Source: Sycon ciliatum (lineage: Eukaryota; Porifera; Calcarea; Leucosolenida; Sycettidae). Taken from it: a stretch of DNA of 64,000 nucleotides. Shown one piece after another: positions 1-64,000 of this stretch. The stretch lies in the NCBI RefSeq assembly GCF_964019385.1, contig NC_088649.1:18244617-18308616 (forward strand). The letters run 5' to 3'. The translations under genes were made by a program, and so were the position numbers. The notes beneath the pieces were generated by a model, which saw only the letters and a list, made by a program, of their open reading frames with translations, was not told the DNA's origin and made no database searches. Positions within the stretch are counted from its first letter, which is position 1, and each line of letters begins with the position of its first letter.

Positions 1-200
1 CGCCCATGCCCGTGTATACGCCCAGGTATGCCGGAAACAGCAGTACATGTACAGGTACCGATACCCAATATTTACTGCTATCCCTATTCCAAGTATACGC
101 CCGGTTCCGAAATAACGCCCGTGCCCTTGTATACGCCCAGGAAATCGCATCTGCTATTCTATACGCCCGGGGCCTATACACGGGCTTTTACGGTAGCCTG
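1..200. repeat. Degenerate repeats of a TATACGCCC motif
   Basis: The motif TATACGCCC followed by AGG or CGG recurs about four times in the first 190 bases at irregular spacing, at the very edge of the window. It is probably the end of a low-complexity or satellite-like block that continues to the left. No coding signal is seen. Confidence 0.4.
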
Positions 201-349
201 TAACCACCATTTCCTTGCAAGGAAATTTCAGCCATTTCTCCTTGGTTGAAGACTCTGTTTGGTAAAAAACTAAAAATTCTGCATGCCACATCTGATGCGC
301 GCTTGGCCGCATGCGCGAAGTGCATGCACAGTGTACGCGCTGACATCCC

Positions 350-487
350 CATCAATGGCAAGGCACCTCAAAATGATGTTGTCATCGAATAGCCTCAATG
401 GCAAAGCACTTCAAAATGATGACATCATCGAATAACCTCAATGGCAAGGCACATCAAAATGATGACGTCATAGCATAACCTCAATGG
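350..487. repeat. 43-bp tandem repeat, about 3.2 copies
   Basis: Units begin CCTCAATGGCAAGGCAC at about 350, 393, 436 and 479, so the period is exactly 43 bp. Each holds an inner palindrome close to ATGACGTCAT, which resembles a CRE/ATF site, although the copies differ at that site. This is a minisatellite. Confidence 0.75.
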
Positions 488-717
488 GGACTTACAGATG
501 CGTTAATCTTCCCAGGCCTAGAAATGCACGAGTTTGAATCTGCAACGGCTTATTGTGATTCATATATCTGCAGCGAGAAGACAGTAAGTGTTGTAAAAGC
601 CATACATCAGAGCAGCAGAGGACGCTTCCCCTTGAGTTATGATGCATGATAGTACAGTTATCAACCACACCGAGCAGCAGATTTGCAGAATATAGAACCT
701 TAGAGAGCTTAATAATA

Positions 718-1060
718 GTGAGGTTCTGCTCTACGTTTCGGGAACGCGACGCTAAAGAATCCTGCGAACTCTCTTCGCGTTCCCGTAACCTAAAGAAATC
801 CTGTTCTGCTCTACGTTTCACGTGGAGAAGTCACGTGGAATGTGTACTGGGAATTTCCCCTTCCATATTTGGCAGTTTTCTGCTTGCACTCGAATGATAC
901 CCGGCAAATCCGTACGCATTTTCTTTGCGTGTGCCACAACGTAGAGAACCTCATCTACGCGTAGAAATCTGGACCCAAAACTCGCGAAGCCGTAGACTCT
1001 AACCCAGACACCTGCTTTCTACGTGATTTCTCTACGTTTCACGTATAGCAGAACCTCTCT
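718..1060. mobile_element. Probable MITE with short terminal inverted repeats
   Basis: GAGGTTCTGCT near 720 is matched in inverse orientation by AGCAGAACCTC near 1047-1057, and CTCTACGTTTC recurs inside. The size (about 340 bp) and lack of coding capacity suit a small non-autonomous DNA element. The superfamily is not assigned, because the flanks give no clear target-site duplication. Confidence 0.45.
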
Positions 1061-1492
1061 TGTGAGATGAGGTTGGGGCGGAGAAGGAGGCTGTGGAGAA
1101 ATGACACAGCAAACCCCAATACCATCATGACCATATACAAAATTAATAATTACGGATGGGCCGAACTCTATCATCTCCGGTTGCACACCAGAAGGGTAAG
1201 ATTCACAGACGATAGCGCGTAAGAACTGAACACGGCTTCGCAACGAGACACTCACAGTTGTACTAGGTTTGGCAGTTCCTGAAATTCCCCGGATGGAATT
1301 GTTCGAAGTCGGTTCCTTTCTAGATGTCTGCAGTCACAATACGCAAAACGAAACAGAAAGGTACGAACAGTCATCTGAAAGAAATAGACACTTCCACGGT
1401 AAAAGTCTTGGCGTTTACGCAGACAAAGTGCGCCATAATGCAATAAAGCCGTGAGGAGGGTAGGAGGAAGGGAGAATGGACAATGATAGTGT

Positions 1493-1539
1493 CGCTCCCC
1501 ACACCGGAGCTCGCGCGATCTCCGGTGTGTGGGGAGCGT
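1493..1539. repeat. Hairpin CTCCCCACACCGGAG family
   Basis: CGCTCCCCACACCGGAG is followed after 11 bases by its near-perfect reverse complement (one GT bulge). The same CCCCACACCGGAGCTC core appears at 38557-38580 and in the palindrome at 38990-39120, so it is a dispersed hairpin rather than a chance inverted repeat. Confidence 0.6.
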
Positions 1540-2029
1540 GGGGAGCGAACACTTTTCTAGAGAGTCAGAGCTGGTCTTTTTTTGAAACCTTCAATAACGC
1601 TACAAGCAGGGGTGTCGCACACGGTACGATCACTACGGTATTGACCGTACCACTCTTTGCCCCAAGTACCCCATGAATCAATAAAAATGCACTGGATTGG
1701 GCTTTGAATTTCCAAAATTTTCGGCTCAGCCACCCCTGTCCCACGCGTACATTGTATTTCAGATGGCTGACCGTACCACACTAAATTACCTTCTGACACC
1801 CGTGACCACCCAATCGGGAATGAGAAACCGGGAGAACATGAAGAGGACAACAGAGACCAACGGAAAGGCGGGTCATGGCTACCCTGGGTAGCCGTGTTGG
1901 TGAGTCTGAAAAAAAATGCTCTACTGGCTTTGTCGGACCGCCACTGTGTGCGGGCGTACCGTCTCCATCGCTTGCTGCTTTGACAAACCCAGTGCACAGA
2001 GCACTGGCGACGTCGGAGACATGTTTATA

Positions 2030-2502
2030 TAGTGTGTTTCAAAAGTATAGGCCTCAAGACATTTTTGAATACAGTCGTCCCTCTCTAATCCGGCACCTTT
2101 TGCAGCGGCGTTTTCTGCTGGCTGGATAAACAAGGGTGCTGGATTATCAAGTCCTGCAGAAAATCGCCGCTGGAGCAGGAATTCAAGTGCCGGATTAAAG
2201 CATAGAAAATGAACTGAAAAAATCCGTTTTGCCAGGAAATGTGCTGGTTTGCAAGGGTTCTGGATAAACAAGTGCCGGATTAGAGAGGGACGACTGTAAA
2301 TCAAAATTGGTTGAAGCTTTTTGAGAAATTCTTTCTGAATATTGCTCAGGCAGCCCCCGCAACTTTTCTCATAAATAGTGATTGGATAACAAACGCCCAA
2401 TTTCGGAAATTTTATGCACAAAGTGATCACAGATTTCATGTGGTATAGATGCTGGCCTAACAGTTTTTTGAAACCAGAGTTCTGCGCTTTTGAAACGCAC
2501 TA
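2030..2502. mobile_element. Tc1/mariner-type MITE (host of a nested MITE)
   Basis: The ends TAGTGTGTTTCAAAAGTATA and TTTTGAAACGCACTA are inverted repeats next to TA dinucleotides (2028-2029 and 2503-2504). The interior shares long stretches with the element at 10032-10284, for example ATTATGCACAAAGTGATCAC. The extra length of this copy is the second MITE at 2072-2296. TA duplications and CAGT-like ends point to Tc1/mariner-type mobilisation. No transposase is encoded. Confidence 0.8.
2072..2296. mobile_element. pogo/Tigger-like MITE, 225 bp, nested
   Basis: The terminal inverted repeats start CAGTCGTCCCTCTCTAATCC, match over about 25 bp, and are flanked on both sides by TA (2070-2071 and 2297-2298). 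CAGT(C/T)G-CCCTC termini are typical of pogo/Tigger relatives. It is inserted inside the MITE at 2030-2502, so it is the younger of the two. It has no coding capacity. Confidence 0.88.
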
Positions 2503-3814
2503 TAGTTTCCCTCGGATGAAACTGGCGATCTTGGACTTTTCGGAAAGCTTGAGCCAAGTCATGTCTCTCTTTTTTCTTTATAATGAATATCACAGAACTA
2601 TTAGATGCTAGATGCCGCACAGTGGGGGTGGTGGCATATTGGATGGAAGTGGGGGCGGGGGCAGAAGTAACTCCTCCGACCAAGGGTCTCGGACTCATCG
2701 TAACTCCGTGTGCGCCGGCAAGAAGGAGAAAGGGATGCGTGCATCCAATAGGCTATCACAAACCTTATCGACAGTGACCACAGCATGCTGATATGCCAAA
2801 TTAAATTTAGCCCCCCCCCCCCCCACCCACCCGCTCGGTCTGTCGCCGTCTGTCCCTGTCTCGCCTTGACAGTGTCTCTTTGTCGCACTCGATCTCACAC
2901 CACTGTGGACCCAGAAACGTTTGCGATCCTGAAACGCTTGTGATTTTCGCCACGGGTGTGAAATCGCGAAAGTAAGGGGGGCGCGAAACACGAAACTGTG
3001 GACTCTCAAGTCCATCATCAAATCGACTCCAATCGCAAACGTTTGCAGGCGCAAAATGGTCCGTCATCACAATTATTCGTAAACTAAAAAAAGCGCAAAC
3101 GATTCCCGGGTTAACAGTTCCTGCATTACTCCACTTGAGTTGAAGAAGATGGTTCCACTTTTCCAGCTCCTACTTTTTTTCTCTGTCCTATGCCCCTCCC
3201 CCTCCGTTTATTTACCATGTGGTCTTGTGCATTGTTGACGGCCGTGAGAACATTGAGCTCACACAGGAGTCACATTAAAACTCAACAATGTCGAGCTACA
3301 AACGAGAACTCACAGTGTTGTTAAATTCTTCAGGCCACGAAACGTCCCATTAGGAATCATCGAGATCATGTTACTGTCTAAACGTCTGCATTAACAGAAT
3401 AGAAAGGTGTTTCAAAAAGTTTCACGCAGTTATACACCACTACTCAAAAACGGTCTATCGGCTACAAATTCTTCCAAAAATAATATCCGTGTGTGTGAAG
3501 CATGAAGTGGCTACAGTGGAGTCTGCACACGCTTAGGAAGGTGTTTCAAAGAGCACAGGCAAAGTCTCGAACGAAATTTCCCGCAGCTTGTACGGAACGT
3601 TATTGCAGTTGCCAGTATGATAATACTGGCTCATACCCAATGGTCACAGTACTGCCCAGTGCCAAAGAACTGGGGGGGGGGGGGCTCCGAGCCTGGACAA
3701 TTCTTATCACGCAAACAGTCCATGCATAGCTGAGGCACTGTGTACACATTAGTATGCTGTGATCAGTGCACAGTAATGTTTAACAGTCCATGCTGCATAG
3801 TTGAGGCACTGTGT
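2503..3814. other. No gene recognised; intergenic sequence
   Basis: No open frame here has a recognisable protein domain or coding-like composition. The stretch holds homopolymer runs (C at 2812-2824, G at 3671-3682). A short sequence, GTCCATGC(A/TGC)ATAG.TGAGGCACTGTGTA, is repeated at about 3717-3750 and 3786-3816 just before the next element. Confidence 0.5.
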
Positions 3815-3816
3815 AT

Positions 3817-5592
3817 ACCGTATTATCTCTAATATAAGCACGGTCCTCTATTGTTTCCATGTACCTCCGCCGCGTGCTATCAAAGGGGAAGTCCGGTGAA
3901 AAATTTAAATTTCAGGGTCGGTAGAGTTTCGGGCGCTGAGTCGAATGGTGTTGGTCCCACGTGTCTCCGACAAAGCGTTCTCGAGATATTTCCGTTTGAA
4001 AAACTGAGTTTCGGGGGCTGCGCCATGACGTCATGCGGCCACGACACCCTCTGCAATGTCATAGCGTGCAGCTAGGTCAAAAGGAGTGCGTGAAAGCAAT
4101 AGTGTCAGTGTCATTTCAAATGATTTGGCGACTGATATTAGGTGGTTCAAGCGACCCCGAAGACCTGTAACTCCTTGTGAGAGTGAGGATGCAGCCATGG
4201 CTGACCTTCATGAGTTCGGTCTGGGGCTGAGAACCTCGGTATTCAGCTGAAGAAATGGCCGCGCGGGCCGGTCAAGAGTGAGCGCTACTGAGTTTCCGAC
4301 TGATGAAGAAGCAGCAGCTATTGCAGACGAGGCTGATATAATTATCAGATCGCTGGAGAGCAGGGTCGCCAAAATGGAGAAGAGTGAGTGATGCGAGTGC
4401 TCTAAATGTTGTTCCATACCGATTAGATTCGCTTAGACTCCAGTAGCCTGCCACATGGTGATGTTTTGGTGCGAACTTGGAATATTTCGGACTACTCAAT
4501 TGAAGAACAGTGCAGGCTCTTTGAACCACGGGCACGACTCTTCGCTCGCAACGCTATGGAATCCGAAAGTTCTACGTCGGGGAGCTGTTCGCTGTTTTGT
4601 CACTTGTCACGGTTGTGCACTCATCGCTGTAGCATAAAATAATGAGGCGGGAGCGGAAAACTAAAATTTTCTTTCTCAAAGCACAACCACCAGCACCAGC
4701 AAGGAGAAACGCACGTTCTCTGACTTCATGACTGTACGACTGATACGAGTGTAGTATATGTACTAGTACATGACAAGTCCGTGTGTTGACTAGTTTTCTG
4801 AGTCTTGTGTCAGTTGTGACTCGAGTCTTGTTGTAGCTGTACTAACCCAGCACGGCAGTGCGGGAGTAGTTCCGTGTGTGATGTCTGATGAGTTTGTTGA
4901 CTGCACTACAGCTAGCTAGCATGCACACAGCGCAGATCCGTAGAGGCATGCTGACGGAAAAAGTCCAACTCGGAAACGGCTAAAATACGGTATAACCTCG
5001 AGGTTTACCGAGCTGAAAATCACAGGGTATGTAGTGTTTGTAACACTGAATCGAATGGTCTTGGTCCGAAGAAGCTGCGACAAACAGTTCCCCAATCGAA
5101 CGCGCTCCGAATATGGTCATTTTGTACACAACTAGATGGTGCGGCTACCTGGCTGCATGCTGTGATGTCATCACCTGGATCTGGCTGATGCACGCTCAAA
5201 TTCGCACATGTTCGATTGGGCGTATCTGACGAACCATAAGCCGCAGCCTCCTCGGACAAACACCATTCGACTCAGCGACCCGAACTCTACGGACTGTGAA
5301 ATTTAAATTTTTCACCGGACTTCCCCTTTAATGGAGACGTTCCTTTATTGGAGACTGTTCCATTATTATTTCAACCTCATTTCAGAGGCATGTTGCCATG
5401 CCAAATTCATGTATGACACACACATTTCAGGTTTTTTTTCGCCGGTACAGATAATGAATTTACACAGTGTGCTTATAATGGAGACTGAGCACTTTATTTT
5501 TTGAATGCCGCCCCCCCCCCCCCCCCCCAAGGTATTCTATTATTGGAGACGTGCTATTATTGGAGACTATGCTTATATTAGAGATGATTCGG
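3817..5592. mobile_element. TA-flanked MITE split by a fold-back insertion
   Basis: CCGTATTATCTCTAATATAA at the left is matched by TTATATTAGAGATGATTCGG at the right, with TA at both borders (3815-3816 and 5593-5594). The right part carries several copies of TTATTGGAGAC. Removing the nested element (3882-5330) leaves about 330 bp, a normal MITE size. Confidence 0.75.
3882..5330. mobile_element. Fold-back element with AAAGGGGAAGTCCGGTGA termini
   Basis: AAAGGGGAAGTCCGGTGA plus AAATTTAAATTTCA at the left is repeated in reverse complement at the right end (about 5295-5330). The subterminal GAGTCGAATGGT.TTGGTCC is also inverted (3940-3957 against 5262-5280). The AAGGGGAAG ends and GAGTCGAATGGTCTTGGTCC motif are shared with the element at 15393-16265, so the two belong to one superfamily. 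No transposase was seen in the interior. Confidence 0.75.
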
Positions 5593-5804
5593 TACATTAG
5601 TATGCTGTGCTCAGTGCAATTCTAGACTGGTCGTTCAAGTTCGGCGTCCCACAGTACTGTCCAGGGAAAGGAGAGCGACTTGACAGCAGATCTACGTTAC
5701 TGCTACCATGACCATCACCTGGTGTCTCTGTCGCCACTACCTACTGTATGTAGTGCTGGCGTGGCTGCAACTACTGGGCCACGCACCATGACCCTTTCTT
5801 TCTC

Positions 5805-5852
5805 TGCCTCCCTCCCTCCCTCCCGCCCTCCCTCCCGCCCTCCCTCCCGCCC
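5805..5852. repeat. (CCCTCCCG)n low-complexity tract
   Basis: Pyrimidine-rich CCCTCCCTCCCGCC repeats. The open frames across it encode only Pro/Ser or Arg/Glu/Gly runs and are not genes. Confidence 0.7.
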
Positions 5853-6186
5853 GCCCACTAAAATTTGGTAACATAATGATGACATAATGATATCGTCATT
5901 AATTAACTTGCCCAGAATAGGCCAAATCTGTGACGTCTTCGACACGGTTACGAAAATTGAGGGGAGAATTCGGGGTTTTCAGCCACCAGGGCACGTTTTA
6001 GCGCCCTCTACAGGCGCTCCGGCCAGCTGGACGGACCGTCCTGGACGAAAAGTGCTACGATCACGGTCGTGCTGGTCGTAGCGTGCGCCTCTGCCTCTGC
6101 CTCTGCTAAACAATGCACAATGCAGGTGAAGGTGCCGTGCTGACCAATGAATTCGATTGGGCCAGTCAATACCATGTGCAGCACTG

Positions 6187-6580
6187 TGTTGTACATGTGG
6201 CTGCGCTTGTGTCTCTTCGTTGTACATGCGGTTGCACGTGTAGCTCTTTGTCGTACATGTGGCTGCTTTTGTGTCTCTTTGTTGTACATGCTGCCGAGTC
6301 GTGGTACATGCTGCTGCGCTGTTTTTGACTCCTGCGTACATGCGGCTGCACCGTCTTCTGTCCCCTTCAATCTAATATATTCTGTTGTCTAGTCTTGTCT
6401 CAGTGTCAGTCGTCCGTCGTTCGTTGTCAGTGTTAGTTGTCTGATAACCATGAGTTCTCCATCGCCTACTGAAGCGAAGTAGAAGAAAAAGCTCTCTAAC
6501 AATTTGCACTAGTCCTTTGTTGTGTGGCGTGGCGAGGAGCCTAGAGCAGTTCGTGCACGGTTATCAAACCCGTGACGACA
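6187..6580 (+). repeat. 5' LTR
   Basis: 394 bp, TG...CA. The first 170 bases are built from about six degenerate units of roughly 30 bp starting GTACATG(T/C)GGCTGC, which would be U3 in a conventional layout. About the first 330 bases match the 3' LTR base for base by eye, while the last 65 differ at around nine positions. Confidence 0.92.
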
Positions 6581-6582
6581 TT

Positions 6583-6600
6583 TGGCGCCCAACAAATCGT
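6583..6600 (+). promoter_or_regulatory. Primer-binding-site candidate
   Basis: TGGCGCCCAACAAATCGT lies 2 nt inside the 5' LTR. TGG at this position is the usual complement of a tRNA CCA 3' end. The tRNA it would pair with was not identified. Confidence 0.7.
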
Positions 6601-8357
6601 GTCCACGACCCTGAGTTCGTCTCCATATCAGCTGTGTTTTCGTCTCCTCTTCGTGTTCTCGCCATGGCCCAGCTACTTGAGTCTCACGAACGTCCAAGCC
6701 TCTCATGAGAGCGCCTACTCAGGTGAGAATGCCTTTGTAATTGTCTACTCTGCGTAATGTGTTGCCGTAACTTGTATTCGATTTCGATTTTTTTCAAATT
6801 GTTTTGCGTTGGGTGACTCTGACTCGGGTCCCGGCAGGAGGTCCGTGGAACCTTGTTCTCTTGTGCTCGAGTGTGTAGTGTAGTCTAGCTGCTCGTTGTA
6901 AGTTCGCCCCGTTCTGTTCGTTGTTCCTGTGTCGCTCTGACTAGTAGATCGACTACCCTGTACCGTACGGTTGTGTGTATGAAAATTTCAAACTTCTGTT
7001 TGTGTGCTTCGCGTTCGAATCTGGAACTTGTTTTTGCTTGCTCATCGTGAATTCAGCATGGGTAGCTTTGATCTCGTCTTGTGTTGTGCACTTGTGCTTG
7101 TCACGGAGACCGAGTTGCCGTCGGACTGCTCCGATATTGTGACTGTGTCGCGTGATTTGTTTGGATGTCCACCTGAACGTTCTCGAGGTGCTGCCTCGTT
7201 TGTAGTCGATCCATATTTTGTTTCGTGTTTCTACCGTTTCTCTAGTGCTAGAAGTAGAAGTAGTAGTCGTAGTAGTAGTTTCTCCATGTTCCGTGCAGAG
7301 CGTTGTCAGGCTCGGTCATGCACTGTGCACCCAGTCGGAAAGCTGGTGGCTTCCGGTTTGGTGGGAGGTGTGAACTTCATGTAGGATTCTCGTTTCGGAT
7401 CCAGGTTGAATTTTTTTTGTGAGCGTATGGTTTTGTAATAATTGTGTTTCGGCATGTGGGTCTCTCTAGTTCGTTTGGGTGGGCGTCTGATCATGGTGAG
7501 CCACGGTCTGCCTGGTGGTCTGCAGGGATCCTGTGTTTTGTTGTATCGGTTTGCCTTGCGGGTGTTATGGTTTCCGCGTGTTGCTGGTTGGCCCTTGCGC
7601 GCCCCAGTCGGTCCCTGACAGTTTTTGTCTCGGTTTTTTGGTTTTTGCGAAGCGGATGTAGTTCCGTGTTTTTCAGGTTCAATCCCTGTGGTTTTTTCAG
7701 GTTCAATCCCTGTGGTTTTTTCAGGTTCGATCCCTGTGGGTTTTTCAGGGTAGCGCCCTGTGGTTTTTTCTTCATTATCTTTTGCGTATTGGTAACCGAT
7801 TTGTTTGTGTGTCCTCAATGGTGTCCTCACTGATTAATTGCTCCTGTTTCCGTCGACGTGTTCTTCCTGGCTGTTCTTCCCTTCCTTCGTGTGCTTTTCT
7901 GATTTTCGGCGATGGCTGAGATGGTTGCGTCAGTCCGTGTTTCTTTCTGTGTGTGTCTTTCTGTCTCTGTGAGCTTTCGTAGCCCCATCGGCTGCGTGAT
8001 GGTTTTCCGGACAACTCCTGTGCTTCCAGATGCCTGGTCACCCGGTTCAGCTGCCGCGGTCTTCGCAGTGCCATCGGTTTGCCTTGGCTTCGTACCAGGG
8101 CAACGTGGTTACTTCCTGGCGGCCCACGCCTGCAAGTATGGCGGTTCCCTCTATGGGTGGGCCCGGTCTGTTTTCTTTTCACACATTTGTGCCTTGGCTT
8201 TTTCCCCTTTGTCCGGAGTTACGTCTCTTACTGTTTTGGCCCTGCATGTTTTGTTTCTATTCTCCTCTGTATTGTGTTCACATTTGATTTATTTTTCTCC
8301 TGTCTTTCTTCTAATTTTGTTTTGATTGCTTCCATCCACAGGAGTGGATGTTTTTTT
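6601..8357 (+). other. Non-coding interior of the LTR element
   Basis: About 1.75 kb with no recognisable gag-pol domain. Open frames of up to 137 residues occur but have skewed composition and no conserved motif. A 24-bp direct repeat (GGTTCAATCCCTGTGGTTTTTTCA) runs in about four copies at 7669-7770. The interior probably carries packaging or dimerisation signals only. Confidence 0.7.
7669..7770 (+). repeat. 24-bp tandem repeat in the LTR element
   Basis: Four units of TTTTTTCAGGTTC.ATCCCTGTGG with a few substitutions. In one frame they encode a Phe-Arg-Phe-(Asn/Asp)-Pro-Cys-Gly-Phe repeat, which looks like a by-product. Confidence 0.85.
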
Positions 8358-8359
8358 TT

Positions 8360-8371
8360 GATGGGGGATAG
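8360..8371 (+). promoter_or_regulatory. Polypurine tract of the LTR element
   Basis: GATGGGGGATAG sits immediately before the 3' LTR, the normal place for plus-strand priming. Confidence 0.75.
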
Positions 8372-8766
8372 TGTTGTACATGTGGCTGCGCTTGTGTCTC
8401 TTCGTTGTACATGCGGTTGCACGTGTAGCTCTTTGTCGTACATGTGGCTGCTTTTGTGTCTCTTTGTTGTACATGCTGCCGAGTCGTGGTACATGCTGCT
8501 GCGCTGTTTTTGACTCCTGCGTACATGCGGCTGCACCGTCTTCTGTCCCCTTCAATCTAATATATTCTGTTGTCTAGTCTTGTCTCAGTGTCAGTCGTCC
8601 GTCGTTCGTTGTCAGTGTTAGTTGTCTGATAACCATGAGTTCTCCATCGCCTACTGAAGCGAAGTAGAAGAAAAAGCTCTCTAACAATTTGTGCTAGTCC
8701 TGTGTTGTGTGGCGTGGCGAGGAGCGTGGAGGCAGTTCGTTCGCGGTTCTCAAACCCGTGACGACA
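8372..8766 (+). repeat. 3' LTR
   Basis: 395 bp, paired with 6187-6580. It is followed directly by ACTG, matching the four bases before the 5' LTR. Confidence 0.92.
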
Positions 8767-8844
8767 ACTGGATTATGCCAACTGTGGGAGGCTCACTTCG
8801 GCACGGCACGTCCCTGACCCAATGGGTCGGATCTCAATGAGCAG

Positions 8845-9056
8845 CACCGTAAAACCGGACAATTTCGGTGGAGATTTAATTCCGGTAACTCCGGTGCAGG
8901 TAAATTTACCGAAAAATAAAACGCACCGAAAATAATTATCCGTACATGCAGTACGGAATACTGATTTACCAATATTTCGAACCGTTGATTTGGGGAAACA
9001 CCGAAAATTAGGCTACCGAAAAAAGAACACCACCGAAAATTCCCGGTTTTACCGTA
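8845..9056. mobile_element. Palindromic MITE with ACCGTAAAACCGG ends
   Basis: CACCGTAAAACCGGACAATT at the left and its reverse complement near 9029-9055 (AATTCCCGGTTTTACCGT) define a 210-bp fold-back. CACCGAAAAT is repeated inside. The related (T)ACTGTAAAACATG element at 27403-27615 shares the CGGTG/TTTTAC style of ends. Confidence 0.75.
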
Positions 9057-9059
9057 CTG

Positions 9060-9290
9060 TAGGTGCAAGGGAGATTTTCTTTTTTTTACTATTAACCTAG
9101 CCCTACTGGAAAACAGGTGGAGAACAAAAAGAAACGAGGAAATGGACAAAACACAGGGGATGTAGGGACGACGTGCCGACGTGCTGGGAGCAACTCAACC
9201 GACCAGAGGTGTCGGCGTCAGCGTTGCAACTAGACATCGAATGAATGCATGTAATGTCATGGTATCGTAATGAAAGATGCCAGGCAATTC
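9060..9290. repeat. Dispersed repeat, copy 1
   Basis: GAACAAAAAGAAACGAGGAAATGGACAAAAC through GTAGGGACGACGTGCCGACGTGCTG is similar to 56385-56500. The GGTGTCGGCGTCAGC..TGCAAC.AG.CATCGAA part recurs near 57795-57830. It is an unclassified interspersed repeat without coding capacity. Confidence 0.6.
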
Positions 9291-9959
9291 GCACACAGCT
9301 AACAACTTACAGGACCGTAAGACCTGTGAGGCTGTGAAATGCAGCAGGATCAATCGTTAGCACCAGTGACGAGCTTAGAACTCTACGAGAACAACAGCAA
9401 ACGGAGAAGAATAACGCAAAAAATCAAGACTGCCGAATTTTTCTAGCGTGTTCAACTTGCTGAGGATTGGTGATGTGTTATTTTTAACTGCTAATAGAAA
9501 CCTTGAATACTAAACGCGCGGCCATTTTGATGAGTTCACACGGCCCGAAAAGCAGATTGTGCTTTCATTTGTGTATATTCTTGTCTCTTTGTTTATGTTT
9601 TGTTTTTTTTTGTTTTGTTTTGACGCTCTGTGTGCATTGCGCTTCCTCGCGCTCACTTGCTCCTTCTTGCGGCTTAAGCGAAGGCTATATGTGAGCTTTA
9701 TAAGCTCACTGATGCTAACGCGAATAGAGCATAATAATAATAAATAATATTCTTGTTCACGTTCACAGGATCCACCACATCCCTAATGATGCCCTCTAGG
9801 CACACAGCTCTGCCCTAGACTACGTCCTTTTCTCTTTCTTTGCTCAACTATTGCTCATCACTTCTTTTACAGATTTGGCATAGTATGGAAAGTTTGAACG
9901 ACCCCCCCGATAGGCGAAAGCCTTTGGGGAATCCTTTCAAACAATAAAATTACAACTAC

Positions 9960-10560
9960 ACTCTTGGACTTTTTCCCTTTTCCATTCTCTCAGCCAGTGA
10001 ATGTTTGTACTTTGGGGCTCCCCGCACACTACAGTGCATTTCAAAACTATAGACGCGTAGGGTTTTTGAAATATTTCAAATTTGGCTGGAACGTTTTGAG
10101 AATAGTTTTCGGAATATTGCTCAGGATCGTTCCACAATTACTCTCATATAGTTTCTAAACGATTGGATAACAGACGCCCAATTTGGAAAAAATTATGCAC
10201 AAAGTGATCACAGATTTTATGTTGGATAGATGCTGGCATAACGGTTTTTGCCTAGGTACGCGTCTATAGTTTTGAAATGGACTGTAGTATGTGCGTAAAG
10301 TGTGTGGGTACAGTCAGTGAGGGCTGCGTCCCACCAGCGTGTGTAGGGTTCCCAGGAAGCGCGAGTCGTGAAGACGGAAGGAAATGTTGAACGGTCTCTG
10401 CTGGGATGACAGCTACGCCATAGCTCAGTGCTTAGAGCATCGCCGCGGCAGTCCTCAAGAGAAGGTCCCAGGTCCGAGTCCTGGTGCCTGACAGTCAATT
10501 TTTCTTCTTCAAACTTTCCCCTTTCCATTCCCTCAAGAAGTGAATATTCCCTCTAGGGCA
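9960..10560 (+). mobile_element. tRNA-derived SINE, copy split by a MITE
   Basis: The A box TAGCTCAGTGC (10421) and B box GGTCCGAGTCC (10471) form an internal Pol III promoter. The flanks (GGGGCTCCCCGC, AAGTGTGTGGG.TACAG, GAGGGCTGCGTCCCAC, GACAGTCAATTTTT.TTC) match the copy at 32111-32400. A TA-flanked MITE (10032-10284) interrupts it where the other copy reads GTGCTAGTTTGTA. Confidence 0.8.
10032..10284. mobile_element. Tc1/mariner-type MITE with a known empty site
   Basis: The inverted ends CAGTGCATTTCAAAACTATA and TATAGTTTTGAAATGGACTG are flanked by TA (10030-10031, 10285-10286). The interior matches 2030-2502. The undisturbed SINE at 32111-32400 shows the pre-insertion site, which confirms both ends and the TA duplication. 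Confidence 0.9.
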
Positions 10561-10715
10561 AACATTTGGAAAGACAGAAGTGTTTTTAGCGTGGCCAAGG
10601 ACGTTGTGCGGCTGTGCACGTTAGAAACCTTTTTTTATCATAAGTTATCATTGTTCCGAGTGTCATTCGTTCTTGTACACTTTCCTTGTTACTACCTGTA
10701 CCCGTATTGCATGTA

Positions 10716-10893
10716 CAGTAAAACCTGGTTTAAGCGACCACCCGACGGTGCAAGCAAAAGCGATCATTGAAGCCAGGTGGTCTTTAGAACCAGGTCCCGC
10801 AGTGTCCGTGTAGAACTGTCGGTGCATGGAAAAAACGGTCGTTAAGAGCAGGTGGTCGCTAAACCCAGAGGTCGCTTACACCAGCTTTTACTG
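10716..10893. mobile_element. pogo-like MITE, 178 bp
   Basis: CAGTAAAACCTGGTTTAAGC pairs with the right end (GCTTACACCAGCTTTTACTG), flanked by TA at 10714-10715 and 10894-10895. GGTGGTC blocks recur inside. It is non-coding. Confidence 0.88.
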
Positions 10894-11419
10894 TATCTGC
10901 ATTGTTAGAAATCACACTTTGATATTTCAGATCTGTAGAATGATATGCGTTTTTTATTTTATTTTTTTTATTGGGAACATTTTTTGCTTCTTCAACTTTA
11001 AAAATACCTATTAAAAGTATGAATGCTGCAGACATCACCACGCAACAATACAATTTGTTCAAGGTTTGAAATTGCATGTATCCATAATCGATTTCCAAGC
11101 TCCAATCATGAGTGGAAATATGGAGCTAAAGTGATCAAGCGAAAAAAAGAAAGAAAAAAACAAGGGCAAAAAATCCAAGTAAGTGTGACAAATGACGTGC
11201 AAGTATTACAGAAGTGAGGCCTAAAATAAAGACAGAATGTACGTGTGACAAATGGGCATGACAAGTGTCGTCAATTTAATTGGACGATGCAACATTGGCG
11301 TCTGGCAATGGCTCGAACCCACGACCCATCGTACCCCCCGCGAGTAGGTACGGCGTGAGGACACAGCCTGTTGGGGCGGGGGAGCAGTGTAGCAAGAAGG
11401 ACCCATGAGTGTGTGTGTG

Positions 11420-11490
11420 ATCCCCGGTGGCCTAATCGGTAGGGCACTGTCCCGGAAAGACAGGGCTGGGTTCGAATCCCGCTCGTGGAT
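11420..11490 (+). tRNA. tRNA-like sequence (SINE head or tRNA pseudogene)
   Basis: A cloverleaf can be drawn. The acceptor ATCCCCG/CGTGGAT has one mismatch, the D arm starts GGCCTAATCGG, the anticodon stem is CTGTC/GACAG with loop CCGGAAA, and the T arm has GGGTTCGAATCCC. Position 33 of the loop is C rather than U, and there is an acceptor mismatch, so a tRNA-derived SINE or pseudogene is more likely than a working tRNA. A and B boxes are present. Confidence 0.6.
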
Positions 11491-12115
11491 CCTTCTTTCG
11501 CAACACAAGTGTGCAGAAACAACTCACGAATAAGGGGATATTTAACCTTTGTTTTTTACCTTGATGACTTTTGTTCCATGTTCCTTATTATTTTTATATT
11601 ATTATTTGTAGAAAGGAAAAGGACATATGGATATGAGTTAAGAGTAACTCTCCATCACTGTAACATGATACTATATACAGCCAGAAAGTGCAATAACTAG
11701 GCACAAAACTACCAGAGTACTGAGAAATTCGACGTCCTGACACCTAGCTTCAACACATCTCCGTAGCGCTAACCGACAGCCTTCCAACTTGGAAGGTTCA
11801 AGGTTATGGAAAGACCAAAGAGGGGAAGGCAAGCGCAACGAAAACGAGCAAAAGCTACAGTCCCAACGGAACAAAGAATGTCGATAGTTACTGGACGATG
11901 ACGAGACCAGTACGGTATTTGACAAAGCGGTCTAACTACAATTCAAAGCAGCAAAGCAGCACACCACCCAACTTGGGTGGATCATAAATATCAAAGATAA
12001 GTAAAGAAATGGGAAGCTTTGCGAAAACGAATTGTACAAGCCGAAAGCCAAACTCCTACAGTACTCCTCATGCATGACTTTGTGATGGACTAGTTGACTA
12101 AAAAACAAGTTGTTT

Positions 12116-12165
12116 CACACGACGTACGTTTCGCCGTATGGTTCGTGACGGCTCATCAGGTGTGC
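12116..12165 (-). ncRNA. Type I hammerhead ribozyme (family B)
   Basis: Read on the minus strand: stem I CACAC/GTGTG (5 bp), core CTGATGA, stem II GCCG/CGGC closing a 12-nt loop, then GAA and the short palindromic stem III ACGTACGT ending in the cleavage triplet GTC. Every core position of the hammerhead consensus is present. Predicted cleavage is between 12121 and 12120. The stem III/GTC block is identical to that of the 353-bp array although stems I and II are unrelated, so this is a separate family. Confidence 0.92.
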
Positions 12166-12486
12166 AATTTGAAACTCGGATGTTGAAACTCGGATGTTGA
12201 GCCTCTTTGGTCTTTCCATAACCTTGAACCTTCCAAGTTGGAAGGCTGTCGGTTAGCGCTACGGAGATGTGTTGAAGCTAGGTGTCAGGACGTCGAATGT
12301 CTCAGTACTCTGTCAGTTTTGTGCCTAGTTATTGCATTTTCTGACTGTATATAGTATCATGTTACAGTGATGGAGAGTTACTCTTAACTCGTATCCATAT
12401 GTCCTTTTCTTTTCTACATTTATTTATGGCTCAACATCCGAGTTTCAAATATTATTAATTTATTATTTATTCTTCTTCCGCAATTT

Positions 12487-12545
12487 CAAATTCGGACTTC
12501 ACGGGGTATTCTTCTTTTACTAGAGAATTCCCAACAGGCGGCAGC
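12487..12545 (-). mobile_element. CR1-like LINE 3' tail fragment
   Basis: On the minus strand this reads CCTGTTGGGAATTC(T)CTAGTAAAAGAAGAATAC, resembling the 3' ends of the LINE copies at 27940-28010 and 35700-35760 (GGGAAACACCCTAGTAAAAT). It is only a remnant. Confidence 0.5.
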
Positions 12546-13029
12546 GCCTTAGTTTCCACTCATGATCAGAGCTTGACAATTGATTCCGGATACATACAAT
12601 TTCAAACCTTGAACAAGTTGCCATGTTGCGTGGTGATGTCTGCCGCATTCATACTTTTCATAGCTATTATTAAACTTTCATCTCCACGTAGATTCTTCAA
12701 CTTTGCTTTCTATTCTTGTTTGTCTTTCTGATTGGCTCACCGCTTAGGAGCTGCTTCGCCGCCTTGATCCCTGGAGGGGCGGTGGGGTTCCTATGGATGC
12801 GGAAAACTCGGTCTCGCGCGAACCGTAGCATTTTTTTGCTCTCCAGTATAACGATGATTCCTCAAGAGTGCTGCACAAAAAAACTTGTTCTAATCGGGGT
12901 TTTTCATGCAATGAAAGGCTCTTTTACCGGGGCAAACAGACCACAATTATCGTCAGCGAATAGTTTAATCCAACGCAAAATAAACGACTTTTTCCATCGT
13001 CCTTTCTCACTTCGTTCCCTCTTTTCTCA

Positions 13030-13432
13030 CAGTACACTCATACGTCGTGTATCCGGGCGGCCCAGGACCGGGCACTACCGGGCGGTCCGGGACCGGACAC
13101 TACCGGGCGGTCCGGGACCGCTCACTACCGGGCGGTCCGGGACCGCTCACTACCGGGCGGTCCGGGACCGCTCACTACCGGGCGGTCCGGGACCGGGCAC
13201 TACCGGGCGGTCCGGGACCGGGCACTACCCGTAATTTGAAATGTCCGCATCTCCGAATCGCATACACTGTGACTGGGAAAAGCTATAAACATGGCATAAT
13301 TATGACATCACTACTTCCACAAAAGTGACAGAAGAGTAGTAATATTTCCACTGAAACTCGCCCAAAGAATGCTCGGTAGACCGTAATGCCCGTAACTTGG
13401 ATAATCCGGATAACTGAGGTACGAGTGTGTTG
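13030..13432. mobile_element. Probable MITE carrying an expanded GC-rich minisatellite
   Basis: GTACACTCATACGTC.TGTATCCGGGC at the left and GGATAATCCGGATAACTGAGGTACGAGTGTGT at the right are imperfect inverted ends. A related unexpanded sequence is found at 21848-21925 (GTACACTCCAACGTCTCATATCCGGA, then GGGACCGGGCACTGCC). The 25-bp array lies inside this element. Confidence 0.55.
13053..13229. repeat. 25-bp tandem array, 7 copies
   Basis: Units CCGGGCGGTCCGGGACCG(G/C)(G/A/T)CACTA start at 13053, 13078, 13103, 13128, 13153, 13178 and 13203. The array is about 75% GC in an otherwise AT-leaning context and rich in CpG. The unit contains the self-complementary core CGGTCCGGGACCG. Open frames through it give Gly-Pro-Arg-Ser repeats and are not considered genes. 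Confidence 0.9.
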
Positions 13433-14984
13433 TGGTGTATTGCACATTGTTTCTATTGGTTGTCAAACGTGTCAAATATCTAACTGAAAATCACTTCAGC
13501 TCGTCTTCTTCATGGCAATACTTGTCTTGTAATGCGTTATTGTGTGTACATTGTGCGTATGTGGTGTTGGTGCATGTGCCCGCGTGTTGCCATGGTGTGA
13601 AAAGCAGTCTCCGTCTCGAGTATGTCTTGTCCTGTTGTGCTTCCGACGGCCGTCCACTTGTAATAAACAGTCTTCCAAATGTAATTATCACGTCCATTGC
13701 CCAAGTGTGGAGATGGCACAGGGCTGGGAGCAGGTCAAGAAAACCACCTACAACAATTGCACTGCTGGCTCCTCGCCGTCTATTCAGACATTTGTCATGG
13801 CTACGTGTCAATGTCCGCACCCAATAACCCGTTGCATGCTGGCCTGTTTTCCCCAGTAATCTGGCACTCCGGCGCACAGACTCTCCTGGTGGAGTTTGGG
13901 CACACTGCTCCGATCAAAATTTATTCTCATTTCAGTTCACCTGGATGGAATTTCGTCATCCTGGGCTTGTTGGAAAGATCAGGACCAAGTAAATCCATCC
14001 TGGAAGCTCTCAGCTCCACGACCTCTCCAAACTGGCCCACCATGCCTCGGAACGAAACAACAACTCAGTCACACATTCTTTTTGGGCTCCTTGCTCAAGT
14101 TAAAACAATTTTCACGATTCAAACTGCTCTGCAAAGCTGAGATCCATGTGCTTCATTTGACGTCCATAATGCATGCGCTGGGCAAAAGGGAAATCCCCTG
14201 GCATGCTCCAAAAAACTGCGAAGTCACGAACAAACAAATTCGCATTCGCTACAGGCCGTGATTTCCGTGTTCTTTTTGTTGCCGCTCAGTCAACCTTTAT
14301 CCTACCGTGAACAACTTTATGGCTCTGCAAAGCTGAGCTCAATACCTTTCCAACGGTGTGTTGTTTGTGGAGATCGGATGCTTTTTCACAGAGTATCGAA
14401 AGTTTGTAGACTGGTCTATTCACCACGATACGCGACGCAAACCGAAGCGCGTGTATACACGTCATCAGAGAACCGGCATCGGTTCACTTTCAGGCGCGTG
14501 TATACACGTCATCCGGACGCAGAGGGTTAACAGAAATCAGGCACAAAACGATGGCATGGGCTAAAAGAAATGCTGCACTTACACGGCCGTCAAGACTCGT
14601 GACCTTAGTATGTCTGCTGGTAGACTAGTTAAATTGCAGCGGGTACAAGTGCTGATGCACACAAAACACAAAAGCAGACAGCAAGAGCATGCATTAGACC
14701 AGCATAAGTATCATGCGGACTACATGTGTGGGATCAACAATGAAAGGATGGAGTGATGCAGCCAGGTATCTTCGTCGCTCATCTCCCCGGGGGACATGCT
14801 TGCTCTAGGCGTTGCAATATTCGATAAGAGGCGGTAGAAACAGTGGCGGTTTAGGGGGTGTGCATGGCATGCGCCCCCCCCCCCCCCCTCAAAAGTTTCA
14901 ACCTGGGTTTGAACAAACACCAAGCTACTGCACTGGCAGCAGTTCGAAAAGAAGCGCTTGCGAGCAGCAGTAAATTAAATGGGA
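13433..14984. other. No gene recognised
   Basis: Several overlapping open frames of 100-150 residues occur, but none has a conserved domain or clean exon borders. Two copies of GCGCGTGTATACACGTCATC, each with the 12-bp palindrome CGTGTATACACG, lie at 14447 and 14493. Poly-C runs occur at 14872-14888. Confidence 0.5.
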
Positions 14985-15400
14985 AGCATACCGTAAATTC
15001 AAAATTTCACCAGTTGTAGTCTTTGGGGTGCCGAGTCGAATTGTCTAGGTCCGAGAAAGCTGAGACACTCCCTTCCTCCTTTGTTCCCAATCGAACTCAC
15101 CATTTCCACCGAAACTGGGTGACTGCGCCCTACTAGATGGCGATTTGTATGCAAAATGTCACTAAAAGCGCCATTTCGTTCTTATAAAAGCACGGATGAT
15201 TGCGACTGTTGTAGTCTTTTGGACGCGGAGTCAACTGGTTTTGGTCCGAAAAGGCTGCGATCAGCATTCGGCCCTTTTTCCTAATTGAACACGGTTGAGT
15301 AAGAGGTCACGTGCTTGTGCGTACACCAGTCGCCTGGTCACCGTGCCTGCAGCCTACAACTAATTATCACAGCAAGGTTCAACTCAATGGTTCAAAGGTT
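14985..15400. mobile_element. Partial arm of the AGGGGAAG fold-back family
   Basis: It repeats the left arm of the element at 15393-16265 (TCACCAGTTGTAGTCTTTGGGG, GTGACTGCGCCCTACTAGATGG, CATTTCGTTCTTATAAAAGCACGGATGA) with substitutions and small deletions. It stops at the start of the intact copy. Confidence 0.75.
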
Positions 15401-16265
15401 AAAGGGGAAGTTAAGGCTAAAATCAAAATTTCACCAGTTGTAGTCTTCGGGGTGCTTAGTCGAATGGTCTTGGTCCGAGGAAGCTGAGACACTCCCTTCC
15501 TACTTTAATCCCTATCGAACTCGCGCATTTACACCGAAACTGGGTGACTGCGCCCTACTAGATGGGGATTTGAATGCAAAATGTCACTGAAAGCGCCATT
15601 TCGTTCTTATAAAAGCACGGATGACCGCGATTGGCCCATATGTTGTAGTCTTTTGGACGCTGAGTCGACTGGTTTTGGTCCGAAAAGGCTGCGCAGCGTT
15701 CGGCCCTTATTCCCAATCGAACATGGTTGAACAAGCGGTCACGTGCTCCTGCGTACACCAGTCACCTGGTCACCGTGCCTGCAGGGCACAACTTACAGCC
15801 TGTTTTGACCTTTTTTGGGTGCAGTCCTGTCACTCGAGTTGACTCGAGTTGAACCTTGGCGTGAAAGTTGTCGCCTGCTGGCGCTGTGACCAGGTGATTT
15901 GGCCACGCAGGAGCACGTGACCGCTTGTTCAACCATGTTCGATTGGGAATAAAGGATAATAAAGGAAGAACGCTACATCGCAGCTTTCTCGGACCAAAAC
16001 CAGTCGACTCAGCGTCCAAAAAACTACAACATATGGGCCAATCGCGGTCATCCGTGCTTTTATAAGAACGAAATGGCGCTTTTAGTGACATTTTGCAAAC
16101 AAATCCCCATCTAGTAGGGCGCAGTCACCCAGTTTCGGTGGAAGTGCGCGAGTTCGATTGGGATTAAAGTAGGAAGGGAGCTTCCTCGGTCCAAGACCAT
16201 TCGACTCAGCACCCCGAAGACTACAAGTGATGAAATTTTGATTTTAGCCTTAACTTCCCCTTTAA
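15393..16265. mobile_element. Long fold-back element, arms about 420 bp
   Basis: TTAAAGGGGAAGTTAAGGC at the left and GCCTTAACTTCCCCTTTAA at the right are the ends of a near-complete palindrome. The arms contain, inverted, GTCGAATGGTCTTGGTCCGA, GACTGCGCCCTACTAGATGG and GCGTACACCAGTCACCTGG. The centre is near 15840, around GAGTTGACTCGAGTTGA. TTAA at both outer edges could be a piggyBac-like target or part of the repeat. No coding capacity. Confidence 0.82.
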
Positions 16266-16539
16266 ACTCAATGATTCAAAGGTTCAACTCGAGTGAGAGG
16301 AACGCTTCCAAACAGGCTGTAAGGTGTAGCCTGCGGGCACGGTGACCAGGTGACTGGTGTCAGCATGGGGGCCGTGGAGTCGAGTAGAGGGCCCAGGCTC
16401 GATTGGCACAACGGGTACGTATAGAACAAGGGTAGCACTTAATGCTAGTATAATGTAATTGTTTGTTCTGCACAACCTCGGGGGCAGAATTTGGCACGAA
16501 AGTCTCCGCTCGCTAACTGTTGGGTACTTGCTGAGTATA

Positions 16540-16620
16540 CAGTCAGACCTCGCTTTTAACCGCACACATCCGTTTTCCACCAAAAATATCTGGATAGGCG
16601 AGGGAACCGGATAACTGAAC
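16540..16620 (+). mobile_element. pogo/Tigger-like left terminal repeat
   Basis: CAGTCAGACCTCGCTTTTAA follows TA at 16538-16539. The matching inverted end, AAGCGAGGTCTGACTG then TA, is at 21700-21720. Either these are the two ends of one 5.2-kb element now filled with later insertions, or they are halves of two different MITEs. Confidence 0.55.
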
Positions 16621-16690
16621 ACACATACCAGTGGCGTGCACCGAGTCTTGAAAAGGGGGTTTCTAGAGTTGGTAAATTTTTTCCTGGAGA

Positions 16691-16818
16691 CCCACTGTAT
16701 AATTATACGAGAGAGCCCCACTGTATAATTATACGAGAGAGCCCCACTGTATAATTATACGAGAGAGCCCCACTGTATAATTATACGAGAGAGCCCCACT
16801 GTATAATTATACGCGAGA
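16691..16818. repeat. 26-bp tandem repeat, 5 copies
   Basis: CCCACTGTATAATTATACGAGAGAGC repeats with period 26 from 16691. Each unit contains the palindrome GTATAATTATAC. Confidence 0.9.
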
Positions 16819-16859
16819 GCTTGGAAGCTCAGGGCCCTACGCTATGCTTTTTTGCCTTG

Positions 16860-16990
16860 ATGACCTAGACAAAAAAGCATAGGGATGTTATAAATTCTTA
16901 TAAGTTTCTACTTTTTGTTTTTAGACATAACCTGGGATTCGAACCCGCACTATCGCCCTGCATGCATTCCCCGATACACTTCACATATGT
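16860..16990 (-). mobile_element. tRNA-derived SINE family 2, copy 1
   Basis: On the minus strand the B box GGTTCGAATCC (16945-16935) follows an A-box-like stretch (GAAGTGTATCGGGGAATGC). The body, about 125 bp with CATCCCTATG and TCATCAAGGC at its end, matches 20165-20290. Confidence 0.65.
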
Positions 16991-17212
16991 CATGGCCGCG
17001 CTTCGGCGGGTTTGTGACTTGGCTTAGATCAGTCTAGTGGCTACCCAGGTAGACGACCAATATAGTCGCCATCCAAGTTGCTAGGTCACATAGAACGACA
17101 GGTTTCTAATTCCACTTGAACAGTGTTTATTTGAACCATTGCAGTACTAGATCGAAAGATCAAGTGTGTAGAGTCAAAAGACCAAAGCAGGAGAGAGTCG
17201 GAGTGACTCTCT

Positions 17213-17280
17213 CAGAATCGAGAGGAGTAGTGAGCTCCCCGAGAATCGAGAGGAGTAGTGAGCTCCCCGAGAATCGAGGA
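17213..17280. repeat. 28-bp tandem repeat, about 2.3 copies
   Basis: GAGAATCGAGAGGAGTAGTGAGCTCCCC repeats directly before the hammerhead array. It may be part of the sequence into which the array was inserted. Confidence 0.8.
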
Positions 17281-17296
17281 TGAATGTTAGCAAAAC

Positions 17297-17308
17297 AGCT
17301 CCTTATAT
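17297..17308 (+). repeat. 12-bp target-site duplication, left
   Basis: AGCTCCTTATAT here and at 19243-19254 bracket the 353-bp array exactly. Direct repeats of this length are typical of target-primed insertion of a retrotransposed RNA. Confidence 0.85.
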
Positions 17309-17540
17309 TTGATAAATATGGTGGTAAAGACACACCTGGCAATATGGCGGTAAACACACGCCTGCCCACACACGCTCTCTAGGCTGCACAGTTCTGGCAC
17401 AGAGCTCTCCTTCTCACCACCACCACCATCAGTTCGCGCCTGGCGCCTGGTCGATGCATGGCTGGCGGTATCCGGCATAACAGGCTGGTACATCAAGTAG
17501 CGCATGGCACATAGATGATGACACAGCAACGACATAGCTC

Positions 17541-17584
17541 GATTGCGACGTACGTTTCGTCCCCGCTGGACTCATCAGGCAATC
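17541..17584 (-). ncRNA. Type I hammerhead ribozyme, array copy 1
   Basis: Minus-strand reading: GATTGC (stem I), CTGATGA, GTCC/GGAC stem II with an AGCGG loop, GAA, ACGTACGT stem III, GTC, GCAATC (stem I). Predicted cleavage is between 17547 and 17546. It is identical in sequence to copies 2-5. Confidence 0.95.
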
Positions 17585-17893
17585 TTCTTCCTTGGATGTC
17601 TTCATACGGAGCTTGACTCGGGAGAATGAAATTGAAGACACCACTGCAGCTGTACTTATGGTTGATAAATATGGTGGTAAAGACACACCTGGCAATATGG
17701 CGGTAAACACACGCCTGCCCACACACGCTCTCTAGGCTGCACAGTTCTGGCACAGAGCTCTCCTTCTCACCACCACCACCATCAGTTCGCGCCTGGCGCC
17801 TGGTCGATGCATGGCTGGCGGTATCCGGCATAACAGGCTGGTACATCAAGTAGCGCATGGCACATAGATGATGACACAGCAACGACATAGCTC

Positions 17894-17937
17894 GATTGCG
17901 ACGTACGTTTCGTCCCCGCTGGACTCATCAGGCAATC
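17894..17937 (-). ncRNA. Type I hammerhead ribozyme, array copy 2
   Basis: Same sequence as copy 1, offset by 353 bp. The segment between the two predicted cuts (17547-17899) would be released as a 353-nt monomer. Confidence 0.95.
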
Positions 17938-18231
17938 TTCTTCCTTGGATGTCTTCATACGGAGCTTGACTCGGGAGAATGAAATTGAAGACACCACTGC
18001 AGCTGTACTTATGGTTGATAAATGCGCGAACTGATGGTGGTGGTGGTGAGAAGGAGAGCTCTGTGCCAGAACTGTGCAGCCTAGAGAGCGTGTGTGGGCA
18101 GGCGTGTGTTTACCGCCATATTGCCAGGTGTGTCTTTACCACCATATTTATCAACCATAAGTACAGCTGCAGTGGTGTCTTCAATTTCATTCTCCCGAGT
18201 CAAGCTCCGTATGAAGACATCCAAGGAAGAA

Positions 18232-18275
18232 GATTGCCTGATGAGTCCAGCGGGGACGAAACGTACGTCGCAATC
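18232..18275 (+). ncRNA. Type I hammerhead ribozyme, array copy 3
   Basis: Stem I GATTGC (18232-18237) with GCAATC (18270-18275), core CTGATGA 18238-18244, stem II 18245-18257, GAA 18258-18260, stem III ACG(TA)CGT 18261-18268, C17 at 18269. Predicted cleavage is 18269/18270. Confidence 0.96.
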
Positions 18276-18584
18276 GAGCTATGTCGTTGCTGTGTCATCA
18301 TCTATGTGCCATGCGCTACTTGATGTACCAGCCTGTTATGCCGGATACCGCCAGCCATGCATCGACCAGGCGCCAGGCGCGAACTGATGGTGGTGGTGGT
18401 GAGAAGGAGAGCTCTGTGCCAGAACTGTGCAGCCTAGAGAGCGTGTGTGGGCAGGCGTGTGTTTACCGCCATATTGCCAGGTGTGTCTTTACCACCATAT
18501 TTATCAACCATAAGTACAGCTGCAGTGGTGTCTTCAATTTCATTCTCCCGAGTCAAGCTCCGTATGAAGACATCCAAGGAAGAA

Positions 18585-18628
18585 GATTGCCTGATGAGTC
18601 CAGCGGGGACGAAACGTACGTCGCAATC
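18585..18628 (+). ncRNA. Type I hammerhead ribozyme, array copy 4
   Basis: Copy of 18232-18275 shifted by 353. Predicted cleavage is 18622/18623, so 18270-18622 is one full monomer. Confidence 0.96.
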
Positions 18629-18937
18629 GAGCTATGTCGTTGCTGTGTCATCATCTATGTGCCATGCGCTACTTGATGTACCAGCCTGTTATGCCGGATA
18701 CCGCCAGCCATGCATCGACCAGGCGCCAGGCGCGAACTGATGGTGGTGGTGGTGAGAAGGAGAGCTCTGTGCCAGAACTGTGCAGCCTAGAGAGCGTGTG
18801 TGGGCAGGCGTGTGTTTACCGCCATATTGCCAGGTGTGTCTTTACCACCATATTTATCAACCATAAGTACAGCTGCAGTGGTGTCTTCAATTTCATTCTC
18901 CCGAGTCAAGCTCCGTATGAAGACATCCAAGGAAGAA

Positions 18938-18981
18938 GATTGCCTGATGAGTCCAGCGGGGACGAAACGTACGTCGCAATC
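18938..18981 (+). ncRNA. Type I hammerhead ribozyme, array copy 5
   Basis: Copy shifted by a further 353. Predicted cleavage is 18975/18976. The next monomer is cut short at 19242, before its ribozyme. Confidence 0.96.
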
Positions 18982-19242
18982 GAGCTATGTCGTTGCTGTG
19001 TCATCATCTATGTGCCATGCGCTACTTGATGTACCAGCCTGTTATGCCGGATACCGCCAGCCATGCATCGACCAGGCGCCAGGCGCGAACTGATGGTGGT
19101 GGTGGTGAGAAGGAGAGCTCTGTGCCAGAACTGTGCAGCCTAGAGAGCGTGTGTGGGCAGGCGTGTGTTTACCGCCATATTGCCAGGTGTGTCTTTACCA
19201 CCATATTTATCAACCATAAGTACAGCTGCAGTGGTGTCTTCA

Positions 19243-19254
19243 AGCTCCTTATAT
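19243..19254 (+). repeat. 12-bp target-site duplication, right
   Basis: AGCTCCTTATAT, identical to 17297-17308. The array joins it within TGTCTTCA-AGCTCC. Confidence 0.85.
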
Positions 19255-20017
19255 ATGCTACATTATGTGATCAAAAGTATACAGTGGCAAGAATGCGTAA
19301 GGATTATTTCTATATTACAAACAGTGGTGCAATATGTGCAATCAGCCAAACTAGAATATAGTACAAAGAATGATCAATCAATACGGGGAGCTCGCTCACC
19401 CACATTACATGAAAGAGTTACAACTATGCGTGATGTCCGAGGTTATTCGTACGGCGATCGTGCGACGGAGCCTGGAGTACGCTGACGGATGTTGCCGCAG
19501 CTAGAGCGCGCCGCCTTCGTACGGTGTCTTGATTGGGTCACCCTTCATCTTCTGCCCCGTAGGCTCTTCCCTCTCATTACCCCGTAGGGCGCTGCACGGT
19601 CAAGCCGTGACCTCTCCCAAAAAGGGATAACGGAGTCCGCAGTGCGCGAAGCACTTGCAGGACCCTTTACGTCGTACGACGCGAGAAGAGGTGCCATGCT
19701 TGCTCGACTAACAAAGGTATCAGCTCCCTTGCAGGACTAAGCAGGGTCCCCTCAAGCTCAACAGTGTAGTGAGTACAATGCTGACGACTTGTACTGAAGG
19801 TGCAGCCGCCGTACGACAACACTTGTGACTCGAGGCCACGAGTTGTAAGCCATGATTGCTCAACTAACGAAAGTGCCAAATCCTTCGTAGGACTAATCAT
19901 GGTTCTTACAGAACTCTAGAATATTTCGGAGCCCAGCTTTTGGCTGCTGAACTCAATGCATGGTCGCTTTCACGACGAGTCGAGTCCGGGTCATGACACA
20001 TACATACTAATTCTCCC

Positions 20018-20415
20018 AAGTTGCTTCACGTTATGATCTTGTATTTGAAAGCCCTATTTGAATATGCATTGTGGCCAGCGTCTTTGAATGTACGGTACGG
20101 TACGGGACATGTACGGGACAGGTACAGGACAGGTACGGTCGAGGGTAATACGACACCGTCTACCGCCTTGATGACTGCAAAAAAAGAAAAGGGATGTTAT
20201 AATTTTTTCTATTCTCCTATTTTTTTCAGGCATTACCTGGGATTCAAACTCGCACTATCGCCCCACATGCATTCCCCCATACACTTCGTACTCATACTCA
20301 TTCTTCCAAGTTGCTTCACGTTATGATCTTGCGTTTGAAAGCCCTATTTGAATATTGCGGCCAGCTGTATGTGGCCAGCTGTGTTTGATGGTACGGTACG
20401 GTACGGGACAGATAC
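20018..20415. repeat. Direct repeat pair flanking SINE family 2, copy 2
   Basis: CCAAGTTGCTTCACGTTATGATCTTG(T/C)(A/G)TTTGAAAGCCCTATTTGAATAT occurs at 20018 and 20302. Both copies end in GTACGGTACGGTACGGGACA. Between them (20165-20290) lies the second copy of the SINE seen at 16860-16990. The interval could be a small tandem duplication or two LTR-like ends; no support for the latter was found. Confidence 0.55.
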
Positions 20416-20599
20416 GGGATAGCGCCAGGCGTGACACAAACACACAAACAAACAAACAAACACCAAATTAAAGCTGTGTGGACCCTGGCTAGCGCCAGAC
20501 GTTACTGAAGTAACGTCTTCTGCATAGCTACGGGAATAATTATTTGTGCACATGCGCATCCCCCGAACATCCCGTCGGAGATAACGGCGAGGGCTAGGG

Positions 20600-20622
20600 A
20601 GGAGGGGGGGGGGGGGGGGGAG
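20600..20622. repeat. Poly-G run
   Basis: GGAGG followed by about 20 G. Similar G or C runs occur at 9902, 26581, 49551 and 61487. These tracts can hide sequencing or assembly length errors. Confidence 0.8.
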
Positions 20623-21689
20623 GGACTTTATCTATGGTACTTCACTAGTCCACTCCAGGCATGTTTGTTTCATCAAAACACTGCTTACATTCGACGTATC
20701 TTTCTTTCTGTTCTTTGAATATGACGAAGTTTTCAGCATGTATTGGCAATATTCCACATGATTTCAATAAAGAGTAATGGACATTGCTTCGATGGAAGCT
20801 CGCTGAAGAAAAGCGAAGCCCCGCGTCCTTGAGTCGCGGCTGGAGCAGCGCTTCGCTCTGAAGCAACGCAAATGAATCATGGACGCACATTTTTACGTCT
20901 TCCAGTCAACAACGTTTTTGACGAACATCTCTGCTGCGCACATGAGCGAGAACGAAAGGCTGTGGAGATCTTCATTTGAGTTAACAGTTTGGAAGGAGAT
21001 ATCGTTAATCATATCCTTGAAGTTGAACTGACTTGCATCGTGTGTGCTTGACTCAAATTTCGAGACAAAACGGATTTCTTGAACGTCATCGCCAATCCAG
21101 GAGCGAACCAGAGCTAGAGATCGATCTCTCTGTGGCTACTCTCCACTGAAGAAAGAGAGAATAATGTATTTTGAACTGCATGCAAAGCAACTCTCTCTCA
21201 TTTTGAAATAAGGACATAGTCACTGTACTGTAAACTGCCCGTCGATCGACGCGTATGCAGGATAACCAATCCAGTAGGTACGCTTTTCCTTTGGCAAGAT
21301 AGCCCGAAAAAAGGTGGTTTCCAGACACCAAAAAACTCATACGGTGCACGCGCCTGCATACTGTATATGCACGTGGCACATCAAAACGGCAGCATCGTAC
21401 ATACATGTAGACGGGTCCTATGCAGTACAACTAGCGTGCACAATATGTAAAACAAGCGAGAAAAATGACAAGTGCATGCAACTGAGTGCTATCCGCATGC
21501 ATTCAGCAGGTCAAGGACCTCATTTTTGTTTGTACAACTCGTGCAACCGGATACGACGAAGCTTTTTGTACACAATTCGACCAGTTCGTGCACAAAATCA
21601 TGCAACGGTATGCGGATGGCGAGGTCCGGTTATGTTGTATGCGTAATGTATGCTGCGCATCGGTAGCCAGCGATTTTCTTCCGGATGAC

Positions 21690-21718
21690 GAGGGATCCGG
21701 ATAAGCGAGGTCTGACTG
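21690..21718 (-). mobile_element. pogo/Tigger-like right terminal repeat
   Basis: GGATAAGCGAGGTCTGACTG followed by TA. Reverse-complemented it starts CAGTCAGACCTCGCTTATCC, like the end at 16540. Inside it, CCGGATGACGAGGGATCCGGATAAGCG repeats the CGAGG motif. Confidence 0.55.
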
Positions 21719-21941
21719 TACCATGCAATACGGAGATAACATAACCTAACCAGTTGATTATACGAGAAATACACAAAACATGTATGCACACCGAGGCGAA
21801 GTGAGTTGTATATTGTGTTATATTTCCCATTAAAATCAACTGAGTAGGCTGTACACTCCAACGTCTCATATCCGGACGCCTTGGGACCGGGCACTGCCTG
21901 TATCTCAGAGTTGCCCGTAACTCGGGGCACTTCGTTCACCA

Positions 21942-22360
21942 TAATAGGGAGGTTCCGGAGTACGATTTTCGTGCCAAAATCCGTGGAGGCGCTACGGATT
22001 TTTATACGTCGTTTTCGAGCAGTGAAAAGTTCCGGGGTGCGGAACTTATGTGTTTGCCGTCATTGCCTAGGTTACGATTGCAAACACGTCACATTCCCGC
22101 GCTATGCCTTTTTTATTTTGAAAATTTGTAGCGAAATCAAAACTTCCCGCAAAAATCGATGTTTCTCGTACCAAATTTGTCGCGAAAAAATCTTTCTGCA
22201 CCCGATGACGCAAAATCTCCATACGAAACATGGTTCGTATGAAAGCCAGTCCACACGGATTCTCCGTGCCGAAAAATCGTATGGAGCACGCCTGGAAAAA
22301 AATCCGTAGCGCCCATACGGATTTTGGCACGGAAAATCATACCCGGAACCTCTCTATTAT
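21942..22360. mobile_element. MITE with TAATAG(G/A)GAGGTTCCGG ends
   Basis: TAATAGGGAGGTTCCGGAGT at the left and ACCCGGAACCTCTCTATTA at the right are inverted, and the inner part (TTTTCGTGCCAAAATCCGT) also pairs. Length is 419 bp, with no coding capacity. The GAGAGGTT edge resembles the larger element at 28011-29757. Confidence 0.82.
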
Positions 22361-22599
22361 GCTTATACAAGCGCTTGTACGAACATGCTTGTGCACACGC
22401 ACATGCGTCCACTCGTGCACTTGCTTGCACGCACACATACTTCTCAGGATCACTAATGGCAATGCAGCATTTTGCCATTCCATGCCCCGCCTGAAGGGGG
22501 TAAGAGTGACATAAATGAGAACAGAGGGTAGAAGATGTGAATATCTTGGAAATTGATATTGCGTCAAACAAATTCACACGCATGGGCGCGCGCCTGCAG

Positions 22600-22870
22600 C
22601 GTTCCTGTCACCCGAGGTGAACCAGGCTTTGAGTTTAACCTTGGTGTGAAAGTTGTAGCCTGCAGGCACGGTGACCAGACGACTGGTGTACGCATCAGCA
22701 CGTGACCGCTTCCTCATCCGTGTTCGATTCGGAATAAATGCTGAACGCTGCATCGTAGCCTTTTCGGACCAAAACCAGTCGACTCAGCGTCCAAAAGACT
22801 ACAACATATGGACCAATCGCGGTCATTCGTGCTTTTATAAGAACGAAACGGCGCTTTTAACATTTTTAAT
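22600..22870. mobile_element. Partial arm of the AGGGGAAG fold-back family
   Basis: It shares TTGGTGTGAAAGTTGTAGCCTGC, GGACCAAAACCAGTCGACTCAGCGTCC and TTATAAGAACGAAA.GGCGCTTTTA with the right arm of 15393-16265. Both outer ends are missing. Confidence 0.75.
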
Positions 22871-23696
22871 TTGCTATGGTCTAAACGATACATACATATA
22901 CAGTCATTTGCCAGTTTTGAGACAGAATTCGTTAGAATTTCACCTCGCTAACCCACAAAAATCCGGAGATCGTTAACTTTAATAATATTGACATTAGAAT
23001 ATCTGGTCTTACAGTAGATGTCTGTGTTTCGTGGCAAAAAAATGGGGGGGGGTGGCTTATACTCCGGAAAGGACGGTAGCTGGCAGCAGTGAAAGTCCAA
23101 GGAACTACAAGTCACGCTATACTGTCCACTAACACCACCAGTTACTAAACAATCAGCTCATGCGATAGCATTGCACGGCACTGACCGACAGTGCTGACGT
23201 TCTACTACTAACGTAGTTCCTTGGTCCTTTCTCTTTTGTATAAATTAAACCTCGGCTCTCCATCCGAGCCCATTCGTTGCAGTACTTACAAGTTAGTGAA
23301 ATGAGGAGCTCCAAAAATTGGCAGGACAGTAAATCCACTGCATATATAGGAAGCTCCCGCGGGACTACATGTCGATGCCACCACCGCAGCTGAGGCCGCC
23401 ACGGCATGTATAAGCAAGATGAAAGTTGCAACTCGGCAATGCCAGACGGCCATCCTGGATTCTGCTGAAGAAACAGCAGCACAAAGCATATAAAGAAGAG
23501 CAGCTGGCTTCAGCACGTGTTCGGCGCATGGCCCAGTTTCAGCGAGAATTGACCTTCGGGCGAAATCAGTGTTTTTGCGTAAAACCTCGCTCTTCCGCAG
23601 GGGCTAAATTAAATATGTCTTGCTTCACTCTTCACATCCAAATTTTACTTTTTACCAGTTGAGGTACCTTTTCTGGACCATTTGGCCCAACTAACT

Positions 23697-25034
23697 TCTG
23701 CGAAAACCAGGCTTAGGGTGAAATCATTTTTTTGAGAAAAATGGTGTTTTGTAAAAAAAAGAACGGTTGTGCCGCGTGGGCGCTCGAGTGCAGCGAAGTG
23801 AAACCAAAGAGAATCTCGCTTGTTTGAAGTAGCAGTCATGGCAGGAAGGGTTTCAGCAGTCAGGGAAGTCAAAGGGCTTCCGGCAGAATATTCCCTGCTA
23901 CTCCTCTAGTCATGGCGACGAGTTTTTAAGCTGATCGAACCGATTCCATCTCCTACACTCAGGGATGACGAAATTTCTGCGCTAGCTGCTGCTGCGGAAA
24001 ATGGCGAAGAAATCGTCTCCAGTTAGAGTCGTGATGGCGATAGCGAGGAGAACCCAGACGACATCGATCCAGCAATTCAAAGTACGGAGACACTAGCTGT
24101 TTCTGGGCCTCACTCAAAGCGAAAACGCGCAGCAGAGCTCATACGTTTGCAGCAAGTTCACAAGGAAAAAGGCTGCAAGCGCAGTGTGAAAACTGTTTTG
24201 AATTGAAGTCCTTGGCGATAAAGTGCTACTGTATGCCGGGCGAATGCCGGAGCGAGCAGATCGAGAGGCCCCCACTCGAGATTTTCCTCGCTGGGCAGCT
24301 AGCTGAACGGGATTGTACGGCGTGCCGAGATTTCACTTGCTGGTCAGCTCCAAGCACACACTGCAGCACACTATGTGCATACTATGAACAGTGGGACAGT
24401 TTGAAAGGCTGTGTTCTTGCTTGTTTCTGAACAGTTGTACAAGATTCACCCTTCAAAAGCTGCCATCTCGACTGGAGTCGGATTTCCTTGTGGTGTGCCG
24501 CGCCAGAGCATGCCAGTACATGTATTCAGCCCCAGAATGTGCTGAGTGAGGAGCAAACAAAATTCATGCAGAACTGTGCTACAGCCTGCAGCACCAAGGA
24601 GCCACAACAAGCCTGCCCCCACATGCCTTCCTTGTCATGTCACCCAAACAGAAATCATCCATGTCTCTTCCTTCAGTCTGGTGGATAAAAATTCATGCAG
24701 AACTGTGCATGGCCACTACAGCCTGCAGCACCAAGGGGCCACAACAAGCCAGCCCCCACATGCCTTCCTTGTCATGTCACCCAAACAGAAATCATCCATG
24801 TCTCTTTCTTCAGTCTGGTGGATTTATCTTCGTTCTTTCCTGTGATAACAATTTTATGTTTTTTCGGTTTTTTTATTATAAATACAATACCCTGCTATGT
24901 TTGCGATACTTCAATACCACTATGAGTCGATCCACACCTGTAATATTTTGTTTCATGACCTCCCATGCCCAGTAGAAGCTGAAAATGGGAAAAAGTCATT
25001 TGTGAAATTTTCACCCTAAGCCTGGTTTTCGCGG
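23697..25034. mobile_element. Possible non-autonomous DNA element (1.3 kb)
   Basis: CTGCGAAAACCAGGCTTAGGGTGAAATC at 23697 and TTTTCACCCTAAGCCTGGTTTTCGCGG at 25006 are inverted repeats of about 26 bp. The interior has only broken frames (for example 24203-24430, cysteine-rich, with no recognised domain) and the duplication at 24559-24827. Ends and target site are not well defined. Confidence 0.5.
24559..24827 (+). repeat. Direct tandem duplication, unit about 130-140 bp
   Basis: AAAATTCATGCAGAACTGTG through CCTTCAGTCTGGTGGAT occurs twice in tandem. The second copy has a small insertion (CATGGCCACTAC). The high similarity indicates a recent duplication. Confidence 0.88.
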
Positions 25035-25817
25035 ATTCTGGGCCATTTTTCAAATCTCAAAATTCGCGGCACCGCACGATGCATTATAGGATCACGAAAA
25101 AATCACGAAATACGGGAGCCCGCCAGAGCCGACGCTCGTCTTTTTATGAGTGGACTGTAGATGAGGCGTGCCCGGTCGACCCAGCCCGCCGTCTGGCCAC
25201 ACCTGGCAGGTAGATCCACCGGGAGTACTGCGAGGGAATGCGCTTCAGTTTCCGGCTCGAATCCTAATCTAGATCCGGTGCAACTGGACCATTTTTCTCC
25301 TTTTCTCCCTTTTTTGCCCCGCCTGCTGAGCCTGCCATTACGGCCCTGTCATAACTAAAGCTCGGAACCTCAGCTCACAGGGAAACGTCTTTTGCCTCGC
25401 CGAAAAGGTAGAAATTCAAACAAACGCTAGAAAGAAGTCCACTCACTTCACTGTGCCATCACGTTGATCACTTTTGAATGAGTCGCCGTTCGGCTCGAAA
25501 CGGGCGCTTTTGTCACGTGACCGATATCCCTACCATAAGCCATCCATAACCGCATTCGGCTTTTTCGTAAGACCGAACAAGTCAATACTGATGACCCAGG
25601 AGCTGATCAGACAAGCATAGCTAGCACATACCGGGATATTTTAATTTATCACAGCGTTTTTTCGTTTCTTTTCGCATCGGAATATTCAGTGTTACGACCC
25701 GTGCAGCGTTCGTTCTGAGGCGCTTTCCCGCACTGCCGGCCACGTACCGACGCGCGATAGTGAACCCGATGCCCGCAGGGACTGCGCCGGGACCATGCAG
25801 GCTTCCCTGGTCTCGGT

Positions 25818-26254
25818 AGAGCGGGATTCACAGAAGCTGTTTTTTGCGGTGCGACGGGCGATGCGACGTGCTCTGCGACGGAGGCGTGCGATGCGAACTC
25901 GGCGAAATAACTTACCATTCACAGGAGAAGTCAGCGATGCGACGACACCTTGCGGATTTGGCGGGAAGTTCAGTGCAGGTGGGTCCGTCACCATGGTATT
26001 CGCGTGGCTTGGTACAAGTTGTACAAATTTACAATGAACTCTTAAACTATTGTACTACTTTGCTGGAGAAAAAGTCAAAATCGTACGCCAAATAGCTTGT
26101 CGCATCGCGAAAGTTGAGCCAAGCTCAACTTCTGCGATGGCCCAGTTGCGGCGGCTGCGTGGGCTGCGAGATGGCTACGTTTTGGGGATTTCCCTGTTTC
26201 GCGGCCGTCGCATCGCACACCGCATCGCAAAAATGCTTCTGTGAATCCCGCTTT
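25818..26254. mobile_element. MITE with GAGCGGGATTCACAGAAGC ends
   Basis: AGAGCGGGATTCACAGAAGC at the left and GCTTCTGTGAATCCCGCTTT at the right are inverted. GCGATGCGAC / GTCGCATCGC also pairs inside. Length is about 437 bp. The target-site duplication is unclear, so the superfamily is not assigned. Confidence 0.75.
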
Positions 26255-26273
26255 AGAATGTCAGTCAGTTGAC

Positions 26274-26300
26274 TTGTGGTGGTGGTGGTGGTGGTGGTCG
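26274..26300. repeat. (GGT)n microsatellite
   Basis: About eight GGT triplets. Confidence 0.85.
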
Positions 26301-26889
26301 CAGTGTATTGACTTCTATAGCTGATGGGTTTCTGAATCACTATGGCCAATGTAGGCGGGAAATATGAAGAGTGAGTGCGTTCGAATACTGCCATAATCAA
26401 ATTATGAACGGAATCTCGTCATTTGATTTCAAGTCATGAGCCCTGGAATCGGTTTAGAATCCATCGCCCTATTCACAAGTTCTGTTGGCCAGATCTTGGG
26501 CATTTTCTGTATCCGAATAATTTCGCCGTGGGGTCGGCGGTGAATTTCCGACTAAGGGGCTATCCGGCATTATCGATAATCCCCCCCCCCCCCCCCAACG
26601 AAAAATAGATGGGCTTGACAGCAAGAATGTCTCACGTATCAATATTTTTCCCCTTGACCCACCCAAGCATAAACGAAACTTGTTCTCTTCATGTAAAAGA
26701 TCGATGATTATGGACGGCCCACTAAGCTCACTACGCCACTCTGGGCTGCTGGCGCTGAGGCTCGAGTGAAACAGGGCACAGCAAGTAGCTGCTAATCTAC
26801 CAACACGATTCAGGACAGCCGGAGACCGTTTTTTAATTGGTCCGGCAGTAATCTATCCCTTCTTACTGTGTGTGATATGCTGGGTACAC

Positions 26890-26972
26890 GGGAAAACGAG
26901 GACCGATGCCAGAGGGAGGTACTATTAATATAGCCGAATAGTACCTCCCTCTGGCATCGGTCCTCGTTTCCC
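26890..26972. repeat. Hairpin, 34-bp arms
   Basis: GAGGACCGATGCCAGAGGGA at the left and its reverse complement at the right are separated by about 14 bases. One single-base bulge breaks an otherwise perfect stem. This could be a very short fold-back element or a structured RNA. Confidence 0.75.
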
Positions 26973-27111
26973 ATTTCTCTCTGATTGTAAATTCTGTTCG
27001 AATTTGGCTTGTGATTACCGGCACATAATATTATATTTCCATTTTCTCGAGTTCAGCTTTATCGAGCCACATTTCTGTTTTATTCTATCGCCATCATAAT
27101 ACTGGACATCA

Positions 27112-27162
27112 ATGAACCCGTTTGGTTTGCGATGTAAAATAAAACTTCAAACAAACAAACAA
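27112..27162 (+). mobile_element. SINE/LINE 3'-tail remnant (CCCGTTTGGTTTGCGA ... AAAC repeats)
   Basis: CCCGTTTGGTTTGCGATGTAAAATAAAACTT then (AAAC)n. The same tail type is seen inserted at about 34822-34884, and similar tails at 30600-30640 and 63640-63670 end in (AAC)n. It therefore marks 3' ends of one short retroposon family. Confidence 0.55.
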
Positions 27163-27402
27163 CACATGCCCTACACAGTCGGAAAGAACAAACATGTGTG
27201 GAGGCCACAGCAACACTGTTGGTCCGGTAATAACCTGACCAGCCGGACCGGTTCCGACGGGCCTGTGATTCATACACATGCTGTTTGTGTGTCTCACTCG
27301 TGAGCAGCGACACACACACACAGGAAGGCCGTGAATTGAAGTAAGGAATGTGCCTCGAGTAACAATGCTCTGTTCAAAATTTAAAAGAGCAAAAAGAAAG
27401 GT

Positions 27403-27615
27403 TACTGTAAACCATGTTATTTTCGGTGTAATTTAAATTTCGGTGATTTCGGCAGAACAGGCACCTACATTGTCATTGAAATTACACCTAAATGCACTAG
27501 AGTATGCACTGTATGTGAAGGGAACGATGGTCACCTAACTTTACATTACACCTCAAACCTGGCAGGTCCCTGGCACCGACATTTTAATGCACCTAAAATC
27601 ACATGTTTTACAGTA
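27403..27615. mobile_element. MITE with TACTGTAAA(A/C)CATGT ends
   Basis: TACTGTAAACCATGTTATTT at the left pairs with the right end (AAATCACATGTTTTACAGTA). About 212 bp, TA at both edges, non-coding. Confidence 0.8.
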
Positions 27616-27939
27616 GCTCCTCTCCACAAGATGCTGTGCGTATTTTATCCACAGAACGCACTCTCTGTACAGCACACATGTACACGTTGTGTTAGGTAAA
27701 CACGCCGACGATTCATCACCACCCACCCGCACCCCTCACTCCCCAAGGTTTCGTTGACCACTCAGCGACAAGAACAAGGCAAATCAGACGCCGGATATGT
27801 ACAGGAGGGGAGGGAGACAGGCGTAGCAATGGATACTCAGCAGGGGTCAGCGTTGCACATGTGCACAATGCCCCCCCCCCCCCCCAACAAAACAAACAAG
27901 CAAACAGGCGCAATGACCAGCACCAGCATAGTTCTTAGG

Positions 27940-28010
27940 GTTCCCTGTAAGAAGGCAATGACGCCTGTTGGGAATCCCTAGTAAAATAAGAATAAAAAAA
28001 TAATAATAAT
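27940..28010 (+). mobile_element. CR1-like LINE 3' tail
   Basis: GTAAGAAGGCAATGACGCCTGTTGGGAATCCCTAGTAAAAT followed by (AAT/TAA)n is the same tail type as at 35705-35780. Only the last 70 bases of the element are present. The next element starts directly at its (TAA)n end. Confidence 0.65.
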
Positions 28011-29757
28011 AGAGAGGTTGGGCATAACGAAAATTCGTAAAGATCTTTCGGAATCGGAGCTGTCTGGAAGTGACGAAAATTCATAAAGAACATTTTTGGA
28101 TTTTTGGATTGGTTTATTTAACGTCGAATAACAAACAGGCAGTGTTGCCTTATTACATGAGATCGACTAAAGACAAACAGGAACATCTGTTGTGCTCAAC
28201 GAAAAACGTAGTGTGACCATGCATGGTGACCCTTTCGAGTACTTTTTCCGCTGTTTGCGCGCTTGGTGAACAATGTTTTGAGTCAAGTGTGTACTCCGGC
28301 CCACGTGTAGGCACACGTGAAGCTGCCTGAGAAGGGCCAGGTCCAGCGCGAGATCAAATGTCCTTCGCTGAGACGTCGCAGGGGAAGACGAAGACGCCGA
28401 AGTGGCAGAATTCTGCTGCGGGGATTCAGCAGAATAATTTGTCACAGGGCGAGCACTCACAGGACTTCCAGATCTGACAGAACTACGTCAGGCGAAATTA
28501 CTGGTCAGTCGGCGACACGCATTTTTCACAAAAATTTGCGTTTCACCTGCTGGGAGAGTATGCGTGTACTCGAGTCTCATCCTGAGCATGTTTTTTTCTT
28601 CTTTTTTTCAGCTCCAGGTAGCTGTATTTTTCATTGCAAAGCCGTCCGCGATTGTTGTGTTCGTTGTTCGAACGAAGTGGACATTCAATCATGAAGGCAG
28701 AGGACATAGGAGCCTGATTGGAGTTTCTCGTGGCATAGTACGGCCACACAGAGACACTTTGGGATTTTCTGAATATAAAATACCGTACGCACGATGCTGA
28801 GATCAATTTGTGCGATATCAAATTGTTTGTGATCTACCACATCGAGCAGAACGGGATCCAAACACAAGCTTACCGACGGTTAGGCTGCCGACCTGACTAG
28901 ACAAATGATCCCTGGCTTCACCAGACGCCAGAAGTCGGACACCATGTCCTTTGTCCATCTCCAAAAAGAACTCCATCTTCGTCGTGAAAAGGCTTGAAAT
29001 ACTCAATATTCAACCGAGATTCGCGGTCTCACCCTTTCTCAGATCGAATCATTTTTTGTTGTAGCAGTTGCAGGGCAGATCCCCGCCACTACTTCAACCG
29101 AGAAGATGGCTCCAAAGCATGCCTGGAACAAGCCATATCGAGGTTGCAAGCCACCCCTCTCAGCACTTTTTTTGAAGAAATTCGAAATTTCAATGGTGGA
29201 AGATATACTATGAAGAGAATTTCAAAAAGTATGTTTCGCGGAGCGATCGCTCAACCTACATCATTCAAACTTTGCAGGATGGTTCAAACGTACATGCTAG
29301 GCATGGAACCACAGAAGATGATATCATAGCTGACACACAGAGTCACACACACAGCAGATTCGTGTGCACAGATACTAAATTAGTGGACGTCGTCATCTTC
29401 TTCCCGCTGATCTCAAATGTACTATGACGTGCTATTTCGCCTGACGGCCGAGCGCTGTCCAGGTGACAGAGGATCGCTGAGAGAGCGGGAAAGAGATCCA
29501 TCAGCTCCACAGGATGCCGAGTAGGAAGAACTCGCAGAACGACTTGAAAAGGCCATGGCGAAAAAAATCTTCACACCACGTGCATCAACACAGCTACATG
29601 TACATGTATACAGAAGCTTGCGAGAAAAAGTAGCGAAAGTTCAAAACGCAAGATCTTCAAGTTTCGCGGCCCTCCTTGCGAAAGTTCCTTTCCTTTTTCG
29701 TTACTCGTGCCCAGACTACGTCTAAGTTACGAATTTTCGTTATGCACAACCTCTCTA
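28011..29757. mobile_element. DNA transposon, 1.75 kb, without recognised transposase
   Basis: AGAGAGGTTGGGCATAACGAAAATTCGTAA at the left is matched by TTACGAATTTTCGTTATGCACAACCTCTCT at the right, giving inverted termini of about 30 bp with two mismatches. The interior has no open frame with a recognised transposase. The longest plausible piece is 28994-29329 (+). It may be a degraded autonomous element or a large non-autonomous one. Confidence 0.75.
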
Positions 29758-31600
29758 ATAGTAGAGTACCACCATTATGCACCTACAGCAACGTACATCA
29801 GACTTCTGTGGCTAGTTTCAAACGGGAACAGACAAAAGTCGGCAAAACAGCTTTGCACAACACTGCAGCAGAGAGCATCACTTCTGCTATCGCCCAACGG
29901 GTTCAAACATGGTGGAACTTCACAAGGTCGGCTGTCGTCAGAAAAACACCATCAGCTATTGTCTATAAATGTGTAAAAATTCTATCAAAGCGTCGGTGCA
30001 TGATGCGTAGATCTACCACGCTCTACATTTTCAACACGCGACAGCACCCTACACACTTGCACAAGTTGGCTTCGGAAAATAATAGCCTACAATATCCTAA
30101 CCTTGCAGTTGTGCCTTGACTCGACGGAAACCAACCGGTGCCTCGAATGTCGATTCGAGATATCTGCTGCCACGTCAATCTTTGAAACTGTGGGTCAGCC
30201 TCAGCGAAAGCTAGTTTAGCGACATTACACGGAATGAACGCCGACCGGGAAAAGCAGACTGAAACGGTCCGGCCAGTGGATAGTGCAATCACCTTGCTAC
30301 AGAATTGATAGTCATGCAGGCGGCTCAAACTGCTCACAACAAGCCACCAACTGAATTTGAGAACTACATGTAGAAACAGCTACGGAGAAATGAACGGCAA
30401 GATGACAAAAGCTTTCGTTGTTGGTCAGCCTCTACACACAAAGCTAAAAACAGTTGCATCGCACCCGCTTTTGGTCGCTAAATTACGTCACGCCGATGGA
30501 CCGGATCACTGTTTGCATCCACACCCGGGGGTACCCACGCTTTCATTTAGCACTAGCACGAGGACAGAGTCAGGTTAGCTAGAATGCGATGATTATGCCT
30601 GTTTGTGTTGCGACTTTAAATAAAATTCAACAACAACAATAATATAATCCAACTCATAGTCCTATAAACTCGTAACATTTTGCCCTTCTCCTTTTTCACC
30701 ATAACTATTAATTCACAGTCAAGTCGGCTGGAACTCTGGGAAAAGCGCGACCTACAAGTGTAGAGAGTTTCAACCAGGACGTCGTGCCCATTTTGTCACT
30801 TCCTGTGCGATGCCCTGGCTGCAACCCACTTTGTATAATAGTATCTAAAGGTTTCCCCAGAGGCCGTTTAGGCCTATCGAGGGGGTCTCCATTCTGTACA
30901 GTTAGGATGGGAATATGAGAATACTGTACAAGCAGTGAGAAGAGAATGAGAAGTAACACGACGAATAGGACAACTGGAAGTGAGCAAATCAATGAGGAAA
31001 ACAAGGAATATCAGACTTATCAGTGAATACCTTTGCAGTTGAATTGAAAGTTATCCGTACTATTATGCAGTTTTCTTTGTTTGAAGGACAACTGACGACC
31101 ACGCTCGCCTAGATATCGATGTCAGTGGATTGTGGGCAGCATTTTGAGCGCAAAATGGCACGCCCTTGTTTGTCCTTGTTCACCCTGTGCCCCAGAAAAA
31201 CCATTCGCCTGCTGGCATGGCTGTGCTGCACCGATAACCTCCTGTCCTCCGGAAACAGAGCCAGGGCGCTTGCTAGCTTGCTGTTGGAGACGCCAAGCAC
31301 GGCGTTTACCTCAAATTTCTGCAGGTGGCTCAAAGCAGCGGCCTACCCCACCGCGTACCGAACTTGCCCTTTGAGTGGTATAAAGCGCTTGGTGAGGCCT
31401 CCAACGGCATGTATGTGCAAACGACGCATGCGCGCAGCGGCAGGGTGACGAAAACAGCTTCATTTTCGAGTCATGGCATGGGGGCATGCATTGGCACGTA
31501 TCCGAAAACGCACCCGTGATTCGATTTGAGGGACCGGGGAGCCACTATATTGGGCCACGGCAAGGGGAACTGTACGGATCACTGGGTCAGCTGGCAGACG
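29758..31600. other. No gene recognised
   Basis: Open frames of up to 147 residues overlap each other without domains or exon borders. One SINE-like tail (GTGTTGCGACTTTAAATAAA then (CAA)n) lies at 30602-30640. No other structure was found. Confidence 0.5.
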
Positions 31601-31611
31601 AAAGGATTATG

Positions 31612-31880
31612 AATTATTTAAAAGAGTCGGAATACGAATTGCAACAATCAGGACTAGCCAACAGATGATTGTACACTGAAGCCTTGCTATAGTGGATGAT
31701 GGGACGGACGGTGAAGGGAGCAAAGTGTCGGAGAGCGACGATTGTAGTGATGGTGAGAGTGCCGGTGAGAATGTTAGTGTTGTGCGTAGGTTTCGTGGTA
31801 GCAAGTCTTCAGTGTAGAATCATCATTCTGTTGGCTAGTCCTGATTGTTGCAATTCGTATTCCGACTCTTCTTTCACTGT
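31612..31880. mobile_element. Fold-back MITE with about 70-bp arms
   Basis: AAGAGTCGGAATACGAATTG...CTAGCCAACAGA at 31622-31690 returns inverted at 31801-31870 with one small insertion. ATTATTTAAAAGA recurs at about 31926-31941, possibly a duplication of the target. Confidence 0.75.
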
Positions 31881-31944
31881 ATACATGTATTGCGCCGTGG
31901 TCGTCATGGTTATGGACTACAGTTAAAAATTATTTAAAAGATTA

Positions 31945-32110
31945 TATCGCTGGCTACAAGCGAGGGTCACCGGTCCCTGGTTCGAGTCCTGGTGGTGACA
32001 GTCAATTTTTTCTTCAGACTTTTCCCGTTTGTCTCTTTCCCTCAAAACCAGTTAATAAAAGATTATTATTATTATTACTTTTCCCGTTTGTCTCTTTCCC
32101 TCAAACCAGT
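31945..32110 (+). mobile_element. tRNA-derived SINE, truncated copy
   Basis: It starts inside the tRNA part (ATCGCTGGCTACAAGCGAGGG). The B box GGTTCGAGTCC is at 31979-31989, followed by the tail GACAGTCAATTTTTTCTTCAGAC and (ATT)n. It is directly followed by a complete copy. Confidence 0.8.
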
Positions 32111-32400
32111 TAATAATTGGGGCTCCCCGCGTGCTAGTTTGTACGTGAAGTGTGTGGGTTACAGTGAGGGCTGCGTCCCACAGGCCTGTGTGGATTCACA
32201 GGAAATGTGAGTTACGAAGTCTGAAGAAAATGTTGAACGGCCTCTGCTGGGATGACGACTACACCATAGCTCAGTGGTTAGAGCATCGCTGGCTACAAGC
32301 GAGGGTCCCTGGTTCGAGTCCTGGTGGTGACAGTCAATTTTTTCTTCAGACTTTTCCCGTTTGTCTCTTTCCCTCAAACCAGTTAATATTATTATTATTA
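32111..32400 (+). mobile_element. tRNA-derived SINE, complete copy with a 5' leader
   Basis: A box TAGCTCAGTGG (32267-32277) and B box GGTTCGAGTCC (32311-32321) lie in a tRNA-like fold with anticodon stem TCGCT/AGCGA. About 150 bases upstream of the A box are conserved with the copy at 9960-10560, so the tRNA-like part is not at the 5' end. The tail TTTTCCCGTTTGTCTCTTTCCCTC ends in (ATT)n, as expected for LINE-dependent mobilisation. Confidence 0.85.
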
Positions 32401-32492
32401 TTTTTGTAATACTTACCACAAGTTACCCGTCATGTGTCACACTTCTTTGGATTTTTAACCTTTGTTTTTCCCTTGATCTCTTTAGTTGCGTA

Positions 32493-32532
32493 TTTCCACT
32501 GATGATCGCAACGTGAAAATCGATTTTGGAAA
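32493..32532 (+). ncRNA. Hammerhead-like motif, weak stem II
   Basis: TTTCCA / TGGAAA stem I (6 bp), CTGATGA core, short CG/CG stem II, GAA, stem III AAT(CG)ATT, U17. The core letters are right, but the closing pair of stem II is U-U, so activity is doubtful. The downstream sequence (TTGTCATGTTGCGTGGTGATGTCTGC) matches the arms at 10985-11140 and 12545-12700. Confidence 0.6.
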
Positions 32533-32634
32533 CACACAAAACCAAACCTTGAACAAATTGTCATGTTGCGTGGTGATGTCTGCGGCATTCATACTTTTCA
32601 TTGCTATTATTAAACTTTTATCTCCACGTAGATT

Positions 32635-34350
32635 ATTTGTATTATTATTATTATTTTATTTATTTTACTAGGCTGTAGGGTGTTTCCCACGACCTATGGT
32701 CTTCTTACGGGAGCCCCTAGAAAGGTTAAGCATGAACGAACAAATGGGCGATAATCTGTACAAGAGCGAACAGTGGAAGGCAGCATATTCCACCGATCAG
32801 AACCTATGTAGCCAAGACGAGAAAAACCAGCTTTAGTGTGGGCAGAAGGCAAGGCCAGAGAAAAAGAGATTTGGGACCTAGTGACGGCAGTAGTATGTGC
32901 ACTGGAGGAGCGGGTATGGAAAATTTCTTTTAGGAGAGAGCTACATGTGCCGCTATGGACAGAGCGAAATACAAGAATAAAAAAGCTTCAAATTGACTCG
33001 GACAGAAATGTGAGAGAGATTGTATAGGCTAAGAATATGAGAGGCACTGGTAAAGTTATCGAAACCAAAAACTATTCCTAGACACCTGTTAAATAGCCGG
33101 ACATACTTATCGAAATAGTAAGAACTGAGGGTGTGGACGTATGCGCTACTTGCATACTCCAATGACGACTGAATAACACTAAGGTAAAAGCTACGCCGTG
33201 CGTGGAATGGCAAGAGATGTCTTGACATGCGGTAGGCGCCGAGTTTCCTGTTGACAGACCCAATCAAACCGTCAATTTGTGGCCCAAAAGTCAGGTGCTC
33301 GTCAAGGACAATGCCAAGATAGTGTGCGGACTGCGCTCGAAGAACATGGACGCCGTCAATGACGACACTGGCGGAACCAGGCACTGCTGTTGTCTTTCTG
33401 TGAAGGAGGAGAAACTTCGTCTTTGCTGGGTTCAGCGTCATGTGCTTCTCTTCCAGGTAGACAGACAGCTTGGCCAGATCTCCGTTCAAAGCTCCGATGA
33501 CTTCCTCAGCAGAGTCACCAGCTGCATACATATTCACATCATCCGCAAACTGCAGAACTGTGGAACTGTTGACGCATGAGGGAAGACCACGGACATAGAG
33601 GCTGAATAGGATAGGTCCCAAACCAGACCACTGCGGAACACCCTGCGTACATGGCACGCGTGGCAGGCCCTCTGGTGCAATGAGCTGCTGCGTTCGATCA
33701 CTCAGGTAGCTTTTAAACCATGCCAGAGCCGAGTCACCAATCCCACAATCAAATAACTCATTCAACAGCAACTGGTGATTGACGCTGTCAAACGCTTTCC
33801 TGACATCAGCGAGCACTACGCCAACAACCTTCCCATTATCCAAATCTTTCATCCAGCTATCAATTGCAACAGCCAGGGCCTCCTCGCACGAGTGATATCG
33901 TCTGTATGCAAATTGCTGGGGTGGAATAATGTCGGGATTCTCTCTCAGAAGAAGGCTTAATTGGTTGTACACGTGCTTCTCGAGGACTTTGCTAGCGATC
34001 GGTAAAAGTGAAACAGGTCGGTAGTTTCGCGGTTCAGAGCGGTCCCCGCCCTTGAAAAGTGCTCTCACGGATGCATGCTTGAAAAGCGCAGGAAACTTAC
34101 TCTCCTCAATAGATGCCCTGAGAAGAGCACACAGGGAACCTGCCATCACTTCATGACATTTCTTGAAAAGGATCGGAGGCAACCCGTCTGCTCCGGGAGC
34201 TTTATGTGCATTGAGATTACGAAGGATCTTTACAACGTCAGTGACCGTAGGCTGCGAGATAGCCAAAGTCTGGCGATGGAGACCAGATGGGCAGTGAAGG
34301 TGTGTCCGAATGGGGTCTGAAACAGTTTGTGCAAATGTGCGGGAGATACT
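32635..34350 (-). mobile_element. CR1/Jockey-type LINE, 5'-truncated copy A
   Basis: It carries the RT-coding region and the complete 3' end. The 3' UTR finishes CCTAGTAAAATAAATAAAATAATAAT (minus strand) at about 32640. The 5' end is lost near 34350, where the inverted partner copy begins. 3' microsatellite-type tails and 5' truncation are typical of this group. Confidence 0.85.
32953..34266 (-). pseudogene. Reverse transcriptase of LINE copy A (5'-truncated)
   Basis: A 437-residue open frame carries the non-LTR reverse transcriptase. Visible blocks in order are HKAPGADGLPP (finger region), NYRPVSLLPIASKVLEKH, FAYRRYHSCEEAL, motif A VLADVRKAFDSVNH, motif B GVPQWSGLGPILF and motif C LQFADDVNMYA. 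Motif B normally reads PQGS; here the glycine is tryptophan, which should damage dNTP/template contacts. The open frame continues upstream to about 34340 without an ATG, and the endonuclease domain is missing, so the copy is dead. It resembles CR1/Jockey-group ORF2 proteins, and its product would have acted on its own RNA in target-primed reverse transcription. Confidence 0.88.
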
Positions 34351-34384
34351 TCATGCTTCTAGAGAGTAAGTCCTCGAGAAGCAC

Positions 34385-35467
34385 GTGTACAACCAATTAA
34401 GCCTTCTTCTGAGAGAGAATCCCGACAGTATTCCACCCCAGCAATTTGCATACAGACGATATCACTCGTGTGAGGAGGCCCTGGCTGTTGCAATTGATAG
34501 CTGGATGAAAGATTTGGATAATGGGAAGGTTGTTGGCGTAGTGCTCGCTGATGTCAGGAAAGCGTTTGACAGCGTCAATCACCAGTTGCTGTTGAATGAG
34601 TTATTTGATTGTGGGATTGGTGACTCGGCTCTGGCATGGTTTAAAAGCTACCTGAGTGATCGAACGCAGCAGCTCATTGCACCAGAGGGCCTGCCACGCG
34701 TGCCATGTACGCAGGGTGTTCCGCAGTGGTCTGGTTTGGGACCTATCCTATTCAGCCTCTATGTCCGTGGTCTTCCCTCATGCGTCAACAGTTCCACAGT
34801 TCTGCAGTTTGCGGATGATGTCATTGGGCAGATCTGCCCGTTTGGTTTGCGAATTGAAATAAACACAACAACACAACAACATGTGAATATGTATGCAGCT
34901 GGTGACTCTGCTGAGGAAGTCATCGGAGCTTTGAACGGAGATCTGGCCAAGCTGTCTGTCTACCTGGAAGAGAAGCGCATGACGCTGAACCCAGCAAAGA
35001 CGAAGTTCCTCCTCCTTCACAGAAAGACAACAGCAGTGCCTGGTTCCGCCAGTGTCGTCATTGACGGCGTCCATGTTCTTCGAGCGCAGTCCGCACGCCA
35101 TCTTGGCATTGTCCTTGACGAGCACCTGACTTTTGGGCCACAAATTGACGGTTTGATTGGGTCTGTCAACAGGAAACTCGGCGCCTACCGCATGTCAAGA
35201 CATCTCTTGCCATTCCACGCACGGCGTAGCTTTTACCTTAGTGTTATTCAGTCGTCATTGGAGTATGCAAGTAGCGCATACGTCCACACCCTCAGTTCTT
35301 ACTATTTCGATAAGTATGTCCGGCTATTTAACAGGTGTCTAAGAATAGTTTTTGGTTTCGATAACTTTACCAGTGCCTCTCATATTCTTAGCCTATACAA
35401 TCTCTCTCACATTTCTGTCCGAGTCAATTTGAAGCTTTTTTATTCTTGTATTTCGCTCTGTCCATAG
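34385..35467 (+). pseudogene. Reverse transcriptase of LINE copy B, catalytic site interrupted
   Basis: A 360-residue frame, nearly identical to copy A from the NYRPVS-distal part to the stop. Motif A (AFDSVNH) and the altered motif B (PQWSGLGP) are shared. Right after FADDV, a 63-bp insertion adds 21 residues in frame before NMYA, placing foreign sequence beside the catalytic aspartates. Since PQW is in both copies, they come from one already altered master or from duplication of each other. Confidence 0.88.
34822..34884 (+). mobile_element. 63-bp retroposon-tail insertion in the RT
   Basis: Compared with copy A, 63 extra bases follow GATGATGT. They contain CCCGTTTGGTTTGCGAATTG and end in (CAA)n, like the tail at 27112. 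A short ATGT direct repeat flanks it. The length is a multiple of three, which is why the frame stays open. Confidence 0.8.
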
Positions 35468-35842
35468 CGGCACATGTAGCTCTCTCCTAAAAGAAATTTT
35501 CCATACCCGCTCCTCCAGTGCACATACTACTGCCGTCACTAGGTCCCAAATCTCTTTTTCTCTGGCCTTGCCTTCTGCCCACACTAAAGCTGGTTTTTCT
35601 CGTCTTGGCTACATAGGTTCTGATCGGTGGAATATGCTGCCTTCCACTGTTCGCTCTTGTACAGATTATCGCCCATTTGTTCGTTCATGCTTAACCTTTC
35701 TAGGGGCTCCCGTAAGAAGACCATAGGTCCGTGGGAAACACCCTAGTAAAATAAATAAAATAATAATAATAATAATAATAATAGCAATGAAAAATATCAA
35801 TTGTGCACTCATAACCATGTATAAACAATTAAAATGAAACAA

Positions 35843-35878
35843 TTCCAGAACGTTTTCGTGTGACCATCATCAGTGGAA
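35843..35878 (-). ncRNA. Hammerhead-like motif, family C, left arm
   Basis: Mirror image of 36212-36247: TTCCA / TGGAA stem I, CTGATGA, weak stem II, GAA, AACGTT stem III, C17. Confidence 0.55.
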
Positions 35879-36211
35879 CATCGTCACATAGTAAGAATCA
35901 CTAAAACAACCAGTTATATAGGCATATTAGCTAGAGTAATATGATAAGAAGCGTGAGCATGCAGCACAGCTAGCGGTTATGCATAACGCGTGTAGTGTGA
36001 ACCTTTGCAGTGTATCTGAGAATGGTAGCAGTAGATGAATGTGGCAGCTGTGAGTGCGTGTGAACAAAAACTGGTGAGTGCGTATTATTTAAAAAGTGTG
36101 AGTGCTACAACATTTTCTTTTTGCTTGCATACTCACGCATGCTCACGCTTCTTTTCATATTACTCTAGCTATATAACTGGTTGTTTTAGTGATTCTTACT
36201 ATGTGACGATG

Positions 36212-36247
36212 TTCCACTGATGATGGTCACACGAAAACGTTCTGGAA
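36212..36247 (+). ncRNA. Hammerhead-like motif, family C, right arm
   Basis: Stem I TTCCA/TGGAA, core CTGATGA, 9-nt stem-loop II (TGGTCACAC, poor pairing), GAA, palindromic AACGTT, C17 before TGGAA. All invariant core bases are present; only stem II is weak. TATATAA lies about 41 bases upstream (36170-36176). Confidence 0.58.
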
Positions 36248-36359
36248 TTGTTTCATTTTAATTGTTTATACATGGTTATGAGTGCACAATTGATATTTTT
36301 CATTGCTATTTTACGACTGTTGTCTCCTCGTCGGTTATTTAAATAATAATAATAATAAT

Positions 36360-36875
36360 GAAGGTACGTGTTAGGTCGTAAGTATCCACGCAAACACACA
36401 TCCAGTCAAAATAAGGCACTTGTCAAAGTATCCGAACGTTTTCGGTCCCTTCTCATCAAGGATTATACAGGGAATGGCTCAAGTTGGAAAGACTAAAACT
36501 TATATAGCGTAAAGATATGAGAAAATGTGTTGTCGCTACAATTGTTTGGTGTTACTCCTCGTCGAGGTGTTAACAATGTAACTTAATTTGCTCACTATGT
36601 TCTTGTCGCTATTATTATGTCCTTCGAGTTTTGTGTCGTGCTGAACTTGATACTTTTTTCACCTTGTCACGAGTGTTGTTATCTCATATCTTTACGCTAT
36701 ATAAGTTTTAGTCTTTCCAACTTGAGCCATTCCCTGTATAATCCTTGATGAGAAGGGACCGAAAACGTTCGGATACTTTGACAAGTGCCTTATTTTGACT
36801 GGATGTGTGTTTGCGTGGATACTTACGACCTAACACGTACCTTCGTTATTAAAGTATTATCCGCCTCCGACTTCT
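36360..36875. repeat. Palindrome with two hammerhead-like remnants (family D)
   Basis: GAAGGTACGTGTTAGGTCGTAAGTATCC at 36360 returns inverted near 36812-36845, and the arms extend through AAGTTTTAGTCTTTCCAACTTGAGCC. Each arm holds TTGATGA...CGAAAACGTTC between ATCC/GGAT. The first core base is T instead of C and stem II does not pair, so these look like decayed ribozymes. TATATAAG lies upstream in each arm, and the outer ends meet (TAA)n. Confidence 0.7.
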
Positions 36876-36944
36876 TGTAAAATAATAATAATAATAATAA
36901 TAATAATAAGGCGACGTGGAGACAATAATCTTAATAATGCAATG

Positions 36945-37170
36945 AATATAACTAAATGCGCACTCATATCACAACCATGGGGACGAATCATGTATTCCAG
37001 AACGTTTTCTTGTCACAATTATCAATGGAATTCGTGACTAAAGAGAATGATGAAACTACAAGTCTTTAGTCACGAATTCCATTGATAATTGTGACAAGAA
37101 AACGTTCTGGAATACATGATTCGTCCCCATGGTTGTGATATGAGTGCGCATTTAGTTATATTCATTGCAT
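36945..37170. repeat. Palindrome with decayed hammerhead motif (family E)
   Basis: The arms, about 36950-37050 and 37065-37165, are inverted copies (CATGATTCGTCCCCATGGTTG, GTGACAAGAAAACGTTCTGGAAT). The core reads TTGATAA instead of CTGATGA, but stem I (ATTCCA/TGGAAT), a TTG/CAA stem II and AACGTTC are kept. Bounded by (TAA)n on both sides. Confidence 0.65.
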
Positions 37171-37197
37171 TATTAATAATAATAATAATAATAATAA

Positions 37198-38112
37198 CAA
37201 AAAAGGCCTACAACAAAAAGCCACTCAATAACTGCAAAGGCCGCTAAGTTCCTGTCGAGTTTGGATCTGCCAGCAGCTGGACCAGCTTTACCCAATAAGC
37301 ATACCATTAAACAAGCGTGCGCTGAGCGAAAATCCAAAACACTTTCCACTATGCCGCTGCATGGGAGATATTGGAGCCGATTGGAGGAGAATCGCCTAGA
37401 TAAGGAGCTTACCTTCATGTGGTTGAAATCAAGGACACTGAAACCTTCAACTGAAGGCATGATTATGGCAGCACAAGACCAATCCCTCAAAACGAAAAAT
37501 TACCAATACGCCATAATGAAGTCAATTGCTCGAACTGATGCCAATTGCAGGCTTTGCAAGGGCAGCTTAGAAACAATTGACCACATTGTCAGTGCCTGCC
37601 CAGTTCTTGCTCGGACCAGTTACATTGAACGACATAACCGGATAGTAAAGTATGTGCACTTCGAAATGTGTAAAGCACGAGATCTACCTACTGGTGCTTC
37701 ACGATTCGACCACCAGCTCAAGGCATTGGTCAAGAGTGATCAGTATCGCCTCTATTGGGAGTATTCGGTCCCAACTGACCTGAAACTATCAGCAAACAGG
37801 CCCGATCTGCTCCTTGTTGATGACAAGGAGCGCATCGACTACATTATAGACATCAGCGTTCCTGGTGAGAACAACATCAATAAGAAAATGGCTGAAAAGC
37901 GCTCGAAGTATTATGATTTGAAGCGGGAGATTTCGAGGATTTGGTCCCTCACCCAGGTTGACGTGGTCCCTGTGGTTGTTGGTGCCCTGGGAGGCTTGGT
38001 GGGGGAGACTCCTCAATGCCTTCGGACTATGCAGGGAGGAGACCTGGCTATTGTGCAACAGGAGGCTATACAAGGTTCGATTAAAATACTAAGAACTATC
38101 CTTAACATGTAG
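37198..38112 (+). pseudogene. C-terminal zinc knuckle and restriction-like endonuclease of an R2-type LINE
   Basis: The frame is open from the left junction to the stop at 38110, about 300 residues without a genuine start. A CCHC knuckle (CRLCKGS...H....C, spacing C-x2-C-x8-H-x4-C) is followed by the restriction-like endonuclease region with RPDLLLVDD and IDYIIDISVP, then KYYDLKREISRIW. These are the hallmarks of R2/NeSL-type elements, whose single ORF ends with knuckle and endonuclease and which usually insert at fixed sites. The RT is missing. The frame itself has no internal stop, so the truncation may be recent. Confidence 0.85.
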
Positions 38113-38540
38113 ATGCACCTCTGCTGCGTTTGCATGTTCAATAGCTAAGAGACTTGAATAACGACTGATAAAGACTGATATTTCCTTTGTTACTACTCCC
38201 TTCATTGGTTGATGTATTTTGCCTGTCGCTGCAAATTCTTTATTATTGTTTTGATGTTGGAGTTCGGATTGAGTTTCTTTCCTTTCTTCCTCTTCCTTCA
38301 ACTAGTTCTTGTCCCTTTGGTTTTTAGGTTTTATTTATTTATTTATTTATTTTTGTTTTTGTTTGTTCACTTTCTTTTTTGCTGTCCCACCCATGGAAAT
38401 ATTTCCCGGTGGGTCTGGCTTATCGCCTTCGAAAGAAGTGAATAAAGGAGAGATAATAATAAAATAACTTATCTCCGTAAGAAGACCTTGAGTCTGTGGG
38501 GATTGCCCTATCAAAATATGAATAAATCATAAAAATAATA
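37198..38540 (+). mobile_element. R2-like LINE, 3' fragment
   Basis: The fragment starts directly after a (TAA)n tract and ends near CCTATCAAAATATGAATAAATC then (AATAAT)n. Only the C-terminal coding part and the 3' UTR are present, so it is a 5'-truncated copy. Confidence 0.8.
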
Positions 38541-38556
38541 ATAAGAAGAAAAGGGT

Positions 38557-38600
38557 TTGCTCCCCACACCGGAGCTCGCGCTATTCCGCCGACTTTACTT
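38557..38600. repeat. Copy of the CCCCACACCGGAGCTC sequence
   Basis: AGAAAAGGGTTTGCTCCCCACACCGGAGCTCGCG repeats one arm of the palindrome at 38990-39120 and the hairpin at 1493. Confidence 0.7.
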
Positions 38601-38692
38601 GACACTTGACTGACTCACGACTGCCATCCAGAGCACACGAGAAGTCCATCGAACCTTCGACTCGGCAAACCTGCAAGAAAGCACCACTCCCT

Positions 38693-38738
38693 GCTCAATA
38701 CACAGTGTTTCGGGGAATTCACCCCTCATCAGTTGAGC
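38693..38738 (-). ncRNA. Type I hammerhead ribozyme (family F)
   Basis: Minus strand: GCTCAA stem I, CTGATGA, stem II GGGG/CCCC closing TGAATT, GAA, stem III ACA(CTG)TGT, cleavage triplet GTA, then TTGAGC completing a 6-bp stem I. All stems are perfect. The triplet ends in A17, which the hammerhead rule (any base but G) allows but is less common than GTC. Predicted cleavage is 38699/38698. On the minus strand CTATATAAG lies about 40 bases upstream (38775-38783). Confidence 0.92.
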
Positions 38739-38989
38739 TTGAGTAGGCTGAGGAAGATTGTGCCTGAAGAGCACCACTTATATAGTGCTCTCCAGGCACA
38801 AACATCACCAGGGATACAAACTTACAGAGACGCTCCGTATCCAGCGCGACAAACACCTCGTGAACACCAGATAGCAGCGTGAGTCAGTGTCGCTCCTGGA
38901 CGGTGAGACAGACGTCGAGGACCCTCGGTCATTCGCAACGCTGTCACCTCCAAATCAACTAGTCGCAAGCCCGCGCTGGGCACAACAGT

Positions 38990-39118
38990 ACGAAGTAGTG
39001 GTTGCGACTTCGGCGATGATTTGTAAGAAAAGGGTTTGCTCCCCACACCGGAGCTCCGGAGGTGTGGGGAGCAAACCCTTTTCTTACAAATCATCGCCGA
39101 AGTCGCAACCACTACTTC

Positions 39119-39120
<2 letters not shown>
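38990..39120. repeat. Near-perfect 130-bp palindrome
   Basis: CGAAGTAGTGGTTGCGACTT...AAACCC at the left is repeated inverted at the right. The tip is CCGGAGCTCCGGAGG with a 3-base asymmetry. Each arm is about 64 bp. It is bordered on the right by (TAA)n, like the other palindromes in this part of the window. Confidence 0.9.
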
Positions 39121-39150
<30 letters not shown>

Positions 39151-39189
39151 CACAGCTCGCATCTTCCCTGAACCTGTTAGACAGGAGCA

Positions 39190-39345
39190 GAGTCGACGCA
39201 TCTGTCAACAGTGTCAAGCCAAGTTAGTCTATCTCCAGCAGCTTGGAGAGCGCTCTCCACGGAGAGATCCGCTGCCTTCAGGTCGTGCCGAATCGTATCT
39301 ATCCACCGCAATGGCGGACGGCCACGGGGTTTTTTTATGTCGTTT
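39190..39345 (-). pseudogene. C-terminal fragment of a LINE reverse transcriptase ORF
   Basis: The encoded KKPRGRPPLRWIDTIRHDLK, followed by ALQAAGDRLTWLDTVDR, matches the end of many non-LTR retrotransposon ORF2 proteins (R-G-R-P..RW.D.I..D). The equivalent motif, RGRPRTSIATRITSDL, is seen in the RT at 50240-51268. About 50 codons remain. (TAA)n lies at both sides. Confidence 0.7.
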
Positions 39346-40208
39346 GTGTTGATTGATAATAATAATAATAATAATCTGGAAAGACTTTCATGCAATTGGT
39401 GCGCCACTACGCCCCGTTTCATCAATGCAGAGGACAGACCGTTTCGATTGGCCATGTATTAGCATTGATTGAGCTGCTTAAACGCATGGCAACGATTGAG
39501 TACATGCAGCCACAGGCAGTAGCTGAGCAGCAGGGCTCAGACACAGCGATCAGAGAAAAGAACTTGAAAACAAGAAATGATTGGAGAGAGAAAGAACAAA
39601 CAATGCATGATAGACATTGTCCTCGAGTAACTAGACTACTGGCATCAAATCAATAGGTCGTCTCTCAAAGTTTTGCAGTTGGAATGCATGGCTGCACACA
39701 CTACAGATAGATTAGTAATACATGATGTACATTACCAGAATCCGTAAACTGTACCCTAGAGTCTGATGTACTTCGAATTACAAATAACATAGCCGGCCAG
39801 AGTAGCAGTGTCAGAGGAAACATCACGGAAGACAACGACTACTGCAGTTCACTTCGGCTCATTACAGATATTATGCTGTGATTGTTATCAACATGAAAAG
39901 TTGAAAACTAGCATACAGTGTGTAAAGAGTGTGTGGCATGATCGAATGGGCCTACCAGGTTGCCAGGGCAAGTACAGTCTGTAGGCAGTTAAACAGATAG
40001 AAATGTTACACCAATGCTGCAACACGATGACAGCTGTGGTGATGGAGATCTTGGACCAGGCATGTGTAGTAGTAATCCAACGGCTCTGTATTAAACATAA
40101 GAAACAAAAGACAAGGTGGATCAGATATATTACCCGTGACTGCCTGCAGCCAAGGAAGTTCAACACAAATAAGAGGTACCCAGCCTGGATGAAGATTAGA
40201 CAATAATA

Positions 40209-40830
40209 TTACTCACACTGGACAGTGTCGTCATCTTCTTGAATTATGGGATGACCTGACTCCTCGCGGTTGCTACACTCGCTACTGCATCCACAAACAT
40301 CCGTGCAGGGAAGGGATTGGCTGCGGCATGAGCATCTATTCCCTTGGCAGCCGGTCTTGCAGGAACACTTCACAAATTCCAAGATTGCTTGTGGTGCTGC
40401 AGCTACCGAGAGCCAATCAATGCGCAGCTGGCCATTGGACAGCTACCAACCATGGCTTCCAGCGTACGCTTCAGGGACAGGGGGCTGGGCTTCTAGAGCA
40501 CGTCGCCAAACAGCCGCCTGGAAGTTGGCCCTTGCTGCGTGTTTACGCAGAGCATCGTGGCATGGGGGCAGTCTGCTCGAATCCTTGGCGTTATCCAGCA
40601 AGCAAAACAACTCGTACCGTAAGCTATTAACGCTTGACTGGTTTGACCGGCCATACGGCATGCAGACAAACCGCTCGATTTCTGCCATGGCGCCTGCTGA
40701 CAGCGGGTTGAAGGCTTTGCCAAGTTCGGCCATTGAACTTCGTGCCAGGTCTCCCTTGCTTCCATCATTGGTCAGGAGCTGATACTGCAGAACACTGAAC
40801 ATCGTTTGCACATCAATAGTAAATACTCCG
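40209..40830 (-). pseudogene. Broken gene for a repeat-associated protein with cysteine-rich C-terminus
   Basis: The minus-strand frame reads FTIDVQTMFSVLQ..., then LPPCHDALRKHAARANFQAAVWRRALEA, a TAG stop at 40443-40445, and continues in frame as LSNGQLRIDWLS and a Cys-rich end with CSCKTGCQGNRCSC and CGCSSECSN, stopping at 40209. The order (LPP...DAL..H..R.N.Q...WR..L, then IDW, then a CxC-type cysteine module) is that of a large family of uncharacterised invertebrate proteins often found in repeats. Its function is unknown to me. The 5' part is missing beyond about 40830, where stops appear. The single internal stop and missing start mark it as a pseudogene. Confidence 0.6.
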
Positions 40831-41009
40831 GCATTTCGCCAACATCAGGTCAACCTGATGATTTGAAACGATCTTCAGTGTTTTGTAGAGGTACTTTGGG
40901 AACGAGCTTCACAGCTCGAATACCTTTCAAACTGTATGTAAAGACGACAAGAACATGTCAACACTGCTGTCTACACAGGTCACGCTGCTCCAACTACTTA
41001 GTACAGTCC

Positions 41010-41185
41010 TTTGCGGATAATGCCGGCAGAAAAATTGGCAGAATTCGGTACGTTTTCTGGTAAGTTTCATGCACGTTTGGTATGTGGATAAAGAATTCGA
41101 GGAATTGCCCGCCATAAGGTTCTGCCAATTTCACTGCTTTTCAAGCAGAATCTGCCACTTTTCCGAGCATTATCCGCCAATGCCT
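41010..41185. mobile_element. Probable MITE with GCGGATAATGC(C/T)(G/C)G ends
   Basis: TTGCGGATAATGCCGGCAGAAAAATTGGCAGAATT at the left and CAGAATCTGCCACTTTTCCGAGCATTATCCGCC at the right are imperfect inverted repeats. About 175 bp, non-coding. Confidence 0.65.
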
Positions 41186-42067
41186 ACAAACAGGTGATGG
41201 CGCCGCCTTGACAAACATGTGAGCGACATGTTGAGTAAGGGGTGGTGCTTTTTTATACGTTTGTCGAGTGGAATGTTCGATGGGCTTCTCATGTTCTCTG
41301 GATAATAGTCGTGAGTCAGTCAAGCGTGAAGTCAAGTCGGGGGAAAAGCGCGAGCTCCAGAGTGGGAAGCAAGGACCTTCCTACCATAATCCCCACATAC
41401 ATGACTTTTGTATAAGTGCATCCGCTTTAAAATTATTATACTACCGGTAGTAAGCGAAAACTTACTGCAAAACAGATCTTATTATGCGCAATAAACATGA
41501 TAAAGGTCTGTCTATATCCTAATCAATGGTGTTATCACTATGCTTAGTGGTATATGTACATGTATATTCAGCTCCCGGATGTTTTAGCAATAATTATATT
41601 GTTAATTGTGTTCACATAATTATAAGCACACTAGCAGCACCCCCGGCCAGCGTTGCCTGGCCGAACGTGGCATGCGGGTGAAGCAAGTACATGAACAGCA
41701 CACGTGCTCAGCACGTGGTGGTGGCCAGACCGCTGAAGTCCTGGTGAGGGAGGTTCTTCATTGTTGGAAGGAGAAGGAGGGACGTCTGTTACGCCTTCGG
41801 GAGGCTGGTCAGGGTTGTCCATCACCTGGTGGCGGATGAAGCGGCTCAAAACATTCATAAACTTACGAACAAAAGTGCGATGCGCTCTTTTTTTGGATTG
41901 GATTGGATTTTTATTTATAGTGGTGACTATAACAGACAATTGCCTAATAACAATAGACCCACTCGAGGGAAAGATGCAAAAAGATATGAATAATTAATAT
42001 AATAATAGACTACCGGTATTGGATAGGTGATCATGTTCGCATTTTGCATAGCTGAAAGTCATAATTA

Positions 42068-44893
42068 CTAGCGTGAAAAAGCAAGGCATTGGGGTAACAG
42101 TTTCTTAAAACGGGCGGAGTTATCCACACAGCGAGCTAGAGGGTGCAAATCATTCCACAGCTTAGCACATTGGAAGGAAGCGCCATGACGGGCAAAGGCA
42201 GTTCTGAGCATGGGCAACTTAAGAGTGCGTGATACAAGGCTGCGCGTTGCAAGACCATTATTTAAACGCTCGAACATTTGACTTAATGTGACACTACAGC
42301 GGCCTTCCAAACAGCGCCACGTCAGATACAGTAATTTCTTGCAATACATGGTTGCCAAACGATCTAGACCAAGTCTCGCAAATAAAGGGCTTGATGGGCT
42401 ACAAAAACCAGTATCGTACACTGAACGCAAAGCTCGCTTTAGCATTCGTTCAAGCCTACCTAACTGGGTTAAGGAAAGGCCAGCAGAAAAACAATTTGAT
42501 GCATATAGAAAATCTGGCAACACTAGGCACTTTACGAAGGTTTCTCGGCAAGTCAGCGGAATATTGTGTCGATTTCGGAACAGAATACCAATTTTACTGG
42601 CTAGTTTGGAGACCATAGAATCAACTTGAGTGCTCCAAGAAAGATCCTGGTCCAAATGTATTCCAAGGTACTTTGCACATGTCACTTGCTTGAGCTGCAC
42701 TCCATGGCAGTAGACTGCAAATTGGTGGTCAGTAATATGTGGCGTAGACAGGAAGAGCACTTGTGTCTTCCGAGCATTTAGAATTAAATTGCGGTTTGAC
42801 AGCCAGGTACTAATGGCTGAGACAGCTGCAGACAGGGAGTTGCTAAGCGCATTCTTCTGCGTACCGCAAACATACAATAGAATATCGTCAGCAAATTGAA
42901 TAACTTTCACACAAAACTCGGAGACAATGGACTGGATCGAACGAACATAGAGTACAAAAAGCAGCGGACCAAGAACAGAGCCCTGGGGAACGCCACACAT
43001 GCAGGGGAAAGGAGGGCTATAGTTCTCAGCAATGTGCACTATTTGGCGACGATTGGACAAATAGTCGGCAAACCAAACTAATGCTGAGCCAGATATGCCA
43101 AGCTCAAACAAATCATTAATGAGCACTTGGTGCCTGACCTTGTCAAATGCTTTGGACATATCCACGAGCACAGCACCAGTAATTTGTCCGGCATCGCGAG
43201 CGCGAACAAACGTGTCCGTGACGAAAACTAGAGCGTCTTCCGTTGAATGTTGACGTCTAAAGCCAAACTGACAGGGAGGGTACAAATTCTCCTTGTCCAG
43301 AAATGAGGATAGTTGTCTATGGACAATTCGTTCTAACAGCTTCGACACAATTGGCAGGAGAGACACAGGGCGATAATTTCCCGGATCTTGAGGATTTCCA
43401 GCCTTGAATACCGGCGTGACATGTCCCAACTTCATGCCGTCCGGCACAGAACCAACAGCAAGAGATGCATTAAATATCAATGTTAAGGAGGGAGCTAGCA
43501 AATCAGCGCAGGACTTCAGAAGAAATGCGGGTATTCCATCACTGCCTGTCGCTTTGCTGGTGTCCAAGGAACCCAACAGTTTACGCACACAACCTATTGA
43601 CACCGAACTGAAGGATGTAAAACCTTTAGGTCCCACTGGGCCCTGTGGAAGACACAGTTCAGGTGCTCGTTGTTGATCACTGACAACATCAGCAAATACA
43701 CACCCAATGTTGCTTGCAGAGCATTGTGGAACGGATTGAACACGTTGTCTTCCGGATAACTCGTTCAAAACCTTCCACGTTTTCCTGGGATTACCTTGAA
43801 CACTGGTGAACTTAGACTGAAAAAAATTCGTCTTCAATTCACGGTTCATACGAGTCACGATACGCCTGGCTTCTTTAAACGCATCGTAATCAGTCTGGCA
43901 CTTAGATTGCAGCCATTTCCGATGAGCGTGGTTACGTCGTCGTATCAACAGGAACAAATGTTCATTGACCCATGGTGAATGCTGTCTTGGTCGGGAAGAC
44001 GCGTGGCGCAATGGAGCATGTGCATCAAGAATGGGCACAACCTTAGTCAGCCACTGTTGCCACATGTCATCGCAGGACCCACGAAGTTCACAGAGGTTGG
44101 CGCAAGATATATCCATACGAAGTGATGCCAAGTCCATTCTCTTGAAGTTTCGATAAAGTCGCTGAGAAGGCAATGCTGTCGGCACTGGTTTAACACAAAT
44201 CTTGGTTGCAATAGCACAGTGGTCGCTGAACGGAACTGGACACACATCAGGCGGGGATATGATTTGAGCTGTACTATAGACATGATCTAATAGAGTGCAG
44301 CTCCCTTGCAGCGTTATGCGTGTTGGAGATTTTACAAGTTGATGCAGGCCTAAGCTGGTTGTGATGTCATGCAAGGAAGCATGCTGGGATGTGGGAGATT
44401 GACTGACCAGATCAACATTAAAGTCACCACAAAGCAGAATATTCTTGGCTTCTCCCGATGCCTTGTGTAACATGGCCTCGAAAGTCTGCCAGTAAGCTAG
44501 TGACTGACTCGGTGGGCGGTAAATACATCCGACAAGAAGAGGTTGTGGGTGAGCTTTGATCTCTACCCAAATGCATTCAACGCCATCGGCTGTTAAGTCG
44601 GGACGTAGGTGACTAAACAGTGAGTTATTAACATACAAACATACACCACCTCCGGGTTTGTCGCGCCTGTCAAGCCGAAATAAAGTATAGTTTGCGATTG
44701 ACATCTCCATCGACGGAACGGAGTTGTTAAGCCACGTTTCACATACAGCAGCAATGTCAGTTTTTGTGTCCGATATCAATTGGGACAAGTCAGTAAGTTT
44801 ATTACGTAGACTGCAAATATTCAGGGACAGTGTCCGTATACATCCAGGGTAGAACGGGGTTGCGCCTGGGTTCATTTTACTACTACTAGCCAT
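42068..44893 (-). CDS. LINE ORF2: endonuclease and reverse transcriptase
   Basis: 941 residues, complete. The N-terminal 230 residues are an apurinic-type endonuclease with the ordered motifs LNICSLRNK (catalytic Asn), CETWL (catalytic Glu), GCIYRPPS, LLCGDFNVD and PFSDHCAI (catalytic Asp-His). The reverse transcriptase follows: TPVFKAGNPQDPGNYRPVSL, QFGFRRQHSTEDAL, motif A VLVDMSKAFDKV, motif B GVPQGSVLGPLLF and motif C IQFADDILLY. The order and the GDFN/SDH spacing fit CR1/L2/Jockey-group ORF2. The protein nicks the target and copies the LINE RNA there. ATG comes 2 nt after the ORF1 stop (TAA-CC-ATG), which suggests termination-reinitiation. No frameshift or stop was found. Confidence 0.93.
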   Translation of the reverse strand: MASSSKMNPGATPFYPGCIRTLSLNICSLRNKLTDLSQLISDTKTDIAAVCETWLNNSVPSMEMSIANYTLFRLDRRDKPGGGVCLYVNNSLFSHLRPDLTADGVECIWVEIKAHPQPLLVGCIYRPPSQSLAYWQTFEAMLHKASGEAKNILLCGDFNVDLVSQSPTSQHASLHDITTSLGLHQLVKSPTRITLQGSCTLLDHVYSTAQIISPPDVCPVPFSDHCAIATKICVKPVPTALPSQRLYRNFKRMDLASLRMDISCANLCELRGSCDDMWQQWLTKVVPILDAHAPLRHASSRPRQHSPWVNEHLFLLIRRRNHAHRKWLQSKCQTDYDAFKEARRIVTRMNRELKTNFFQSKFTSVQGNPRKTWKVLNELSGRQRVQSVPQCSASNIGCVFADVVSDQQRAPELCLPQGPVGPKGFTSFSSVSIGCVRKLLGSLDTSKATGSDGIPAFLLKSCADLLAPSLTLIFNASLAVGSVPDGMKLGHVTPVFKAGNPQDPGNYRPVSLLPIVSKLLERIVHRQLSSFLDKENLYPPCQFGFRRQHSTEDALVFVTDTFVRARDAGQITGAVLVDMSKAFDKVRHQVLINDLFELGISGSALVWFADYLSNRRQIVHIAENYSPPFPCMCGVPQGSVLGPLLFVLYVRSIQSIVSEFCVKVIQFADDILLYVCGTQKNALSNSLSAAVSAISTWLSNRNLILNARKTQVLFLSTPHITDHQFAVYCHGVQLKQVTCAKYLGIHLDQDLSWSTQVDSMVSKLASKIGILFRNRHNIPLTCRETFVKCLVLPDFLYASNCFSAGLSLTQLGRLERMLKRALRSVYDTGFCSPSSPLFARLGLDRLATMYCKKLLYLTWRCLEGRCSVTLSQMFERLNNGLATRSLVSRTLKLPMLRTAFARHGASFQCAKLWNDLHPLARCVDNSARFKKLLPQCLAFSR

Positions 44894-44895
44894 GG

Positions 44896-45912
44896 TTAAT
44901 CTTCAGTACTTTGTTCCTTCGTCGGCATGGACGCCTCGTCATGGAAGCGCCACTTTCTGACTGTGTGGCCGATGGTGGCAGGCCAAAACGCAGGCGTGAG
45001 TACGGTGTTGATGACATCAGCCGGAATGGTAACTTTTGCGTATGCTGTGCCGAAATAACGATTTGTGGCAATTGAACAGCGGATGATGTCAATGTTACGA
45101 TCTGCACAGTACCTGACAATAGATTGCGCCTCACAGCCAACTTCAACATTTCCTACATGCAGCACTGCAAGGCGTTTGCGTTCTACTCCACTTAGAACAC
45201 CTGGGGCTGCTGTTACAGTCACCTCCTTCACATACTTCGATGTGACAGATGAACGTACATGTAGTTCAGTACTGCCAGTAGCACTCGTGCCGGGATGTGA
45301 AGATGACCCACCTGATGCACGTGGGCGGTTTGGGCGTCGTGGACCTTGGGTTTGCCAGGACGAGTTCGAATCTTCAGTGCTGCCAGTACTCATACGAGCG
45401 GGTTTGTCGGTTTGCTTGGTCTGCTGGGTGTCGGTGGCAGTTTGCATAGACTGATGCTGTACATGTTTGTGGGAGTACGGTTTGGGTTCACAGGCTGGGG
45501 CTGGAGCAGACTGCGCTACGGTAGCGTACTGACGGTTCCTAACGTTAGCTGTGCTTTGCGTCTTCGCGCCCTCCTGCTGCCCTTCGTTTTTCATCGTTGC
45601 AATTTCCTGCTGTATGTGCTCGATGGTGGACTTCATCTCCATGAAACCAGCCATCTTCATAACCATGCCTTCAAGGGCCTTTGTAAAGTTTGCTAGGGAG
45701 TCATGCAGTGAAATACAGCTAGCACAACTTACTGGGGCAGAGCTTGCGTTGGTCCCGATTCCATTAGTCCGCAGGATCGCCACAAGTTCTTGTCGGCTCA
45801 GCTTCGATTGACCTTCTTGGAGCACCTTCTTGGATCTTGCAAGGTCACGGATATTGTCATATGACATTGTAGCAAGGTCTACTTCTTCATTCTCACTCAT
45901 GGTCTCACTCAT
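44896..45912 (-). CDS. LINE ORF1: RNA-binding protein
   Basis: About 338 residues, starting at the ATG of MSETMSENEE. I see an N-terminal SAP-like helix pair (NIRDLARSKKVL... LSRQELVAIL), a CxxC followed by a helical coiled-coil-like stretch (about residues 70-120), a basic Ser/Thr/Gln-rich disordered linker, and a C-terminal segment (VLHVGNVEVGC...IDIIRCSIA...AYAKVTIPADV) that looks like an RRM-type fold. ORF1 proteins of this kind coat the LINE RNA and act as chaperones. No CCHC knuckles are present. An in-frame TTG three codons further upstream is not needed. Confidence 0.8.
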   Translation of the reverse strand: MSETMSENEEVDLATMSYDNIRDLARSKKVLQEGQSKLSRQELVAILRTNGIGTNASSAPVSCASCISLHDSLANFTKALEGMVMKMAGFMEMKSTIEHIQQEIATMKNEGQQEGAKTQSTANVRNRQYATVAQSAPAPACEPKPYSHKHVQHQSMQTATDTQQTKQTDKPARMSTGSTEDSNSSWQTQGPRRPNRPRASGGSSSHPGTSATGSTELHVRSSVTSKYVKEVTVTAAPGVLSGVERKRLAVLHVGNVEVGCEAQSIVRYCADRNIDIIRCSIATNRYFGTAYAKVTIPADVINTVLTPAFWPATIGHTVRKWRFHDEASMPTKEQSTED

Positions 45913-46125
45913 GGTATGCAAAACGACTGAAGATGATCTTGGAAAGCACTGGAAAGGCGGAGCTCAAAAACTTGCATCCGCACAGCTTCACTGCAGATCA
46001 GATGCAGAGTGCAGTCAGTGCAGATCTTTTGTATCCTTTTGTTGCAGATGTTTCTATTTGCAGAGAACGGTTCACGTGGTCCGCAGCGTTTGTGCGGCTC
46101 CTATGGCCTAGGCTAGGTGGCTACA

Positions 46126-46395
46126 TGATTCGCACGCTTCGCGTGCTCAGTGCTTCTGCGCGCGGCTGCTACTGCTACTCGTACTGATCGTGTCTGCTAC
46201 CTACACTGTTCGCACGCTTCGCGTGCTCAGCACATGGTGGTGGCTACACGATTCGCACGCTTCGCGTGCTCAGTGCTTCTGTGGCTGCTTCCGCTAGCTA
46301 CACGATTCGCACGCTTCGCGTGCTCAGTGCTTCTGCGGTCGCTAGCTACACTGTGCTACACTGTTCGCATGCTTCGCGTGCTCAGGGCAGCGCTG
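46126..46395. repeat. Array of GCACGCTTCGCGTGC hairpins
   Basis: TTCGCACGCTTCGCGTGCTCAG occurs five times (about 46129, 46209, 46251, 46306, 46362; the last with CAT for CAC), linked by TGCTTCTGCG and GCTACACGAT/TGTTCGC. Each unit can form a 6-bp GC stem with a TTC loop. Spacing is irregular (41-80 bp). Confidence 0.85.
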
Positions 46396-46565
46396 CTAGC
46401 ATGCTCCGCAGCGCTTCAGCGTGACACACAGACAAACACACGTCACAGGTGCCTTTTCTTTATAAGTAAAGATGTGGTTGTAAGGGGGAGGGGGGAGGCG
46501 CGCTTATGTCCGGACATAAGCACATGCGCTTATATGTGAGGCGGAAGTAGTCCAGTACCTCTATT

Positions 46566-46568
<3 letters not shown>

Positions 46569-46649
<81 letters not shown>
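46569..46649. repeat. (TG)n tract, left flank of LINE
   Basis: About 40 TG units running directly into the LINE coding frame (which in this frame would read Cys-Val repeats). Confidence 0.95.
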
Positions 46650-46651
<2 letters not shown>

Positions 46652-49048
46652 ACGGAAAGCCAGGACGGGCTGCGGCCACTGCTGGACGCGCGCAATGCAT
46701 GCTATCGAACATGGATCACTAGTGGCCGGAATCAGGAAGAGTATTCGCGCTACCGTGTTGCGCGCACGAGGGCTCGCGCTGCCACCCGAGCTGCGAAGAA
46801 TGATTGGTTTGCTGCCATGGCACAACGTACTGAGAAGGGGCGCTTTGACTCGGCGCGCATTTGGGCCGGTATCAAGACCATGCAGACGGCTCGGCGAGGG
46901 CTTGTGGGTGTAACTGCAGTCGCTGTGCGGGACGAGAACGGAAATGTCTGTAATTCACCGGCGGATCAGGGCCGCACATGGCACCGCCACTTCTCCAAGG
47001 TTTACAATGTTCCAACCTCGTATGAACCTGCAACTGTTGCCACCATTGAGCAACAGGAAGTGTGTGAAGACCTCGCCGATCCACCTACTCTGGAAGAGCT
47101 TAGGCAAGCTGTGCGCCGACTACGGAACGGAAAAGCAGCAGGAGGCTCTGGAATCTTACCGGAACTGCTGAAGGCTGGTGGGGATGGCCTCATGATGGCA
47201 CTACTGGACCTTGTCCAGACAGTGTGGAATGCAGAGCGGGTGCCCCAGGAGTGGGTGGACTGCCAGCTTGTCCCGATACCAAAAAAAGGAAATCTATCCA
47301 GCTGTGACAATTGGAGGGGCATCGCTCTTCTGGAGGTGGTAGGAAAGGCTGTTGCTGGCCTCGTCCAGACAAGATTGCAGCGGCTCGCGGAAGACATCCT
47401 GCCAGACACGCAGTGTGGATTCCGCAAAGGCAGATCTTGTGCGGACATGATCTTCGCGGTGAGACAAATATCTGAGAAACTATATGAACATCGCTGCTCT
47501 GGTTTCATGGTTTTTGTTGATCTACGGAAGGCCTATGATTCCGTCACCCGTAAGTGCATGTGGGAAATTCTCCGGAAGGCGGGCGTACCTGACAAGCTGG
47601 TTACCATTATCAGCTCATTTCATACCTCTATGTCTGCAAACCTGTCGATCCCGGGCATCGAGGCCGAGCCTATTGAGGTGCAAAATGGCCTTCGACAAGG
47701 TTGTTGTATGGCCCCAGTATTGTTCAATATATTCATGTGGGCAGTATTCCAGCTGTGGCAGCGTGAGGTTGCGGACATACCTGAGATTGGACTTCCCGTC
47801 TCCTCTAACTCTGGACCGTCTCTCCTTTTCAAACGCCAGAAGACTGACACAATCAACATCCATCGTGACTGTCAATTCGCAGACGATTCGGCACTTATTG
47901 CTACAACTCACCATGGTGCCACACTTGCGCTCAGCCGGTTCATGGACGTCGCTACTCGCTTCGGCCTCACCATCAACCTATCAAAAACCAAAGTAATGGC
48001 GGTCGGCTTCGGCATTTCTCCGGAGGATCGTCGTCCATTGGTGGTTGGCGGGGAAATTGTCGAGAATGTGCATGACTTTCGCTACCTAGGCTCCATCATC
48101 CATACTGGTGGCCGCACCGCAGTGGACACTCGGTCCCGAATAGCATCAGCATCTAGGGCATTCGGAGCATTGCGTCGATCTGTCTTTGATGATGGCGATC
48201 TTTCACTGGCAACGAAGCGAATGGTGTATGATGCATGTGTGGCTTCTCTTCTCCTTTACGGAGCGGAGTGTTGGGTACCACTGAAAAGCGAGCTTGCGGA
48301 GCTGTCCGCCTTCCATCTTCGCTGCATTTCCGCAATCTTAGCCCTCGGTAGAAGAGACACCTGGGACTTCCACATCAACAGGAAGACCATTCTGGAGGCC
48401 TGGAATCGTCGAGATCCAGTGGATATTACCACACGTGTTCTTCGCCGCCGTCTGGAGTGGCTAGGCCATCTAGCTAGGATGGATGGCGATAGAACTCCGC
48501 GCCAGCTCCTGTTTGGTGCGCTCCTTCCGCCGAGGCCGGCTTGCGGTCCTCGGAAACGGTGGCGAGACTCTGTCAGAGCTGACCTCTCCGCAGTGAACAT
48601 CGACCACACGGAATGGTACGACCTCGCCCAGGAGCGTGGGAAATGGCGCAGTGCGTATTCCGCTCAACCAGTACCGCGATCGGCTCAGCGTGACACTTCT
48701 GTGCTCTGCGATGTTTGCCAGCGTACTTTCGCCCACCAGAAATACAAGAATCGCCACAAGTGCCTGGCCGAGAGGAGGAAGCCCATATCTGAGCAGTCCG
48801 GCAGCCGACTATGTAATGCGTGCGGGAGATGGTTCTTGAGTGCTGGCGGGCTAGCTTCGCATAAGTGTCTCTCCAACTCGGCTGCTGAAGTGGCGTCGGT
48901 CTCGGCTGTGGCATCGGCAGACTCGGTCCGGAAACGGCGGGTTGCCCTGCCCTGCTGCAGAGCGCATTGTCTCGGCTGCGGTCGCTGCTGCAAGTCATCC
49001 CGTGGTTTCGACCTGCATAGCTGTGCTAATTTCCTGTCCAGGAAGTAG
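46649..49048 (+). CDS. LINE reverse transcriptase with three C-terminal C2HC knuckles
   Basis: The frame of about 799 residues is uninterrupted from the TG tract to the stop. After a helical linker come RT blocks AVRRLRNGKAAGGSGILPELL, LVPIPKKGNLSSCDNWRGIAL, QCGFRKGRSCADMIF, motif A FVDLRKAYDSV, motif B LRQGCCMAPVLF and motif C CQFADDSALIA. Then come a thumb region (FRYLGSIIHTGG) and the C-terminal conserved block (LEWLGHLARMDGDRTPRQLL). The last 120 residues contain three knuckles with identical spacing C-x2-C-x12-H-x-C (CDVC.., CNAC.., CLGC..), probably nucleic-acid binding. The N-terminal endonuclease is absent. It is not a host gene; a complete relative elsewhere would be needed for movement. 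Confidence 0.9.
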
Positions 49049-49140
49049 AGCGGCGTTTCTGGGTCCAATGCTGAACTCAGTGCTGTCGACCCCTGCACAG
49101 GGGACACGTGACCATTTGATGGCAGTGTTACCAAGGACCA

Positions 49141-49142
<2 letters not shown>
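46649..49142 (+). mobile_element. LINE body set between two (TG)n tracts
   Basis: The body starts at the end of one (TG)n run and stops at the start of another (49143-49222). It lacks an endonuclease region, so it is 5'-truncated. The related 55648-55961 fragment is likewise bordered by (TG)n on both sides. Either this LINE family targets TG repeats or it carries (TG)n at its 3' end. Confidence 0.85.

Positions 49143-49222
<80 letters not shown>
49143..49222. repeat. (TG)n tract, right flank of LINE
   Basis: About 39 TG units, starting right after GGACCAAGG, the presumed 3' end of the LINE. Confidence 0.95.
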
Positions 49223-49224
<2 letters not shown>

Positions 49225-49321
49225 AACCTGTCGGAAGGCTACCCTCTTGCCAAAGCATTTTGGAAGTTGGACTAGTTTCGGCTCCACAATCCAGTGTGTC
49301 GTTACTATAGCTTTTACGGCT

Positions 49322-49520
49322 GAGGTTGTTGGTACGTCTGTTGGCCCTGGGTTCCCAGTACCCAGTTGCCGAGGCTGGTTGGTAAAATAACTCCAATTTC
49401 ACTTCAAGGTGCCAAGGCATCTAGTGTCTGCTTTTATCAAAGCAGCGTGCTGTCTACACTGGTTACCCCAGCAAGTGTAGGGTGTGCATAGGTAACTGTC
49501 TTGGCCGTCCTATTCCGATG
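49322..49520. repeat. Dispersed repeat GGCCCTGGGTTCCCAGTAC, copy 1
   Basis: About 200 bp shared with 55165-55400 (GGCTGGTTGGTAAA.TAACTCC, TCAAAGCAGCGTGCTG, AGCAAGTGTAGGGTGTGCATAG). Both copies lie just 3' of a (TG)n tract, so they may be part of the TG-associated LINE family. Confidence 0.8.
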
Positions 49521-49664
49521 TACTCCGTGTGGTGTAGGCCAGGTGTGCATTGGGGGGGGGGGGGGGGGGTCGATTCACATGGCTTCGCCAGTTGTGTGGA
49601 TTTGTAATTTGAGAATCGCCGACCCAAGCGTAAATCACAAGAGGTCATTTTCTCTTTGTGCGGC

Positions 49665-49706
49665 AACTGACCGGTTTCATCTTTTTGGTAAAGGATCATC
49701 AGAGTG
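49665..49706 (-). ncRNA. Hammerhead-like motif, family G, copy 1
   Basis: Minus strand: ACT/AGT stem I (only 3 bp), CTGATGA, long stem II with TCCTTT/AAAAAG pairing and a mismatched base, GAA, palindromic ACCGGT, C17. Core positions are correct, but stem I is short. Confidence 0.55.
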
Positions 49707-50114
49707 AAAGGAGAAAAGAAAATACATGCTATTAGTAGGGCCAATTCACTTGGCCAAAACTAACTATGATCCAAGTGGACCCATCAAAGCCGCTGGGAGC
49801 CCACATAAAAGAGGCGCAGGGGTAGGGGTAATTGAATTGTGATCATGAAAGCATGCAAATGTGAAAGGTGCCGTGTTTGGACTATAGTATAAATTTTGTT
49901 ATAATACAGTACACGGGAAGTTTTGGCAGTGTCCAAATTTGGACACTGCCAAAAATTGTAATTTGAGAACCCCCGACACAAACGTAAATCACAAGAGGTC
50001 ATTTTCTCTTTGTTACTGACCGGTTTCATCTTTTTGGTAAAGAAGTAACAAAGAGAAAATGACCTCTTGTGATATACGCTTGTGTCGGGGGTTCTCAAAT
50101 TACAATATTTCTAA

Positions 50115-50158
50115 GTACTCTGATGATTCTTTACCAAAAAGATGAAACCGGTCAGTAA
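50115..50158 (+). ncRNA. Hammerhead-like motif, family G, copy 2
   Basis: Stem I TACT/AGTA (4 bp), CTGATGA at 50120-50126, stem II TCTTT/AAAGA, GAA, ACCGGT stem III, C17 at 50153. The closing pair of stem II is U-U. Confidence 0.6.
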
Positions 50159-50239
50159 CAAAGAGAAAATGACCTCTTCTGATTTACGCTTGTGTCGGGG
50201 GTTCTCAAATTACAATAGTACAGCTATCTGGCGCTTGTC

Positions 50240-51268
50240 TTGATCTGTTTCAATCAGAATCAGATCCGCTATCGTTGCTACGTCATGGCATTAGTGACTG
50301 GCCCCGATGAAGTGCGCATGATCCAGCACCTACTGTTCCACACACAAATATCAGTGAAAGTAGGAAAGGCAACTGCCAATCCGTTTCTCAGCACCATCGG
50401 CACCCCCCAGGGAGATGGCCTGAGCCCTGTTCTTTTTATTTGTTACCTGGAGGCAGCACTGCGCCAAGTGAGAGCAAACCTTCCCGAACGCCCTTTCGCC
50501 GACCGTCACATACCCGGAGAAACAGGTTACGCCGATGATGTGACATTGTACTCAACCAGTGAGGAGTGGCTGAAGCGAAGCCTCCCCATCATTAGCGCAG
50601 AACTCGGGGATTGGTCCCTTACAGTAAACGAGACCAAGACCGAATTCTTGCATCTGACATCAACTTCAGACTCCTGGCGGTCCAGCAGGCAGCTAGGGTC
50701 CCTCATTGGCGACAGTGAGGACCTGGAGCGGAGGAAAGACCTCGCTTCGAGTGCATACGGCAGGATGTATAGCCTCTGGCTGAGGCGTGGGAAGGTCAGT
50801 GAGCAGAGGCGCATCCGCCTGTATAATGCCTTGGTTCTGCCCGTTCTTTTGTATAACTGCGGCGCATGGGGGCTCACGGCAGCACAAGCAGAATCGCTTA
50901 ACGTTTTCCACCGGAAGCAGCTCCGACGGCTCATTGGCATAGTCTACCCAGCCAGGATATCAAATACTGAGCTGTATGAGAGGTGCAACACGGAACCACT
51001 ATCTGACATCGTGGACAGGAGAAGATGGCAGCTAACCGGCCATATTCTCCGTATGGACAGGGATGCGCCGCCATGGATCGCGCTGACGGGCTATTTTGCG
51101 GGAGATGCCAAGGCTGGGCGTGGACGTCCAAGGACATCCATTGCGACGCGCATCACAAGCGACTTACAGAGGAGGAACATCGACTTGAAGCGCAGCAGTC
51201 AGCTGGGGAATGTGAGGGCCATCGCTCTGGACAAGCCTACATGGAGAAATCTGGCCGACAATCCATGA
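50240..51268 (+). pseudogene. 5'-truncated LINE reverse transcriptase (third type)
   Basis: A frame of about 342 codons starts inside the RT palm. Motif A is absent; motif B is GTPQGDGLSPVLF and motif C GYADDVTLY. The thumb and C-terminal region follow, with LPVLLYNCGAWGLT, WQLTGHILRMD and AGRGRPRTSIATRI before the stop. GTPQGD and YADD set it apart from the other LINEs here (PQGS/FADD and RQGC/FADD). The start is not genuine: sequence before about 50285 belongs to the repeat shared with 55408-55455. Confidence 0.85.
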
Positions 51269-51422
51269 TCTGGCGTCACAGGTCATCAGTGCGCCGTGTT
51301 AATAATTACCTTGATAATGGAATTTGATCATAGGAGATAGGACAGAAGCGGAACGTATAATTATACCCACATAATTATATTATTACGCGTGCTGTGGTAT
51401 TATTATTATTATTATTATCGTT

Positions 51423-51570
51423 GCTATAAAGAGAAAATATGTGGGTGCACATCCAGTGCATTTGCAGATTTGCGTGCTTCTCTTGCGACGGGTGCATACA
51501 TGGTGCATGGTACAGTGCTGGCAACTGAAATCCGGGGGGTCGGATTTCAGTTGCCAGCACTGTACATGGT
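51423..51570. repeat. Dispersed repeat CTATCG.TGC.A(T)AAGAG.AAAT, copy 1
   Basis: GTGGGTGCACATCCAGTGCATTTGCAGATTTGCGTGCTTCTCTTGCGACGGG is shared with 55490-55545. In the second copy it directly continues the sequence seen at 50222-50270, which suggests the RT fragment at 50.2-51.3 kb was inserted into, or joined with, this repeat. Confidence 0.75.
51510..51565. repeat. Perfect 25-bp hairpin
   Basis: GTACAGTGCTGGCAACTGAA... pairs without mismatch with 51541-51565 around a GGGGGT loop. It is small and exact, and could be a very young fold-back or a structured RNA. Confidence 0.9.
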
Positions 51571-51633
51571 GTGTGTATGTGTGTGACCAGCGAGGGCGTG
51601 AGACAAGGTGGCTTGGAGGTGACTTTGCGAATG

Positions 51634-51996
<363 letters not shown>

Positions 51997-52477
51997 ACAG
52001 TTATACATACCGATATACATGTTCACTCACAAACACCCCAAACTGGCCTCTAAGCCAAAGGCTAACACTGCTCCTCCACTACTAGGCACTAGCACCCTGC
52101 CCACTCACACAGTCGCGAGCATTGGTGAACTGGGCACTGGCTAAGCTACCACGCACACAACAATGGCTTCCTGCGAACTAGATTGCATTGAATAAGTTGC
52201 CTTACAACACTGATGACAACGGTGCTGACTCAGGATATTGTTGATGATGAATACACAAACAAACCTAACAAAACTAACACAGCTAAACAAAGAAACTTCG
52301 AAGCAGGAATGCTAGCATCCAGAAAGGGTGTATGATAATTGACAATAGAATGACGACAGGGCAAGCTCCTGCAAAATAACATCTTTGGTCGATGGTGTTG
52401 AAAGCAAGGAAACCAATACCGGAGACGTCATGGGAGTGGGGTGATGAAAACACGCACAAAAACGAGGGGAAGTGATG

Positions 52478-52501
52478 AGAGAGAGAGAGAGAGAGAGAGA
52501 G
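52478..52501. repeat. (GA)n microsatellite, 3' of the receptor gene
   Basis: About 11 GA units, roughly 120-145 bases past the receptor stop codon, probably within its 3' UTR. Confidence 0.85.
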
Positions 52502-52622
52502 CTGGCAGAACAATACATAGAGCAATTGGCAGGGGCCTTGCGTAAGTAAATCAATCAGGAAACAAATTGTGTACAAATAGATGAGAAGTAATGTATCGGA
52601 GTCGATTCGGGGGCCCACCGAC

Positions 52623-54358
52623 TTACGGGTCAAGCTCGTACACTCCGTCGGTGTCATCGATGAACGGAGCGGCGGCCGGAGAGGCGCCGAAGGAAGACGG
52701 CATGATGCTGTAGGCGTTGAAGTTTGCTTGCTCACCCCTGCCACCACCACCACCAGTGTTGTTGGCCAGTTGGTCATACTTCTGGTCGTCGTTGCGTCGC
52801 AGCTGCGCCAGCTGCTGATTGGCTGCTTGATTGGCACCAGCTGCTCCCATTACGCTGTTGGCCTTGCCACCCGGGCCAGGACGCCGTGCCGTGGAGTAGC
52901 GTGCCGAGCCACCGCCACCACCGCCTGCTCTCGGCGATGGCGCTCTGGCTGAGCGGGAGCGCTGAAGGGAAGCGCTGGTCCCACGCCCGCCATCGCCTCG
53001 CCTCTGATAGGAGCCGGCGTTCGAGTTGTTTCTCATCTTGCCAGGCGAGGTCATCGGCTGCAGTCCGCTTAGATTTGTGGCAGAACGCACGCGACCAGCG
53101 CCCGTCAGTTGACTAAGCATCGACGGGGGCGGGGGCAATTCTGTACTCTGCTTGTGGCCCGGCAAGGCGCTCACACAGATCGACTGAGTGGAGTAGTTCT
53201 GGTTGTACAGCGACTCGTCCACATCCGCGGCTTCCATCTTAACGGTCATGAGCGACGGTGTCATTGAAAGGCGATGTTCGGATGCTGCTTTCGCCGCTGT
53301 CCCCGACTCCCCTGGCCCAATTGAGCCAGTGCTGTAGCAGTTGTAAAGTTCATTTGCCTGCATGCTGCCGATGTTATGAGCCGCAGCCTCGAGCTCTTGT
53401 TCAATTGCGTTCACGTCAAAGTTCATGGCAGGTGGATCAGGCATGTTCATTGCCTCGTAGTTTTCCTGAGGTTCGTTTTCGGCGTAGAAATTCTCCGTGC
53501 ACCTTGGGTCCAGTGAGACTTCGTAATGCTGCGGGGTGGTGGAGCGAGACTCCAGCGCCAAGTCCGCTGCTGCTGGTTCATGTTCCGACACGGATGCCAT
53601 GTACAATGCCAGCGAGTGCGGCGGAGCGTCCGAGCACGGGTTGGGCAGAGGTGCAGGAGTGTTGTCGGCACGCTCTACCGGCGGCCGTTGGAAGCTGTCC
53701 CTGCTGGCCAGTGGCGTGGAGTTGGCGTAGCGGTCAATGACCTTCGGTATCGGACCTCTGCCACCGGGCACGGGCCTTCCACTTGGCGAGCGCTGGGGCG
53801 GTCGACGGTGGGAGCCGCTGCGATCCACGCCGGCACCGCGTATGGCATCGGCACCCAGCTGCATGGTGTTGACCGGCATGGCCTCGTACAGGTCTCCGTC
53901 ATCTCCCCCGGCCGCCGACGCCACCGCGTTCATGTCAAGATCGGCCGTGTCGATGCGCTGGATGCCCGGGTGGTGGCGCTGGCCAGGGATGTCTGCGTAC
54001 GTGTCCAGCTCGCCGGCGTTGCTCGGCCAGAACTGGCTACCGGTGGTCACGTTGCTCTGCCGCACCTCCGGCCGGTCGTACTCAAACTGAACTGTCGACG
54101 CGCTCATGCTCGGTTTAGCCGACATCATGCTACCAGCGCCGGCGTGCAGGGGTGACTCGGCGCCGTACATGCCGTTGGCGTTGTCCCTGCTCAGCTGGCG
54201 CATGCTGGCCTTGCTCTCCAGTCGGTGCTGCCGGGTGACGTTGTGCCGATGCATGAGCAGGGCAATCACGCTCACAATGAGCAGGACGCCCACGGCAGAT
54301 GGAGCAATGATGATTATAGGGATGCTCGAGGAGTCGCTACCTCCAGCCATGTTCACTC
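52623..54358 (-). CDS. Sushi-domain receptor, last exon: transmembrane helix and cytoplasmic tail
   Basis: The exon opens after a good acceptor (TCTGTTCACTGCAG) at 54360-54359 with two bases that complete the G left by exon 57887-58078, and it runs 577 codons to TAA. Residues 13-36 are a hydrophobic helix (IPIIIIAPSAVGVLLIVSVI), followed by HRHNVTRQHR, so the tail is cytoplasmic. The tail is long and disordered, with basic and Gly-rich parts (PSPRAGGGGGG), proline stretches (RRPPQRSPSGRPVP, LPPPPS) and many tyrosines in SH2-type settings. YEAM occurs twice (YxxM, the PI3-kinase type); there are also YADI, YAEN, YMAS, YEVS and a terminal YELD. I infer a phosphotyrosine-signalling receptor; I do not recognise an orthologue. 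Confidence 0.85.
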
Positions 54359-54500
54359 CTGCAGTGAACAGACACAGGGAAACACCACAGATACAGCATT
54401 CAGTCACAGTAGCTCTCTAGAAGTAGATTGAACACGAACATGGTTGTATCCAGGTGCTAGTAGAGGGTTCTTGTACTTGCACGACTGGAGCTTGTCCTCT

Positions 54501-54532
54501 GTGTGTGTGTGTGTGTGTGTGTGTGCGTGCGC

Positions 54533-54573
<41 letters not shown>
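54501..54573. repeat. (TG)n with CG interruptions
   Basis: In the intron between the last two receptor exons, about 145 bp upstream (minus strand) of the last exon. Confidence 0.95.
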
Positions 54574-54574
<1 letters not shown>

Positions 54575-55118
54575 CAGCTAGTTCGGTTGGTGGGCACACT
54601 TATGCCGGATAGTGTTGGGTCCGTTGCCAACGGGCTCGGCTGCTTGAAGGTGTAATGTTGTACCTACCACCTTTGTTGGTTTCAGGGTTCATCTACTTTC
54701 TATTTGAAGTATACATACCTGTTAACCATGGACTACTTCTGGCTAGATTAACTCTTGTGTAATCAATGGTGCTAGTGAAGCTTGTATCAGATCCACTCTG
54801 ATTTAGCCACCCACACTAGTAGCAAGTATTACCTTCACTGGGGGCAGGGGTAACTGCAGTTGGATCCCGGGACGGATACCCTGATGCCGTCAATCCTTTT
54901 TCTGCACCTTGTCCTCACCCATTTACTGAGGTGTGGTGAGCCCATAAGTGGGATCATTTTCAAGTCCACCCAGAGTTTTGGGGATTTCAGGGGGTGTCAG
55001 ATGTTGGGTGGTTCAATAGCCAATTGAGTCATCTTTCCAAGATTCCTTTTGAGTCTCTCTCCCCTTTCCCGGGGAGACCTACGTGACCAGTTTTGGCAGT
55101 GAGCAACAAGTACAAGTA

Positions 55119-55121
<3 letters not shown>

Positions 55122-55159
<38 letters not shown>
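55122..55159. repeat. (TG)n tract
   Basis: About 19 TG units, directly followed by the repeat at 55160-55554. Confidence 0.95.
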
Positions 55160-55163
<4 letters not shown>

Positions 55164-55554
55164 TGGCCCTGGGTTCCCAGTACTCAGTAGCCGAGGCTGG
55201 TTGGTAAAGTAACTCCAATTTCACTTCAAGGTACCAGTGCATCTAGTGTCTGCTTCTATCAAAGCAGCGTGCTGCCTATACTGGTTGCCCCAGCAAGTGT
55301 AGGGTGTGCATAGATAACTGTCTTGGCCGTTTTATACCGATGTAGTCCGTGTGGTGTAGACCAGGTGTGCATTGGTGGTCGATTCACATGGCTTCGCCAG
55401 TTGTGTGGATTAGACAGTTATCTGACGCAAGTCTTGATCTGTCTCATTCAGATCTTGTTCGCTATCGCTGCCATAAGAGGAAATCTGTGGGTGCACATCC
55501 AGAGCATTTGCAGATCTGTGTGCTTCTCTTGCGACGGGCGTAGACATGGTACAT
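55160..55554. repeat. Dispersed repeat GGCCCTGGGTTCCCAGTAC, copy 2 (longer)
   Basis: It combines, without interruption, the 49322-49520 repeat and the sequences of 50222-50270 and 51423-51500. It therefore shows the intact order of a unit that is broken up at 49.3-51.5 kb. It sits between two (TG)n tracts in the receptor intron. Confidence 0.75.
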
Positions 55555-55582
55555 GGTGTGTGTATGTGCATGTGTGTGTGTG

Positions 55583-55647
<65 letters not shown>
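55555..55647. repeat. (TG)n tract
   Basis: Over 40 TG units with a few CA or TA interruptions. Confidence 0.95.
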
Positions 55648-55649
<2 letters not shown>

Positions 55650-55898
55650 TTGCCTCTGGAACCTTCGGAAGCGTCCGCGCCGGTATCACCTATTCCGCTC
55701 AACGTCCCAGCTTCTCTCTTGTGTGTGACATGCAATCGGCAATTCAAGTCAGTGCCTGGTTTCAGACATCACAAGTGCGACCGTGGCCATCGAGCAACCG
55801 AGTCTGATAGAGCGTCATATGGTGTTCGCTGTTCTCGCTGCAACCGTCAGTTCCGTCGACAGAGTGACCTGAGTCGTCATCTCCGTTTCTGCTCCTGA
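55648..55898 (+). pseudogene. C-terminal zinc-knuckle fragment of the TG-flanked LINE family
   Basis: Open frame from the TG tract to TGA at 55896. It encodes CVTCNRQFKSVPGF...HKC (C-x2-C-x12-H-x-C, exactly the spacing of the 46649-49048 protein) and CSRCNRQFRRQSDLSRH...C (C-x2-C-x12-H-x3-C). Only the last 80 codons of the LINE ORF survive, the extreme of 5' truncation. Confidence 0.82.
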
Positions 55899-55961
55899 CA
55901 ATGACTCTGGCTCCTTTCGGAGTGGTGTGGCCCTTGTGGCAACCAAGCTACAGTAGAAGTA

Positions 55962-55982
55962 TGTGTGCATGTGTGTGCATGT

Positions 55983-56015
<33 letters not shown>

Positions 56016-56039
56016 CATGTGTGTGTGTGTGTGTGTGTT

Positions 56040-56105
<66 letters not shown>

Positions 56106-56117
56106 CGTGCGTGCGTG
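55962..56117. repeat. (TG)n tract
   Basis: More than 60 TG units with CA/TT interruptions, right flank of the LINE fragment. Confidence 0.95.
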
Positions 56118-56339
56118 CGTGAGCATGTTGTGCATGCGGATAGTCTTAAAAGATGTTAAAACATCTTTTGCCAAATTTCAGTGTGACCCGAAAGCGGAAT
56201 CCATTCGCCGAGTGCTTTCGCCTCGTACCTAGATCTCATTAAAAACAATATCTTGATGCCTAGCGCATTTTGCCTTCCAGCTCTTCAATGCACGTATATT
56301 TCGTTATCAATAGTGAACTCATGAATCTGGGCCATGGGG

Positions 56340-56500
56340 CTTTTCTACTTTTTTTCATTTTTTTAACACAGCCCTCCTGGAAACCTTGCAGAGAACAAAA
56401 AGAGACAAGGAAAAGGACAAAACAAGGGGGGGGGGGAGGGGGTGTAGGGACAACGTGCCGATGTGCTGCGAACAACTCGACCGCATGCCTGCCAAGTACT
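56340..56500. repeat. Dispersed repeat, copy 2
   Basis: GAGAACAAAAAGAGACAAGGAAAAGGACAAAAC and GTGTAGGGACAACGTGCCGATGTGCTG correspond to 9120-9185. A G-run is expanded in this copy. Confidence 0.6.
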
Positions 56501-56940
56501 GAGAGTGCTTTTTCTAGGGGTGAAACGGTTACTTTAAGGTAACAAACGGGCATCTGGCTTAACGGGCGGGTTATCGGGTACCCTTTATCCGCCATACCTT
56601 TTCCAAAAACGTTGCTTTTGCTTGTGATCGTAAGCGCAACATGTCTTTTGCAGGCATCCTGATAGGAGAGAGATTTTCGGGCAACAATTGCTACAGTAGC
56701 CTTCCGGATTTCACGCCAGGAGGATATGCGAAGTCATACAAGTACACTACACCGTGATAAGCACAGTGTGCACAATCGCTGCGCTGCATGCTTACAGTCG
56801 AAATTGTCATAGCTACAATGGATACCGTGATATGTAGCAGGATTGAACGAGGAAAAACACACTCAAAACTGTGCACTGAACTGTACAGCTGTACAAGCAA
56901 GCTTCTAAGACTGTACCCTACAATCCTACACGACTATCGA

Positions 56941-57301
56941 GTACCGTACTGGCAATATATGTTGCCGCAGCGAGGCCATGAAGCGTTACATTGGCACATG
57001 TTTGCCGCACGCAGGGCGTTACATGCAAAGTCGCGCAGGAGCCGTTACACAGGTTTCTATATTGCCGCAGTCCTTTTTTTGCTATTGCCGCATCACTTTT
57101 GTGCTATTGCCGCATCATTTTTTTGCTTTTGCCGCATCATTTTTTCTTGTGCAGTGCAAACTGCAATGAAAAGATCGCCGCACCTCGCCGGACGCGCGTT
57201 ACGAACTCAACGAAAATTTGTCGCACTAGCCTGGTCGTGCGTTACGCCGCACCCCCCTGCGTTACGCGTTACGCGGCAACATATATTGCCAGTACTGTAC
57301 T
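56941..57301. mobile_element. MITE with GTACTGGCAATATATGTTGCCGC ends
   Basis: CGTACTGGCAATATATGTTG at the left and its reverse complement at the right give termini of about 27 bp, with TAC/GTA at the edges. The interior has three to four tandem units of GCTATTGCCGCATCATTTTT. It lies in the receptor intron. Length about 361 bp. Confidence 0.85.
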
Positions 57302-57886
57302 CGTTTGCTAACGGATCAGCGGCTAAACAGACGGTTACCCGGGTTACCCGATCACCCCTAGCGTTTTCTGGATCGCCAGTGCAAAATCTCGGGATTTGCC
57401 TTGGTTTTTCGGAATACGTCACATTTTTCCAAAACTTCATTTTCAACTTTTTTGAAATGATGACACCAACATGTTGTGACATTATCAGTGACTACCCGTG
57501 TAGATATTCACCACATGATACGCAAGTTCAGGACTCAAAACGGAGGTGATTCACGGACAGTTCATGGAAGGAGCACTAGTAGATCCACTGGTACTACAGC
57601 TATGGCGGTACAGAATCAATAAGGATGAGTAGACAAACCACTTGAAGTGGTCCAAGAACAATACCAAGACGTGTTTTGTGTACAGTGATTATCAGGATAA
57701 TCGACAGGAATTTCGGGATCATGGGAGCTCATCCAATATTGCAGGATAGTCCCGAAAAAAATCAGGATACTTGGCAGGTATGCAACCGGCCAGATGTCTC
57801 GGCATCAGCATTACAACCAGGCATCGAAAGGGAGAGGGGTATTGCACAAGAAAACTGCACAAAAAAAAACGGGCTACTGCATTTAC

Positions 57887-58078
57887 CTCGGCATGCGCTG
57901 GTTCCGTTCCATACGCCCGACAGCTCAGTTCCCACGGAGCAGGTGAACGTGCCGGGACCGGTGAGCGTGGCGTCCAGTTCACAGGTTAGCTTGGCCACTG
58001 AGTTCAGTGCGGTCACCGCCGGGTAGGTGATGTTTCCGCTGGCGGCTGGTTTGGACGTACCGCAGTAATTCTCCCTCG
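57887..58078 (-). CDS. Sushi (CCP) domain exon, nearest the membrane
   Basis: 192 nt, phase 1 at both ends. Acceptor GCCTTGCATAG at 58080-58079; donor CGAG|GTAAAT with GT at 57886-57885. It encodes a full sushi domain with four cysteines (YCGTS, KLTCE, TFTCS, SACR) and the conserved Trp (GVWNG). The final G joins GA of the last exon to make glycine, so the frame continues into the membrane helix. The domain would lie about ten residues outside the membrane. Confidence 0.9.
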
Positions 58079-58330
58079 CTATGCAAGGCCACACGAACGT
58101 CAAGAGAACACAACAGACAGATCTGCGTCAAAGAAAGTGGTGCGTGAGACTTCACACACAGACATTGCGGTCCACTGAAGTCCAGCCTCAATTGCAATCT
58201 ATTTTTTACAACCAAACCTTCCACTGCCGACAGCAAAAAAGGGAAACGTTACACACTACGGCAAAGAGAGTGATGGCATGCAAACTGGAAGCCTATGCCC
58301 GTTACGCCCTTGCGTTTCAACACTACTCAC

Positions 58331-58522
58331 GTTCACAAGTGGCTATTTTACTCCAAGTGCCACCACTGGAATCTGTAGCGTTGCACGTTGCCGTCAGACT
58401 GTCGTTGCTCGGTGCGTAGCCATGGTTACACGACAGCTGGGCGGCTGTTTGGACTCGCCGGTTTCCCAGATAGGTGAGCTTGCCGTTGGCTATCACTTCA
58501 TCCGGGCAGTAGTTTGTCGAGA
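58331..58522 (-). CDS. Sushi (CCP) domain exon
   Basis: 192 nt, phase 1-1. Acceptor TCCTTGCTACCAG at 58524-58523; donor GAAC|GTGAGT. Domain: NYCPDEVIANGKLTY, QLSCNHGYAP, TATCNAT, TWSKIATCE, with four cysteines and Trp. The final C plus CG of the next exon gives proline. Upstream of the acceptor the frame stays open through MNCCVLLCLLSLLPVS, which could serve as a signal peptide if transcription began here. Confidence 0.88.
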
Positions 58523-58619
58523 CTGGTAGCAAGGACAGAAGACACAATAGTACACAACAGTTCATGGGAGGGTCTGTCACTCCTCAGGACAATCCTGTGT
58601 TCTGATTTATCAATAAGCA

Positions 58620-58642
58620 TCCCCTCCCCCCCCCCCCCCCCT
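58620..58642. repeat. Poly-C run in intron
   Basis: About 19 C in a row, with CTCC borders. Confidence 0.8.
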
Positions 58643-59272
58643 CTCCTCCCCTGCCCTGCTCTGCACCACTAAAAATTCCCCGGGTCATTTCCTTGGTGCC
58701 TAATATATTGGCGTTTGACAGTGCATGCACGGCTGGAAGCCTTGCAGTCTTGGAGCCCATGTCGTATCAATAAGCAAGATTCAGTTGCAACTCAGAGCTC
58801 CGAGCCGCCAGCTACCTTCGATGTGATATATTGCAAAAATGAAAACAACGGGTGTCTGCAATAATATGTACTACTGTAAGTAGCCGCCACTCTTGCCCTG
58901 AACTAGTCCCTCATATTTCCTGGTTCACGAATATACCTGGAGGATTAGAAAGACGAATAACGTAGCTATGACAAGATGATGACAAAAATTAATGGCGGAG
59001 GTCCATGGCGCAGGGCAGAAACGGCTTTCTTCGAGAACTCGAGAGAACAACCACCCACCTTAGGAGGCCATTGTTTTTGGAGACAAGCAAAAGAGGGTAA
59101 GTCTGGTCAACACGAAATGAGATAGACCGGACAGCACTATCTCGTCCTGCTACACTGCAAGAGGCTGAATTTGCGTCCCCAGATGCCCCGTGTGCTGAGG
59201 GGCTTGCAGCACCACTCCTCCTCCCCCCCCCCCCCCACACACACACTGTCACACCCCCACCCCCACCAGGTA

Positions 59273-59513
59273 CAGTAGAGTCGCGCCCCCAAGAACGTTG
59301 TTTCGAAGGGGTTAGCCTGGGATGTTCTTCTTTTTTCAGCAATCTGGCTGCGTTCTTATAGCACGTTCTTAGAAACAGTGTGTACTGGATCATACGTATC
59401 CCACAAACTGCCAGAAAACCAACACTGCCGTTCTTAGCTTTAGGTTGTGGCGTTCTTAGCATTTCCGGCTGGACGTTCTTGGGCTCCACGTTATTCAACA
59501 CGCGGCTCTACTG
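59273..59513. mobile_element. TA-flanked MITE, 241 bp
   Basis: CAGTAGAGTCGCGCCCCCAA and the inverted right end (CACGCGGCTCTACTG) lie next to TA at 59271-59272 and 59514-59515. CGTTCTT(G/A)GGG.TC and GTTCTTAG.A blocks recur inside. pogo-like; in a receptor intron. Confidence 0.85.
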
Positions 59514-59852
59514 TACGGGGAATTCGAGCCGTGCATTGATTTTCGAGGCTCTACTATTCATTACTACCCTGGGGTAATGATAGCACGCGAGTAATACTAT
59601 CTGTAGTACAAGGCCGTTGAGATCTGACAAGAGCACAAACTCTAGCACTGTGATATCAGCACAGTGTGCGGTGACGATGGCAGCAGCGGCATAAATGGCC
59701 TAGTACTCGAAACGAAACTTCTATTGGATTTGTGTGAAGTGCAATGCTCTCTTGAGTGTACTTCGAAGTGGGCAGGTTGCCTGCAAACTATTCAAGTGCA
59801 ATGAAGCTGCGTGAAATGTTGTCCTTCAGGATTTTGAAACAGCACTTATTTA

Positions 59853-60044
59853 GAAAGGAAAAGGACATATGGATACGAGTTAAGAGTAACTCTCCATCAC
59901 TGTAACCAGATACTATGACATGCAGTCAGAAAGTGCAAAGACTAGGCACAAAGCTGACAGAGTGATGGAGAGTTACTCTTAACTCGTATCCATATTTCCT
60001 TTTCCTGTCTAAATTTATTATTGGCTCAACATCCGAGTTTCAAA
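59853..60044. repeat. Short inverted copy of the family B hammerhead repeat
   Basis: GAAAAGGACATATGGATACGAGTTAAGAGTAACTCTCCATCACTGTAAC returns inverted from about 59962 (GTGATGGAGAGTTACTC), with the end motif GGCTCAACATCCGAGTTTCAAAT. The hammerhead itself has been lost. Confidence 0.8.
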
Positions 60045-60046
60045 TA

Positions 60047-60545
60047 CAGGTCCTCCCTCATTATAACGAGTCCGGTTAGTACATAAACCCCGTTAGTAAA
60101 TAGAAATCTGAAATCCCCTGGCGAAACGTGGTCTATACAACTGTTTACAGGTCCGGTTACAACATAATCCATTAGTACATAAAATCCGTTATAACGACCC
60201 TTTGCCCAGGTCCTGGAGTGCCAAACCCTCAGTATAAGATAATATTGACCATGCAGGACCAAGGCCAATACATGTAGGATAAAGCAGAACGAGGAAGCGT
60301 ATCATGTCTATGTATTCGTGAATATGGACGATCCTTTGCATCCAAGGAAGAGTTATGTTGGAGATTTTCAATTATCTTATAACGAGTTGAAGCATCGATA
60401 ATTTATGTTGTATCGAGGGTAGCCCCGGTAAGTACGAAGTAGTGCCTATTTCACCTTTAGCTGCAAGTCCTGCTACAAGATAAGTCTCGTTATAAGATAA
60501 CTTTTTCGATGGCCCAGAGATTATCTACTAACGAGGGAGGACCTG
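60047..60545. mobile_element. pogo-like MITE, 499 bp
   Basis: CAGGTCCTCCCTCATTATAA at the left; TACTAACGAGGGAGGACCTG at the right; TA at 60045-60046 and 60546-60547. TTATAACGA/TCGTTATAA motifs recur along it. It is inserted exactly at the end of the family B repeat. Confidence 0.9.
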
Positions 60546-60676
60546 TAGCACTTATTTACTTATTTATTTAGACATCTCCTGGCAGACCGGCGGCACGTCA
60601 AGAGACGGCAAACTAATCAGTTGAGATGAAGGGTGAGAGTCAGCCATGGCAGAATAGATTATACGAAGAAACTTAC

Positions 60677-60868
60677 TTTCACACGTCGGCGTTCCACTCC
60701 AGTCACCGTGAGCAGTGCTGAAGATGTTGCACGTCACCACTGCACTGCCGGCCTTGGGCGTGTAGCCATTATCGCAGGACAGCTTAGCGGTGCTCTGAAG
60801 CTGCCGATTTGCACTGTACGCGAGTTGCCCGTTGTCCGCCGAAACCGTCGGGCAGTAGCCGGGGATAG
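60677..60868 (-). CDS. Sushi (CCP) domain exon
   Basis: 192 nt, phase 1-1. Acceptor TTTCCTTCATAG at 60870-60869; donor GAAA|GTAAGT. Domain: GYCPTVSADNGQLAY, KLSCDNGYTPK, VVTCNIF, DWSGTPTCE. It is closest to the exon at 63370-63561 and to 58331-58522 (ANGQL.Y / ANGKLTY), as expected for tandem exon duplication. Confidence 0.9.
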
Positions 60869-61014
60869 CTATGAAGGAAAGTCACCACACCATTCATATA
60901 CACAGTATTAGTGGCCTGGCCTCAGTGGCCTGTTCTCATAGCATTATATGCACTAAAACAAACCTGCCTGGCAGGGGAATTCCCTAAAGACAAAAACAGT
61001 CAGCCGATGCCCCA

Positions 61015-61085
61015 GGCACCATCACTCGCCTCCTGTCACCCATCACCATCACTCGCCTCCTGTCACCCATCACCATCACCACCAC
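61015..61085. repeat. CACCATCACTCGCCTCCTGT short tandem repeat
   Basis: CATCACTCGCCTCCTGTCACC occurs twice, followed by ACCATCACC triplets. Confidence 0.8.
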
Positions 61086-61171
61086 CTGCATATAATGGAA
61101 TTGCATGATTTGCAGTTCATTATAAAGTAATCAATCTTCTCCTTCGATCTTGTAGAAAGGAATTCGATTAC

Positions 61172-61370
61172 ATGCATCAGCACCACCATCACCATCACCA
61201 TCACCAGCACCAGCACCACCAGCACCAGCACCACCTCCAGCACCACCAGCACCACCAGCACCAGCACCACCAGCAGCACCAGCACCTGCATCAGCACCAG
61301 CATCAACACCAGCATCAACACCAGCATCAGCATCAGCATCACCAGCATCACCAGCACCACCACCCATTTC
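61172..61370. repeat. (CAC/CAG/CAT)n microsatellite
   Basis: About 65 triplets with mixed third bases. The His/Gln frame on the plus strand and the Gly/Ala/Asp or Val/Leu/Met frames on the minus strand are artefacts of the repeat. It is intronic. Confidence 0.95.
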
Positions 61371-61486
61371 CATGCTGTGTTTATTGTAGCTTGAGCAATC
61401 TGACTTTGGTGCCTTGAGCCGGGCTTAAAAATGCTTTCGTGTGCATTCAAGCGAGTAGCATCGCCGTTGGAGATGGTCTGGCCAGA

Positions 61487-61512
61487 GGGGGGGGGGGGGG
61501 GGGGGGGGGGGT
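61487..61512. repeat. Poly-G run
   Basis: About 25 G. Length should be treated as uncertain. Confidence 0.85.
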
Positions 61513-62239
61513 GCGGGGTCTCCCCCAGGAAAATTAGAAATTAGGGTGCAAAATCCTGCATTCTGGGCACTTCTGGGCATAGCGGCCCTGGAATTACACT
61601 TCTTTGTGATGTCAGAGTGCTAACAGTTTTGCACTCTCAAGCTGAGACTGTTGAGCACCACAATTTCCTGATGGATACTCAAAGCAAAAACAAATACTCC
61701 AGTGGAGACAGATTTCATTCCAGTGGACGTGCGTGCATACAGCTTTGGCATGCTGAAGAGCGCAGCAGCAAATTCTCTAGCATACCAGAGCTGTCAACCA
61801 GCTCGGTCTGTTTTCCGTACTGCGACTTCAGACTTTCCGTCTTATGCAATGTTTTTGCGTACTGCCAATGTGCTGCCGTGTGCATTGCTTGTATTGAGTA
61901 CGTTTTGACACTCACATGCTTGGCGGTGGCTGGATTTGCCTTGTGCAAAACATTTGTGACTTTTGCCAAGACATTATTTTTGTACCATATGTAGTCGAAG
62001 CACGGCATGCGCTCGCTTTGGCGTACGGATATTTATCGCTCAACTTGCGCTTGCCATGCTTCTACAAACATACATGCAGCTGGAGCTGATCCAATCCCAT
62101 CAATTTTCTGTACCTTTCAGCGTACAAATACGGAAAAAACACGGAAGGCTGCCAGCACTGGCATACCGTTATCAAAGGCGGGATGAAAAAAGGAACGCTG
62201 TGCCGGTACAGGTAGAGATCTGGTGTTTGAAGAACTGTG

Positions 62240-63170
62240 ATTTGATCACTATGGTGATTATCACTACAAGCGCAATGAAGAAGAGCCCGAGCTACGCCCC
62301 ACGGCAACAAGGAATGCCGAAAGTTACTAGATGATTCCGAAACTAGTAAGACAATTGCAAATACTGGCCTTACTGCAACTTGACGATGTAAAGCAACAGA
62401 CCACCCAACTTGGGATGCTCAAGTTTATGTTAAAAACCTAGAAAGGGGAAGCTAAGTCAAGACAAATTGTGTCCAACTGAAACGCCAACATCCTTCCGAA
62501 CATCCTAGTCTTACTAGTTTCATCATCATCCAGTAACGCTCGGCATTCTATATACGCCATGGGGCATAGCCCGAGCTCTTCTTCGTTGCGCTTTCCTTCC
62601 CCTCTTGGACCAGGTAGTCACAGTGGGTTGGTCAAAGACCATGATTGAGATACGAGAGGTACATGTAACTGGTTCAAGTCCTGCCTGGGAGCGGTTTTTC
62701 CAGCCGTTCTGCAACCCAGTCAACTGGGAACTTGTGTCCAGGCACAAGGGGTACATGGATGCAGCTAATGGGGTTTCTTGGCACTTGTGCCGTTGGTTTT
62801 GAGACTTATCCACTCACCCCCACCGTTAGGCACTGCATCTGCCGCTAGGATTTACCGGGTGTTAGCGGTCATCGTGAGTTCCCTTCGGGAACGGACACCA
62901 TAATTTTTTTAACCTTTCCGAACCTGAGCCTTCCAAGTTGGAAGGTTGTTGGTTTGCGCCTTGGAGAAGTGTTGGAGCTAGGTGTCAGGTTGCTGAATGT
63001 CTCAGTACTCCTTCTCAGTTTTGTGCCTTTTTGTCGCACTCGCTGACTGTATATGATCTGGCTACGTTGGTGGACAGTTAGTCATAACTCGTAACATTGT
63101 GTCCTTCTGTTTTTTGTCCTCCTCCTTTTTACCATAATTAAATTGGCTCACCATCCGAGTTCAACTTTGG
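62240..63170. repeat. Diverged copy of the family B repeat
   Basis: CCTTCCAAGTTGGAAGGTTGTTGGTTTGCGC...GGAGCTAGGTGTCAGG and GGCTCACCATCCGAGTT match the arms at 11609-12440 with many changes. GCAATGAAGAAGAGC...CGGCAACAAGGAATGCCGA near 62270 matches the 11830-11890 part. No complete hammerhead was found. Confidence 0.65.
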
Positions 63171-63369
63171 TGTAAAAAGGTTTTGTTATTAACGGACGGC
63201 CCCTAACCGGTATATTATTGCAACCGCCAACCATGTAGCCGATCTCCACCTGTATGTATTCAGACATCACAATTATCAATAAAAAAAGGTTTAGCATGCA
63301 TGTTGCAGGCATGTTCAGAGCCTTCTGTTGGCATATTTGACCAGCGTGCTATGCGGTACTAGTACTCAC

Positions 63370-63561
63370 CTTCACATGTCGGCGTCGGGCTCCAGGTACC
63401 ATCGGTGGAGTCCAGCTCTGTGCACGTTGTCACGGCAATACCCGCCGCGGGCCTGTAACCTTGGCTACAGGACAGGGTGGCGGTGTCGCCTTTCAGCCGC
63501 CTCTGTGTGTAGACGAGCTGGCCATTTGCAATTGTCAGCGTGTGACAGTAGAAACTCTTGG
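63370..63561 (-). CDS. Sushi (CCP) domain exon, most distal seen
   Basis: 192 nt, phase 1-1. Acceptor TACTGTATTTTTCTAG at 63563-63562; donor GAAG|GTGAGT. Domain: SFYCHTLTIANGQLVY, TLSCSQGYRPAAG, VTTCTELD, TWSPTPTCE. The final G plus CT gives Ala into the next exon. At least one more 5' exon is needed upstream for the start codon. Confidence 0.9.
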
Positions 63562-63671
63562 CTAGAAAAATACAGTAAACATATGTTTGAATTGAGAGTT
63601 AGTGCGGGAGCGTTTACATGTATCAAAGGAGGTGAAGCCGCCTGTTTGTGGTGCGACATTAAATAAACTTT

Positions 63672-63711
63672 AGCAACAACAGCAACAACAACAACAAAAA
63701 CGACGACGACG

Positions 63712-63757
<46 letters not shown>

Positions 63758-63800
63758 CGACGGAGCATGTTGAACAACAACAACAACAACAACGACGGAG
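63672..63800. repeat. (AAC)n/(CAA)n microsatellite with GACGGAGCATGTTGAA duplication
   Basis: (CAA)n blocks around two copies of CGACGGAGCATGTTGAA. It follows GTGGTGCGACATTAAATAAAC, the retroposon tail type also seen at 30602, so this is probably a SINE 3' end in the receptor's first visible intron. Confidence 0.9.
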
Positions 63801-63871
63801 CATGTTGAATACATAGTCAAAAAATCACTCAAGTCTTTCAATATTCTTTTTAGACTAAGGTCTACACTCAC

Positions 63872-63920
63872 CAGTAGACATCCTTAGCAAAAGTACGATA
63901 ACGCTAATTTTTACGGTACT
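63872..63920 (-). other. Possible 5' exon end of the receptor gene
   Basis: On the minus strand a frame encoding VKISVIVLLLRMST is followed by a donor, ACTG|GTGAGT, in phase 1, the phase needed to join the exon at 63561. The hydrophobic run could be the core of a signal peptide, but no ATG is in place upstream and the acceptor side is unclear, so this is tentative. Confidence 0.3.
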
Positions 63921-64000
63921 CACTCCCAGCCGTGACAAAAGACGTTATCGGATAACGGAAAAACGTTACAGAGCTCAAAATAACGGGCCGACGTTCGTTA

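Follow-up and report, generated by a model that had tools for sequence, protein, structure and literature searches.

Anatomy of a putative retrozyme-type insertion with two head-to-head arms and a 12-bp target-site duplication

According to the main text of PMC7229834, the retrozymes of metazoans are tandem arrays in which every unit, about 150-450 bp long, carries a type I hammerhead ribozyme, and their target-site duplications (TSDs), if present, are longer than 4 bp. They lack LTRs, PBS and PPT, the circular RNA is highly self-paired, and the repeats have a G+C content below 50%, which is a property of the group and not a strict criterion (PMC7229834). Self-cleavage, linear and circular monomer RNA in tissue and many genomic copies are further characteristics. 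In the retrozymes of invertebrates and of the axolotl, helix III consists of 2 bp and a tetraloop, and the axolotl ribozymes cut better as dimers (PMC7229834). The LTR retrozymes of plants are described in the same source as elements of 600-800 nt with a type III hammerhead, LTRs with PBS and PPT, and a TSD of 4 bp. Cervera and de la Pena (2020) left open both the mobilising enzyme and the DNA-priming of the circle, and Penelope-like elements (PLEs) were named as strong candidates for moving the retrozymes of animals on account of shared features and co-existence (PMC7229834).

The insertion of PLEs has been reconstituted by Frangieh et al. (2024) with PAc, a purified protein from an anole PLE, which cuts and extends both strands of the target (PMC11167929). 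PAc prefers AT-rich targets. It begins to copy the RNA at either of two neighbouring internal positions in an AC-rich stem-loop, neither of which is homologous to the target; the stretch between the start sites corresponds to the 30-40-bp 'tail' of genomic copies. Uncleaved RNA was used in vitro, ribozyme cleavage was not needed and hammerhead mutants inserted normally (PMC11167929). Penelope insertions of rotifers have inverted pLTRs, mostly head-to-head, one of which carries a tail of 31 bp; their TSDs measure 8-10 bp, and some copies are without a TSD or possess direct pLTRs only (PMC3846280, in part).

Anatomy and ribozymes of the insert

The insert, here called EL1, occupies positions 17309-19242 (1,934 bp) of the 64-kb window, by which we mean the whole stretch of DNA that was analysed. 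It is composed of two head-to-head arms which together comprise 5.48 units of 353 bp. Unit coordinates are counted from the base directly after the predicted cleavage site, with 18270-18622 as the reference unit. The left arm (17309-18023, minus strand) measures 715 bp or 2.03 units and covers unit coordinates 230 to 238, while the right arm (18024-19242, plus strand) measures 1,219 bp or 3.45 units and covers coordinates 108 to 267. Exact extension of the reference unit ran to 17309 on the left and 19243 on the right with no mismatch in either arm, and the outer boundaries, 17309 and 19242, agree with those proposed in a preliminary description of this DNA. Its period of 353 was likewise found by TRF, on 17302-18023 and again on 18024-19243. 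The same description had read the locus as a simple tandem array of nearly identical copies. The 353-bp units are indeed there, but they form two TSD-bounded arms with two hammerhead blocks on the minus and three on the plus strand, and the copies are not nearly but fully identical. The strand switch at 18023|18024, where the period is interrupted because of this change of strand, had been overlooked, as had the 12-bp direct repeat around the insert. At this junction the arms adjoin with no base in common.

A perfect 12-bp TSD, AGCTCCTTATAT, lies directly outside both ends (17297-17308 and 19243-19254). A shared 12-mer was found in only 201 of 1,000,000 random boundary pairs from the window, with 25 offsets allowed per pair. 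Base 19243 (A) could belong to the unit or to the right TSD copy, and the end of the insert was set at 19242. At its 3' end the right arm extends 29 nt further than the left arm (19214-19242, plus strand; unit coordinates 239-267), a stretch which we call the tail. No A-rich or simple-repeat tail was present at either outer end. Five bases of the left target, CTTAT (17302-17306), agree with the unit in register, so the target could anneal to the RNA at this point, unlike in the PLE assay. A blastn search of the window for further copies of the 353-nt unit gave nothing beyond the level of chance, the longest match having 17 bases; within these 64 kb the family is represented by a single locus.

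Taken together, EL1 looks like a retrozyme-type insertion that landed in one event. The complete identity over 5.48 units supports a recent insertion. Recent activity in general, which the preliminary description had deduced, does not follow from a single locus.

Each of the five hammerhead blocks (17541-17584 and 17894-17937 on the minus strand; 18232-18275, 18585-18628 and 18938-18981 on the plus strand) was matched by the Rfam model Hammerhead_1 (RF00163) with 35.4 bits and an E value of 3.7e-05, the gathering score being 34. The covariance model thus bears out the intact type I hammerheads recognised earlier, and the exact identity of the five blocks was verified by string matching over 44 nt. 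Helix I (GAUUGC/GCAAUC) has 6 bp, the core is formed by CUGAUGA and GAA, helix II is GUCC/GGAC with the loop AGCGG, and helix III consists of 2 bp (AC/GU) closed by the tetraloop GUAC. The cleavage triplet is GUC, which places the predicted cleavage of the third block at 18269|18270. A pattern composed of the hammerhead core and stems occurred at seven places in the window, five of them in EL1, and in none of 100 dinucleotide-preserving shuffles; a relaxed pattern found the identical seven places and nothing in 60 shuffles.

The hammerhead was not the minimum free energy (MFE) structure in any of the three hammerhead elements of the window, of which EL2 and EL3 are described below. Its energy was -7.7 kcal/mol compared with -10.5 kcal/mol for the MFE fold of the 44-mer in EL1, and the corresponding values were -5.8 and -14.2 kcal/mol in EL2 and -10.8 and -11.3 kcal/mol in EL3. 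Forcing the hammerhead into the 353-nt circle of EL1 cost 7.0 kcal/mol (-95.9 instead of -102.9 kcal/mol). Energy models do not score the non-canonical contacts in the core of hammerheads, so these energies neither prove nor exclude activity. The sequence ACGUACGU is self-complementary (duplex energy -9.8 kcal/mol), and a helix III of 8 bp would therefore be possible in a dimer of the EL1 RNA. Folding of the unit as a circle, which had been suggested as a check, gave an MFE of -102.9 kcal/mol, but 188 of 200 shuffles were equally or more stable (z about +1.4, plus strand). For the minus-strand circle this was true of 191 of 200 shuffles (z +1.5). A particularly stable circular fold is not supported. 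Read as a circle, the RNA strand of the unit also has a frame that runs for 143 codons with no stop (18245-18676), which exceeds one lap; a frame of this length was equalled in six of 1000 shuffles and is perhaps due to chance.

EL1 shares with metazoan retrozymes the tandem units, here of 353 bp, with one type I hammerhead each, the TSD of more than 4 bp (12 bp) and the 2-bp helix III closed by a tetraloop. It differs from them in the G+C content of its unit, 52.7% instead of less than 50% (EL2, 43.8%; EL3, 53.4%; whole window, 48.1%), and in a predicted circle that is not unusually stable. The earlier assignment to the retrozymes consequently holds for the units, the ribozyme type and the TSD, but not for G+C content or folding. 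Judged by its sequence EL1 would be a bona fide member of the retrozyme type, with G+C content as the exception. With the LTR retrozymes of plants it has in common units bounded by hammerheads, and those elements are thought to move via circular RNA (PMC7229834, in part); its type I hammerhead and 12-bp TSD set it apart from them, and LTRs, PBS and PPT were not noticed in it.

Two further hammerhead elements and the offset of arm ends

The remaining two hammerhead patterns of the window belong to elements with the same design, so that head-to-head arms were found in all three hammerhead elements. EL2 has a unit of 606 nt, of which its left arm (11608-12203, minus strand) comprises 596 nt; a type I hammerhead is located near the 5' end of this arm (12115-12165, minus strand). 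This ribozyme has complete core bases and was matched by the pattern scan as well as by RF00163, in the latter case with 26.8 bits, a value below the gathering score (E value of 0.025 for the window). The right arm (12204-12448, plus strand) is 245 nt long; its last 31 nt represent the tail, which reaches 21 nt into the next unit. Because the left arm begins with the sequence of these last 21 bases, the unit can be taken as 606 nt and the template would have been circular or multimeric. The two arms have two bases (CC) in common at their junction and show 7 differences in 216 aligned bases, which suggests that EL2 is an older element. Its TSD, situated in AT-rich surroundings, is interrupted by a single indel (ATATTATTA-TTT). 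An inverted repeat (10994-11127 and 12543-12677, 85% alike) encloses EL2 together with a tRNA-like match at 11421-11490 (33.6 bits); the arrangement from 10994 to 12677 is perhaps a SINE inside an older palindromic element.

The left arm of EL3 (38546-39056, minus strand) measures 511 nt or 1.07 units of 479, as seen from a perfect 32-bp direct repeat (38546-38577 and 39025-39056) spaced by 479 bp. The right arm (39061-39121, plus strand) has only 59-61 nt, including a tail of 34-36 nt, and forms a perfect 61-bp inverted repeat with 38989-39049 around a palindromic centre of 11 bases (39050-39060). A hammerhead with stems of 6, 4 and 3 bp and the cleavage triplet GUA was recognised at 38693-38738 (minus strand) by pattern scans and folding; it had no Rfam match, even at E values up to 10. 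The TSD is blurred by an (AAT)n run at the target. Shortly 5' of the ribozyme, the minus strand of EL3 contains a long hairpin (38758-38803) with TATATAA in its loop, which by eye resembles a promoter, and a weak miRNA-like match (38759-38800) falls in this hairpin.

When both arms are read in the sense of the RNA, their outer 3' ends do not coincide. The offset is 29 nt in EL1 (coordinates 238 and 267), 31 nt in EL2 and 34-36 nt in EL3, and it is the right-hand arm that reaches further in all three. Compared with the 30-40 nt of PLE tails, EL1 is just under the range and EL2 and EL3 are within it. If the ends were uniformly distributed, the probability that no offset among the three exceeds 36 nt would be 0.004, and that of three within 27-40 nt would be 2e-4 (computed with an EL2 unit of 605), values that serve as a guide only, as the comparison covers three elements from one window and the range of 27-40 nt was set after EL1 had been seen and with the literature range known.

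Regarded as putative start sites of reverse transcription, the arm ends of EL1 follow the cleavage site at 238 and 267 nt. A count by hand gave about 514 and 545 nt for EL2 and 153 and 189 nt for EL3, which speaks against a start structure common to the elements. A constant distance between ribozyme and start site fitted EL1 and EL2 but was ruled out by EL3. By our arithmetic from the published data, the start sites of PAc are about 85-92 nt after the cleavage site, with the second one 30-40 nt nearer (PMC11167929, in part), compared with 238 and 267 nt in EL1. An AC-rich loop was predicted at the start sites of EL1 (CAACC) and EL3 (CAACCA). In EL2 such a loop was seen with short windows and was gone with a window of 69 bases, and CAAC occurred in a hairpin loop in 65 of 2000 random 69-mers. 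As a feature of all three elements an AC-rich start hairpin is doubtful; it may apply to EL1 and EL3 only. The insertion targets are AT-rich in EL2 and EL3 and partly so in EL1. Self-priming at a palindromic junction, which has been proposed for rotifer PLEs (PMC3846280, in part), was rejected as a general route since the junction is blunt in EL1, has the CC overlap in EL2 and is palindromic in EL3 alone.

Proposed copying from both target ends and the alternatives

EL1 resembles PLEs in its type I hammerhead, its tandem and head-to-head arms, its short TSD and the tail of about 30 nt on one arm. Because the arms are head-to-head, bounded by a TSD and offset at their 3' ends, we suggest that priming was two-ended and of the PLE type. 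The reading we prefer, with a probability of roughly 0.6, is that EL1, a retrozyme of the animal type and non-autonomous, was inserted in one event by PLE-type copying from both target ends. Transcripts of an array would cut themselves at GUC|GCAAUC into 353-nt monomers and a host ligase would close these into circles, the release of which from transcripts had already been envisaged in the preliminary description. The protein of a PLE, or an enzyme closely resembling it, would make a staggered cut in the target with 12-nt 3' overhangs, and each target end would prime DNA synthesis on the retrozyme RNA. Either of two internal sites, spaced by about 30 nt, would serve as the starting point. Synthesis would run for 2.03 laps on one side and 3.45 laps on the other. 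The two cDNAs would then be joined head-to-head, bluntly in EL1, and fill-in of the overhangs would produce the 12-bp duplication. The units, the ribozyme motifs, the head-to-head arms, the identical copies, the TSD and the offset 3' ends can be read from the sequence; that the ribozymes are active, that the template was a circle and which enzyme did the copying are those parts of the model that we infer. Several observations speak against the model: no GIY-YIG domain in the scanned ORFs of the window, a sample of three elements from one window, the varying distance from ribozyme to start site, the imperfect TSD of EL2 and the blurred one of EL3, the CTTAT match at the left target of EL1, the weak evidence for an AC-rich loop in EL2, the hammerhead folds that differ from the MFE structures, and the insertion of uncleaved RNA by PAc.

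The RNA copied into EL1 was probably circular. A circular template is favoured by the complete identity of the units and by the arm of 3.45 units, which runs across three ribozyme sites. In contrast to PLEs, EL1 possesses no ORF for a reverse transcriptase with GIY-YIG domain but 353-bp units only, and a GIY-YIG domain was absent from the 15 scanned ORFs of the window. EL1 is therefore not a PLE, although it may have been moved by one.

It might be argued that a circle is superfluous, if priming from both ends by a PLE-like enzyme took place on an uncleaved linear multimer from another array, with neither ribozyme nor circle taking part in the insertion. A linear multimer is conceivable as a template because PAc inserted unprocessed RNA in vitro, hammerhead mutants being normal in this respect (PMC11167929, in part), and because most shuffles (188 of 200) fold at least as stably as the 353-nt circle. 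However, it requires an RNA with at least three uncut ribozyme sites and a donor array of identical units, and we consider this route rather unlikely.

More doubtful is twin priming of the LINE type, in which a LINE reverse transcriptase would copy a retrozyme transcript that is linear and multimeric. Priming from the second target end inside the same RNA would then give rise to the inverted arm. Twin priming with TSDs is known from LINE-1, RVT_1 domains are encoded by five ORFs among the 15 that were scanned, one of them together with a LINE endonuclease, and the CTTAT match at the left end of EL1 would aid internal priming. On the other hand, the outer ends of EL1 are free of A-rich or simple-repeat tails. 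Moreover, internal priming by a LINE would be expected anywhere in the unit, whereas the arm ends are at most 36 nt apart in all three elements. We regard it as unlikely.

Growth of a satellite array in the DNA by unequal exchange or replication slippage, followed by an inversion, has a precedent in so far as the hammerhead repeats of newts were originally described as satellite DNA (PMC7229834, in part). With a TSD exactly at the ends of EL1, no mismatches, only 5.48 units and the identical design at two unrelated loci, EL2 and EL3, such an origin is very improbable. Perfect inverted repeats are hard to assemble, but an inverted arm made by a fold-back or collapsed repeat in the assembly is scarcely credible given that the arms of EL1 are unequal in length and phase, that its differing flanks have the TSD in common and that the arms of EL2 have diverged (7 of 216 positions).

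Returning to PLE-type copying from both target ends, we tentatively extend it, with the balance tilting slightly against the extension, to the proposal that animal retrozymes are satellites of PLEs, for which a circle-making hammerhead and the start region of a PLE reverse transcriptase suffice, and which spread by two-ended rolling-circle target-primed reverse transcription. If this is true, such priming would lead to head-to-head multimers with arm ends offset by about 30 nt, and a mismatch-free insertion bounded by a TSD would be a record of both cDNA start points. The anatomy of EL1 thus bears on the question of what mobilises animal retrozymes. Should the offset of about 30 nt hold genome-wide and in other animals, retrozymes would be tied to the PLE machinery by sequence alone, and their mobilisation would become testable in any long-read assembly.

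Head-to-head arms with an offset of about 30 nt distinguish EL1 from the metazoan retrozymes of PMC7229834, a paper whose main text does not contain the terms 'inverted', 'head-to-head' or 'twin priming'. More generally, we found no description of this insertion anatomy for retrozymes in the literature searched, subscription papers lying mostly outside it. Within the same literature no paper combined 'retrozyme' with 'head-to-head', and among the papers on twin priming and Penelope none dealt with retrozymes by title. A 27-base piece had no match in a collection of genome contigs. The exact helix III type of the hammerhead was searched for in viral contigs with no match, and a looser hammerhead pattern was found there in at least 120 stretches.

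Other features of the window

The window has a eukaryotic character. Besides the five ORFs with RVT_1, a sixth of the scanned ORFs had a weak zf-RVT match below the cut-off. The LINE ORF at 42068-44902 gave 104 protein matches, one with 100% identity over 77% of the ORF and others with 38-49% identity. Among the matches labelled with a source the best were two 'scpid' proteins (42% identity), whose prefix is in use for the calcareous sponge Sycon ciliatum (PMC6526912), a weak pointer to a sponge as host. The RVT_1 ORFs at 32953-34350 and 34370-35467 encode closely similar proteins on opposite strands. For the ORF at 52626-54416 no Pfam family and, among 7,995 candidates scored, no homologue at E values up to 0.001 was found.

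A composite of units of about 425 bp is located at 14975-16365. It consists of two direct copies (14975-15361 and 15399-15793) and an inverted arm (about 15846-16365), which are 79-86% alike; a reading by hand put the offset between its arm ends at about 81 nt. The composite was rejected as a fourth hammerhead element since neither Rfam nor the pattern gave a hammerhead in it.

A 31-bp tandem array occurs twice, at 6187-6290 and 8372-8475, about 2.2 kb apart, with 3.4 copies and equal consensus and score. Finally, matches to microRNA precursors at 36975-37132 and 26894-26969 remained below threshold (best 77.7 bits, gathering score 139) and are probably hairpin-forming repeats.
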